From contig NC_092680.1 of NCBI RefSeq assembly GCF_964355755.1, forward strand, positions 1,837,001 through 1,901,000: DNA of 64,000 bases, read 5' to 3'. The notes beneath the pieces are model-generated. The model saw only the letters and a list, made by a program, of their open reading frames with translations, ran no database searches and was not told where the DNA came from. Each line of letters starts with the position of its first letter. The stretch's first letter is position 1. The translations under genes and the position numbers were made by a program. The DNA is from Antedon mediterranea (taxonomy: Eukaryota; Echinodermata; Crinoidea; Comatulida; Antedonidae). Below, one piece after another: positions 1-64,000 of the stretch.

Positions 1-37
1 TAACATTACTAGAAATAAAACTGTACGTTTGCCTTAC

Positions 38-3000
38 CTCCGCATTTATCATTATCTTTATATGTTCCATCTGAACATTCTGACACACACTTTCCATTTT
101 CAAGTAGAAACTCATTTTGGCACAAGAGACAATCAAAATCTCTGGCACCTAAACAGGTTCTACATGACGCATCGCAATCTTGACAAGCAACGCCATCAAA
201 AAACTGGTTTTCTCTACAATCAACTGTGAAATTCATGCAGCCTCCAAAGTATATTGTATATCCCTCATTACATTCTAAAAAAACAAAAGTAAAATCATCA
301 ATTAGTGGTTATAATGATTGTCTACTAATCTCAGGATTTGGGGTTCAAATCCAAATTTATTCTTTATGCAGAATACATTATATGGATGTCTTTTCTGGAT
401 TACCATTTATTACAACAGTGCGTACTTATAACAAATGGTTAAAATAAATGCTTTAAACTTGGTTCCCACTAGCGACAAAACGTAATGTACCCCACGTAGC
501 GTAACAAAATGCCCTTCCAATAATTGTGTTTGTCTCGCCTGCATGAAATTAAACCTGCTTGTTGCGCATCAACATTAATATGCCGTGGACTTGTTGTTGG
601 TTTCCCACTTGTGATTACGCAATACTGCACGTTGCATCGATACATCGCTGCGTTGCGTTTTAGTGGGAACCACACTACATAACGTTACAACTTACTTGTG
701 CAATAACCACCAGTACACTCATCACAAAATGGAGGACAGATGTACTTATCTTGCTGCGCTTGGCTTACAACACAGTGTCCTGATTTACCATCATAACCAC
801 TTTACAGTTTAAAATAAATAAAGAAATATTTTAAGATAATAATATTTGATATACAGTTGACTCTCTCAATATCGGGCTTCCTGAAAATTGGAAAATCTCT
901 TAAAACCAGACTTTTCGTGAGATCTAAAAGTTCTTAAATTACCATTAAAAACACAATGAGAATTCTAGAAATTCTGGAAAACCAGACACATATTAGGCCA
1001 GCTTAAGGGTATCAGGTATTGTGACTGTATACTTACAATATATTAACATAATTTATAAAATATTATAGTTGTAATAACTTCATTATTTTTTTAATAAGTT
1101 TAGTGTGCAACATTACTTAGAATGTCAGTGTTATTTTAAAAAAAAGCCTGTCAAATTTAATTTGGCTTTAGCTTTGTTTAAATAATCGTTTAATCTATTA
1201 TAACTGATCATTAATTTTGGCCTTACAGGTAAAATAAAGATTATTTCCGAATGGGTTTTATATAAACACATGTTTACACTTACATAGGGCAGTCTCCAAG
1301 GCAGCGACCTTTGTGTAGAAATTTCCCAGAATCACACCTCGTACAGTTGAGGTATTCCCCCATGCAATCAAGGCATTCTATTGAGCACTGTCTACAGTTA
1401 AGTTCCTCACTATTGTCATATTCATAGTATCCCACAGGGCACTGTGAATAGCAGTACCGTCCCATGTGCAAGTAAAAACCTAGAAAAAATAAAACACATC
1501 CAAGACTAAGTATTTGTTTACTGCATGTCATGGGTGATTTGTAAAACACATCCAAGACTAAGTATTTGTTTACTGCATGTCATGGGTGATTTGTAAAACA
1601 CATCCAAGACTAAGTATTTGTTTACTGCATGTCATGGGTGATTTGTACAACACATCCAAGACTAAGTATTTGTTTACTGCATGTCATGGGTGATTTGTAA
1701 AACACATCCAAGACTAACGCCCGTATTCTTAAACCGGACTTTAGTCGTAGTTCGAGCTAAAACTAAAAAAATGACGTCATTTTAATTCATAAACCGAACT
1801 TCAACTAAATCACCGACTAAATCAGGCCAACCTCGACTAAATCGAGACGGATTTTGATCGATTTTTTTAGTCCTGGAGGGGGCAGACTAAATGGTCGACT
1901 AAATGGTTTTTAAACGATGTTTATAAAAAACGTAACAGTCATTGAGTTGTTATATTGGCCAGATATTGAAGAATGAAATATCTATATTTATATTAGCTTA
2001 ATTAAATATACATTGGTATAAATTATAATAATGAAAATCATCTTTATTTACAACTGTATACAAATTACATTATTTTCTTCGCGCAAGTCCGACTTGAGCT
2101 ACGTCACGCCATAGCGACAATGGGAGATGCGGCAATTCACCACGCGATGGAATGTTTAGGGGGCCTAGCGCTTTCTTGTCACGCTATGAAGTGCGTGGTT
2201 CGTGGCGATCATACTTTGTTGGGGTCCTAGAAAATATAAAAGTTACCGTACCGCCATGGTTCCTAAATATATTTTTAAGATTTTATTTGTTGTTAATCAA
2301 ATATACTTCACTGTTAAATTAATACTGATATTGTTCTAATAATTAACGATTAAAATTATTTTTCATGTATATAGTCCTGATGCGTAAAAAGTGTTGTAAG
2401 AAATGGAAAGTGATATCAATGCGCAAAATTTCGTCTGCTCCTCAAATACTCTCTTGTCATTGGCCAATGTATAGCCTTTGTTACCCAGACGTGTGCAACT
2501 CGACTAAAAGCTCGACTTCATTAAGTCGAACTGCAAACTTCGACTACTTCGTTTTTGAATCGAATTTGAAGTAATAGTTCGAACTACGACTTTTCCAAGT
2601 CGAACTTCGAACTACGACTAAAGTCCGGTTTAAGAATACGGGCGTGAGTATTTGTTTACTGCATGTCATGGGTGATTTGTACAACACATCCAAGACTAAG
2701 TATTTGTTTACTGCATGTCATGGGTGATTTGTAAAACACATCCAAGACTAAGTATTTGTTTACTGCATGTCATGGGTGATTTGTAAAACACATCCAAGAC
2801 TAAGTATTTGTGTACTGCATGTCATGGGTGATTTGTAAAACACATCCAAGACTAAGTATTTGTTTACTGCATGTCATGGGTGATTTGTACTACAGAATAG
2901 AACGATATACATTATAAAATGACCTCTCCTTATCAATGCTTAGTTAGTATGTTAGCCAACTTTATACAGTACTTTATTTTCCATAACCCTAACCCATTTA

Positions 3001-6000
3001 TAATTTGAGGTGACTGTATGAAAATCTCAGGGCTTGACGTTTGAAATTTTAACTTAACTAGACCACTGGGCTAGTTCATGGTAAGTTTTACTAATCCACT
3101 CAATGTTTCACAAGCCCATTCATTTGCAAATTGTGTCTACCTTGTATCTTTTTGGGCAAGGTCCCAATTTTGGCGCCCTAAGCTAGGCACCTGTGCATAT
3201 AGTAAGTTGACTAGAAGTGTTTTTTAAACTAAACATTGTATGCTGGAGTAGCGAAATATCGAGCCCTGAACCTTTACAAATACTGGGGAAAATTTTTTTA
3301 TATTAGAACAGCCAATTGCTACTACCCATTATATCTAAACTATACAGGTTCATTCCCTCATAAAGTTTAAATATTCTATTACCTTCTTTGCAAGTGAGAC
3401 ACTCTGACGATTCATAACTGGCACAAGTCAGACAAGTCGGGAAACAAGGTTTGCACACGTTGTCTTGAAAATCAGGGTAATATGTGTCATTGCAATGACT
3501 CACACATTTACCATTAGGCATCAAGAAAGTGGAGTAGCTACAGGCAAGGCAATCGGCTGATGTCGGCCCAGAACAACTTTCACAGGATGGCTCACAGTCT
3601 TTACAAATAGAATCTACAAAGTACAGTTAGACATTAAATGAATAGCATAGAAATAAGGGGACGCTACCCATGATGCAATCCGAATACTCACCCGTATTGA
3701 AATACTGTCCAGCACCGCAACTTGACTGACACACACCATTCTCGTCTTTTGAGAAATTCTTTTTACACTTTTCACAATCAGTGGCATCGGGTCCATTGCA
3801 ACCACTACACGTTGGATAACAAGGAACACACTCGTTGGTTTGTTCATCCGCAAACGATTCACTACCACATTCGTTTTTCTCAACACATAGATGCTTTAAT
3901 ACTCCGTTTCCATCCGCTTCAGCTGAGCAAAAAAAAATTACAACAACTGTTAAATTATGATTGATACTTCTTTAAATTACATTTATTTAACACATCCATT
4001 AATGATGCAAAAGTCTTCCTGTGATGTACTAGTACACCAGGGTAACCTAATCCACATCCATTAATGATGCAAAAGTCTTCCTGTGATGTACTAGTACACC
4101 AGGGTAACCTAATCCTCTCGAAAGATGTACTAGGTTCTTTAAAGTCCACATGAACTAGATGTGTACACCGGACATACAGTTCATAATCTTTTTCCGAGAA
4201 GACTACCACCAGAACCATGGAGCGAGTTAGCCTTGAACCCTTGCTGATGTTATAAATACGTAATTACGTTTCCACTGTCTTGACCGCTTGGCCACTCGCT
4301 CGCTATAATATCACTATATGTAGCATCTAAAATTTAGTTAAAAATATCTTTACCAAAAAGGAATCTTCCATCTGCACACATAAGGCAATCATCAGCCTGA
4401 GGTCCAGTACACTTAGCACATCTATCATAACATGGGGAGCATTCCCATTGGTTGTTTTCTCGATTTGGGTATGTTCTATCATACCAAATACAATCTGGTG
4501 AACATGTACTCTCTGGTGTTAGGTAATAGGATGGGATACAGGTAGTGCATTCGTGATGGCTTATCCCTGAACAAGTCTGGCATGACGGATGACATGCTCC
4601 ACAAATTTTGATTTCATCTAATTTAGTGAATTTCTCCGGGCATTCTTTTACGCATTTACGGTTGTAATAATAGAAACCAGCTTTGCATGTATCACACTGA
4701 AAATCTAGAATATGGAAAAATAATTATTGAAAATTAAAATTTAATTTCAATGCAGATACAATAAGTAGAAAGCTAAATCAAGTAAAGTAAACTGTTTATT
4801 TTTTTTTATTTTAGTGAAATCCTTATTTTGGTTTATTTTTTTCTACAAAAATGAATAACTTTATTAAAACCACAGAATTGACTATTCAAAGTTTGCTTTT
4901 ATGTAATCTTCATTTTTTATGTTTTTGGAGGAAAATACATCTTAAAAGTGGAGATTGAAGTATTATGTGTACCTGTACATATACAGTTGTCTGGACATTC
5001 AAATGAATCTTCAGTACATCTATTTGAATTTGAATCATACTTTAAACCATCCATACATTTGGTACAGTCCGTAACGCTAGGCCCATCGCAACTGCTACAT
5101 GTCTCATCACACTTAGAACACTGGGGATAAAGTGGATATTGTGTGTCCTCGAAATATCCAGATGGGCAGGATAATATACATTTGTGCTTGTAAAGAAAAC
5201 GCTTTGCAACTAGAAAAAAATTGTATTTCTTTTTAAGATAAGAAGGAATGAAACAAAAAAGATGAAAATAATAAAAGTGACGAGTAGTGATTGACCAAGC
5301 GGTCAAGACAGTGGAACCGTAATTACGTAGTCCATAACATCGGCAAGGGTTCGAGGCTCACTCACTCCATGATTCTGGTGTTAGAACGAGTCTCCTCGGA
5401 TGTAAACAGTAGGTCCAGTGTACACATCTAGTACATCTTTCGAGACAAGTAAGGGTTACCCTGGTGTACTAGTACACACACAGCCACTGTCACTCAAAGC
5501 CACTATGATCATAACTGTTTTTGACCAGTCTTTGACTGAAGAGATCACACAGTATATTTATATAAAACAATCACAATAGCTTGTTTCAAACCACTCCATA
5601 TAATTTTCAAGCAAGCAGGTGCGAATATTTCTCTCTTTGTTTTTTTAACTCTCACATATTTTCAACTTATACTGTTTGATTGCATATCAATTTCAGCATT
5701 ATCGGTTACCTTGGTTGCATTGGATGCAATCGTGTGGATCCCCTCCAGTACATTCCTTACATGTTGAATGGCAACTGTAGCATGCACGGTCCATCTCATA
5801 CATTCCATGTGGGCACCCTTCTTGACAACCGTTTTCAGTCAAAACCCTGCCATAATTATAACAATGGATATCGTAACAATACAGTCGCCTCAATCAAGAT
5901 GACCTATATTGGGCCGATTTATTCTCAATGTAGCGTGATTGAAAATTACTATTTCTCAACTTTATGTACTTAAAACAAAGATCAAATTGGAAGCCTACTG

Positions 6001-9000
6001 TCACTTGTGTTTTTGTCAAAATCTAACTTTACTTTTGGAAAAGAAAACCAGTTTTCTTACCAGCCATCAACACACTCCATGCAGGCCGTACTATTAACAC
6101 AAGTTTTGCATTTATAAGCACAATTTGCACAGTTACCTTCCTCATTTACATATTGCCCTAGGAAGAAAAAAACATGTTATTAAAATAAATATACAAGGGT
6201 TGGTGTATAGTACCATGTATTCTGGTTGCTTACTTTATTATTGATGTCATTCAGATATTTAAAAAAAATATATTTTCAGCATAGAATAAAGATTATAAAT
6301 GTCAGCAAGACAAAATCGCATGGTTCATCAAATAGGCATAAAAACATTTCACATAAATTAGTGTTTTACAATTCTTGGAAACTGTTGAATCGTTTATCAC
6401 TTTAATATTAATAAAACTGTACACTGGTAAATGCTAAATTACTAGTTACAATAACATGACGGTACATAAAGAAAATTCTATTCATGCAAACGGATATCTA
6501 AAAATTGTGGATGGTGGTTCAAATATAAAATATGATCATGTGATCAGATATCGTCCAATCAAATTAACTGTACAAGAATTTACTAACTTAGGTACACTTA
6601 CTATCGCCGCATGAAGCTAGGCAATGTTTATCAACCAAGATGTACGGCTCTGAACACATGGTACAGTCATGGTCCTCTGGTCCATCACATTCAGAGCATG
6701 TTGGGTGACAACTGAGATTATAACAAACGTTTAATTAGATGAATGATTGGTCAGACACTTTGCCCTACTCTGACATTAATTGTTACTTTATATATGGTAC
6801 ATTTGAGAACACGGAAAAGAGTCTCTTGTGTGACTATCAAACTCGTAACCATCAGATCAATAGGGCGTTCATAAATAAACTATAAAATGGTTAATTAAAT
6901 AGGAATGTTTATTCTTATAAATCGCAAAAATGGTACTTTTTAAACATTTTATACAAACCTTATACACTCATCATTGTCATTGATAAAAAGCTTATTTGAG
7001 CATTTAGTGCGTTGAACACAAGTTCCATTCTTAATTGTAAAGCCAGCGTTGCACGTGGTACAATGTTTGTTGTGGGGCCCATTGCACGTAGCGCATGGAT
7101 CTTCACAAACACGGCACATTCCATCATCCGAGATGTACTCATTATTGTCGCACTCCTCAACACATCTACTTTGCGAGTTTAGATATCTTCCAAGAGGGCA
7201 TGCAGTGCAGAAGTCTTTGTAGTTGGAACAAGTATAGCAAGATGCTTCACAGAACCTGCATATCCCTTTATCATCTATATAATAATAGAAAAATTTATTA
7301 TATATTGGATCCCTGAAAAGATCAAGACTTAACTGGTGCTAACTTACACACTGATCCCCAGTTAGCGGAATATGAATATGGTGTACTCCGGTTTGGATGC
7401 TAGCTTGGTGTTTTTGTCTTTTTGTTCTCTTCCTTTTGTTTTCCACTCTTTCTCTTTATTGTCAGCGCATAGAGACATTGTTTATTTGCACTATATAAAT
7501 CTATCTATTATCATTATATACAAAACAGTGCTGCTATATAACTAGATTTAATGTTTTACTGTCCTAGCCCTAACATTTAATCTAGCACATTATTCAAAAT
7601 TTAAAAGACATTTAATACCTGTTTACTAAGCAAATTTATTCGTACAAAATGTCTCCTTGAAATTTTAAGAAGCAGCTGTGCATGCTTGAGTAAGCTCTGT
7701 CTAAACTATCAAACTTTATGTGACAATAAAAATGTGATGTGCCCATATATGGACATGATGATGTCATATTACTACCACTTTTGGGCACATCACTACCACA
7801 TTTGGGCACATCACTACAATGTTTGGGCACATCACTACAATATTTGGGCACATCACTACAATATTTGGGCACATCACTACAATATTTGGGCACATCACTA
7901 CAATATTTGGGCACATCACTACAATATTTGGGCACATCACTACAATATTTGGGCACATCACTACAATATTTGGGCACATCACTACCACATTTGGGCACAT
8001 CACTACCACATTTGGGCACATCACTACAATATTTGGGCACATCACTACCACATTTGGGCACATCACTACAATATTTGGGCACATCACTACAATATTTGGG
8101 CACATCACTACCACATTTGGGCACATCACTACAATATTTGGGCACATCACTACCACATTTGGGCACATCACTACAATATTTGGGCACATCACTACAATAT
8201 TTGGGCACATCACTACAATATTTGGGCACATCACTACCACATTTGGGCACATCACTACCATATTTGGGCACATCACTACAATATTTGGGCACATCACTAC
8301 AATATTTGGGCACATCACTACAATATTTGGGCACATCACTACCACATTTGGGCACATCACTACAACATTTGGGCACATCACTACAACATTTGGGCACATC
8401 ACTACAATATTTGGGCACATCACTACAATATTTGGGCACATCACTACAATATTTGGGCACATCACTACAATATTTGGGCACATCACTACAATATTTGGGC
8501 ACATCACTACAATATTTGGGCACATCACTACAATATTTGGGCACATCACTACCACATTTGGGCATATCACTACAATATTTGGGCACATCACTACAATATT
8601 TGGGCACATCACTACAACATTTGGGCACATCACTACCATATTTGGGCACATCACTACAATATTTGGGCACATCACTACCATATTTGGGCACATCACTACA
8701 ATATTTGGGCACATCACTACCACATTTGGGCATATCACTGCCATATTTGGGCACATCACTACAATATTTGGGCACATCACTACCACATTTGGGCACATCA
8801 CTACAATATTTGGGCACATCACTACCACATTTGGGCACATCACTACAACATTTGGGCACATCACTACAATATTTGGGCACATCACTACAATATTTGGGCA
8901 CATCACTACAATATTTGGGCACATCACTACAATATTTGGGCACATCACTACAATATTTGGGCACATCACTGCCATATTTGGGCACATCACTACCACATTT

Positions 9001-12000
9001 GGGCACATCACTACAATGTTTGGGCACATCACTACCACATTTGGGCACATCACTACAATATTTGGGCACATCACTACCACATTTGGGCACATCACTACCA
9101 TATTTGGGCACATCACTACAATATTTGGGCACATCACTACAATATTTGGGCACATCACTACCACATTTGGGCACATCACTACAACATTTGGGCACATCAC
9201 TACAATATTTGGGCACATCACTACAATATTTGGGCACATCACTACAATATTTGGGCACATCACTACAATATTTGGGCACATCACTACAATATTTGGGCAC
9301 ATCACTACAATATTTGGGCACATCACTACCACATTTGGGCACATCACTACCATATTTGGGCACATCACTACAATATTTGGGCATATCCCTACCATATTTG
9401 GGCACATCACTACCATATTTGGGCACATCACTACAATATTTGGGCACATCACTACCATATTTGGGCACATCACTACAATATTTGGGCATATCCCTACCAT
9501 ATTTGGGCACATCACTACCATATTTGGGCACATCACTACAATATTTGGGCACATCACTACCACATTTGGGCACATCACTACCATATTTGGGCACATCACT
9601 ACAATATTTGGGCACATCACTACCATATTTGGGCACATCACTACAATATTTGGGCATATCCCTACCATATTTGGGCACATCACTACCATATTTGGGCACA
9701 TCACTACAATATTTGGGCACATCACTACCACATTTGGGCACATCACTACCATATTTGGGCACATCACTACAATATTTGGGCACATCACTACCATATTTGG
9801 GCACATCACTACAATATTTGGGCACATCACTACAATATTTGGGCATATCACTACAATATTTGGGCACATCACTACCACATTTGGGCACATCACTACCACA
9901 TTTGGGCACATCACTACAATATTTGGGCACATCACTACAATATTTGGGCACATCACTACAATATTTGGGCACATCACTACAATATTTGGGCACATCACTA
10001 CCACATTTGGGCACATCACTACAATATTTGGGCACATCACTACAATATTTGGGCACATCACTACAACATTTGGGCACATCACTACAATATTTGGGCACAT
10101 CACTACAATATTTGGGCACATCACTACAATATTTGGGCACATCACTACAATATTTGGGCACATCACTACCACATTTGGGCACATCACTACAATATTTGGG
10201 CACATCACTACAATATTTGGGCACATCACTACAATATTTGGGCATATCACTACAATATTTGGGCACATCACTACAATATTTGGGCACATCACTACCACAT
10301 TTGGGCACATCACTACCATATTTGGGCACATCACTACAATGTTTGGGCACATCACTACAACATTTGGGCACATCACTACAATATTTGGGCACATCACTAC
10401 AATATTTGGGCATATCACTACAATATTTGGGCACATCACTACAATATTTGGGCACATCACTACCACATTTGGGCACATCACTACAATATTTGGGCACATC
10501 ACTACCACATTTGGGCACATCACTACAATATTTGGGCACATCACTACAATATTTGGGCACATCACTACAATATTTGGGCACATCACTACAATATTTGGGC
10601 ATATCCCTACCATATTTGGGCACATCACTACAATATTTGGCGAACTAGTTTGATAGTGTAGACAGAGCTTAACGTTTGAGACCCAATACATACGATGCCT
10701 AACATAATATAATATTTAAATTAAAGAATATATGAAATGCTAACTAACCTGCAAAAAAGCCATTACCACAACTTTCTACACATGTGGCAGAGTCTTCTCG
10801 TAAGAAGTAATCTTTATAGCATGTCAGACAATTCTCGTTAGAATGACCAAAGCATGTCTTACATTGAGGATTACATAATCGACATCGTTTGTGACCTTCT
10901 GGCGGTGTAAACTGACCCTCTGGACACGTTGAAACACATGCACTGCAAAAGAATCATTACTTATTTTAATCTTTTTTGTACTGGCCATTTACAGTGATAT
11001 AACTGCATATAAATATGAGGAACAACTTTAATTTTTAAATGTTTATAAAGGATTCTATACGATAAGCTAATTCTTTAATATAGGATAGGATTAGCATAAC
11101 AATAATAATAATGTACTAATGTAATAGTAATAATAGAACAGTGCATACTTGAAAGCAAGCGGGGTGAACAAGGTCAAAGTCTACGGCAACTAATGTTGAT
11201 GCACAACAAGCAAGTTTGATTTCAGACAGGCGCGGGCAAACAAAATTATTGGAAGGGCATTTTGTTGTGTTGCGTAGGTTGCATTAGGATGCGTTGCTAG
11301 TGGGAACCACACTTTATTGTTGTTGTTTGTGGAGATACAGCACTCAGAATCGGTTAAATAAACACAAGCAAAGAATAAAGCTTACTCGGTTTGTTTATCA
11401 CGGTACATCTTGCACTTGTAACATTCCTGAGGCAGTGGCCCGGAACATCCTGCCGCGTCTGAACATTGTTCGTGACAATCAAAGTCATACGAATAAGTAT
11501 AAGAATAGTCTTCCGATGATGGTTCACCATCAATTGAACGCGACTTTCTTCTGTGTGTCGTGTCAACTTTATTTGTTCTTTTTGTAACACGATGTGACGT
11601 TTCAGTTCCATGCAACACAAGAAACACACTGTGAAGCTCACCTGTTAAAAAAAATATTGATAATATGATACAGAAACCTATCCTATTTAAATTATTTACT
11701 GGAACACATATTTGTATATAAAACAGCTATTACAGAATAACAAAAATGCACACTTTTAATTAAATTCAAATTTATGCTTTCTTTTGGCCATTAAAAAAAC
11801 TCTTGTGGCCGTTATGTTCACCATTCACACATTTAGGTTTAAAGGGAAATGCTTACCCTTAAAACTTAAAAAATCTAAATGAATACAATTTAAGGAAAAT
11901 ACTTAAGTTAAAGTTAAATGAAATACTTAATATTTAAGGGAAATATCTCACTTAAGTATGATTGGTGAATACAGCCACTGGCAATTTGAAGAGATTTGAA

Positions 12001-15000
12001 CCCCACCTTCTGTGTTGTCGTAAGAAAACATACCAAGCACCACATTTCCTTACCTGAATGCTGAGATCCTTCTACGGAATCTTCTATCTCTAAAATCCAA
12101 GTACCATTAGCCTCTTCTCCCCAGTTGTGAGTTGTCATAAACGGCCAATCTCGGAACTCTCCGGCGTTATCATCATTTGACCGCGTACCAAGCAAACGAG
12201 AACGTGTACCCATCGGAGAGGTCAGCCAGATGTTGAGGTTGCCGCGTGAACTATACGATAAGCTTATTCGTACTTGGACGTGTTCCAGATATTTTACCTG
12301 GTTTCCACAATGCCATTCGGTATTAATAAGAACTTTAAATTTACTCCCTCCTGATAATTTACTGAAAAAAAATCATGAATTTTGTTTTAATCTCAAAGTC
12401 CTATGTTTAAATTCTACATAAATGTACAAAAGATAAAATTAAAATAAAAGTGTATAGGGTTGTAATTGTTGTTAACTACTACTAGTGTATAGCATGGTAT
12501 AAATGTAGATCACCAGCAGTGAAGTGAACTGATACTAGGTATCCGTCAATGACAGCCATGTGTCTTTAATAGAAGAGGGCTACCAGAACCGTACCAATAA
12601 CACTTGATCCAGTGGCGGAGATAGCTCCAGGCTTGGTTCTACCACGATTTTTTTATGTAAACAATCTTGTTTATGTTTGTCTTATGAAAGGATTGTCTTG
12701 TCATTAGTAAGGCTCCACTAACTTTTAACTTTCTTAGATTTATGTAAATAATAAAGTGAGTTTACCCGTTTGGATATAAGCCTTTCATTTCACATTTATT
12801 TTGAGTTGGTAATGGTTTCCAAGTTTTTGCTAGCTGTGTCATTTTGAAAGAATCCATCAATCCAAACCCATAGCGATTGCTTACTGAAGAAAATAAACAT
12901 ATATCATATTAATAACATAATATGATGATCAAATTTTTAATATGCTTTACGTATATCTCAACTCATTTCAAAGTAAGCAAACAAAAGCACCCGATAACAA
13001 CTTGTAAGAAACTGATTCGTGGTCTGTGAATAAAGGTTGCATTCAGTTTCTCGGAGCACTCACATAATTTGGGTTAAAATGCATTGCTATCAATTTTTGA
13101 ATTGGAAGTAGACATTTCTCAATAGTCATTAAGCCTTACCATAAAAGCCTGCACCATTTTTCTTCCAGTTGCCATCTATTAGTGGTTCATGGTTAGATGT
13201 TTCAACCACTATATATTGCATATCACGCCAACTTAGATTTGGGCTGAAAATTACAAAATGTAGATTATATCACCATGGACCTCCATGATATCACTGTATA
13301 TAAAACTAGTAATATAATAGTACAATTAAATGAATACAAACTATTTACTATTATAGAAATTAAATGAAATAGCAAATTCACACTTGATGATGAAGATAAT
13401 GATGATGATAATGATGATGACGATGATGATGACAATGACGGTGATGATGATGATGATCATCATCATCATCATCATGATCATGAAAATAATGATGATGATA
13501 AATACATTTACTGTCATTTAAAAACCGGATATACAGTATTAATCTTACTTGGCTTGGAAAGCTAGTGCACACATTGCAGCAGCCATTGGCGCCGAGGCTG
13601 AGGTACCAGTATGGTGCTCTGTACATTTTCCTCTTAAATCAGTTTTAACCTATTAAAAATAATTATACAATTATTTGTTTTAAAGCCACTAATGTACACA
13701 CTTTTTTTGTCAAATTAGTTTGATAGTGTAGACAACTCACCACTTGTTTTTGAGTTGCATTACCACTACTAAAGGTCGTGGCTAATATAGACGAACACTC
13801 TTCAGCGTACCACGGTTCTTGTCCACTCTCTGTTACCCCACTAACTGTCAATGTATAGATGCTATTGGCATAGCCATCACAGTTACAATCATCGTGATAC
13901 CTGCCTCCATTACCTGAGGCCCAGATCTGAATTGAACCTTGACCTTTCCGACCCTGTATAAATAAAAAGAAACTTGTTTAATTAAAATTATGGTTATATT
14001 TATTTAATTGTTGAAGCTCTAAATAATATGCTGTAATATAAATAATTTGTTATGATAAATAAAAAAATATAAGTAATCAATTGATTTGAACCCAGACATT
14101 CTGCTTGATATGTAGGCAACCTACAATTAAACCAGTTAGTGTGTATGGTATTTCCAATTTTTTGTCAATTTATACACACAGCAACTGGGAGTATAAGCAG
14201 CATATGAAAATGTAATAATGTTAGTACAGCACAAAAAACAATTGAATTGGAAAATGGAAAGAGAGAGTTGTACTCTTTACCTTAGTTACTGATGCCTCCA
14301 AGGCAAGTGTTGCTAAATAGCCAGGACCGTCGACTGTTTTCCCATCATCATCAGGCCCCCAACTTGAACTGTAAATATCAATAACATCTGGATTGTAGCT
14401 TAGGGCTGCTGCCTCGACGGCGTCAGTGACGTCGCCGTCAAGCATTCGTATACCTGTAAATAAAGGTGCCAGTCATTCAAACATAAAGCATACTAAATCT
14501 CTGTCTAAACTATCAAACCAGTTTGACAAAAAAAAGTGCTCAAATATAGTAGTGATATGCCCAAATATAGTAGTGATATGACACATCACATTTTTTTGTT
14601 TGATAGTGTAGACAAGGCTTAAGTAACCGTAACATATTTAAAGTACATTACTAAAATCTTGATTGCTGTTACTTGAGGAAAACTTTTTCAATTAAACATT
14701 TAATAATTCATTTTCGTCTGTGGTTTGGCAGGTCCACATGAGAAACCTGGACAAATGTGTCAATATACAGAGCAGCCACTAACAACTCAGTCTACATGTT
14801 TGAGTTATTTGTTGTGTTCTGAATTGTTTTTAGATGCCAACTCTGTTATGTACCTCCAATTTTGGCATCATACGCAATTCCAACGCCACATATCGTATTA
14901 TTAGCATACATTGCTACAACCCCTGCACATCTGGTACCATGTCTAAAAAGAAAGAAAGACAGTGTGTTCTACATAAGTGCGTATAGCTCCAAGTGTACAA

Positions 15001-18000
15001 TGTTTTAAAACATTTTTTGAAAGTTTTCTTTTCCCTAAGGAATAATTTATATGTTCTATTTGTCCTTGTATACTGCTTGGATTATTGTACAGCGCTTTGG
15101 TCCTTTTTTTGGGAAAAGCGCTTTATAAATCTATATAGTATAGTACAAGTGTATGTATATTTGCAAAATGGTGATAATGGTGGCTTGCCACATATAATAA
15201 CAAATCTTGATAATCATTTTCCAATCCTGGTTTCACAATCAATGTTACTGACTTTAATAAAGACCACTTTTTCTTGATTACTTTCCCTGTAAATTTTATC
15301 AATTCATTTCTGAAACTTATATATAAATGATTAACTTTAATAATAAACTATTAAGTTGTGTACCAATTATATTGAATCAAGACCTTAAATTTCTATAATT
15401 TACATAAGAATGAGGCTATCTGCAAGGTTGGCCATAGTCTATTGTTAGTGTGGTGGCTGTTGGTGTTGTCATCTAAGCGTGAAATTTATTGTTTTCTATC
15501 TAAATAAGCCAACCATGCGTCTATTGCTAGACCAAGTGCAAGGTTCAGATTAACTGAAAATTTTAATCAATGGATTTTTGCTTTTATTAGTAATTATTTA
15601 GTTTTTAGTATTATAAAAGAAAATTATGTTTTGTTTAACAAATACAACATGCGGGTAAAACTGAAGCTGGACACAAAAATTTGATCTTACTTATTCTCAT
15701 TGAAAAAATCATATCTAGGCATTGGATCATGATCATGGTCATTGACATCATAACTAGCTTTTGGCTCCTGCAAAAAAAACCATTTATTTTAAAACTATTC
15801 AATAGTATCAGAAACAATTATTTCAATTGTAATTCTACTTTTTACAAATTATTACATTCCTACAACTGCTAAATTATATTCTAGCCTGGTTTCTCCCTCC
15901 TCTGTTGATATTTCAAAGCACAATTTTCAACTGATATAATTGTTTAATATCTACATATATCTATTGTTTAATATCTACATATATCTATTGTTTAATATCT
16001 ACATATATCTATTGTTTAATATCTACATACTGTATATCTATTGTTTAATATCTACATATATCTATATACTGAAAATTAATCAATTTAGAAACTATAAAGA
16101 TGAGGAAATCTGTGAGAATAAGAAAAAGTTGCCAAAACTTCAGATGTCCTAAACATTACATGACTGATGTTTAACTTCAGATGTCCTAACCATTACATGA
16201 CTGATGTTTAACTTCAGATGTCCTAACCATTACACGACTGATGTTTTCATGTATGGTTCAAATTCGATTGAATATCAACTATATAAAAACCCACAGCGTG
16301 GCACAACACTAGTCCCTCAATTGTATGCACGCGCACCAGAGATCATATTGATACGCCCTTATCTTAAATTCACAAAGCGGGATGTCAATACACATTCTTA
16401 CATAGTTATCCTTTAAGTCAGGGTGAGTCCATTCAAGACCATCATCCAGGATTGACACAACTACACCCTTGCCAGTAAAACCATTGCTCCAGGTTTTGTA
16501 CACATTGTGGCTCATTGGCTTTCCACCCTGGCAAAAAAAGAAAAAATAAAGGTTTAAAATAGTGAATACAAAATGTTGTGGATAGCCAGGTCTCTACTTT
16601 TGTACTAAATAAACATTTTTCAGAGGCAGTGGATCCATGATTTTCAGGGGAGCTAACATAACCTGTCAAAAATATTTATAAAAAATTAGTGACATTTTAA
16701 CTGTCACAAAGAGGGAGCCTGCAACCCAAGTGCTACAGTACTCTATTTTTTTAAAACAAACTTTTAATAGTGAACAAAATATAATCTACAGTAGTAATAT
16801 AATTTGAGATTTTACGGTTATTTTTCTATTTTTAAATTGTATAGGTCATTATAAACAATAATATGTGGTTAGATTAAGTCTAAACTTAATAGCCAGTTTG
16901 TCTATGAAATCGCCATGCCAACTAGCAAAAAACTCTACCTTTATATGACCGTGTACAGTGCCAATTTTTCATTAAGTAAATAGGCATTAAATAAATAGTG
17001 TTTATCTCATAGAATGCCTATTGATACAAAGTAATGGATGTGTATTTTGTCAATGAGTACCATGACCCAGTATACACACACAAGCAATGCCTATAGCTGA
17101 ACAGGCAATCTATACACAGTCAGTCATGACCCAGTATACACACACAAGCAATGCCTATAGCTGAACAGGCAATCTATACACAGTCAGTCATGACCCAGTA
17201 TACACACACAAGCAATGCCTATAGCTGAACAGGCAATCTATACACAGTCAGTCATGACCCAGTATACACACACAAGCAATGCCTATAGCTGAACAGGCAA
17301 TCTATACACAGTCAGTCATGACCCAGTATACACACACAAGCAATGCCTATAGCTGAACAGGCAATCTATACAGAGTCAGTCATGACCCAGTATACACACA
17401 CAAGCAATGCCTATAGCTGAACAGGCAATCCATACACAGTCAGTCATGACCCAGTATACACACAAAAGCAATGCCTATAGCTGAACAGGCGATCTATACA
17501 CAGTCAGTCATGACCCAGTATACACACACAAGCAATGCCTATAGCTGAACAGGCAATCTATACACAGTCAGTCATGACCCAGTATACACACACAAGCTTT
17601 ATAGCTGAACAGGCAATCTATACACAGTCAGTCATGACCCAGTATACACGGTTTCGATCCAAGTCGGCCCTAAACCGTCTCGGCCAAAGTCAAGTCGGCC
17701 CCAAGTCAAGTCGGCCTCAAGTCAACTCGGCCGCAAGTCAACTCGGCCTCAAGTCAACTCGGCCTCACGTCAACTCGGCCAAAAAATAATCGGTCAACTC
17801 GGCCCATTAAAGTATGGAACGCAAAAAGTGCAAATAAAGGGGATTGATAAAATAATATTTCTTCACAATTTTTTAACTATGAATAATTCTGACTTTTAAT
17901 AAATATTATTATTTAGACAATAATATATTTAGCAAAAAAAATAGGAATGATTTCACCAACTTTCCTTTATTTACGTTTAATAAAATTTCGTAGCTGTGCG

Positions 18001-21000
18001 TTTGCCAGCTTTTTCGATATCTACAACTGCTACGTGTTTTCGCTGACCGGGGGATTCCCCTTTTTTTAAAACGCAAATCATGCACAAAAACGATGTACGA
18101 TCATTTTTTCTATGGCCAAATGGTGGAACGTAGGCCTCCGTCTTCGATTTCCTAAAATACGGTACCTGCACGTGTTTTTTGTAACACACGGGTACTTCTA
18201 ATCTATTCATATCGGCAATGAGTTCATTTTTTTATATGATATTATATTTTTTATTTCTTCATTTTTTTTAAAACGTGGATAGTAAGAATCGTAATAATAT
18301 TAAGCACTTTTTGCGTTCCATACTTTATTGTGGCCGAGTTGACCGATTAGTTTTTGGCCGAGTTGACGTGAGGCCGAGTTGACTTGAGGCCGAGTTGACT
18401 TGAGGCCGAGTTGACTTGGGGCCGACTTGACGTGGGGCCGACTTGACTTTGGCCGAGACGGTTTGGGGCCGACTTGACCTGCAACCGTATACACACACAA
18501 GCAATGCCTATAGCTGAACAGGCGATCTATACACAGTCAGTCATTCTTCATATTAATCTTTCATCTTAAGCTCTGTCTACACTATCAAACATTATGTTTC
18601 AAGAAAAATCATCACATTTCTCTCACATAAAGACAGAGCCGCCTAATTTGTTCTTGAGCTATGGAGAATTACTTTTTTTTTCGAAATAAAAGGTGAATGA
18701 ATGATTATCTTTAAAAAATATTTGAACACTTACCACATACCACTCATCAGACAAATCTTGATCATTAAATATCATATTACGCTTTGAACGATGAAGCAAA
18801 GTTTGCTGTTCAACAAAATGTACCTAAAACAACATCAAATACGAATAAGAACTTGACTATTGTATAATATGAACAATTAAATGTATAACATTGCGTTTCT
18901 TATTTAATACTACATTTAACTACATGTTTTCGACTATTTTATTGTTTATCATTACATTATTTTTTGTTTTAAATTTTTCATAAAACATTCCCGTCTCTAC
19001 ATTCTTTTATTTTAGATATACAATTATGCAATATGTACATTTTTTTTACAATTTTAAATGTTTTTTCTGTCTTTTTTTACAAGATTTATTTATTTATAAC
19101 GTTCTACTAATTTAATATGTAATTTTACTATTTTATATAAATTTCTCTATTTTAACATTGTACTGGACTTAATACTTACAACCTACTTTTACGTTTTTCT
19201 TTTGAGTTCCATTTTCGTCCGTCATGTTATTTTAAATGTATTAATGTGTTTTTTTAACAAAATAAATAGATATTGAATTGAATTGATTGATATATCTTGC
19301 TTACTTGAGATTCTTGAGCCAATTGCATGTGATATCCATTGCTAATCTCTGCTGATCTTTTACTCAACTTATCATGTGTGAAGAGATAGCGATCTTCAAG
19401 TTCGCCAATCTTTACAAAGGAAGAAAAATTGATTATTGTAATTTATACCAGAGCCGATAATGAATGAATTCTTGTGTAGCGCTATTTTAATAGATTATTG
19501 CTTCTTGAGCTGTGGCACTTTTCATGCTTTTCCTATCACATCATGCTAAATCAGCCAAATACAGTACTGTACTATCCATGTCCAGTGGCTGTGTGTGTAC
19601 AGCACGGGATAACCCTTGTAATTCATCTTGAAAGATGTACAGGTTCTTTTAAATTGTGTAATTTAAAGGAAATACATTTGAATTCAACATTTTAGGTGGG
19701 GTTTTCTACTTTAAAAACCCTTATATTATTGAGTTAAGTAAAATACTTAATATTTAAGGGAAATATCTCACTTAAGTTTGAATAGTGAATACGCCTACAG
19801 GTTCTTTTAAAGTGTACACAAAGATTGTGTACACTCATAGACATATCTATGGTACACTGGACATACAATTTACAGTCCTTAAAATCCAGGAAGACTTGTT
19901 CTACTGTACCACCATGGAGCTGTATCAGCCACAAACACTTTCTGATATTATAGCTATGGATTAATATGGTTTAATTAACAGTCACTTTTTACTCCTTAAT
20001 ACTAATATTTAGTAGGAGTTATAATCAGATACTAAGAATCAATAAAGCATATTTTTATTTAAATTTACTTAACACAACTACTAGTTTACACAACTACACT
20101 GTAGTATAAGATTATCATTGTCATCTAGCAATGCAATGACACCAGAAGTCATGACACCTAATTTTAATAACAATACAGTAAGTTTAAAATACCTATAAAT
20201 CACAATATTGTTATTCTTAAATCTGTCTGATTTTGTCTGATGTTTGAATAAAGTGTAACATTTTATGTATTACAGTATATAGGCGGTTTGAATAGAGGGG
20301 GCGCAGAGGGAATAAAAGTGACACAATAAGTATTTGAGTCACATGTGTGGCTAGGCATTTAGCGTGGGCCTTAATTTATATATATTTATTAAGGAAAAAA
20401 TTGAATTTATTTATTTACAAAATTTAGGGGAGGGGGGGGGGGCTGGTTAAACACTGGCTATTTAGTATTTTGAACACAATACATTGGTTACAGATTTTTT
20501 TTTTAGAACACCACAAGTTCTTTAGTTCATAAAAAACTTATATTGAACAATAAAGACCAACTTTACTTTATTGTTAGTTTGAACAATAAACTGGGAAGTG
20601 TATTATGACTAACACCCCAATGTCATTATCTAATTCGACATTTTCCCAAAATTAAAGAAAGCCCTGAGCCTCGACATATTCTGATACAAATAACAAAGTA
20701 GGGCACTCACTACTAAACGTACTTCAATTATGATCAAACTTGAAGATTAAAATTCAATTTTAAAAGTTTTTAGATTTAAATTGATAAGATATTATTACCA
20801 CTGGCATTGTATTTGAAAAAGTTTTGTGCTAAAAAGGTTTATGGTTAAGGGTGGCAAAATCAGTCTTTTTTGGGGGAAACTCAGATCTGGAAATTGTGAA
20901 GATATTTTAGATAGTTTTTGGTTACTTAAAGTGAGAATTAACAATGTATTCATCAATGTCATATCTTGAATTTATAATTTTACTATTTTTATAACTTATA

Positions 21001-23004
21001 AATTTAGTGTAAATATTACATTACTGTATATCTACATTGTCATTACTGTATTTTGGGAGGTAGGAAGGTGATGAATACTATGTAAGTAAGTAAAGGTTTT
21101 AGAACTTAACAGTTTGATTATATTTACTGTTTTTTTTATTGATTTATTTTCAATTACCACTTTTAATATTTTGTCTATAATGGATTTGTTACTTTTTCAA
21201 GAATTGTGCCACTGCACTGAAGTATAAATAATACTATACTTTTTATTTAAACATTAGTACAATTGGCAACTCAGAAACAGGTCGTTCTAGTAGTGTAATC
21301 ATATACTACCTAATAATAAACATGATTACCAAGTAATTTCCATATATTACAGAATGCTATATGAGTATTATGCTAATGTATAAAGTTCACCAGATAACGC
21401 ACCTGATAGGAGGAAGTCGTCCAGTTGAATTGACACAAGGATAAGTTCCTATTACCATACAATTATCAATTAATTCTAGCATTTAAATTACACCATAGAA
21501 CTGAAAACTGGTTAAACAGAATGATTATTGATTAATGGAAAACATTGTTTGGCTTTTTTCTAGGTGATTAACCTATTGCATTAGCTGGCAATTGAATTAG
21601 AACAGTTTCACTTTGTTGAGTCTTAAAGTTATTCCAGAAATAATAGTTGATAGACTAGGATCTAAGACATAGTACATTCTAGAGTTTGGTGCCAATATTT
21701 ATCAAACCCATTTTTAGGTCCATGTGTCTTGGATTCGTTATTCATTTTCACTTTGTTCAATATGTAACAGTGATCGGAAAAATTAATTTCAGGTCCAGGT
21801 CTTGGATTCTCTTTTCATTTAAACTTTTCTTCAATACATGTCTTAACAGTGATCGGAAAAATCAATTTAAGTGGACGACGATTTACGACAAATGATGTAA
21901 TGCTTAGAGGTCCTCGGTCATAGAAAAGAGAAAGCTCCCTAATATTGTAAGGACCACAAGTTAAAAATCATTTTTAGTGGCAGTTTATGACAATAATATC
22001 TACTAGATTTTAATGTCTCCTTATTTTATACAAAAGCAACTAAAGGCTAATGCCCTTTATACAACTTGAGACAACAGTGAAACCACAATACAAATAAATG
22101 TCTATAATACAGTCTAAAAGGTTCCTTAACAAAAGCATAGCAGGTAAAAACAACCTCATTTGACTACAATCAATCCAAAATTCAAGGACAATTGTACCAT
22201 ATTAAACGTTTTTTATGAAAAAATAATATTTAAAGTTTATTGAATACCTACAGTACCTACTATACTTATAGTTTGTAATAAAAAATTAGGCCAAATAAAA
22301 ATAATAAAAGTCTCTATCATAATTATGATATACTATTAATTAAAGCGTTTTTATGTATTTTTTCGCCAAAATTGCATGATCATGGTCATCAATCATTCTG
22401 ATGTGGGACCTGGACCAATCAAACTATTCTCATGTTGGCCAATATAGAAGCCTTCATAAAAAAACTGCATAACTATAAAAATTTATGTTAAATGTTAAAC
22501 CAAAACTGTTGCCACCCCTCTCCACTTAACACATTCTTGACTGAATACAGCTAGTAATAAGTCACAAAGAAATCAATCAAATTCATTTACAACATAGTTG
22601 ATACAGTATGTACACGTAATTTGAAATCTCAACATTGCACAATTTATTTACAGATTTGTAATTTATAACTTAATACGTACGTAGAGTACACTGGTGGGTA
22701 TTACTTAAAAACAATTTCATTTGTAATATTCAATAATCATATAAAAATATAAATATTGTTAGTTGGTAAACACAAAATTTCAACACGGTTAATTAAAAAA
22801 GCTTATTTACACCTATAATGATGAACCTACCTGACCATGGTAACGGAAACCATATTTTAGGGCTAAACTACTAGCCACTTTCTCCCCACCTGAAACGTGC
22901 ACCGCAAATTGATTGGAATACAGTTCTCCAACAACAACACTTAGGAATGGTAAAAACAACGTTAAGCATCCAATTATTGACGGAATCAGTGATGTCAAAT
23001 TCAT
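38..23004 (-). CDS. PCSK5: PCSK5/6-like proprotein convertase, 25 coding exons, 3' end outside window
   Basis: Calcium-dependent serine endoprotease of the secretory pathway that cleaves precursor proteins after paired basic residues. Twenty-five exons join in one open frame of at least 1,458 codons with matching phases and GT-AG borders. Order: signal peptide (about residues 1-27), prodomain ending at RSKR108, S8 subtilisin domain with Asp151, His192, oxyanion Asn293 and Ser366 (furin numbering minus two), P domain (about 450-590), then Cys-rich furin-like repeats. The long Cys-rich tail is typical of PC5B/PACE4, where the domain binds heparan sulfate and cell-surface partners. I chose PCSK5 over PCSK6 because of the repeat number; this is not certain. 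Start is the ATG before the hydrophobic leader. The gene continues left of base 38, so the end of the protein (soluble or membrane-anchored) is unseen. Exon coordinates are in the two block entries. Confidence 0.93.
455..675. mobile_element. MITE family 2 copy
   Basis: Ends GGTTCCCACTAGCG and TAGTGGGAACC form inverted termini; the interior contains ATTGTGTTTGTCTCGCCTGC and ACGTTGCATCGATACATCGC. Located in intron 24 of the long convertase, 20 bases beyond exon 24. Confidence 0.75.
1491..1717. repeat. 52-bp minisatellite, left part
   Basis: About four tandem 52-bp units (AACACATCCAAGACTAAGTA and following). The first unit begins in the intron, about a dozen bases upstream of the acceptor of exon 23 of the long convertase. 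The array resumes at 2645 after a transposon insertion. Confidence 0.9.
1718..2644. mobile_element. TIR element with 38-bp perfect termini (PIF/Harbinger-like size and target)
   Basis: The left end CGCCCGTATTCTTAAACCGG and its complement at the right match for about 38 bp. The element interrupts a 52-bp minisatellite. Comparing the broken unit with intact ones gives left flank GACTAA and right flank TGAGTATTTG, where the intact unit reads GACTAAGTATTTG. This is best explained as a 3-bp TAA duplication with one change, as in Harbinger. No transposase frame is visible in its 927 bp. Confidence 0.75.
2645..2890. repeat. 52-bp minisatellite, right part
   Basis: Continuation of the array at 1491-1717 after the 927-bp TIR element; about 4.5 units with single-base variants (TGTGTACTG for TGTTTACTG, GTACAACAC for GTAAAACAC). 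Confidence 0.9.
3985..4305 (-). mobile_element. tRNA-derived SINE, copy 1 (minus) with duplicated tail
   Basis: On the minus strand the head (4303 down to 4215) has A box TGGCCAAGCGGTC and B box GGGTTCAAGGC, like a Ser/Leu tRNA. The body runs on to CTGGTGTACTAGTACA. The last 62 bases are tandemly duplicated (3991-4052 and 4053-4114). It sits in intron 20 of the long convertase. Confidence 0.7.
5279..5482 (+). mobile_element. tRNA-derived SINE, copy 2 (plus)
   Basis: Same family as the copy near 4,000, opposite orientation: CCAAGCGGTCAAGACAGTGG head, GGGTTCGAGGC B box at about 5347, and the CTGGTGTACTAGTACA end at 5461-5476. Lies in intron 18. Confidence 0.7.
7690..10672. mobile_element. MITE copy carrying a giant internal satellite
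   Basis: Left end TAAGCTCTGTCTAAACTATC (7691) and right end GATAGTGTAGACAGAGCTTA (ending 10671) are the inverted termini of the commonest MITE in this window. Between left end and array lies the usual MITE interior (TTTATGTGACA, ATATATGGACATGATGATG). Other copies are 120-280 bp; this one is 2.98 kb because its 21-bp unit has multiplied. Confidence 0.9.
7770..10640. repeat. 21-bp satellite, about 136 copies, in intron 14 of the long convertase
   Basis: Unit TACAATATTTGGGCACATCAC with few variants (ACCACA, ACCATA, ACAACA, ACAATG in the variable half; CATATC or CATATCCCT in the other). Because 21 is divisible by three and the unit lacks stops in most frames, five frames stay open for over 940 codons on both strands. 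None has a start context, homology or codon pattern of a gene. It lies wholly between exons 14 and 15. Confidence 0.95.
11185..11318. mobile_element. MITE family 2 copy, one end missing
   Basis: The complement of the interior of the copy at 455-675 (GGCGCGGGCAAACAAAATTA, TTGGAAGGGCATTTTGTTG) followed by GTTGCTAGTGGGAACCACAC. The other terminus is lost. Confidence 0.65.
13382..13500. repeat. ATG/ATC trinucleotide microsatellite
   Basis: GATGATGATAATGATGATGA switching to CATCATCATCATCATGATC; about 50 bases downstream of exon 9 (the catalytic Ser exon). Confidence 0.9.
13703..13734. mobile_element. MITE family 1 terminal remnant beside a splice donor
   Basis: TTTTTTTGTCAAATTAGTTT followed by GATAGTGTAGACAA, the right terminus only. 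It ends at the donor of exon 8 (GTGAGT, 13735-13740, minus). Confidence 0.7.
14493..14623. mobile_element. MITE family 1 copy
   Basis: Inverted ends CTCTGTCTAAACTATCAAAC and GTTTGATAGTGTAGAC; interior has two 21-bp units (CCCAAATATAGTAGTGATATG type). Lies in intron 6. Confidence 0.8.
15938..16066. repeat. 24-bp AT-rich tandem repeat
   Basis: About five units of TGTTTAATATCTACATATAT plus CTAT in intron 4 of the long convertase. Confidence 0.85.
16136..16246. repeat. 37-bp tandem repeat, three units
   Basis: ACTTCAGATGTCCTAACCAT, TACATGACTGATGTTTA repeated three times, intron 4 of the long convertase. The preceding GATGAGGAAATCTGTGAGAA also recurs near 58,760. Confidence 0.85.
17061..17648. 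repeat. 64-bp minisatellite, left part
   Basis: About nine 64-bp units (CATGACCCAGTATACACACA, CAATGCCTATAGCTGAACAG, CAGTCAGT), very uniform, in intron 3 of the long convertase. Resumes at 18488 after a transposon. Confidence 0.93.
17649..18487. mobile_element. DNA element with long (~180 bp) inverted repeats built of short subrepeats
   Basis: Both ends carry opposed 14-16-bp subrepeats of CAAGTCAACTCGGCC and continue inverted as far as the ATGGAACGCAAAAAGTGC segment (17649-17832 versus 18303-18487). Flanks show a direct TATACA(C) duplication, 6-7 bp, deduced from the intact satellite unit. A unique core of about 470 bp holds a 77-codon minus frame (17977-18210) with no recognised domain. Superfamily not assigned. 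Confidence 0.8.
18488..18543. repeat. 64-bp minisatellite, right part
   Basis: The remaining 56 bp of one unit (TATACACACACAAGCAATGC to CAGTCAGTCA) after the inserted element. Confidence 0.9.
18566..18645. mobile_element. MITE family 1 copy, short and degraded
   Basis: TTAAGCTCTGTCTACACTAT at the left, then a shortened interior and an imperfect AAAGACAGAGC right end. Intron 3 of the long convertase. Confidence 0.6.
19600..19925 (-). mobile_element. SINE body fragment with a secondary insertion
   Basis: Minus-strand reading resembles the bodies of the SINE copies near 4,000 and 5,300 (CCATGG, GTCCAGTGTACC, CTTTAAAAGAACCTG) but lacks the tRNA head. A segment at about 19655-19795 splits it and shares AATACTTAATATTTAAGGG with 11920-11945, a further dispersed repeat. 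Confidence 0.45.
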
Positions 23005-24150
23005 TGTGTAAACCTCAACAATGACACAAATAAATTAGGTTATAAAACAGTAATATCACAGGTTTGGTCACAAGCCAATCGTCGTCACACTGACACCAAA
23101 AGATGGGTTCTCCTCGGCACCTGTACAATAACCTAGGCGCCTAGTGACTGAGTTTACACTGTGCTTAAATTACGGAAACAATATCACGTCTTTTTCATCA
23201 CAGCCACACTTAATGCTGTCAAATACACCAAAATGTCCCCATGTATAACTAAGCTGTTTCGGCTGATTGACAGAATAACTTTCTAAGCTTCTTCAAATAA
23301 TTGAATAAAAGAAGATTAATTTCGAAATTTTGCGACCTTCTTTTTCGTATTATCACTGGTGACGAAGTTGAGAAAGAATGTTCACAAAGAACACTGTGTT
23401 GAGTTGACTCGCTCAGTTTGCTTGTGCTCTAGCTTGTTGCGTGACATCTATTAAATGGTGGTATAGTGTGGCGGTTTCAGAGAGCCGCAACATGATGACA
23501 TCTCTGCGAAATGCAGCATACTATTCCTGTACATGCGCACCGTACCTCCTCATAAGTAAATAAAAAATAAATAGGTAAAGATATTAAAGATGTATTGTCC
23601 CTTGAAACACAAAAAATAAAAAAAATATTCTAAATATAAATTGACCATATCAAAGTAATATTAAAGTTATTCACTTTAAGTCGAAAATTCGAGGCAAAAA
23701 CAACAAGTTTACGTAATTAACAGGTAAATTAATTTGATTACATTTCGTCTGGAAAATCGTCACAAGCGAAAGTAAACAAAGATTTCAAACCATTAGTATG
23801 CATTATGCATGATGCTAATTAGGATTGTTTGCAACTCGTCGCGGTTGGGAAGGTGTTTTCACACAGATCGCGAAGAAGTTTTATGATTATCCATACAGAG
23901 TAGCCAAACAAGCACGTTGCATTATGAGATATGTTTTGATCGAAAACTTTGACTGGAAGTCAAAGTTATTTTTTGAACAAAAAAACGTCTGTATTTCGGT
24001 TAAATTATTTTTTTTTCGACTAATTTTTGGTGAAAGTTAATTAACTATTATGATACTTCAAAATGACGCACTTTTTTCGAAATATTAAAAAATGTTTTTT
24101 TGTTGAATTAGTCAAAGGGACAATACATCTTTAAAAGATCCAAATTAATT
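23005..24150. other. 5' flank of the long convertase
   Basis: Promoter-side sequence. It has relatively more CG and GC (23,050-23,480) than the introns, which fits a 5' untranslated exon or promoter, but I cannot place a transcription start. Nothing else recognised. AT-rich beyond 23,560. Confidence 0.4.
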
Positions 24151-24158
24151 ATTTAATA

Positions 24159-24215
24159 CAGTGGTGGCGCCAGCGGGGGGCCGGGGGGGCCAGGCCCCCC
24201 CCCCGTCGGGGAAAG

Positions 24216-24255
<40 letters not shown>

Positions 24256-26096
24256 TCGGGGAGTATTGGCCATATTTGTCGGGGAGAAAAATATGATCAT
24301 TTCTTTTCTGGTAAAAAATAAAACAATATTAAGTGTACTACTATATATTTTAAGTAACTGCGGCATTCCATTTTTGACGTACGTACGATATACTGACAGC
24401 GAAGTAAACAGTATGTGGTACGCATTTGTCTGGCGGTGTCTGTTTGTACGAATCTTTCACTCACTGCGGTATACGCGTCGACATATCTGGGCTGTATCAT
24501 ATTACATCCAGGGACCAAAATATGTATTTTTCAGATTCCAGGCGAAAATCGAAAATTCATTTGCAACTACGCATCGACGTACGTTCATACAGGGATAAAG
24601 GTACGAGTTATGTTCTCACGGTTGAGTTTACGAATTGTTTCAATTTACCAATAACCCTTGCGTATATGTTCGCTGTCGATTAAAGGGGTTTGGGTGGGGG
24701 TTCGATTGGGAAAAGGAAGCGGTTGGCCCGAACCATAAAACAGGGTCTGGTCACGTTTCTTTTCGCGCATAAATCTCGATCTAGGGTAGGTGGGTGAATA
24801 GGGTGGCTTACTTCTAAAGGGAAAAAAAAGATGCAACAAACCCGTGACCGTCGCTAGACGCGGATTCGGCGCACTTGACTCTTTTAATTAAGAAGAGTAG
24901 GCTAGAGCTATAGTTGTGTAAATAGGCCTACATAGTGAAAGAACTATTTATGAATTCAAGAGTTTAAAAAGAAAACGCAATTTAAAATCTTCGGAAAATA
25001 CCCACAACTGAGTTATTTTCAAAACACATGCACTCCCACTACCAGCATCACGTTGTCTTAGCTCGCTCCTCCTGTGAATGCTGACGTCATCACTCTCCAA
25101 AAATACACCATTTTCCGCCCTGGTCTGTGTGCAAGCGTTAGCGTGGACCTGTATATTTACACCCCTGTACAGAGTAGAGTGTAATATCGTGAACTTTTTT
25201 CTCGCGTATGAAGGTTTTTTATATAATGGTATGCAGTATAAACGATAAAAAAAAACGATAAACATGATGTTCTTTTATTATTATTTCATAGGCATAACAT
25301 AAACATGAAATGTCTTGTTCTATGTACACGGCCGAAAAAACGGCATTTTATTGATTTGTGTTATAGACACGGCGATTACGGCAATCATCATTGTATACGG
25401 TACTAAATTACATTGAGTTATTCACCCGGCTATAGGGTATATATCTGAGGTTAACAGACCACCAAAGCACAGTCGTACACTAAACACATGCACTATCGAG
25501 GCATTTTTGGATCAAAGTTTATTATTATTTGGAGTGGAGCTGTGGCTTGGTGGTTATGATGCTTGGCTACCAATCTAAGGGTCCTGGGTTCAAGTCCTGT
25601 CATATGTCAGGGTTTTTTTCTCATGACAATTTACAACTCCACTCCCAAAGACTTAATAATAAGTCTTTGTCTATGTAGAGCATCTTGTGTATATGTTTGT
25701 CTTATATGTTCTAGTGCAGTATATGGAGAGCCATCTCGATAGTGCTTTGCACTCATGGCAATCCTCAGGGTGCTGCACCGCTGTGTTGTCATGTATGTTT
25801 GCCTGAAAATTAAATAAAATAAAAAATAAAAATAAAAATTAGTTCGTCGAAAAAGATCCGTATTAATTAGAGTATTTAGGAAAGATTTATTTAAATTTAC
25901 ATTATTATGTGACATTGTTATTAAATGTAAATGGAAACAGTTGCTCTAGCCCATTAAACAGTGTGTAAGCATCTATTTACCCCCTCCAAAACCCACCCCC
26001 GCTTTCGCGCGTACGGCCCCCCGTGGGGGAATTCGGCCCCCTGTCGGGGAATTCGGCCCCCCCCCCCCCGTCGGGGAAATCCTGGCGCCACCACTG
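24159..26096. mobile_element. Non-autonomous hAT-like DNA transposon (1.94 kb)
   Basis: Ends are inverted: CAGTGGTGGCGCCAG at the left and its complement at the right. They are bordered by an exact 8-bp duplication ATTTAATA (24151-24158 and 26097-26104), the hAT target-site size. Both termini carry long C runs with repeated CCGTCGGGGA motifs. No transposase frame is seen; the 145-codon frame at 24161 is an artefact of the C run. A tRNA-derived SINE lies within it. Confidence 0.85.
25537..25845 (+). mobile_element. tRNA-derived SINE inside the hAT-like element
   Basis: The head resembles a tRNA, with an A box in GTGGCTTGGTGGTTA and a B box in GGGTTCAAGTCC, followed by an unrelated body and an A-rich tail (AAATAAAATAAAAAATAAA near 25805-25840). 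The tRNA part does not fold as an intact gene because the acceptor arms do not match. Confidence 0.65.
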
Positions 26097-26399
26097 ATTT
26101 AATAACGAGCTTACGTAAAAAGTGCCAGTTACTCGTTTTATTTAGTTGTGTTGCATTTAGACCTACAACAATAAGTGAAGAAGAAGAACAGTACTCAACT
26201 TATCCTTAAACCGTAAGAAAACGATCAAGAAAACTGCCCGATAGGCCTACTTTCCCTCAGCAATAATACTAATTAATGTATGGAAACAATGAAATTATTA
26301 AAACTGTAGGCCTCCTACAGCTCGCAGATTCCTGATAAAAAGTGACGAGTTCAAATCTAGTTATTATTAAATTATTTTTATAATATTAATATTACTATT

Positions 26400-27131
26400 T
26401 TTAATGTTTGAGTCCTATCAGTTGCGGTCCGGCGGCGAATTAGTCTAACTTTGAAGTTGTATAACGCCCGGTTTTCTTAAAATTGAGGGCGCTAAACATA
26501 ACATTTACGAGATCGAAAAACAGGTGGTAAGCAAACAAAAATGTGCTCTTATACATTTTAAGAAAACCTATCCTCTTTAGAGATTTAAATGCACGATTTA
26601 TCATTCCTAATTTCCGATTTGCCCTTTTACAAACGTCAGCAACTGTAAACTAAAATTCAAACTAGGGTAAAAAATAACTCCCATGTCCTTTTCACATTTT
26701 TCATCTGATAATAAATAACCCGACATTTCATAAAGAAATCGTTAAACATTATTTCCGTAATGAATAACTTTACATTTTTGTAAAATGGTAATTGCCACAT
26801 TTCTAGAAAATGTAACTGTATTTTGTTTTTTATTTGAGAAATAAATGTATTTGATTGATTGATTGATTGATTGATCGATTGAACCATTTAGAAGCATTGT
26901 CTAGATCTGTTCCGAGTCCGCAATATCATTAACAATCCTGAAAATCTTCGTATCGTCAGCAAACAAACGAATAGACGAATTTATCAAATCAAGCAAGTCG
27001 TTTATAAAAATAGAAAAAAAAAACTTGGACCGATCACACTTCCCTGAGGAATTCCGCTTTAAACCAAAATATTTCGGGAAAGATCACTATTTACTCGGAC
27101 ACACTGAATACGACCTAACAAAAAGCTTGAA
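26400..27131 (-). mobile_element. Older LINE fragment, left part (reverse transcriptase, degraded)
   Basis: On the minus strand the segment 26890-27125 reads SGIPQGSVIGP and, further on, a FADDTK catalytic motif after FINDLLDLI. Below 26870 scattered frames still show KCKVIHYG, GVIFYPSL and GMINRAFK-like blocks expected downstream in jockey/CR1-type elements. Several stops and frameshifts and a short GATT repeat (about 26849-26880) show decay. It is interrupted at 27131 by the plus-strand LINE. Confidence 0.75.
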
Positions 27132-29530
27132 AAGCCTGCTATAAATGAGATCGCAGAAATTATCGAAGGTATTGAGTGTAGTCACCCTGAGGCGCTTGTA
27201 ATTATCAATGGCGATTTCAACAGATGCAAGCTCAAGAAAACAACGGCCACTTATTATCAGCATGTTACATGTAAAACGAGGGACAACGCGATTCTTGATT
27301 TATGCTACTCTAGTGTGAAGGATGCCTATATTTCGACCCCACTACCGAACTTGGGCAAATCTGATCATAATTTGATTTTACTCAGTCCTAAATATCGCCC
27401 GTTAAATAAGACATGCCAACCAAAAATTATTAATGTACGTAAATGGTCTCCTGAAGCCGAGGAAGCCCTGATAGCGGAATTTGAATCTACCGATTGGGAT
27501 ATTTTTACGGAGGATGAAGATTTGAATAGTATTACTTATGCAGTGAGCTCGTACATAAACTTTTGTATTGATAAATGCGTTCCAGTTAAAAAAGTGAAAA
27601 TCTACCCTAACAACAAGCCATGGATCACGAAAGGCGTTAACTGTTGTGTGAGAAACGTAAAGCCTTTAAGATGGGCGACTCTAATCGTATGAAAATATTG
27701 ACTAGAGAGATTAAATCTGAAATAATGAAACAGAAGAACATTTATAGGAAAAAAGTTAAACATAACTTCAGGTCTAATAATATGAAACAAGTTTGGCAGG
27801 GTATGAAACTTATGAGTGGTTACACAAACGGTGGTAATACACCCACCTCGATTCCGAATGTTACTGTGCAATATGTTAATGAGTTAAATGAATTTTATAA
27901 CCGTTTTAATGTTCATGATTTTAAAAAAGAAAGAGAGGCTCTATTTAGCTTGTGTCGGGTGACTGAAGATGATCCCAAATTTAGTATAAGCATTTCTGAT
28001 GTACATAACGAATTCATGAAACTCAATTCATCGAAGGCTGCTGGGCCGGATAGAATCCCACCACGAGTACTTAAGGTCTGCTCTCCTCACCTTGATGGTA
28101 TATTTACATTTATTTTCAATATGTGTCTTTCTTATCATGCGTTCCCGGATATTTGGAAACTTTCATGCATAATACCGGTACCTAAGAAACCTAAGATTAA
28201 CAGCATGAATGATTTGAGACCCGTTGCACTCACGTCTGTCGCGATGAAAATATTGGAACGTATTATTTTAAAAATTATGCAACCTTATGCTGAAAAAGTG
28301 TTAGACCCGTTGCAATTTGCTTACCGATCACTCCGTAGTACCAGTGATGCGATTTATTTTAAATTACATAAATTGTATTCACATCTAGATAATGTAAAGA
28401 AAGGCCACTCGGCACGTATTATGTATTTTGATTTTCAATCTGCGTTTAATACCATACAACCCCATATCTTAGCAGACAAAATGTTGAATATGGAGTTTCC
28501 CCGTCCGATTGTTCGTTTAGTTTTAAATTTCATTTGTGATAGAAAACAATTTGTTAATATTAATGGTGTTAAGTCAGAAATCGTAACCTCTGACACCGGT
28601 GTTCCTCAGGGTACTGTCAACGCACCTAAATTATATTCCTTGTATACGGCGGGTTACAGATCTTTAAATGATGAGCTTTGCCCCGTTGTTAAACTCGCTG
28701 ATGACACTAGTACTATTGGTCTCATAGTTTCAAACAATGATGAAAATTATCGTAGCGAAATACAAAGATTTGTTAAATTTTGTGACGATAATTATCTCCA
28801 AATAAATGCATCAAAAACAAAGGAGATGATCATTGATTTTAGGACTAAACATAAATTTAATTTTCAACCAATCACTATCAAAGGTAAAGAAATTGAAATT
28901 GTTGACCAGTACAAGTATCTAGGAATTGTTTTCAATGATAAACTGAGTTGGGGAGACCATATAGACTTCATCAGCAAAAAATTAAGTCCCAGAATGTATT
29001 GTTTGAGAACTTTATATAAATTTAACTCCTGTGATTTGATGTTACTTTCGTTCTATAGATCCGTTATATGTAGTGTTTGGACGTATTGCCTCTCCTGTTG
29101 GGCTGGTAATGTTACCGGAGGGAATAAAGGACGCCTTGAAACTTTCATCCGTCGGGCTGGTAAAATGATTGGTCTGGAACTGCCTTCCATTACCGATGTG
29201 CACCTAGAACACCTCCAGAAAGATTTCGAACGCATTGAGTCGGATGCCTCTCATCCTCTCCACAAAGTGATCATAGACCAACTTAATCCAAGTGGTAGAT
29301 TGAGGCTCCTCAGTGTGAAAACAAATCGATTTGCTAAATCCTTTATTCCCTCCGGTATCATCCAGTACAACAGGAAGTCAAGAAGATAATTTTATATTAT
29401 AATTTTTTAGATGTTTTTATATGAATGGTTTTATGCTATATTTGTTTTTATAGTGTTTTCTTTGTTATTATGACGAGCAATGAATTTCCTTTTTGAGGAT
29501 CAATAAAAGTTATCTTATCTTATCTTATAG
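27132..29530 (+). mobile_element. Non-LTR retrotransposon (CR1/L2/Rex1-like), 5'-truncated
   Basis: LINE copy with an endonuclease C-terminal part followed by reverse transcriptase. It ends in a short tandem TTATC tail (about 29510-29526), a usual 3' end for CR1/L2-type elements. Its left edge falls inside a second, oppositely oriented LINE, whose reverse transcriptase reading frame resumes at the right edge. Both flanks carry CTTGAA-like sequence, a possible short target-site duplication. Boundaries are good to about ten bases. Assignment to L2 or Rex1 within the CR1 group is from overall motif style only. Confidence 0.85.
27161..29389 (+). pseudogene. LINE endonuclease-reverse transcriptase ORF, broken by one frameshift
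   Basis: The first frame (to 27692) encodes the endonuclease end with GDFN and SDHNLI motifs. A one-base shift near 27640-27690 moves coding to the frame of 27644-29389, a 581-codon ORF carrying reverse transcriptase blocks: AAGPDRIPP, PVALTSV, catalytic YFDFQSAFNTI (motif A), GVPQGTV (motif B) and LADDTS (motif C), then a thumb and a Cys/Trp-containing C-terminal part. The long intact RT frame suggests a fairly recent insertion. The endonuclease N-terminus and any ORF1 are missing (5' truncation), so this copy cannot be autonomous as it stands. Confidence 0.85.
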
Positions 29531-29650
29531 AAACTTCTTGAACCAAGCCAGTAACGAACCAGTTATACCAACATTTTGTAATTTAACAATTAAACGCTGA
29601 TGTGGAACGCTATCAAAGGCTTTTTATAATTAGACTCTAAATAAACAACA
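29531..29650 (-). mobile_element. Older LINE fragment, right part (continuation of the same reverse transcriptase)
   Basis: Minus-strand translation gives KAFDSVPHQRLIVKL, motif A of a reverse transcriptase, then GITGSLLAWFKKF. This runs directly into FLLGRIQC at 27120 if the intervening LINE is removed, so both parts belong to one element. Similarity fades above about 29650. Confidence 0.75.
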
Positions 29651-31198
29651 ACGAGTTACGTCATTAATGTGCATATGCATGAACGTCAATTGAGAACGAA
29701 ACTAATATTAATCTAGCTATAAACGAAATGACCGGATGGCTCATTCATTATTGTAATTGTTTTATGAATTGTATAAATGTTAAAATTTGGCTTATTCGTG
29801 TAGCTCACGCTGTTTGTATTTTATAATTTTGTTCTGTTGAATTACCGTCATCATGGGGTGCATGAATTGCATGAATTACATGTCTCGCTGGCTCGCACGT
29901 TGGCACGGTACCGGTTATCGTGTTTTTTACCGCTTTTTCTACTCGTCTCCGACTCATTTCTCTGTTATAGTCAGCCATCTAAGACAATCTGTGGCTAGTT
30001 ATGTGATCAATATCGAATGCTATTTATAGAACAAGTTGAAAATAAGCAAACACATAAATACTGTTATACCATGATATGTGGCTGTTTAATGGCAACACGT
30101 CCAACAAGAGGATCACAACATATTCTACTTCTACATCGTATATATTATCATTACATTGTATTTTTTGTATTAAAAATATCTTCTTCTTTTAATAAATGTC
30201 AAGGTATTTTATGATTTATGATATATTTTTTCAACTGCAATCAATTGACTTGCGTTATTTTCTTTTTTTTTAATTCTCTAATAAATAGAGTATTATAATC
30301 ATTCGTCATAATGCATCCAAACAGCATATGATTCGTCAATTAGAGGGGAAATAAAAAATGAAATCTGTTTGTTACTGTATCACAAGAAAATAGTTTCAGA
30401 TTTATAAAGCAAAATGTGATTTTCTGAAAAACTCGAGAAGCATGATAATTATCAATGGATACTAGTTGGTGACAAGAACGCTAGTTGATCATACTCAGTA
30501 CCGTTTTTATTCGGGAAACCACCTCACGACCAACTCACGCCAAAAAAACTTGAGAAACATGAGAGTTATCAATATTATGGCAAGGAATAATGAACAAACG
30601 GGATCATTACAAAGAATGAGATACATCATAGTAATTTACAGTCACCGTCAAATTATACAGCAGCAACATTCGAGATGCATTGTCGAAAAAAGTACTTCAT
30701 TTCTGAAAGTAAAAAATAAATAAATTAATCAGTTTGTAATAACTATAGGGGTCTACATTGAATTCTCACCCAGCGATCACTGGGGCAGTTACACACTAAT
30801 CCATTCCTTGGACAACCTAACGAGGAGTTTCACAGATGGAGTTTTGACTTAATATTAGTAAAAAGATAAATATTTTGGCACGTATGGCGTTTCATACGTA
30901 TAATTGAGCTTGTAAACTTCAGACAAATATCGAAGAGCCTCGAAATAACTACAGACTAGGCCAAGTCTACGGGCAGACAAACTTAGATTTAAAATGATTG
31001 TGAAGCTTGCGCTGAATCCGCATATACGGCGTTTCATACGTATTACTACTTGAGCTTGTATTTTCAACAAAAATCAAAATAAAAAAAATACAGTAAATAA
31101 AAAAGAGAATATTTAATACAGACTTGGGGCTGAGTTTACATAATTAAAACGGATTATCGCCCTTTTGTTACCTCTACTTACAATTCACTCATAATTTA
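29651..31198. other. Spacer, 3' flank of the short convertase
   Basis: No gene seen. Includes a dispersed family 3 repeat. No furin-like Cys-rich exons could be found on the minus strand here. Confidence 0.5.
30832..31135. mobile_element. Dispersed repeat family 3 copy
   Basis: GTTTTGACTTAATATTAGTA, AAAAGATAAATATTTTGGCA and GGCGTTTCATACGTA, with GGCGTTTCATACGTA repeated near 31028. The same blocks recur at 47,655, 61,028 and 63,085. It lies in the 3' flank of the short convertase. Confidence 0.6.
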
Positions 31199-34100
31199 TC
31201 ATAATGCATTTTCAGATTTTGGGTTTGCCGTGGTCGGCAATGACGTAGTACCGTGCAGAACAATACTCCAGCTGTACATCTGACCTATAACATTGATATT
31301 AATATCTATTAGTATTAGTTAATAACAACAAGAGCTCAAACTTACTTCTAAATAAAAGTATTTTTCAAATCAATCTAATCCTAATCTTTATCACAACTAA
31401 CGTATAGGCCTACATAACATTTTCGTATAAACACTATAGTATAGTTGTGTGAAATAAAAGTAACTTCAATTTCAATAACCAATTTCATTTGTTGAATCAG
31501 TACAGTACACCATAATGCCAGGTTCTTAACATAAACGTGCCCAAATGCTTAGGATTGCGCGTTAGTTTGGAATAAGTGCAAAACTACCGTCCGGTTATAA
31601 CTAAAAATTTTATAAAACTAACAAGTGTATATTAAATTTTATAAGATTTTTGTACACTATTATAGGCCTACCTGAAGTTGATGGACTGAAAAAATATCGA
31701 TATCTATTGCGATCTTCCACCTTCAACCTCCATATTCCAAATGCCGTCTCTCCCCAACTATGTGTTGTCAAAAACGGCCAATTCTGGAACGATTTACCAA
31801 AGTCATTTGGTCTGGGTGACAAGAGATTTGACTGGGTACCAGATGGTGATGTCAGAGTAATGGCGAGGTTGCCACGACGTTTGTGGTAAAGGCTGATTTT
31901 AACTTGAACATGTTCAATGTATCGTACGGCATTACTTGTTCCAGCACAACCATTCGTACGAATCTGAAGATACAGGCTATCACCACTAGTGATATTTCTA
32001 AAAGAATAAAGATTCAAATAATATATAGGCCTCCTAGGTGTATAACAAAAATAGTTCATTATAACGTGACATGTCTAAAGCTCTGTCTACATCAAACTTT
32101 ATGTGACAAAAAATGTGATGTGCCCAAATATGGACATGATGATGTCATATTACTACCATATTTGGGCATATCACTACCATATTTGGGCACACTTTTTTGT
32201 CAAACTAGTCACTTTATAGTATAGACAGAGCAGGGAGTTGTTATAATAACAACTCCCTGGACAGAGCGTTAGAAGATATAAGCTATACTTACTGAGGCAT
32301 TCCTGATCCTTCGACAATACACACATGTTGTTCCGGTAATGGCTGCCAGTCCTCTGCCGTGGTCACCATAGATTTAGCATCCATTAAGCCAAATCCAAAT
32401 TTATGTGACACTAAGGAAGAAATTATACATAACATTTTTAAATGACATTTGATAATTGTATACTTCTTTGGGAAGTTTTAAAGACATAGGCATATTGGTA
32501 TTATATTAAGAAGAAACGAGAGGAGATAGGAACAGATGAATAAGTTACGATAAGTCACAAAGATAAACGAGAGGAGATCAGATGAATAAGTTACGATAAG
32601 TCACAAAGATAAACGAGAGGAGTTAGGAACAGATGAATAAGTTACGATAAGTCACAAAGATAAACGAGAGGAGTTAGGAACAGATGAATAAGTTACGATA
32701 AGTCACAAAGATAAACGAGAGGAGTTAGGAACAGATGAATAAGTTACGATAAGTCACAAAGATAAACGAGAGGAGTTAGGAACAGATGAATACGTTACGA
32801 TAAGTCACAAAGATAAACGAGAGGAGTTAGGAACAGATGAATAAGTTACGATAAGTCACAAAGATAAACGAGAGGAGTTAGGAACAGATGAATACGTTAC
32901 GATAAGTCACAAAGATAAACGAGAGGAGTTAGGAACAGATGAATAAGTTACGATAAGTCACAAAGATAAACGAGAGGAGTTAGGAACAGATGAATAAGTT
33001 ACGATAAGTCACAAAGATAAACGAGAGGAGTTAGGAACAGATGAATAAGTTACGATAAGTCACAAAGATAAACGAGAGGAGTTAGGAACAGATGAATAAG
33101 TTACGATAAGTCACAAAGATAAACGAGAGGAGTTAGGAACAGATGAATAAGTTACGATAAGTCACAAAGATAAACGAGAGACTAGAAAGGTACAGTAGAG
33201 ACCTAAAGTATAGAACAGATAGGTCATTACCATAGTATCCGGCTCCGTTTTTTTTCCACACATCTCGCAGGTTTGCTCTTCTTGATGTTTTCACAACAAT
33301 ATACTGCAAATCTCTCCATGACAATAAAGGACTGTAAATAAAATTGTCATAAACACAGAAGAAAATAAGCACAGTTTTTCTTTTCTTATTTAAAAAACGC
33401 ATAAAGTCTAAACAGCAAGAGTTACCTAAGCAAACATGATTATTTTGTAAAAAGCATACACCATCTGGTTTTGTGACCGTGAAAACAGTTAATTTGAAAC
33501 CATCTTTTGGTTAGAAAATGTCTTACTTTGCTTGTAGCGCAAGTGCACATATCCCAGCAGCCAATGGGGCAGAAGCAGAAGTGCCCGTATGTACATCGCT
33601 GCAACCATTGTTCAAATCGGTCGTTATCTATAAGTAAATATTACAACCAATTACAAGATTTTGGATTAAAATTTGTTTCTTTCAACTACTAGAATTTGTT
33701 TTAGTGAATGAAATCCTCTTTAGATCTTATAGCTTTAAACTATATTGTGCTCATCTTTGGTGTGACTATCGTATGATGATAATTAGATCTATTAATGTAT
33801 GCTATAATAAATGCGCTGCACCGTATATTATATTGAATGTCTCTAGAAGCAGTATGGTGTTTATTGAATATGGTGTCCCTTCCTTTAATGAGTTGAAAAT
33901 CTATCTATGGTTTCATGCAACGTATGTTGAATAGTGGTGACATCATTGTTGCTTGTGTTTGCAAACATATGCTCCATAACTAAAACATTTATTGTAGATT
34001 GAGAAGTATCCTATATAGGCTTATTTTAACTTGGAGTTTGCGCATTTTCGTTTTTCTTTTTCTGTTTGTACGCTGTTGATATAGATGAAATTTTTCCGAA

Positions 34101-37100
34101 ATAAAAAAAATCAATTAAATAAGGGCGAGGCGAAGGAAGAAACGTTGTCCATGTTTTAAACATAAAATTTTGGTTTATGATTTACCACAGCTTTTCCATT
34201 TGTAGCAGCACTGTAGGTTGTAGCCATGACTGACGGGCATGACTCAGCATAACGTGGTAGATTTCCCGTCATGCTCGCACTCGTTACAGACAATGTGTAT
34301 ATACTTGTTACGTAACCGTCACAACTACAATGATCTTTTACTGTACCGCCATTTCCAGAAGCCCACACAAAAATTGATCCAAGACCGTTCCTTCCCTAAA
34401 AAACAGCAATGAAAAACATTTTAAGAAAATTTGGGTCACAGTCATTGAAATCAACTAATCCATGTTTTCTTATCCACCATGAAGTAAAGCTAGAATGTTT
34501 ATAATTTAGGATTTTAACTTTGATAGTTCAAACTCGGAGAGGCTCAGAGAGAGACCAAAAGGAAGACCAAAAACAATTACATGGATGGCTAACATAGAAA
34601 GGAAACAGAAATGTTCACATGCGGACCTATAGGCCCGGCACGTTCTTGCTTAAAAACGTACTGAGTGGCGAACACAAGTGAGACGCGCAATGTCTAACGA
34701 CGATTAGCATTTAAGATGATGAGTTTAAACTAATTTTTGGTAATCTTTATAACGTAAAATAAAATCCCTCCGCATTATTGTATATGAATTTGGCCTACCA
34801 TTTTTGCACCATCTTCCAACGCCTTTGTTGTCAGCAGTCCTGGTCCATCTACATCCCTACCAGTATCGTCTGGTCCCCAGCTGATACTGTATATGCTAAT
34901 TACCTGTCTGTTAAAGCTCAAAGACGCTGCTTCCACGACATCTGACAACGAGTGGTCAAGCATTCGTATACCTTACGGAATAAAAATATTTACATTTTGA
35001 GACGACTGTGAATACAGATTTGAAGATTCTTAAGGCCTTGTCTACACTATCAAACTTTACGTGACAAAAATTTGCCCATATATGGACATCATATCACTAC
35101 CATATTTGGGCATGCCACTACCATATTTGGGCACATCACACTTTTGTTGTCAAACTAGTTTGATAGTGTAGACAGATCTTAAGCTTAGTACGTATGGCAG
35201 TCTACACTAGAAAACTTTAGCAAACTTACCCCCAATTTTAGAGTTGTAAGCAATACCGACACCACATATACTGTTGTTGGCTTGCATAGCTACTTCTCCA
35301 GCACATCTGGTTCCATGGCTGCAATAACATTGAACATTAGTATTTATAATTTATTTCGTTTACATGTTTTACAAGTTTTGAAACTTAGGCCTAAGGCATG
35401 CTTGTTAATGTTGTTTAATTTATTACATGCTTTTATATTCACGCGAATCGAACAATCTTGAGTTCTGATTGGTTGCGCATTTGTGTTTTTTTTGCTTCAC
35501 AAAAACTAGATGAAAATATTAATACGCATGCGCAGTAGTGTCAACGCTTTCAATTCGCGCAATTTGTCTAGTGAAAACTGAAGAAGACATAAACAATAGG
35601 CCTATTGGGATAAAAACGTAACTCGTGTTTAACTTAACTTCGAGCTCATTCTTGCTCAGCAACAAATTAATACGAATCCACGTTCAATTTAGTTTGAGAC
35701 TTACTTGTTATCCTTTCGTTTAGTGTATTTTGGAAGTGGGTCATCATCCCAGTCGATGAAATCATAACTTGCTGATGGTTCCTAAATGATCAGAAATAAA
35801 TGACCACAGATGTTGTAAAATAAGTAACTAAACCTATTAACATATGACTCGTAACGCGTTGGTCGTGTCTAAATGATAATACTTATAATATAATAATGTA
35901 TTATAATGAAAATTAAGCTTGGTTCCCACGAGGACGCAACGCAATGACGTAATGGCAACGCAAGCGTGTTGACCAATGACAAGCGACAGTTCGAATAATC
36001 CATCGCTTGAGATTGGTAAATTCACCCACGTTGTGTTACGTCCTTGTGTTACGTCTCTAGTGGGAATCAAACATAAGAGCATAACTCATTTATAACTTTA
36101 TGATTGCTTGTCAGGCTTCTGAAGAATAGAAGCTGAAACAACGAAACTGTCAAGAAAGTACCATTTTAAATCATTTTTTAATACAAGAAATTTCTATATT
36201 TTATGAAGAAATATAGCACTTACATAATTTTCGAGTAAATCAGGATGATTTCTCTCAATGCCATCGTCCACTATTGTGACAGCAACTCCCTCTCCTGTGT
36301 AGCCTTGTTGCCATGCCTCCACTACGCGGTGATCGAATCCATTACTACTGTACTAGTATAAGAACATATATACATAGAACACATCTTTGAGACGCTATTA
36401 TTTATTCCTAGCAAAGGGACAGGTGAAATTAACAAATAAAGGTTTTAACACTATACTCTACCAACTGTTTATTCAGTGGGACACCCAAATTAAGGGATAT
36501 TTGTTGTGTCCTGAAGGTGTTCCACTAGACTACGTTAATATTTGTTATTTTATGCGATCAGTATGCCTCGTTTGGTGAAAACATTTTCCTCTGGTTTCGA
36601 TTAGTATATTGATCATATGTAGTTCATTGATTGTAAACCAGTAATTTTAACTTATGTTTCAAGACAGTTTCGTCTAGATAATATATATATATATATATAT
36701 ATATACAATCTGCAGACAGTACTGTTTCGATCTTATTAGATCTCGTCAGTGCAGCTCAGTCAATATAATGTCTCGTTTGTATTGTTATTATTTAAACCAT
36801 ATTTAATATATATGATTTCAAGTGTATAGAACAATTCAACTTTACATCTAGTATTAAATTCGAACACCTGTGAGAACCTGTTTAAATATATCAAAGGTAA
36901 TCGTATATAAAGGTAATGCTTTTAAAATAAACAATTCAAAATACATCATTATATATTGAAAGGCAACATGTCAACGGTGAATACCGAGATAGCTTTAATG
37001 TAAACATTTTCTATGAGGAGCTTGGATATTAAATGTTGTTTGGAGAAAACGAATATCAGTGGCTGGAAATAATTGCGAACTGCCTCAAGCTCTGTCTACA

Positions 37101-39647
37101 CTATCAAACTAGTTTGACAAAAAAAGTGGGATGATGTGCGCAAATACGGTAATGATATGACATCATCATGTCCATATATGGGCATATCATTTTTTTGTCA
37201 CATAAAATGTGATAGTGTAGACAGAGCTTTAGTACAGAGTGCGATAAATCTTCCCATAATGCATAAACAACATGTTCAATCTTACTAAAAAACAAATATA
37301 TTAAGTTTGATTTCAAGTGATATCTATCACGTGTCATTATCTCTATCTAGAAAAATGTCTTGTAGCACGAACGACTGTTTATACTTTGCTGTGTAGCAAG
37401 CAAGGCGACATGTTCTAAGTAGCATAATATTCTTACCAGATACCATTGTTTGGAAACGAAAACGTCATTGGATATGTCTCGTTTAGCTCTTGACTTGTGA
37501 ATTTGCTGTTCGAACCATTTCACCTAAACAAGAAACATTTTTACTTTTTTTATAATGTCACTGCTGCGTCGGTTTTGTTTTCACCTTATTGTAGGCCTAT
37601 ACCGTATTTATACTAATGATGATAAAAAAGAAACATTTCCCTGCCACGTAACATACACCTAAATGTGAAAGTTTACATAAGTCAACTGCAATTCGTGTAG
37701 TAGGCCTAGGCTACACAAATTAAAATCATAATTGAAAAAAAAGGGATACAAAAAGGATGAAAAAGAAGGCTAAACAAATCTCTAGGCCTATGATCATTCC
37801 ATACAACATTGATGTGGTGGTACAATCAGGGGGAGAGTGAACACTCCCTGGTACCCGGGAACTTAAGTCCCTGCTGGTACAATGTTTGTCTCATTTTATG
37901 AGCTTATATTGTATTTTTTAAAGTTATTTGGTGCTAGAACGGCCCCTGTATGAAAGTTCACCCTAACTAGGATGAAATAATAAAATAAATCATTCTTTTT
38001 ATTTCGTCAGGACATTTCAATTGCACGTATACACCCAATTATATATCCATCCAAAATAAAAAAAAAAACATAGCTAAATTTTATCTGTGTAGCCGATTAG
38101 TTTTTTAGTTATTTATTTAAAATTGGGCAAACTGCCAAGAAGGAACCATGATAGCATAGCTAAAGGCCTAACACAGAAGTTGAAAAGGAATATACAAATT
38201 CGTCAATAAGAAAACATACACTCAGATTCAACTAAAGCGTGGTTCCCATAGCGACGCAACGCAAGGACGTAACGCAACGCAAGTGAATTGACCAATCACA
38301 AGCGATGGCTTATTCGCTTGTGATTGATAACTGTCTATAACTTCGCTTGTCATTGGTTAAAACGCTTGCGTTGCGTTTACGTCCTTGCGTTACGTTCTAG
38401 TGGGAACCAATCTTTAGTTCTTTGCACCTAAACTGACTAAATGATGTCGACAAATTACATTTAGATTCATATTCATTCAACATTTATTTAGAAACAGTTC
38501 AAGAAATAAAAGAAGCATACATTTACAATAACTTAAATGGCAACAATAAATAAGAACTGTTTCAGGAATCGAAAAAGTATTACTAACAATGAGCTATATA
38601 ATTATTTTCTTTAAAAAAACTCCTTAAGCTCTGTGTCTAAACTTTTAAACTAGTTTGAAAAAAAGTGTGATGTGCCAAAATGTGGTGGTGATATGCCCAA
38701 ATATGGTAGTGATATGACATCATCATGTCCATATATGAGCACATCACATTTTTTGGCACATAAAGTTTGATAGTGTAGACAGAGCGTTAAACGATTATGC
38801 GTTTTTACGTTGACTTTCTTAAAACAAAACAAAAATATTTCTTTATCCATACCTGCGGCTCCTCTTTGATGTTGATATGTGCACCATCACTTGGTAAAAT
38901 AGATCTTTTGTTAATGTTGCCACGGGAATATAGGTAAAAATCATCGAGCGACCCAACCTATTTAATTTAACAAATTAAGACAAATATTTTGAATATAAAT
39001 ATTCGCTTTTATTTGATAAAAGAATGTTTTTTTTCTATTAGTATTTAAGTTAGCAATAGATAATGGCAGAAATGGTTTCAGGCGACAGATATATTTGTGT
39101 CAACTCTTCGGGTTCCAAACAAGTATGCCAATCAACTCAATTTCCCCGCTTAATAATAATAATAATAAACAGTATTTATATAGCGCGCCTAATTGATCAC
39201 TGACCCCTCTAGGTGCTTTACATAGGACCTTAACTAATGGTAATAAACTATCCCCCGCCGGACACCATTCCAGTATTTCTTAGTCGAGGTTTCGGGGATG
39301 GAGACAATCAATAATGTGAAAAAAAAAATGTAACTAAGCTTAACTATGCTTAACTAAGGTAAAACTATCCCCCGCCGGACACCATCCCGGTATTTCTGAG
39401 TCAAGGTTTCGGGGCCAATGTTACCAATGTTTCTTATCTGTAAACACATTAATGATTATGTAATTGTTGAACGTACCTGTCCGTGGAACTGGTACCCATA
39501 TTTGTCTGCCAATTCAGCAGCTGACTGCGAACCTCCAAGAACCTGGGCTGCATAATAGCTGGAGTAGGTGGTCAGACCAGCTAAACACTGACCATATTTA
39601 ACAGCAATCAATACAAGATAGCATATTACAGCAATAAGTCTATGCAT
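31199..39647 (-). CDS. Short furin-like proprotein convertase lacking the Cys-rich and membrane regions (tandem paralogue)
   Basis: Subtilisin/kexin-type convertase of 590 residues in 13 exons: 39477-39647, 38853-38957, 37437-37523, 36224-36352, 35705-35781, 35230-35318, 34799-34971, 34186-34395, 33527-33627, 33231-33331, 32293-32410, 31672-31997, 31199-31284. Leader, prodomain ending RAKR107, Asp150, His191, Asn292 and Ser364 are all present, so activity is expected. The P domain closes with [10 protein letters not shown] in the last exon, and 15 codons later comes TGA; there is no Cys-rich repeat or transmembrane segment. Exons 2, 5, 6, 7, 9 and 11 have exactly the lengths of the neighbouring long gene, showing tandem duplication. 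I chose the ATG at 39647 because it begins a hydrophobic leader and gives exon 1 nearly the paralogue's length; an in-frame ATG at 39710 would add 21 residues. Probably a soluble luminal or secreted protease (inference). Confidence 0.9.
32075..32231. mobile_element. MITE family 1 copy
   Basis: TAAAGCTCTGTCTACATCAA left end, ATGATGATGTCATATTACTA interior, two 21-bp units, and TATAGACAGAGC right end. Intron 11 of the short convertase. Confidence 0.8.
32512..33180. repeat. 51-bp minisatellite, about 13 units
   Basis: Unit GATAAACGAGAGGAGTTAGG, AACAGATGAATAAGTTACGA, TAAGTCACAAA; the first unit lacks some bases. It lies in intron 10 of the short convertase and ends 50 bases from exon 10. Confidence 0.93.
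35030..35182. mobile_element. MITE family 1 copy
   Basis: TTAAGGCCTTGTCTACACTA left end and GATAGTGTAGACAGATCTTA right end, with two to three 21-bp-type units between. TTAA borders both ends. Intron 6 of the short convertase. Confidence 0.8.
35915..36071. mobile_element. MITE family 2 copy
   Basis: GCTTGGTTCCCACGAGGACG left end and CTAGTGGGAATCAAAC right end with the ACGTAACGCAAC-type inverted interior. Intron 4 of the short convertase. Confidence 0.75.
36678..36706. repeat. TA dinucleotide repeat
   Basis: About 13 TA units, directly downstream of the hammerhead ribozyme on the minus strand. Confidence 0.9.
36710..36754 (-). ncRNA. Type I hammerhead ribozyme fold
   Basis: All parts of a hammerhead are in order on the minus strand. 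Stem I 5' strand CUGCA is at 36754-36750, core CUGACGA at 36749-36743, and stem II GAUCU-AAUA-AGAUC at 36742-36729 (5 perfect pairs, tetraloop). GAAA is at 36728-36725. Stem III is formed by ACA(G)...(C)UGU down to 36716. The cleavage triplet ends at C36715, and stem I's 3' strand UGCAG (36714-36710) pairs perfectly with CUGCA. Predicted cleavage is between 36715 and 36714. It lies in intron 3 of the short convertase, in the sense orientation. Such ribozymes are known in Penelope-like elements and retrozymes; activity here is predicted only. Confidence 0.8.
37086..37231. mobile_element. MITE family 1 copy
   Basis: AAGCTCTGTCTACACTATCA left end and GATAGTGTAGACAGAGCTTT right end; interior orientation is reversed relative to the copy at 32,075. 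Intron 3 of the short convertase. Confidence 0.8.
38233..38416. mobile_element. MITE family 2 copy, near-palindromic
   Basis: GGTTCCCATAGCGACGCAAC left end; GTTACGTTCTAGTGGGAACC right end. Interior arms AATCACAAGCGA and TCGCTTGTGATT extend the palindrome. Intron 2 of the short convertase. Confidence 0.8.
38623..38790. mobile_element. MITE family 1 copy
   Basis: TTAAGCTCTGTGTCTAAACT left end, GATAGTGTAGACAGAGCGTT right end, two 21-bp units (CCAAATATGGTAGTGATATG). Intron 2 of the short convertase, about 60 bases past its exon 2. Confidence 0.8.
39150..39432. mobile_element. Repeat with AATAATAACAGTATTTATATAGCGC head and duplicated block
   Basis: TAATAATAATAATAATAAAC, AGTATTTATATAGCGCGCC, then a block (ACTATCCCCCGCCGGACACC and GGTTTCGGGG) present twice, at about 39248-39298 and 39361-39412. 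The head is of a kind widespread in marine invertebrate genomes (from memory). Intron 1 of the short convertase. Confidence 0.45.
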
Positions 39648-39865
39648 TTTGTAAGACGTGCTCAAAGGTACCGTGTTCGCGTAACAGGTCGGTTGACGTC
39701 GAGTTGGCAAAAGACTTCATAATCAGGTAGCTGGGTACGTATATCAATTTTACATCAATCATAATGTACTGTTGATTGCAAAGGGCATAAGATACAAATT
39801 CCACAAGCCAGGTATAAATAATGAAACGTCAATCAAACATCATAAAAGAGGGCGCGAAGGTGTAA

Positions 39866-40016
39866 TTAAGCTCTGTCTACACTATCAAACTAGTTTGACA
39901 AAACCCAAATATGGTAGTGGTATGTCCAAATATGGTAGTGATATGACATTACCATGTCCATATACGGGCACATAACTTTTTTTGTCACATGAAGTTTGAT
40001 AGTCTGGTCAAGGCTT
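39866..40016. mobile_element. MITE family 1 copy
   Basis: AAGCTCTGTCTACACTATCA left end and a slightly mutated GATAGTCTGGTCAAGGC right end; two 21-bp units. Upstream of the short convertase's start. Confidence 0.75.
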
Positions 40017-41122
40017 TTTAGAGATACGACTGTAGTTTCAAATTAGAACATTTAATTTATTCCAAGCGACGAGTTTCTTCAAACTTTGATCGATCATTTT
40101 TATGAGGAATACACCTAAAACAAACAAAATATATTCGCGATTCTAGTCAGTCATTAGTCGTATATAATATAAACGCCTTTTGGGCTACGGTGGTGCAGTA
40201 TTTTTTACCCATAACCAGCTCCTCAGAGACATGAAAATCAAACACGGAACACGATATTTTAGTAGAAACCCATAAGTACATTTTTCTAATACACGTTTAA
40301 TATAGGAATATCAATTAACAAACAATATAATATATAAAATTGTATACTTTACTATTATTATATAAATATGCTACTATAAAATATAACACCTTCTAAAAGA
40401 GTCAGACTTTTTCTAAACATACATAATAATTTTCTTTAATATAACGGATTCCAGGTTGGATTTAAAGGGCTGTCATAATTCGCTATAAATAAGCCACTTG
40501 AGATGTATTCAGGTAAATATATGTAGATATTTAAATTGCTCATTTTAAACAACTCAAACAGAAAATAATTTTATATGAGCCTCGGGGATTGTCACTGTTT
40601 GGAAGCGAGAACAAATCTGTATGTAATTCTGTAAATGTCCAACAGTTGGATTAACTAAAATATTCACATATTGAATGCAAATAATTGTGTAATTGCATCA
40701 AAATTTAGCAGAATTTAGAGGTAACAAATCTATACCCTACGCATATACCGTATGTACCCTACGCATATACCGTATGTACCCTACGCATATACCGTATGTA
40801 CCCTACGCATATACCGTATGTACCCTACGCATATACCGTATGTACCCTACGCATATACCGTATGTACCCTACGCATATACCGTATGTACCATACGCATAT
40901 ACCGTATGTACCCTACGCATATACCGTATGTACCCTACGCATATACCGTATGTACCATACGCATATACCGTATGTACCATACGCATATATCGCATGTACC
41001 CTACGCATATACTGTGTATACAGTGAAAAATATTTGGTTAAAGCAGGGAACCCTGGTTAAAGATAGTTAATCAAACCTTATACCTGAAGATATATATATA
41101 TCTATTACTAATTAGTACTAGG
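40017..41122. other. Intergenic, short convertase to MAPK6-like
   Basis: AT-rich; holds only the 22-bp minisatellite. The region just below 41123 is the MAPK6-like 3' flank; no canonical polyadenylation hexamer was obvious before the satellite. Confidence 0.5.
40730..41027. repeat. 22-bp minisatellite, about 13 units
   Basis: Unit TACCCTACGCATATACCGTA plus TG, with CCATAC variants. As 22 is not divisible by three, the frames cycle, giving three short overlapping false ORFs. Located between the MAPK6-like 3' end and the short convertase's 5' end. Confidence 0.93.
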
Positions 41123-44100
41123 TCAATGGAACTTTCCTCTCTGATTTGGAGACGATTTCTTGCGTTTAGGCCGAACACTCTTGTCTTTAGGAGAAGTATT
41201 CTTTGCTAACCGTGAAGGACTGGTACTAAGGAATGGCTGGACTGGTATTTCTATACGAAGAGGTCGAGACATTTCTGCTGCACTATTAGAAGCATCGAAC
41301 AACGCTCTGTGACGTATCGCGTATTCCTGCTTTAAACGTTCGTTTAGCTTCTTGTTAATTTTAGATAGGGCAGTACAATTGCACTCTCTTTGGTGTCCAT
41401 CGGTGCGGCATGAGGACCCACAACAGTGCTCTGAAACATGCACTCTTTGCGGTAAAGATTGTAAGTTACTTCGTTCAATTCTTGGAGGAAGTGAAAGACA
41501 GTCATCGAGGGTCTTCTCACGTACAACCGGGCCAACGCTCAAAGTAGGGCTTTTATGCTTCTGTCTGACACTTCTGTCCACTTTACTTTTTGATAAATCT
41601 ACAACAAAAGCCTTCTCCGTTTGATCATTAGCTTGTTCATTACCTTTGTTCTTCATAGAGTTTTCTAGATTGGTAGATCGATTCTCCACTACCTTCTCCA
41701 GTTGTTTTTTTTCTGTTGGCAATTCTCTTTCCAGCTCTTCAATTATTTTTTCTTGCTGACCTTCAATTAGTTGATTCCTTTCTTTCTTATTTTTTTTACA
41801 TTTTTCATTCATTTGTGATTGTTTATTTTTTCTGCAGTTGCTGTTTGAATTATCACTTTTGTCACTATCAGAATCTGAATTATTTAATATAATATGCGAC
41901 TGACTATCGTGAACGCTTGTTTCCAAACTTTTTAATCTGTTATCCTCAAATAATTTGATTCTTGCTGCTTTCTTTTCTTCATCCGTTTGGTGATTCTTTT
42001 CCGTGATTTCTTCTGGAACCTGTACTTTCATTTTTGTACCCTCATCAACTTTCTCATTCTTATACTCCTTGGTCTGCATGTCTTCAACAACATTGTCAAC
42101 AACTGGTTCATTTATCAACTCTTCCGCCGCAACATTATCGTCCTCTTTGACATCCTTTTCATCAATCTCTTCTTTACTATACCATTCCAGTTCATCGTCA
42201 GTTTTCTCCAGTTCATCTTTATTACTGGAATCGCTCTTTTCTGACAAGTCTTCCTTTTCACTATCATCGTCTTCCTCTTTGAACTCCTCCAGACTTAACT
42301 CATCAATATCCTTTTCAAAATCACTGAACCTGTCCTGCATGTCTGTTTCAAAGTCCAACAAATTACTTGATCTCTCCAGCTTCAACTCAAATGCAGTCTC
42401 GATTTCTTGTTCATCTGTTGGTGTAACTTTATCCATTGTATGGGTTGTTCCTGTCAAGATAACTTTTCTCAGAGTTGTTGGAGACACAATTACAACTTCA
42501 TCTTCAACCTTGAAAACATAATCTGCTGTCTTCTCATCTTGTGGATCTGAGAAGACTTTGAGGTAAGGGTGAGCTAACGCTTCTTTGGCTGAAATTCTGG
42601 ATTGAGGACAAAACACTAGTAGCCTCTGTATTAGATGTAAAGCTGAAATCGAAATGAAGACAATTTGTATGAATTAATATAAATGAAAACATTTATGTTG
42701 TAAGCAAAAATGTTAACTACAATTGTTAATTTGTGATTAGAGTGGAGTTTAAACAAGTTGTTTTTTTCTGGTTTCCTTTTACAACAATGACAGCTGGGAA
42801 AGCGATGCCCTGTTATGTTAGAGTAGTTGATAACACAGGATTCCAATGAGAAAGAATGTACTTGTACTCATAGGAGGTGAGAGATGTTTTTTCAACCTAA
42901 ATATATTCTACCCTCATCTACCTATAGTACTACAATAACAGTATAAAAACTGAAAAAAAGCACCTTGTTTATCATTTATTGGGACAAGTTCACATAGAGG
43001 TCGTTTTGCAACTCCATTATAGTTCTTGAGCAGCTTGCTTGGTAGCGTACATATTATGTCATTAATGTCGGACTCGGTCAATGGCACAGAGTCCAAAATC
43101 AATCCCATCAGTTCTAGATCATGTTCTCCTGCAAATAGCATCTTGCCAGTCAGCATCTCTGCCACAATACAGCCCACAGCCCACATGTCAATTGCTTTAT
43201 CATATTCTTGGGGATGTAGCATCAACTCAGGTGAGCGATAGCATCTTGTTGTTATGTTGTCTGTCAAATGACCCTTTAAAGAATATATTTAAAACAATGA
43301 CATAAATAATTAACTAAAGCTCTCTATACACTATCAAACTTTATGTAACAAAAAAAAATGTGATGTGCCCATTTATGAACACAGGATTGACACTATAGTG
43401 TTGATTTATGAACATGATGATATCATTTGCTTTTGATTGTTTTGTTTGGGGTCCCTGACACAAGCTTTGCTTTTTTGGTGACGCCACCATTTTGGAAATA
43501 AATGTTGATTTTGATTGGTTGATATCACTACCGTATTTAGGGCACATCACACTTTTTTTCTCAAGTTTAGTTTGATAGTGTAGACAGGGCTTTAGTCACT
43601 CAATAAATACAGTAGAACCTCTTACTTTAGGACATCTTTATTCAGGGGACACCACTATATACAGTAATAAGTAAAAGGAACAATAAGAGATGTTTTAACA
43701 CTATGGTTAATCCATTCATATCACACAAGCAGACTGTTAAGCAAGAGAGGCATGCATATGTCAGAGCTGATTACATTACAAAACAAAAATTGGACAATAA
43801 GTTGCTTACAATTATAATAGATAATATATTATATATATTACTATACAAAAGAGTAACATACCTTATGGCAGTAGAGAGGATCAATAACCCTTGCCAAACC
43901 AAAATCACCAATCTTCAAGGTCAAATCATTATTATTAACAAACAGATTGCTAGGTTTCAAATCACGGTGTACAACATTCGCACTATGCAAATACTTAAGT
44001 CCGCGAAGTATTTGATACGTAAATAACTTAACGTGCTCAGGTTTTAAGCACTCACTATCAATAACTTGTTTCAGATCAACGTCGCAAAGTTCTTGAACAA

Positions 44101-44401
44101 TGTAGATTTGCTCTCTGATTTTTTTATCTCCGTCATCTGTTGTGGGCAAAAATACATCTAAGATTTTTACTATGTTGTCATGTTCAAGTTGGCGTAAAAT
44201 GCGGACTTCTCTGAGGGCGGATTTGCGATCTTTCATATTGTTCAGCAATACTTTTTTAATAGCAACATTTTTATCGCATTCAGTGTCCAGGGCGGAGACT
44301 GTTAAACCCGACGACCCACTGCCAAGAAATTTAAGACTGCAAAACCTAGAACTAACATGAAAACTTTCATCAAAACATGAAGTCCTTTCCAGTTCTGCCA
44401 T
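41123..44401 (-). CDS. MAPK6: Atypical MAP kinase, ERK3/ERK4 (MAPK6/MAPK4) type
   Basis: Protein kinase of 789 residues in three coding exons: 43862-44401, 42964-43273, 41123-42642. Glycine loop GSGSSG 27-32, VAIKK with Lys49, helix-C Glu65, HRDLKPSN (Asp147) and DFG (Asp166) are intact. After the kinase domain comes FKVEDE (327-332), matching the FRIEDE motif by which ERK3/ERK4 bind MK5, then a long acidic, Lys-rich low-complexity tail ending in a basic stretch (RPKRKK). These features and total length fit ERK3 rather than ERK1/2. The activation loop reads GHLTDN where ERK3 has SEG, and SPE where ERK3/4 have SPR. The start codon lies two bases after a pyrimidine-rich CAG acceptor in CCATGG context, so a non-coding first exon lies upstream. 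The donor of exon 2 (GTGCTT) is weak. Human ERK3 is unstable and MK5-linked; the same role here is inference. Confidence 0.9.
43313..43595. mobile_element. MITE family 1 copy with an internal insertion
   Basis: AAAGCTCTCTATACACTATC left end, GATAGTGTAGACAGGGC right end. About 130 bp of unrelated sequence (about 43378-43520) enlarges the interior. Intron 1 (coding) of the MAPK6-like gene. Confidence 0.7.
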
Positions 44402-45618
44402 GGCTGAGGAGAATGAAATAAAAAACTTAATTATAATTACTGTAATAAGTAACATTTTTTTGCAATTTAAATTTAAAATAGGTGCATTATTTATCATCAG
44501 TTCAAACCATCAAAACAATATGATATAATAACGCACATTATGATTACTAAATAATTTTGTAACCTCCTATTTTAACAACCTACCACTAGACTACCCTATC
44601 TCAGCGGAGAGTTGGCATTGGTACGCGAGTTGGTTTGGGTACGATTTGACCAGCACCCAGAGAGAAGGTCCAGCAAGCCGCCTACTAGGCTTAATAAACT
44701 AGAGGCAGAGCCCAGGTCTAGCTACGCTAGCTTAAATGGCGTGATTGAGAATGATTAAATATATAATTCGTACAGTTGCTGAATTATATACTAAGAAAAT
44801 TGAACTATTAAAATAATAAATGTACAAATAAATATTATTGGAAGCCTGATTCCTAGTTTTTAAGCTAAAGTTTTATTACCATCCGCCCTTCTTTCCTCGT
44901 TACGACAAAAACAAACACCGACAAGAAAAATTAAATAACAACTTAAAACTATGGGAGGCCATTAGGGTCATAGTTATAACGTGGTTGCTGCGGCTACGTT
45001 CACATGGTGCGGTGGCTGTTTATCGTACGGTGCGATCACACACACGTTTTGTATGAAATCTGAAATACGTTTAATAATGCGTGTGTTCTATTCTTTAAAA
45101 CTTTTCACAATTTTTTATAAAGCCACAAGACCGGAATTCGGGATCAGTGTGAATGTACTTAAATTTTTTCAGAGTCGACTGAAAACAAATCAAACAACCA
45201 CATCGGAATAAGTAAAACAAAATAATGAAATATATATAGCATTATATTTTTTATTAATCATCTATTCAACAAGTCAATTTAAATCAAAATTTAAAAATTC
45301 CTTATTTTCCGCTATCTGGAAAATTTGTGTTAGATTTAATAAAATATGTTTATTTTAGTTAAAAATATACATTCAGTTTATACAGTAATAAAATCATATG
45401 ACTTTCTATAATTTAAAGAAGTGTCTGATCAAGGCAGAAGTCATACAAAGCATACATTGTGATTGGTTCTATGAAGCTGTTCAATCGACCAATCAGGACT
45501 CGGTTAGCATCTTCTACTCGCAAATGTCTGATCATAAAAAGGATATATATCAATCATGGCATAAATTAGTACCATCAAGTTTTATTTATAGCTTGAAGGC
45601 TTTTTGGCACAATGTCTT
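44402..45618. other. MAPK6-like 5' flank and DOLK 3' flank
   Basis: The MAPK6-like non-coding first exon must lie here or beyond; the CG-containing stretch 44,980-45,060 is a candidate promoter. No further gene recognised. Confidence 0.4.
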
Positions 45619-48600
45619 TCAAACGATATTCTTTAATGCACAGAACATGGATGACATGAATAGAGGCAAGATGAGGTTGTCAATCTGTGATGTGAATGCC
45701 TCCAGTAGACTTGTAAGCAATACAACAGCTGTCATTGCTGTCCAACTGTACTGACTGTCTAATGTAGTAGAAATGGCACTAAAGACGTAGCAAGCTGCTA
45801 GTTGGGTTACAACAGCTGCCAGCGTTCCTTCAATCGTCTTTACAGTTTCAGCTAAAATTATAAAAGTAACATCCATATCAATCATAACATTGATAATCAA
45901 TCATAACGTAAAAGGATAAGTTGTATTTACTAGATAAGAAAATAAAAATGTAGTACTCACCAGACCACCTATGTTTACCATATTTAGAACCAATGACAGA
46001 AGCAGCTGTGTCGCCAATACCTAGTGAGATAACACCGCTGAACAATACCAAACCTGCTGCAAAAATAACAACTGCATTGTTTATACGGATGTTAAGAAAA
46101 GTCCTAGATGTCAGTTGGAGGTACCTATGACTAAAGCTCTGTCTACACTATCAAACTTTATGTGATGTGCCCATAATAATATGGACAGGATGATGTCACA
46201 TCACTACCATATTTGGGCATATCACTACCATTGGGCAAATCACACTTTTTTTGTCAAACTTGTTTGATAGTGTAGACAGAGCTTAAGAATCACAGATGTT
46301 CCAAACTTCATTTTGGTGGGCATTGAATATTAATGCTAGACCACACATACTCTAATAATTTGAGGTACACATATATAATGCATGTTTACCTTGAGTTGAT
46401 GGAACATGCTGATAGAGCCAGACAGGTATTGAGAAGCCTAGAAGCAGATAAATGTGTGTTAGAATAACCATTCCTGAATCACGCTTATCCACAAACACAG
46501 AGAATGCTTCATGTAGAAGACTTCCAAATGGCTCAATCCTGAACACACGTATAATCTGTAATAACAATTTTTAAAATTAATAAAAAAAATGTTTTTCTTT
46601 TTTTTATCTATCTTTTTTTTTTATTTATTTTGTTTACATTTTTTTAAAATTAATTTTTTTAATTTCTTTTTTTTTAAATTTCATGTGGTTTTTATATTAA
46701 AAAATATAAAAAAGATACATTTTAAAATATAAAAGGGTCTTGAACTATTTACACGTACCTCAAGAAGAATAAAGATAAATAAGGCTCCTGTTGATGCTAG
46801 ATATGTCACTTCCACATCCAGCATAATGCCTGGAACATATATCAACACAGCTATCACATGGAAATATTTACGAACAATCGTTGATGATGATTCTGTTGCG
46901 TACACAATCAGTGACGCTAATAAGACCAAGATTACCCATGATGCAATCAGCAAGATCTGTATAAAAAGTATAGTACGATAACATTTTAAAATAAAAAAAT
47001 TTATTTGTTTGAGGTATCACTGCAACACATTGCACATTGTTTATTATATTGTTGGATGTAAACTTGTCCCACTTCTAAATTTCTTGGCACCTTGTAGGAT
47101 ACAATCTAGGGTCTAGTTATCTAAGTAACACATTGCCAACTATCTATTACTTACTCTTATATTTGTTTCAAAGACAAATTTCAATCCCCAAAGGATAACA
47201 AATTCACCAAGCAAGTATGAAAGAACAGGAAAAAGAACAAGAATGACGACTGAACATGTGACTGCATAGAAAATAATCATCCTCCACCAATGATGACTTG
47301 AAGCTGACAATCTAGAAAATAATATTATAATAATCTATTATTATTATTTATATACCTTGAGGCTAAAATTACTGACAATAAAAAGAAAAAGTTAAATTTA
47401 TAAGTTGTTTTATATTTGTAACAGTTTCCCTTTAGTGGTTATCAATATCGGTTTTTAGGTGCAGTTATGTGTTATGTTTCAATGGTAAAAACAGAAAACT
47501 TTAATAATGGTTTTTAATCTTAGATAATATCATTTGAAAACGTTTTTGGTTTGGGCCAATAATAAAACTAGGTCAACCAGCAAGCATCTATTCCATGACT
47601 CAAAAATCAGTTTAATATAGAAGCTACTCAATGACTAATCTGGGTTCTGATGGATGGAGTTTTGACTTAATATTAGTAAAAAGATAAATAGTTTGGCACA
47701 TATGGCGTTTCGTACATACACTACTTGATCTTGTAAACTGTATTTTTCAGACAAAAATTGAAACATCTAATATATGGACTAATATAAAGAAGACAATAAA
47801 TACATACTTGGGGCAAGTTTACTAAATGACCAGAATTTCAGACATTAAACTGAAAAGATACACAAAATGTTGAGAAGCGAAGTTTTATTAAAGATATTGT
47901 ATTTTACTTACTTTTTCAAATGCTTTTCAGATTTCTTATTTTTACCCTTATCATTCAGAATGAACAAGACAATTGCAAAGCAAATGCATACTACTAATGC
48001 TCCATGAACCAAAACCTAATAAAATAGCAACACTTTGTAAACATACTGTGTATCCAAATACAGGAACTCCTTCATTTCTCTCTGTACTAATGCCTACTGC
48101 AACTAATTAAACATTATATAATTGTTTTAGTATTCCACACCAAGGATAAGTCCTTGAGGTGGGCCTTCTGGTGGTGAATTGGGCAGTATACCGGGAGACA
48201 ATCCCCTACTATTTTCAAAGAGTGAACTGCAATCTTGAACATGCACATGAGCCATGTTGCAGCTTAACAACTCATCCGAAAGACGATGCACTATCTGCAT
48301 GCATTCCAACTCATCAGTTGAAACACGCAGAGAGCGACAATAGAATTCAAACCATGGTGGACCAAAGGAAACATATGGTCTGTCACGGTTCAGCACACAC
48401 CACAGTGACTAAAGCGCCGTCTGAACTATCAAACTAGTGTGATATGCCCAAATATGGTAGTGATATGACATCATCATGTCCTAATATGGGAATTTTTTGT
48501 CACAAGTTTGATAGTGTAGACTGAGCTTAACACAAGTTTACTCAACTGCGCTATATATTGCTCTCTTACCTGTAAACAAGCATAGAGTGGACTTATTGAA

Positions 48601-50048
48601 TGTAAAAGTACTATTCTGGAACATCCATCAAGTGTGAACAAAGCTAATGCCTGAGATACAAGCAAACACTCTCCAATTGTGAAACTAGTAGGAAGGTACT
48701 GCACAAGACCTTCAAAATATAGAATTCCTGAAATAAAAAAAAAAAGATTTTGCTCATTAAAGAGAATAAAATCAAATTTATTTTTTAAATTAATATTTAT
48801 TCTTTGTGCTGAAGTGCCTCTTTCAAATTAGATACCAGCAGAAGGAGGTAAATAGGCCTAACTACAGTAGCCTAGCTGATGACAATTTTTTGCCTTAAAC
48901 ACACAATCTCATAAAATGACTTTCTATCTTTTGTTGGGAGATTGGATGACACAGGTGAGGTTTTAGGCCTGTACTATTAACATTTTTTGTTTGGTCGAAT
49001 AAAGAATTCTACTAAAAACTGTACCTAATAATATATTTGCAAAGTAAATCCTTTTTCCTTCCCAGAATAAAAATGACACCAGACAAATCAATAACCATGC
49101 AAATAAAACAAACTTTTTGGCGATGACCGATCCAAGATTATGAATAACTATGAGTAAATTTAATAATACAGTGACCGACAGCATGCTTGCTATTTGATAG
49201 TCTTCATACATTATAGGCAAACTTGACTTAATCCTTGTTGAGGCTAGCATTGTAATAGGAACCAACATTCCACCAACCACAATTCCAGAATTATGTTCAT
49301 TTCTATTAGAGAAAAAAAAAAACACTTAGCATGGTTTTGATTGATTAATCATGTAAAGCTCTGTCTACAAACTTTATGTGACAACAAAAAAAGTGATATG
49401 CTCATATATAATTCTCTTTCTTTATTTATTCATCCAAAAAAATATGGAAATGATGATGTCACATCACTGCTATATTTTGGGCATATCACTACTATATTTT
49501 GTCAAACTAGTTTGATTGTGCAGACAGAGCTTAAGTCACAAACAAAAATTGTAACAAAAGAAATTTTAGGAAAAAAATAAACGCAAACATTTTTGAAAAT
49601 TAGCGCTTCAATGTATCACACAAATTTTGATGATATTTATCGACAAAATATCTTTAAATAAATAAAAAATATTCCATACTTCAAGAGAGTCAGGGAAAAG
49701 TGAGTAAAATTATTTGAAGACACCTACCTAAATGCCCATCCAAAGCTTTTGAATGTTTTTTGAGTGATTGAATACTGAGCCAAACAAGCGAAAACAAACA
49801 CTACAGAAGTCAAGAAAAAAGGAAAATATACGTTTAGTTGTGAACATTTGCGAATTTTTCAAATAACAGTGTGAATTTATTATCAATTATATGAATGTTT
49901 AAGTGACTGTGACACAGGTACTTTCACAAACTAATAAAAAAAATACACTACCACTTAAAAAAATGAGTCTAAAAAATGTGTCTTCATCAATTAATAGAAA
50001 CAGGCTGGAACTAAAAACAAGCAGTTCCCTCACAGCTAAAGACATCAT
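45619..50048 (-). CDS. DOLK: Dolichol kinase (CTP-dependent)
   Basis: Multi-pass ER membrane enzyme that phosphorylates dolichol using CTP, supplying dolichyl phosphate for N-glycosylation, O-mannosylation and GPI anchors. Ten exons: 49952-50048, 49728-49800, 49025-49302, 48570-48727, 47912-48015, 47155-47311, 46759-46956, 46390-46555, 45961-46056, 45619-45851; frame is continuous, 519 residues (human 538). Diagnostic C-terminal segments are [21 protein letters not shown], the CTP-binding GDTAAS followed by KTIEGT, and [15 protein letters not shown]. The protein is otherwise hydrophobic helices. The human gene is intronless, so the ten exons here are notable. Two ATGs lie in tandem at the start, 14 bases after a CAG acceptor, implying a 5' untranslated exon. 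A polyadenylation-like AATAAA (45581-45586, minus) follows the stop closely. It is divergent with SLC35A4. Confidence 0.94.
46131..46286. mobile_element. MITE family 1 copy
   Basis: AAAGCTCTGTCTACACTATC and GATAGTGTAGACAGAGCTTA ends with the GACAGGATGATGTCACATCA interior and two 21-bp units. Intron of DOLK. Confidence 0.8.
47655..47830. mobile_element. Dispersed repeat family 3 copy
   Basis: GATGGAGTTTTGACTTAATA, TGGCGTTTCGTACATACACT and ACTTGGGGCAAGTTTAC match the copy at 30,832-31,135. DOLK intron. Confidence 0.6.
48121..48565. mobile_element. Repeat split by a MITE in a DOLK intron
   Basis: The right end on the complement reads TATATAGCGCAGTTGAG, resembling the head of the repeat at 39,150. 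The left part contains GAGCCATGTTGCAGCTTAAC. MITE 48410-48530 interrupts it. The right-hand 20 bases end close to DOLK exon 4's donor. Confidence 0.4.
48410..48530. mobile_element. MITE family 1 copy, inserted in another repeat
   Basis: AAAGCGCCGTCTGAACTATC and GATAGTGTAGACTGAGCTTA ends. It splits a longer repeat (48,121-48,565) in a DOLK intron. Confidence 0.75.
49353..49535. mobile_element. MITE family 1 copy
   Basis: AAAGCTCTGTCTACAAACTT left end, GATTGTGCAGACAGAGCTTA right end; two diverged 21-bp units. Intron of DOLK, about 50 bases upstream of exon 3's acceptor. Confidence 0.75.
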
Positions 50049-50540
50049 TATTCTTTAATATCTGAAAAAAAAAGAAGAAAAGAAGTACTTAATAATAATT
50101 TAAAATAAAAATATGGAATTATAATATTTACAAATAACTTAGGCTAGTCCTAGGTTTATTTATTTTATTTCTTTATTCTGATATAAAATCATAGGATAAA
50201 AACACAAAAAAGTACAGAGACGGCAAACTTATTTCCATTGTGGTTTATAAATGAAATTAAATTGAAGTAATCAGTACATTCTTTCTAGGGGAAAGAGTTG
50301 CTACAATGATTTGTTCAAACACACATTTGACATGAATTATTTGTCCTTGATGGCGCACCATAGATTCGGGCGTTCCATACCCGACGATCGAACTAGGCCT
50401 ATATCAACCTTATCAACTAAACGGCATAATGGGCGATTGATGGCCTGTACGAGCATGGCAGTATCTCTTTACATTGGACTATGAGGAGCAACAGTAGGTT
50501 ACTTACTTACTAATATCTCTATGAATGATTAGATAGATAG

Positions 50541-50655
50541 TAGGCCTAGCCTAGCCTAGCTACTAGGCCTACTAGCTAGGCCTAGGGCCTATAGAATAGG
50601 CTAGTATGCCTACGTGTGGCCTAGCCTAGGCCTGGCCTAGCTAGTAGATACTTAC
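50541..50655. repeat. AGGCCT/CTAG palindrome-rich cluster
   Basis: Dense run of TAGGCCTAG, GCCTAGCCTAG and CTAGGCCTA words in the DOLK-SLC35A4 divergent interval. No coding potential. Confidence 0.7.
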
Positions 50656-51217
50656 TATTAATCTCTATTGGTACATTATTGTAAAATAAACAAAACATCA
50701 CAATATCTACCGGATATTGTTTGATAGAATGTGTTACAGTTTTAAACCAGTATTTAATGTTAATTTCATGTGGATGGGGATTTACCACGATACATTGTTA
50801 TTGAAGCTAATGACCCAGCGACCGGCTAAATAGTTGATTTAGATTTTATATAGTTTCCACAGGGCGGATTCCTATCAGCAGAGCCGGTTGTCGGTTACAT
50901 AACGAATCATTATGATTGTCCATAGAGCATAGATAAGATAGGTAATATTCTTCATTCTTTTTTTTGTTTAATCATTCTTTTTTTTTTATTTCGCATCATT
51001 CTTTTGTTTAAATGAAATATGTTTTGATATTTAGGCTATATAGCCATATATGTTTTGTAACTTGAAAAGGTTACTTTATTTATTATTTTCTATTACTTTG
51101 TAATGTAACCAAGTTAAGTAATGTATACTGTTTTATGAAATACAGAAAATAAAATAATAAAAACAAAAAGTTAGGTAATAATGAAATGTGCGCGCCCAGA
51201 GTGTGTTCTTTCTGTCA

Positions 51218-51245
51218 TGTCCTTTTTCGCGCCGCGCCTTTAGGC
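51218..51245. promoter_or_regulatory. GC-rich E2F-like motif between DOLK and SLC35A4
   Basis: TTTTTCGCGCCGCGCC stands out in an AT-rich interval and contains TTTCGCGCC, close to the E2F consensus. It lies about 1.2 kb before the DOLK start and 0.7 kb before the SLC35A4 start, near CGCGCCC at 51189-51197. Function is inferred from base composition only. Confidence 0.35.
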
Positions 51246-51905
51246 AGTTATATTCCCAGAGGATATAGCATTAAGAAGCAGTAGGGCCCACACGCAAAGC
51301 TATAGTACTACGGTTGACAGAAATGGGAGTAACCAAAACAATTGATAATAAATAATTATTTCTGAAGAAAGAACAATAATTAAAGTCTAGGTGGCGTTTT
51401 TTGTAAGAAATATTTCTTGTTTAATTAAAAAACGTCTGATTAACTAGCTAGGCTAGACCTTAGTTTAGGTTATCATCTTGTTTTAACTTAGTTTTAGGTA
51501 AGTTTCTGCTTTTTCATTCTATAAATAATTATTATCGACAAGAGGTTTTATTTTTTAATGTATTGATTTATTATGCCTAGTGCAGTATAGGCTAGTATTA
51601 TTTTTAGGTCTATAGTTAGTAGGCCTTATAAATCATTTCACTTTGTTTGTAGTATTTACTTTTAATCTACTTTCAAGTGAAATAGCTCAGTTAGGCCATG
51701 GAGGTATCTATACCTCCATGGTAAGGCCTAGTTGTCGATTAATTCCCTTTGTGTTTTTGGGGGGGTTTTTTACTGTCTATTTATTTTCCATTCGATTTTT
51801 ATTGCTATTTTTTAAGTTTAACTAACTAAGTTTAACCAAACTAAATCGTTATATTATACTTCCAGCTAACATTCCACTGGAGTATTTTTAAGCTAACTTT
51901 CAACC

Positions 51906-54582
51906 ATGCACCCACCAAAACGAGATGACGTGGAACACAAAACAAAATGGATGTTGTTTCTTCTGGTGCCTACCGGGTAATTGTATATCTTTCTTTCCTG
52001 TAGACTCAATCAATTGATAGTAGTAGTTGTAGTATAATATTAATAGTAAGATCTATTGATCCGATTCAAATCAATTATAGTTTATTAAAAAGACAAGAAA
52101 ATCACTTTTCAGTTATTGACGGGCGGGTAATCTAGTATGAAAAGTATGCCGCGGTTTTGTCGAGAGGATTGATGCAACAGGCGAAACTGCACCCTTCCTT
52201 TCCCCCATATTTACATTTCTTGTAATTGATAGAGTTAATTATATATATATTATATATATATTTGATTTTCATAGTTTCCTTTCCAGTCAACAAACGTTTT
52301 CTTTTACAGAAAGCTCTGTCTACACTATAAACTAGTTTGACAAAAGAAATGTGATGTGCGTAAATAATTGTAGTGATATGCCCAAATATGTTAGTGATGT
52401 CATGATATCACTACCATATTTGGGCACATCACACTTTTTTTTCAAGCTGGTTTGATAGTGTAGACAGTGCTTAACGCATTGTGTTTCTATCTAATCGTCA
52501 GAGTGCTGATATACGGATCGCATTCGGTGCTGTTAAACTTGAGTAAAGTTGGTGGAATTGTGCCATTTAACTCTACTTCTTGTGTTGTAATGATTGAAAC
52601 ATTTAAGGTAAAGTATGGATCACTACTTCATCAACAAGTTAAGCTAAGGTTTACGCGCATTATGATTGTGTTTTATTATCACTTTTAGGCCTACATTTAC
52701 AAATGACTAAATAACTTGCATTAATTAACATATGATGGGAGTTAACATTTGTTATAACTTTAGATAAATTTCTTTTTTTGTTAGTTAATAATTTCGTTGC
52801 TAGTGTTCTGGAAGGGGTTCACACGTGATGGGGGAAAAGCCAATAACATGCCGTCATTCCAACAGTCTTTGTTATTCTCAGTGCCAGCTCTTCTTTACTG
52901 TCTAAATAATAATTTCGTAGTTCACATACAGTTGTATATGGATCCTGCAAGTTTTCAAGTAAGTATTACGCAATACAGCACGTTGCGTCGATACGTCGCG
53001 CTGCGTTGCGTGCTAGTGAGAACCACGCTTTAAGATTGGTTCCCACTAGAACGTAACGCAAGGACGTAAACGCAACGCAAGCGTTTCAACCAATGACAAG
53101 CGAAGTTATAGACAGTTAGCAATCACAAGCGAATAAGCCATCGCTTGTGATTGGTCAATTCACTTTTGTTGCGTTACGTCCTTGTGTTTCGTTGCTAGTG
53201 GGAACCACGCTTTAAGGAGGATTAGCGTCTAGAGTTAAACGTAAGACAGTGTTTTCTTGGATCAGTTCGTAGTCCTCATTCTGATAACCCGCTACCAAAT
53301 TCTTAGCTGCCGTTAATGCTTACAAACAATTTCCATCTTGTAGGTGCTTAGTAATCTAAAGACAGTTAGCACTGCTTTACTTTACTGGCTTATCATCAGA
53401 CGACGAATGACGTCACAACAGTGGCTTGCTGTTTTTCTACTTCTTCTAGCTGGTGTTGCTAACAGGTACGAGGGGCTAGCGATTATACATTTTAAACAGT
53501 GATAATAAAAACATTTTTACCATTACGTGGGCTACACAATTTTGTTTTTGAGTGAAAACAAAAAGGGCAAGAGGCTTTCCTTTTATTTAATAGGACCTAA
53601 AGCACTGTCTACACTATCAAACTTTATTTAATAGCTATGGAGGTCTACATTCAAAAGAGGACACGTCAAATATGCAAATTCAAGTGGATAGTCGTGGTTT
53701 AGCGTTGATGTCAATCTACTGTTGTATATCTGGTCTAGCTGGAGTCTACACTGAATATATCTTGAAGAAACACCAGGAGGTAAAATATAGAAAACAGTTT
53801 TTTACACGACGATCATCAACTTGTAATTGTAATTTAAATTTTCTTCTTCTGGAAATCCTTGATGGTATCTTTTAAATGAATATTATAATATCGATAGGTA
53901 TCATTGAGCCTGCAAAATGTGCTTTTGTATACGTACGGAGTGGCGTTTAATTTGGTTGGGTTCTTGTGGACGTCAGGCTTTCAACCATCTTCGTTCTTTC
54001 AAGGATTTTCAGTGTGGACAGTAATTATCATTGTTACTCAGGTACGTTAAAAGATAAGACGTGTCCACACGTTTAATTATCAATCATCAATCAATTAAAT
54101 ATAATCATGTTTGATTGATTAAATCCATTTATAATACTTTTAATTTTTCACCATCATATTACATGGTATACCTCTCTGTACTCTTGATTTAGTTATGGGG
54201 CGATATTTGGGTCATTGCTATTTACGCTATTTTCCGAACTGCGCCCCGTAGGTAATTTTTCAGTATATTATAATCCAAAGAATACATCATAAAATGTATC
54301 ATTATTGATTTGTGTTATGGACAATTTATTTAGGTATCTAGAGTTTCTCCGTATTAGAGTTATGTGAACGTTATTTTTGTTTCATTGCAGGCTTTTAACG
54401 GACTAATCATGTCAGCCATCTTTAAACATGGTAGTAACATCATACGACTGTTCATAATAGCGTCTGCAATGGGGGTAACCACAATCCTGTCGATGCTGCT
54501 ATTTTCACTTCAGCTCAACCTTTATTTCTATTGTGCTTTTGGCCTTGTCATTATTTCTCTTGTTTTATATCACAAGAGGTAA
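51906..54582 (+). CDS. SLC35A4: Nucleotide-sugar transporter family member SLC35A4
   Basis: Golgi-type multi-pass transporter of the SLC35A family; in mammals SLC35A4 is linked to CDP-ribitol/UDP-sugar transport, but the substrate here is not shown by sequence. Seven exons: 51906-51976, 52502-52607, 52785-52958, 53344-53465, 53635-53779, 53898-54041, 54391-54582, giving 317 residues (human 324). Family segments: LIYGSHSVLL, GGIVPFNSTS, PALLYCLNNNFVVHIQLYMD, QVLSNLKTVSTALLYW, and a last exon beginning AFNGLIMSAIFKH. About ten hydrophobic helices are visible. Exon 3 uses the acceptor at 52784, not the nearer AG at 52799-52800, to keep frame. MITE ends lie within 30 bases of the acceptors of exons 2 and 5. 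A second-family MITE begins six bases after the stop, so it forms most of the 3' untranslated region. Confidence 0.93.
52310..52476. mobile_element. MITE family 1 copy next to the SLC35A4 exon 2 acceptor
   Basis: AAGCTCTGTCTACACTATAA left end and GATAGTGTAGACAGTGCTTA right end, ending about 26 bases before the acceptor at 52501. Confidence 0.8.
52964..53033. mobile_element. MITE family 2 fragment
   Basis: Right half only: ACGCAATACAGCACGTTGCG and GTGCTAGTGAGAACCACGCT. Starts at the donor of SLC35A4 exon 3 (52959) and directly abuts the next copy. Confidence 0.65.
53034..53216. mobile_element. MITE family 2 copy, near-palindromic
   Basis: GGTTCCCACTAGAACGTAAC to GTTGCTAGTGGGAACCACGC, closely similar to the copy at 38233-38416 in reverse orientation. 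SLC35A4 intron 3. Confidence 0.8.
53599..53634. mobile_element. MITE family 1 terminal remnant forming the SLC35A4 exon 5 acceptor region
   Basis: AAAGCACTGTCTACACTATC then AAACTTTATTTAATAG; the left MITE end runs to within a few bases of the AG at 53633-53634. No right end is found. Confidence 0.6.
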
Positions 54583-54587
54583 TATTA

Positions 54588-54839
54588 AAGCTTGGTTCCC
54601 ACTAGCGACGCCACGTAACGCAATCTACGCAACATACGAACATGTCCTTCCAATAATTGTGTTTGCCCCCGCCTGTGTGAAATCAAACCTACGATGTTTG
54701 CAGCACTGTTGCGTCGTCGGTTCCCACTTGTGATTACGCAATTCAGCACTTTGCGTTGATACGTCGTTGTCACGTTGCGTAGTGAGAACCACGCTCGTTG
54801 ATACGTCGTTGTCACGTTGCGTAGTGAGAACCGCGCTTA
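54588..54839. mobile_element. MITE family 2 copy in the SLC35A4 3' untranslated region
   Basis: Begins GCTTGGTTCCCACTAGCGAC six bases after the TAA stop and ends GTAGTGAGAACCGCGCTTAA. The last 41 bases are tandemly duplicated (about 54755-54795 and 54796-54838). Confidence 0.8.
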
Positions 54840-54943
54840 AACTATGTTATCACCGATTATCTGTACAGTATTATTTTACCATTATTGTGAATAGAGTTTT
54901 CATCTAATTTATTACCATTGTAGTTTTTAGCTCAAGTACTGTA

Positions 54944-54949
54944 AATAAA
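54944..54949 (+). terminator. Polyadenylation signal AATAAA, SLC35A4
   Basis: First canonical AATAAA after the SLC35A4 stop, 360 bases downstream and past the MITE in the 3' untranslated region. Confidence 0.5.
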
Positions 54950-56474
54950 TTTGCAACAAAACACCATGGCTCTCACACTGAGTTTTATTACAAGGTTTTA
55001 GATTATATAATGTATACACCCATTACAAATACACATCATCATTCTACGGTGGAAGACTAAGGATGGTATTGGAGGAATTCCGTCGTATATTTCAGTCTTT
55101 GTTTTATTCAAATTTGAACTATTTATTCTTTTCAAAACTAATAATTATACTCAGAATTGCACTTATACTTATTATTATACATAATCAACTATGATAATTA
55201 TGATAATGTTAAAATGTTAACTATCCAGATCGACTTAGGTGGGGTTTTCTAAGTTAAAAAACTCGACTTCGTATATGCCTAAAGCCCAACCCGGCGGCGG
55301 AATTAGTTTCGAAGTTGGTCTAGACACATCGGCATCTTTGCAAATGTTCTATATTTGATCTTATTTTACTCCCCATTAACCCCATACAAAAACCTTTGGA
55401 GACAAACTATCTGTTTAAAACATGTTTATTTTGATGTGTGTGTAAATATTTTTTCTTTTATTTTGAAAGAGATGTATTTAGTGGGATGGGTGGGATAAGT
55501 GGCAAATCTCCGACGTCACCTGTTGCCAAATTAGCCTCACATTGGATTTGGGTTCATTTCAGCACCGATTAGGTCTAGCATTTTGACATGTATTTTTACC
55601 TTTAAACACATACGTTGTAGCGCTACGTTGCGTCGCTAGTGGAAACCACGGTTCAATATTGCTGAGTTTTCATACTGCACAATCAATGATTTATTGCACA
55701 AATATGGTATTTATGAGTCCAATACATTGCAATATTACTATTTTATAGTACCAGTAGTTTGTTCACAATTTCATTCATTCACCAGAAAAATCGAAACTTA
55801 CATAATATTGATCATTATGCAGCGTTTTATTGATACAGAATACGGCATTTAATCGCTTAGAAGTACCGTACTAAATTTGAATTGAGTATACAAAATGGTT
55901 CTCAGAGCCGAGCGGCGTATGATATATTTAACGTCAAGGTAAAACTCGTACTGTTACTGTAGGCTTATTGAGATTAAAAACTCAACATTTATGTTGCGAT
56001 GTTTAATAATTTGTTTATACTTTTGAATGAATATTAATGAAAATAATATAATGATTTTAGGAATAATTATCCATTCCCCGCCCCCACCCTCTTCCCCAAC
56101 AATTCATAGTAAGCAACCGGAGAATGGAAAAGGGGGTGAAGATTGTTCTTGAATTTTTTTATTGAAATATTTTACGAATAATGTAAAACAAAATATTACT
56201 TCTGTAGTTGCTATAATCGTCTCCGGCAGACTGATTTCCTGAAGATTAAAACAGAGTCGATTTTATGATTTGATTTATAGGTGCAGTTTTACTATACAAT
56301 GGGAGCGGCATTTAATAATGATTATCTAGACAATTAATTTGTGAATTTTCGCGCTGCAATAATTAAAACAAAATTTAAATTACAGAGAAACATTTTAGAC
56401 TAGTATAGGCCTATTATCAGTACGGTGGACAACATGTAGTTTGGCCTAACTCAGTTAATATCGAAGATTAAATC

Positions 56475-56599
56475 TAAACCTGGTTTCTTACTAGAATGCA
56501 ACGCAATTAATATGATCAATCCTAGGCGAGGAATCATCACCAAGACGCGTCGTGATTGGTCAAATTACTCGCGTTGCGTCCTAGAGTGGGAACCAAAGC
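56475..56599. mobile_element. MITE family 2 copy, diverged
   Basis: AACCTGGTTTCTTACTAGAA left end; GCGTCCTAGAGTGGGAACCA right end, with the GTGATTGGTCAA interior. A shorter remnant, GTTGCGTCGCTAGTGGAAAC, lies at about 55627-55646. Confidence 0.6.
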
Positions 56600-57879
56600 G
56601 AACTTTCCTTGATTACTGTTTGTTTCATTTTGTATAAATATTGAGAAACAGATTATTCCAATTGTCCATTAAATAGAAAGAAAAGGCGTGGTGTACCGCA
56701 AACTTTATATCAACAAGAAAACTTACAACAAAGATTGATTAATATACGTAATTTTGTAACCGTTACTAAAATGAACTAATATCCCGCACGTTTAGACCTA
56801 ATATACTCATTTAAGCATTTTTCACTTAATTGACCGAAGATTTAATATACCTTTTAGGCCATAAAGTAGGTATAATTGAACCCAAATGCACTATGACTCT
56901 ATGAGCGAACCCGTAATCGCACTTTCTGTTGTTATTGATTTTCTTTTAAAATTGTAGGTTTTACATGAACATATCAATTCTATTAACCTTTTAACACTAT
57001 TATAAAGGCAAAAAGAAATGATAAAAAGCATTGCGAATTAGCTATGTTAGCGTGTATACAGTACCCTTGAAAATACAAGATTGACAATAAATACTTCTAT
57101 TACTATACGGATGAATGCAGTTGGTAAGTGTAGAGTCTAGATTCCATTGTCAAAGGTCAGTGTTGATCTTCTCAAAGCTCTCCGCGACGATGATCACGAA
57201 ATAGAGCAGTATATACGTTCATGTAGGCTATATAGTCTATAGACTCGCAGAAGGTAAGACTATAATTTTCTACAAATATAATAATTTATGCTAGTATCCA
57301 TAATAGTTATATTGTGTTCCGTTTCCGTTGTCTTTATAGCTACCTTTATATTATTAGGCCGTCGACTGCTGTATGCGTAAGCTTATAGTACGTTTCAATC
57401 AAAATGTGGCTGTGTACGTACAGTATATACAATCAATACAACCCTTATTTAGGTCATATATAATAATGGTTTTACAAGCAAACATTCCATTTCTATTTAT
57501 ATTTTCACGTTTGGATTCACTATGGTTAACAGGTTGTTACTACGACCATGGCATTGTCAACATCATAACTGGTATACTCGTGACATGTATGTTAAGTAGT
57601 ACCACTACCAGATTAATTGTACATATTGTGAATGTCATTTTTATATCGGTGCTTAGTGAAACCGTCGAAGGTGAAAGCCAGGTCAACCAATTAGTAGGCC
57701 TATTGGACCATATTTAATATTTCAGAAAATGCTGTCGAAACAATAACAGTACAGTCCATACAGTGGGTCTTTCATGTCTAAATTCATTTATGGAATGTGT
57801 TTATTTGTACCCTACAATTATTTCACTACAAAACTACATGCATTTTCGAGTGAGGACACAATTTTTTTTTTCTAAGTCT

Positions 57880-58105
57880 GAATGGTTTCTAGTGAAATAT
57901 TTCATTATAAACTAATGCATTTTCAAGATTGGAGAACGAAATCTAGAATTTAAGCCTGAAAATGGTTTCTAGTGAAATATTTCACTATAAATGCCTTTTC
58001 AAGACTGGAGAACGAATTCTCATTCTAAGCCTGACATGGTTTCTAGAAACTAACTGCCTTTTCAAGACTGGAAAACGAAGCCTGACAATGGTTTCTATAG
58101 TGAAA
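57880..58105. repeat. Imperfect tandem repeat
   Basis: AATGGTTTCTAGTGAAATAT, TTTTCAAGACTGGAGAACGA and AAGCCTGACA recur three to four times with a spacing near 65 bp. No gene is seen. Confidence 0.6.
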
Positions 58106-58744
58106 AGAAGGCCTAAATATTTTCGAGTTTGCACACTGATACTTTTTTCCAAAACGAAGCTAAAAGCATTTTAGTAAAAAATGTTAATCTTTTAATATCG
58201 AATAATATGATAATTATATTGAAATTCCTTTCTGAAAAGAAAAAGTGGAACAGTACTTCTGCAAATCTCGCCCTTGAACCTGAGTGTTACTATAATGGTA
58301 TACAGGTTACATTAAGATCAATGAACAATCAATATCCGGTAGAAATCAGGGTTGTTCATTTTGCTTGTTTTGTTCATGCATGATTGATTCAGTAAGTCAC
58401 ATGATTTCGATTTATTTTGTTATGTAAGATGCATATTATGTAACATACATTTTTTAAATTATATAAATCCTTGGATATAGTAATCATACGCATAACTCTA
58501 ATATAGTGACTGGCCTCGTACCGACTGAGTTACCATGAATAAATAAATGATGAATGAACTAACGAAGGAACGAATGAATGAATGGACCGAGTAAATGATT
58601 AACCTATTGAATAGATTGGCCGATAAGGATCTGGCCTACGGTTAACCAAGGATTCGGGGATAGAGTATTTCTCAATGGGCTACCAGAAGCGTTTATGTTC
58701 TGTACATTTTATATACATTTTATAAATAGGCCTATAATATATAA

Positions 58745-59105
58745 TTTGAAACGATAAGAAGAGGAAATCTGTGTGAATAAGAAAAAGTCGCCCATAGATT
58801 TCCTCACAGATTTCCTCTATCGTTTCAAATTAATTAATCAAATTTCAGTAGACTATATCACTAAATTTATTCTGTGGCTGTAATGTTTATATATTTATAT
58901 ATATATTATATTTTATTTCCGCCGTACCACGCCCAGAATGTTAAAGAGTCGCTATCCAAAAAAAAACAAAACGGGGGGTGAACTGTACCATGAAAGCCCC
59001 AGTGGTGTAATGGTTAGGACATCAGCATATCAAGCAAAAGGTGGCGATTTCTCATTCTCACATATTTCCTCATCTTTATCGTTTCAAATTAATTAATTAA
59101 ATTTC
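58745..59105. repeat. Inverted repeat around GAGGAAATCTGTG with a nearby further copy
   Basis: GAAACGATA...GAGGAAATCTGTG (58747-58773) faces CACAGATTTCCTC...TATCGTTTC (about 58805-58827), which could form a hairpin. Part of it (CTCATCTTTATCGTTTCAAA) recurs at 59070-59090. Between them, 58996-59045 resembles a tRNA head (CCCCAGTGGTGTAATGGTTA), perhaps a SINE remnant. Confidence 0.5.
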
Positions 59106-59283
59106 ACCGGGTGGTTTAGAATTAAAGTTCCATGCCTAAAGTGTTTATATATTATATTTTAATCCAAAGGCAAATTACTGAACAAATGAAAATGCTGTGG
59201 GTATCAGTGGCTGGATCTCAATGAAGATACAAAAAAAAAGCGAAAAGCTAAATCAAAACGATAAAGTAAAACAGCCAGAAAAG

Positions 59284-59320
59284 TAAGCAGAGCTTTCGGG
59301 CAACACTAGCCCTTCATCAG
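59284..59320 (-). ncRNA. Hammerhead-like core, probably from a Penelope-like element, stem I not formed
   Basis: On the minus strand: CUGATGA core (59320-59314), a GGGC/GCCC stem with a 7-base loop (59312-59298), then GAAA (59297-59294) and a very short AGC-UCU-GCU stem III. Flanks that should form stem I do not pair, so the copy is likely inactive. The phrase ATGAAGGGCTAGTGTTGCCC is of the kind I associate with Penelope-like element termini (from memory). It lies about 75 bases before the SLC27A2-like start codon. Confidence 0.45.
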
Positions 59321-59393
59321 TGCAAGATTATAGATTATATTATATTTTTATATACATTTTATTTTGTTGTCTTTAGATAATTGCAAGTGAATC

Positions 59394-62300
59394 ATGGCGG
59401 ATCCCATTGCAATAGGCGTTGTTGCTGGCATTATAACTATTGCAGCGTCTGCTACTATATACCTACGACTACGTTTTCCCACCATAGGCTCTGATCTAAA
59501 GTTCATCAAACTGATCGCCGGCGTGATGCTGGAAAATAAAAAGTTCGGAAAAAAAAGTTACACAATCATAGACTTGTTTATGGACAGCGTAGACAAGCAC
59601 CCAAATAAAACGTTACTTTTAGATGAAAACGGGTCTGTAACTTACGAAGAAGTAGACCATCTTTCAAGTAAATTCGCGCATTATGTTCGTGAGGAGGGGA
59701 CACTGAAATTGAAAGACGTGGCCGCTGTGTTGATGTACAATAGCCCCGTGTTTTGTTGGACGTGTCTGGGGCTAGGCAAGCTAGGAATCACTGGTGCTCT
59801 ACTTAATTTCAATCTTAGATCGGACGCCTTGCTGCATTGTATTAAAGTTAGCAAAGCAAGGGTTATTATCTGTGAAAACGGTAAGGAGAGTACTTTTAAT
59901 AGATGTTAATAGTAGACCACGTACTTAGTTTCGCATCAGAGACAAAACACCGTCCAAACCGCCTGATAGGCCTACTGCCTACTTTACATGTTTTTGTTGT
60001 CTTATATAGGTTCATCCCACTTTAATTTCCATTATATAGTACATTTCATTTTTATGTACACATCTCTTATATTTTAACTTTCTCCATTGACATTGTGTTT
60101 TTAAATATGTATGTACATAATTTATTTAAATCTACAATTATATTTTCAGATCCTGCTTTTATAGATGCACTAACCGAGATTGATTCTGGTCTAAAGGATC
60201 TTGGTGTAAGCATTTGGGTTATTGGTAAAGAGACAGCAGACCATCCTAAAACACCTTTGATGAAGAATATCACGTGGGATTTACAGTCACAACCAATCCA
60301 TCGACCATCTAGACACTTACGAGATGGCTTGAAACTAGATGATATTGCTGTCTATATTTATACATCTGGGACTACAGGTAAGCTACGATGACGTATTCAG
60401 ATGAGGTGCCGATGACTTTTTTCTCTTGCCTTTTCTTCTATGATACTATAATCCCATGTTTGGTTGATTTAAATTGTCCTTTCTGATGTAGCTCAGTTCT
60501 ACTAATGACCATTATGCCTAAATTTATATATCTATATACATTTTGTTATTAATAGTTGTTGATGTTTGTATTGACCGCACGACAGTTTTTGTGAGTGCCG
60601 CACCACCGTTCCATATAATTTAATTCATGGATACAGGCCTCTAGAAAGATTAGTCAAAGTATACAAACATCGCTCTGTGTTGGGATAGGGAGCTAGGGGA
60701 AGGCCGGGTACAAAGTTCGCCTTTTTGAATGACTTCCATAAATATCAACTTGAACACAAGGAAACATAAAACCCTACAACATTCAGTCAGCCCATACATG
60801 CCAAACAATGCCCAAATCACACAGTATACATATTGATCGAATTTAACACGAGGCGATTTTAATAAACTATTTCCGTAATATGTTTTTAATTTCCCGTGAA
60901 CATAGTTTAATCCTCTGATCCAACGTCATATTTTGACTTTTATAATTGCTATTATTGTTGCGTGTACATCGTTAATATTGACAAAACTGTTTTGATAGCC
61001 GATTTTACGGTCCGTTAATCTGGATTCCAGACAGAATTTTGACTTAATATTAGTAAAAAGATAAAGTTTTTGCACATATGGCGTTTCATACGTATACTTT
61101 CGTTAATGGAAAACAGGCGTAAGCTGCAATATTTAGATGTAAATAATGTAAACTACGGTCATATTACTATGGTATGGGAGTTAATATCTGTTGATTATAG
61201 AAGAATATTAATCATGTTGGGATTATATAATATGTTGTTTTTCTATGTACACAAATCATAGCATAAGGTTAGGTACTTAAATTTATATTTCTAGGTCTAC
61301 CCAAGCCAGCTCGAATATCATGGAGCAAGTTACATAAAGGATCTTATATTATGACAATCTATGACAAAGGGCCTGATAATGTTGTGTATACTCCATTACC
61401 AATGTATCACAGTGCTGGCTATATCATTAGTTTCATGTGCGTCATCAGGATTGGTAAGTTAAGAAAATTAAATAACGAAATGAATAATTCTATGAATAGT
61501 TTTTTTTTTTATTCTTAAAGTTACTGTTTTTATTGTTATTCATAGGTATGACTCTAGCAATGAGAAAGAAATTTTCCGTGAGATATTTTTGGGATGACGT
61601 GAGGAAGTTCAAAGCTACGATTATTCAGTATATTGGAGAAACATGCCGCTATCTTCTCGATGCACCTCAGGTTAGTATAGCAATGATGACGTAGAACCAT
61701 TTGTGACGTAGAACCAGTTATTTTATGACATTAGTTTAACGTCCGCAATTCCGTAGAACCAGTTATGACGTAAAACAAGTTGTGACGTAGAACCAGTTAT
61801 GACATTAGTTTAACGTCCGCAATTCCGTAGAACCAGTTATGAGGTAAAACAAGTTGTGACGTAGAACCAGTTATGACATTAGTTTGACGTCCGTAATTCC
61901 GTAGAACCAGTTATGACGTATAACAAGTTGTGACGTAGAACCAGTTATGACATTAGTTTGACGTCCGTAATTCCGTAGAACCAGTTATGACGTAAAACCA
62001 GTTGTGACGTTGAACCAGTTATGACATATAACTATATTTTGACGTACACAATTCCATAGAACCAGTTATGTCGTAGAGCAACCATACTAGTTTTAAACCA
62101 GTTATGACAGAGCACTACTTTCATTTAACAATATTTTATGAAAAAATTTTTATTTAATTTAGTTAGTTAGTAAATGTGTATGTACCGTAACCATTGGTTC
62201 GTTTAATGTTATATTATATTTTAGAATCCTAATGACGGTGTTTATGACCACACTGTTTCCCTTGCTATTGGTAATGGTCTACGGGAATGTATTTGGAACG

Positions 62301-63930
62301 AATTCCAAACTCGTTTTAACATCGAACGAATTGGAGAATTCTACGGAGCCACTGAAGGCAATCTGTTAACCTTTAACCTCGATGGCAAAGTCGGTTCATG
62401 TGGACAAGTTAGCGAGTTTATGAGGGTAGGTATACCAAACATTTAAAAAGAATATTAACATGATTGTTTTGCAGCCGTTTTATATGAATAAGTCTTGCAT
62501 TTATGACATATTTTCATTTTGGTGTCTTGGGATAATTAAAATAAGGTTGTCAAGTATAATTTTAATTTAGGGAAACTTTTCCGACTGAATACAAAAAAGC
62601 ACAGATGCTTTGTAGGCTTATATCATATATATTATTTGGTTCCGCATCAAAATGGCTGGATACACTATTTAAAATGCGTATGTGAACTATATTATAACAA
62701 ATAATCTGAATCTCTACCTTTTTTTACATTTATGTCCTATTTGTTGGTTCGTGTGAATGCTTATAACCAATAAAGTTATCATCTTTTAGATGGTAGCTGG
62801 TACACTGGAAATTGTTGAATGTGATTTCGAGACATCAGAACCCATCCGAAACAGCAAAGGAATGTGTACTTTACTTGCACCAGGTAAACATCAACTCTTA
62901 CGTGCACTTACTACACTCATATCTCGTATTATATTGTTGTTGGCATAGTCAAATGTAATCGAACGTAACTTGGGTTTGTTTGTATTAAGCATATTCGATC
63001 AAGTTTAATAACAGTTGTAGGCTTTAGCATACCGTACTGATAATGTATGTACGACGACTACGCGACGTCAAATGCGTAATTAGTAAAGACGAATATTTTG
63101 GTACATATGGCGTTTCATACGTATACGTATACTCCTCATAATTCTTCTTCTTCTTTGGAATACTGCTTAACGATCCTTAATTACTATCAAACAAAAGTCG
63201 AAACGTCGACTGGTGGAATAACATAAAAAAGACAATTTTCGAATGAATTCAATATTTACGATAAACAAGACATTTTTAGTGCAAAAAGGGAAATTTTTCC
63301 CACATTACTATATGCTTATTAATAGATCATACGAATACTATTAGGTCAGGCTGGTCTTGTGATTAACCAGATCACACCTAAAACACCAGTTGATGGCTAT
63401 GTCGCCTCAAAAGAAGTAAACGAGAAGAAAATGATACGAAATGTTAAGAAACAGGGCGATGTATACTTTAATTTTGGTGATCTCCTATTCATGGATAAAG
63501 AAGGCTACCTGTACTTCAAAGATCGCATCGGTGATACCTTTAGGTAAGATTTTCGGTGATTTTAACTAGCTAGGTACCGTCATTATTTGAGTCACATAAT
63601 AGGTGAGATCTCTTTACTATGCAAGCGTTTGTTTGTTTTGAATTTGTATTGTTTTAAACTTTTCCTTGTTTTGCTTCTGCAATGTTTTTCTTCATTGCTA
63701 AACTGTGATTAGTTTCGCAGTATTTTACTTTAAATGATTTGTTTTGAATTATTCATTATTGTTTTAATCTATTAGTTGTTTTGGAAGCATCTCATGATTT
63801 TTTTTTTTTTGCATTGAACTATTTTGTTTTAGATGGAAAGGCGAGAACGTAGCTACCACTGAAGTAGATAATGTCCTAACGGATTTTGATGGTGTTAACA
63901 TCGCAAACACCTACGGCGTTGAAGTAGGAG
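59394..63930 (+). CDS. SLC27A2: SLC27A2/6-like fatty-acid transport protein (very-long-chain acyl-CoA synthetase), 3' end outside window
   Basis: ATP-dependent acyl-CoA synthetase that activates long and very-long-chain fatty acids at ER, peroxisome or plasma membrane. Eight exons seen: 59394-59880, 60150-60377, 61295-61453, 61546-61670, 62225-62425, 62790-62883, 63345-63543, 63833-63930; 530 codons, frame continuous, of the usual ~620. A hydrophobic N-terminal segment (about residues 5-22) precedes the enzyme domain. Motifs: AMP-binding loop YIYTSGTTG (231-239), FYGATEG (Tyr373-Glu377), and the FATP signature [13 protein letters not shown] (from residue 491), with Asp and Arg typical for ATP ribose contact. 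FWDDVRKF and IQYIGE are closest to SLC27A2/A6 among human members, from memory; the exact orthologue is uncertain. The last exon ends at a GT donor, so one or two exons lie beyond the window. Confidence 0.92.
61028..61100. mobile_element. Dispersed repeat family 3 fragment
   Basis: TTTTGACTTAATATTAGTAA and CACATATGGCGTTTCATACG; intron 2 of the SLC27A2-like gene. Confidence 0.55.
61680..62110. repeat. Degenerate ~15-bp / higher-order repeat in the SLC27A2-like gene
   Basis: GACGTAGAACCAGTTAT and variants repeated some 18 times, arranged in larger blocks ending ACGTCCGCAATTCC (about five). It begins 10 bases past the donor of exon 4. Confidence 0.8.
63085..63245. mobile_element. Dispersed repeat family 3 fragment
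   Basis: TAAAGACGAATATTTTGGTA, CATATGGCGTTTCATACGTA, then AACAAAAGTCGAAACGTCGA; intron 6 of the SLC27A2-like gene. Confidence 0.5.
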
Positions 63931-64000
63931 GTAAGGCCGACCTTTTTACATAGGCCCCCTACTACGTTAATCCTCCCGGTAGCACCCCACTCTGTCCTTC

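Follow-up and report, generated by a model that had tools for sequence, protein, structure and literature searches.

An intronic hammerhead motif of Antedon mediterranea as a very probable truncated copy of a retrozyme that prefers TA repeats

Type I hammerhead ribozymes have been described in small retroelements of animals (retrozymes), in Penelope-like elements and in introns of amniote genes. For animal retrozymes, the available text of Cervera and de la Pena 2020 (PMC7229834) proposes that the genome is re-entered by means of circular RNA templates and a borrowed reverse transcriptase (RT). Type I hammerheads are also found in Penelope-like elements, whose targets for cutting are AT-rich DNA, and unprocessed RNA was the main substrate of one such element in vitro (PMC11167929, available parts). 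In amniote genes, conserved intronic hammerheads have been reported (PMC6155905, available parts). The motif described here lies in a 64,000-nucleotide stretch of Antedon mediterranea DNA (contig NC_092680.1, positions 1,837,001 to 1,901,000; the window), and it is very probably a 5′-truncated genomic copy of a non-autonomous hammerhead retrozyme with a preference for (TA)n. The features of the locus are collected in Table 1.

Table 1. Features at and around the hammerhead motif (window positions)
Feature	Position	Strand	Basis
Exon-containing reading frame downstream of the intron, start of Peptidase_S8	36194..36352	-	PF00082 positions 1-24, 20.1 bits (cut-off 21.8), E 4.5e-4; the frame overruns the exon's own donor
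Intron of the convertase gene, containing the retrozyme copy	36353..37436 (1,084 bases)	-	donor GTAAGA following ...KQWYL, acceptor AG preceding YSSNGFDH, splice sites by eye; S8 exons
TA run on the 3′ side of the window copy, presumed target site	36681..36705		sequence; most terminal copies in the sample run into TA
5′-truncated retrozyme copy (54 bp), last part of a ~280-bp unit	36706..36759	-	blastn against the copy at locus L010, 100% over 54 bp
Type I hammerhead ribozyme	36710..36754	-	rule-based scan; Rfam HH9 26.7 bits, below gathering; predicted cleavage after C36715
Last part of the upstream exon, including the KSRAKRD stretch	37437..37523	-	reading frame plus donor site; itself unmatched in Pfam

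The hammerhead motif is real. Read on the minus strand, its 45 bases (36754-36710) are CTGCA-CTGACGA-GATCT-AATA-AGATC-GAA-ACA-GTAC-TGT-C^TGCAG, forming a stem I of 5 bp, a stem II of 5 bp with an AAUA loop, and a stem III of 3 bp with a GUAC loop. The original prediction of a complete type I hammerhead is borne out by this reading, with all three helices and the cleavage site where they had been claimed. A rule-based scan for type I hammerheads found a single match in the window, whereas 60 Markov-1 randomised windows contained none. A loose version of the core pattern is common, with 11 occurrences in the window and a shuffle mean of 3.2. Across the genome (354 Mb), a 26-base hammerhead core has 230 matches with at most two mismatches, and its reversed control has none. 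A chance origin is ruled out by these counts, and the genome-wide copy number, which had been put forward as a check, is that of a multi-copy motif. The covariance-model search put forward alongside it was only partly favourable. In the window every Rfam family stayed below its gathering score, and a search of 501 bases gave Hammerhead_HH9 as the top match (E 1.6e-4), a sub-threshold match that falls short of the gathering score of 52. In the genome, at least 17 HH9 matches were found at E ≤0.001 (best 34.4 bits) and none above the gathering cut-off, among the 58 of 13,494 candidates that were scored. The 60-base stretch with the hammerhead folds unremarkably (z -0.84; 39 of 200 shuffles as stable or better).

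The host gene encodes a convertase and lies on the same strand as the hammerhead, placing the motif in sense orientation in the middle of an intron. Peptidase_S8 is matched above the cut-off at 35207-35350 and just below it at 36194-36352 and 34156-34395, and P_proprotein above the cut-off at 31610-32074, all on the minus strand. These matches and the splice sites read by eye support the claim that the motif is in the sense strand of a protease-gene intron. The KSRAKRD stretch of the upstream exon resembles a convertase processing site. The same intron carries 23-nt inverted arms (window 37084-37106 and 37210-37232; 96% complementary, 103 nt apart), and similar translated strings recur across 30-44 kb, suggesting a family of small inverted-repeat elements. 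Elsewhere, a stretch of the window (40693-41070) looks like a minisatellite, its reading frames giving a short repeated peptide (PYAYTVCTLRIYRMYPTHIPYV).

Longer copies of the family consist of head-to-tail units of 275-285 bp with one type I hammerhead per unit, and both tandem and dispersed copies occur. At locus L009 the unit, the only one measured for composition, is 285 bp long with 41% GC and contains the hammerhead core. Among loci L001-L028, which represent 23 distinct places chosen as good matches and not at random, ten places show a core spacing of 275-285 bp; spacings of 179 and 1,124 are also present. Three of the ten tandem places (L026-L028, contig C10) have a nearly identical 5′ flank and, judging from this, are probably one insertion that was duplicated. 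Similar two-unit retrozymes lie at four places in the 13.75-14.02 Mb region of C10 (these three and one more), 77-98 kb apart, which suggests a segmental duplication. The window copy is single and not tandem, the 54-bp stretch being the sole match of the window to the L010 copy at E ≤1e-3 (blastn). The motif had been taken for a probable relic of either a Penelope-like element or a retrozyme; the family and its 275-285 bp units found by the genome searches support the retrozyme origin and favour it over the Penelope-like one as the source.

Rearranged copies were also seen. On contig C9, a shortened unit is joined as GATTGGATAATGGGTGTATGT at loci L104-L107, four places that form two opposite-strand pairs 8-10 kb apart. 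Pieces of retrozyme are arranged as two tail-to-tail pairs and one head-to-head pair at L142/L143 (C8:6393166 and 6393262), L095 and L091, an arrangement that two-strand cutting could give. A different repeat, containing all or part of CTGATGAAGGGCTAGTGTTGCCCGAAA (window 59294-59320, minus strand; L118 near 6163; L034, L055 and L157), has the look of a hammerhead core with stem II. It was rejected as a hammerhead: stem I is unpaired by eye, and Rfam gave no hammerhead at window 59294-59320 (E ≤5) or in L118.

The ends of the copies were compared at 101 places, comprising the window copy and the 100 exact matches listed of the 230 (contig order, up to part of C10). Stem III and the 3′ strand of stem I could be parsed at 90 of the 101 by a strict count, which was used in preference to a looser TGCAG count (98/101), in which one substitution is tolerated at any point of the 34 nt and some matches are due to chance. 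Nine places were classed as tandem-internal, although two of them (L031 and L075) look terminal by eye, and 89 as terminal 3′ ends, 77 of which carry ATTGG with at most one substitution. In most copies of the samples examined, the 3′ end is close to GATTGG, 10 bases beyond the cleavage site, and a TA repeat follows. A TA run of at least 6 was found within 24 nt of the 3′ end in 71 of the 89 terminal copies, compared with 3.3% of random positions, and at the 5′ junction in 48 of the 101 places, compared with 2.1%, both backgrounds being those of this window only. The run is missing at 18 of the 89 ends classed as terminal, some of which are rearranged or decayed.

A second sample was made up of the 77 exact 3′ ends listed among 139 matches (at most one mismatch; reversed control 0), in which TA on the 3′ side is present by construction. 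Here a TA run of at least 6 occurs at the 5′ junction of 49 copies. Matched lengths range from 21 to 458 bases and are distributed as 18 copies of up to 62, 17 of 63-120, 17 of 121-180, 15 of 181-265 and 10 above 265. A few of these lengths are underestimates, among them L136 and L151 (internally deleted unit), because an indel or a deletion cut the alignment short. In eight copies (lengths 21-49) the match begins within the hammerhead itself, and in ten others (50-62) it begins no more than 12 bases above it. The 3′-end analysis anchored only 72 of the 101 5′ ends, and the 5′ figures (48/101 and 49/77) come from separate alignments, which still stop early at L050 and L069 at least. In both samples the 5′ ends are spread across the whole unit, unlike the fixed 3′ end. 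Since some of the sampled copies duplicate one insertion, the counts of ends are not all independent.

The presence of TA on both sides of the copies suggests that the repeats were the target and not a slippage tail alone; target-site duplications are masked by the repeats themselves. Because most sampled copies have TA repeats at their flanks, the TA repeat in the window can be regarded as the signature of an insertion site, and given the continuous series of 5′ truncations, the bare hammerhead beside it is an ordinary truncation product. The original prediction that no other element sequence is evident apart from a TA repeat thus holds literally, there being one 54-bp match in the window, but the TA repeat that it set aside is itself evidence.

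How such copies arise may be read from their junctions. A linear monomer cut by the ribozyme is expected to start with UGCAGAUUGG and finish with GUC, whereas typical genomic copies finish ...GUC-UGCAGAUUGG. Copies thus end past the cleavage site, and the RNA that was reverse-transcribed was therefore uncleaved or re-ligated there. The template would be an RNA with an intact or re-ligated cleavage site, either an uncleaved multimer or a ligated circle. Priming may occur when nicked TA-rich DNA pairs with the RNA's own AUAU just 3′ of the hammerhead, the enzyme would be an RT borrowed from another retroelement, and synthesis would usually stop early, in the window copy after 54 bases.

Starts one lap from the 3′ end suggest a circular template. 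Five of 108 places, in a count of unit positions that also counts extra laps, begin at unit position 10-11, exactly one lap from the 3′ end, and 3 of the 77 copies of the second sample have the corresponding start, two of these being shared with the 108-place set. Some copies are longer than one lap. Microhomology with TA repeats could also cluster 5′ ends at the one-lap point, and an uncleaved multimer fits the junctions as well. Folded as a circle, one unit has a minimum energy of -75.7 kcal/mol and 60% of its bases paired; the energies of 40 Markov shuffles average -60.1 (sd 9.3). It is possible, if tentative, that the junctions record a ligated circular ribozyme RNA that is primed by (TA)n at the AUAU 10 bases past the re-sealed site and reverse-transcribed round the circle. 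Truncated, one-lap and multi-lap copies would then be permuted relative to the cut monomer, and the stubs would spread intact hammerheads among introns. Without any circle, a SINE-like linear RNA beginning directly after AUAU and ending in the hammerhead, with a TA tail added by slippage, would account for the same five starts at unit position 10-11. This proposal concerns the template and is compatible with a truncated relic, but it is rather unlikely, as TA runs also occur on the 5′ side (48/101 and 49/77), where the RNA adds nothing, and copies exceeding one lap exist.

Two further readings concern the nature of the motif itself. It might have been domesticated, cutting the pre-mRNA of the convertase and so regulating splicing in the manner of the intronic hammerheads of amniotes. 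The complete motif in the sense strand in mid-intron would fit such a role, as would HH9 being the top Rfam relative and the conserved intronic hammerheads reported in amniote genes. Function could be argued from intactness, but the same 45 bases are found in 61 of 123 places, and intactness therefore reflects a young family. The truncation series also counters it, as 10 of the 77 exact-ended copies likewise match from at or just above the 5′ edge of the hammerhead. No two-sided compensatory changes were seen in the helices at the 123 places, where 48 of 1,599 pair cells were broken. By nearest-neighbour energies, the hammerhead fold reaches -7.0 kcal/mol against -10.5 for the best fold, and the active fold accounts for 0.16% of the ensemble when 116 nt are folded, figures that argue for weakness alone because the models omit the tertiary core. 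Stem I has 5 bp (in longer copies a further internal loop and 2 bp can be drawn by eye), and a contact between the loops of helices I and II is not evident. At 74 of the 90 parsed places the strand of stem III is self-complementary, with one sequence in 72 of them and a longer palindrome in 2, which shared ancestry alone can explain. Salamander hammerheads whose helix III is short reportedly act as dimers (PMC7229834, available text), and the convertase intron has one hammerhead copy only. A single short hammerhead with a weak stem III and no evident loop-loop contact should cut slowly, and the motif in the intron is most probably a passive relic, predicted to affect splicing little if at all. 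Domestication is accordingly judged quite improbable.

Descent from the pseudo-LTR of a Penelope-like element, instead of from a retrozyme, is likewise judged quite improbable. Such elements share the type I hammerhead and the cutting of AT-rich DNA, their minimal hammerheads are likewise described as lacking an evident loop-loop contact (PMC7761336, available parts), and the tail-to-tail and head-to-head arrangements noted above would suit them. Frames encoding RT plus GIY-YIG are present in the genome, with both domains above the cut-off at L118 and GIY-YIG just below it at L119. However, the tandem unit of 275-285 bp is too short for an RT gene or an RT plus GIY-YIG frame, and an autonomous partner with a hammerhead was not seen, as the three Penelope-like loci examined (L118, L119 and L120) gave no hammerhead match at E ≤1. 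The window hammerhead also has a stem III, which is usually absent from Penelope-type motifs in the available parts of PMC7761336. A truncated retrozyme copy is thus the preferred reading of the motif.

The fixed 3′ end beyond the cleavage site and the TA preference provide a junction-level test of the proposal that circular templates and a borrowed RT are used. Neither feature is described in the available text of PMC7229834 or was found in the further literature searched, which covers few subscription papers. The short 3′ stubs are also an easy source of isolated intronic hammerheads, and claims of function for single motifs therefore need more than an intact core.

Among described systems, Rfam RF02275 (Hammerhead_HH9) and the intronic hammerheads of amniotes resemble the motif in being single type I hammerheads in introns, with HH9 as the best covariance match, but differ in score (26.7 bits here against a gathering score of 52) and in that the family here is multi-copy. 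Penelope-like elements with minimal hammerheads, such as Poseidon of Anolis (PMC11167929, available parts), share the type I hammerhead, the AT-rich target and an internal start of reverse transcription on the RNA, which is reported for them and proposed here, as well as inverted pairs, found here in a few places. They differ in that the present unit is too short for an RT or endonuclease, has a stem III, and has its 3′ end roughly 10 nt from the cleavage site. The non-LTR retrozymes of metazoans (Cervera and de la Pena 2020) have, in the available text, a type I hammerhead, many copies and co-existing Penelope-like elements, as found here; the tandem units of 275-285 bp fall within their range of ~150-450 bp, and the low GC of 41% (one unit) compares with values below about 45-50%. 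The window copy departs from them in being a single 54-bp stub, and the contact between the loops of helices I and II that is canonical for those retrozymes is not evident in it. The element, on the strength of its ribozyme type, unit size, tandem layout and GC and as judged from its sequence, fits a metazoan non-LTR retrozyme.
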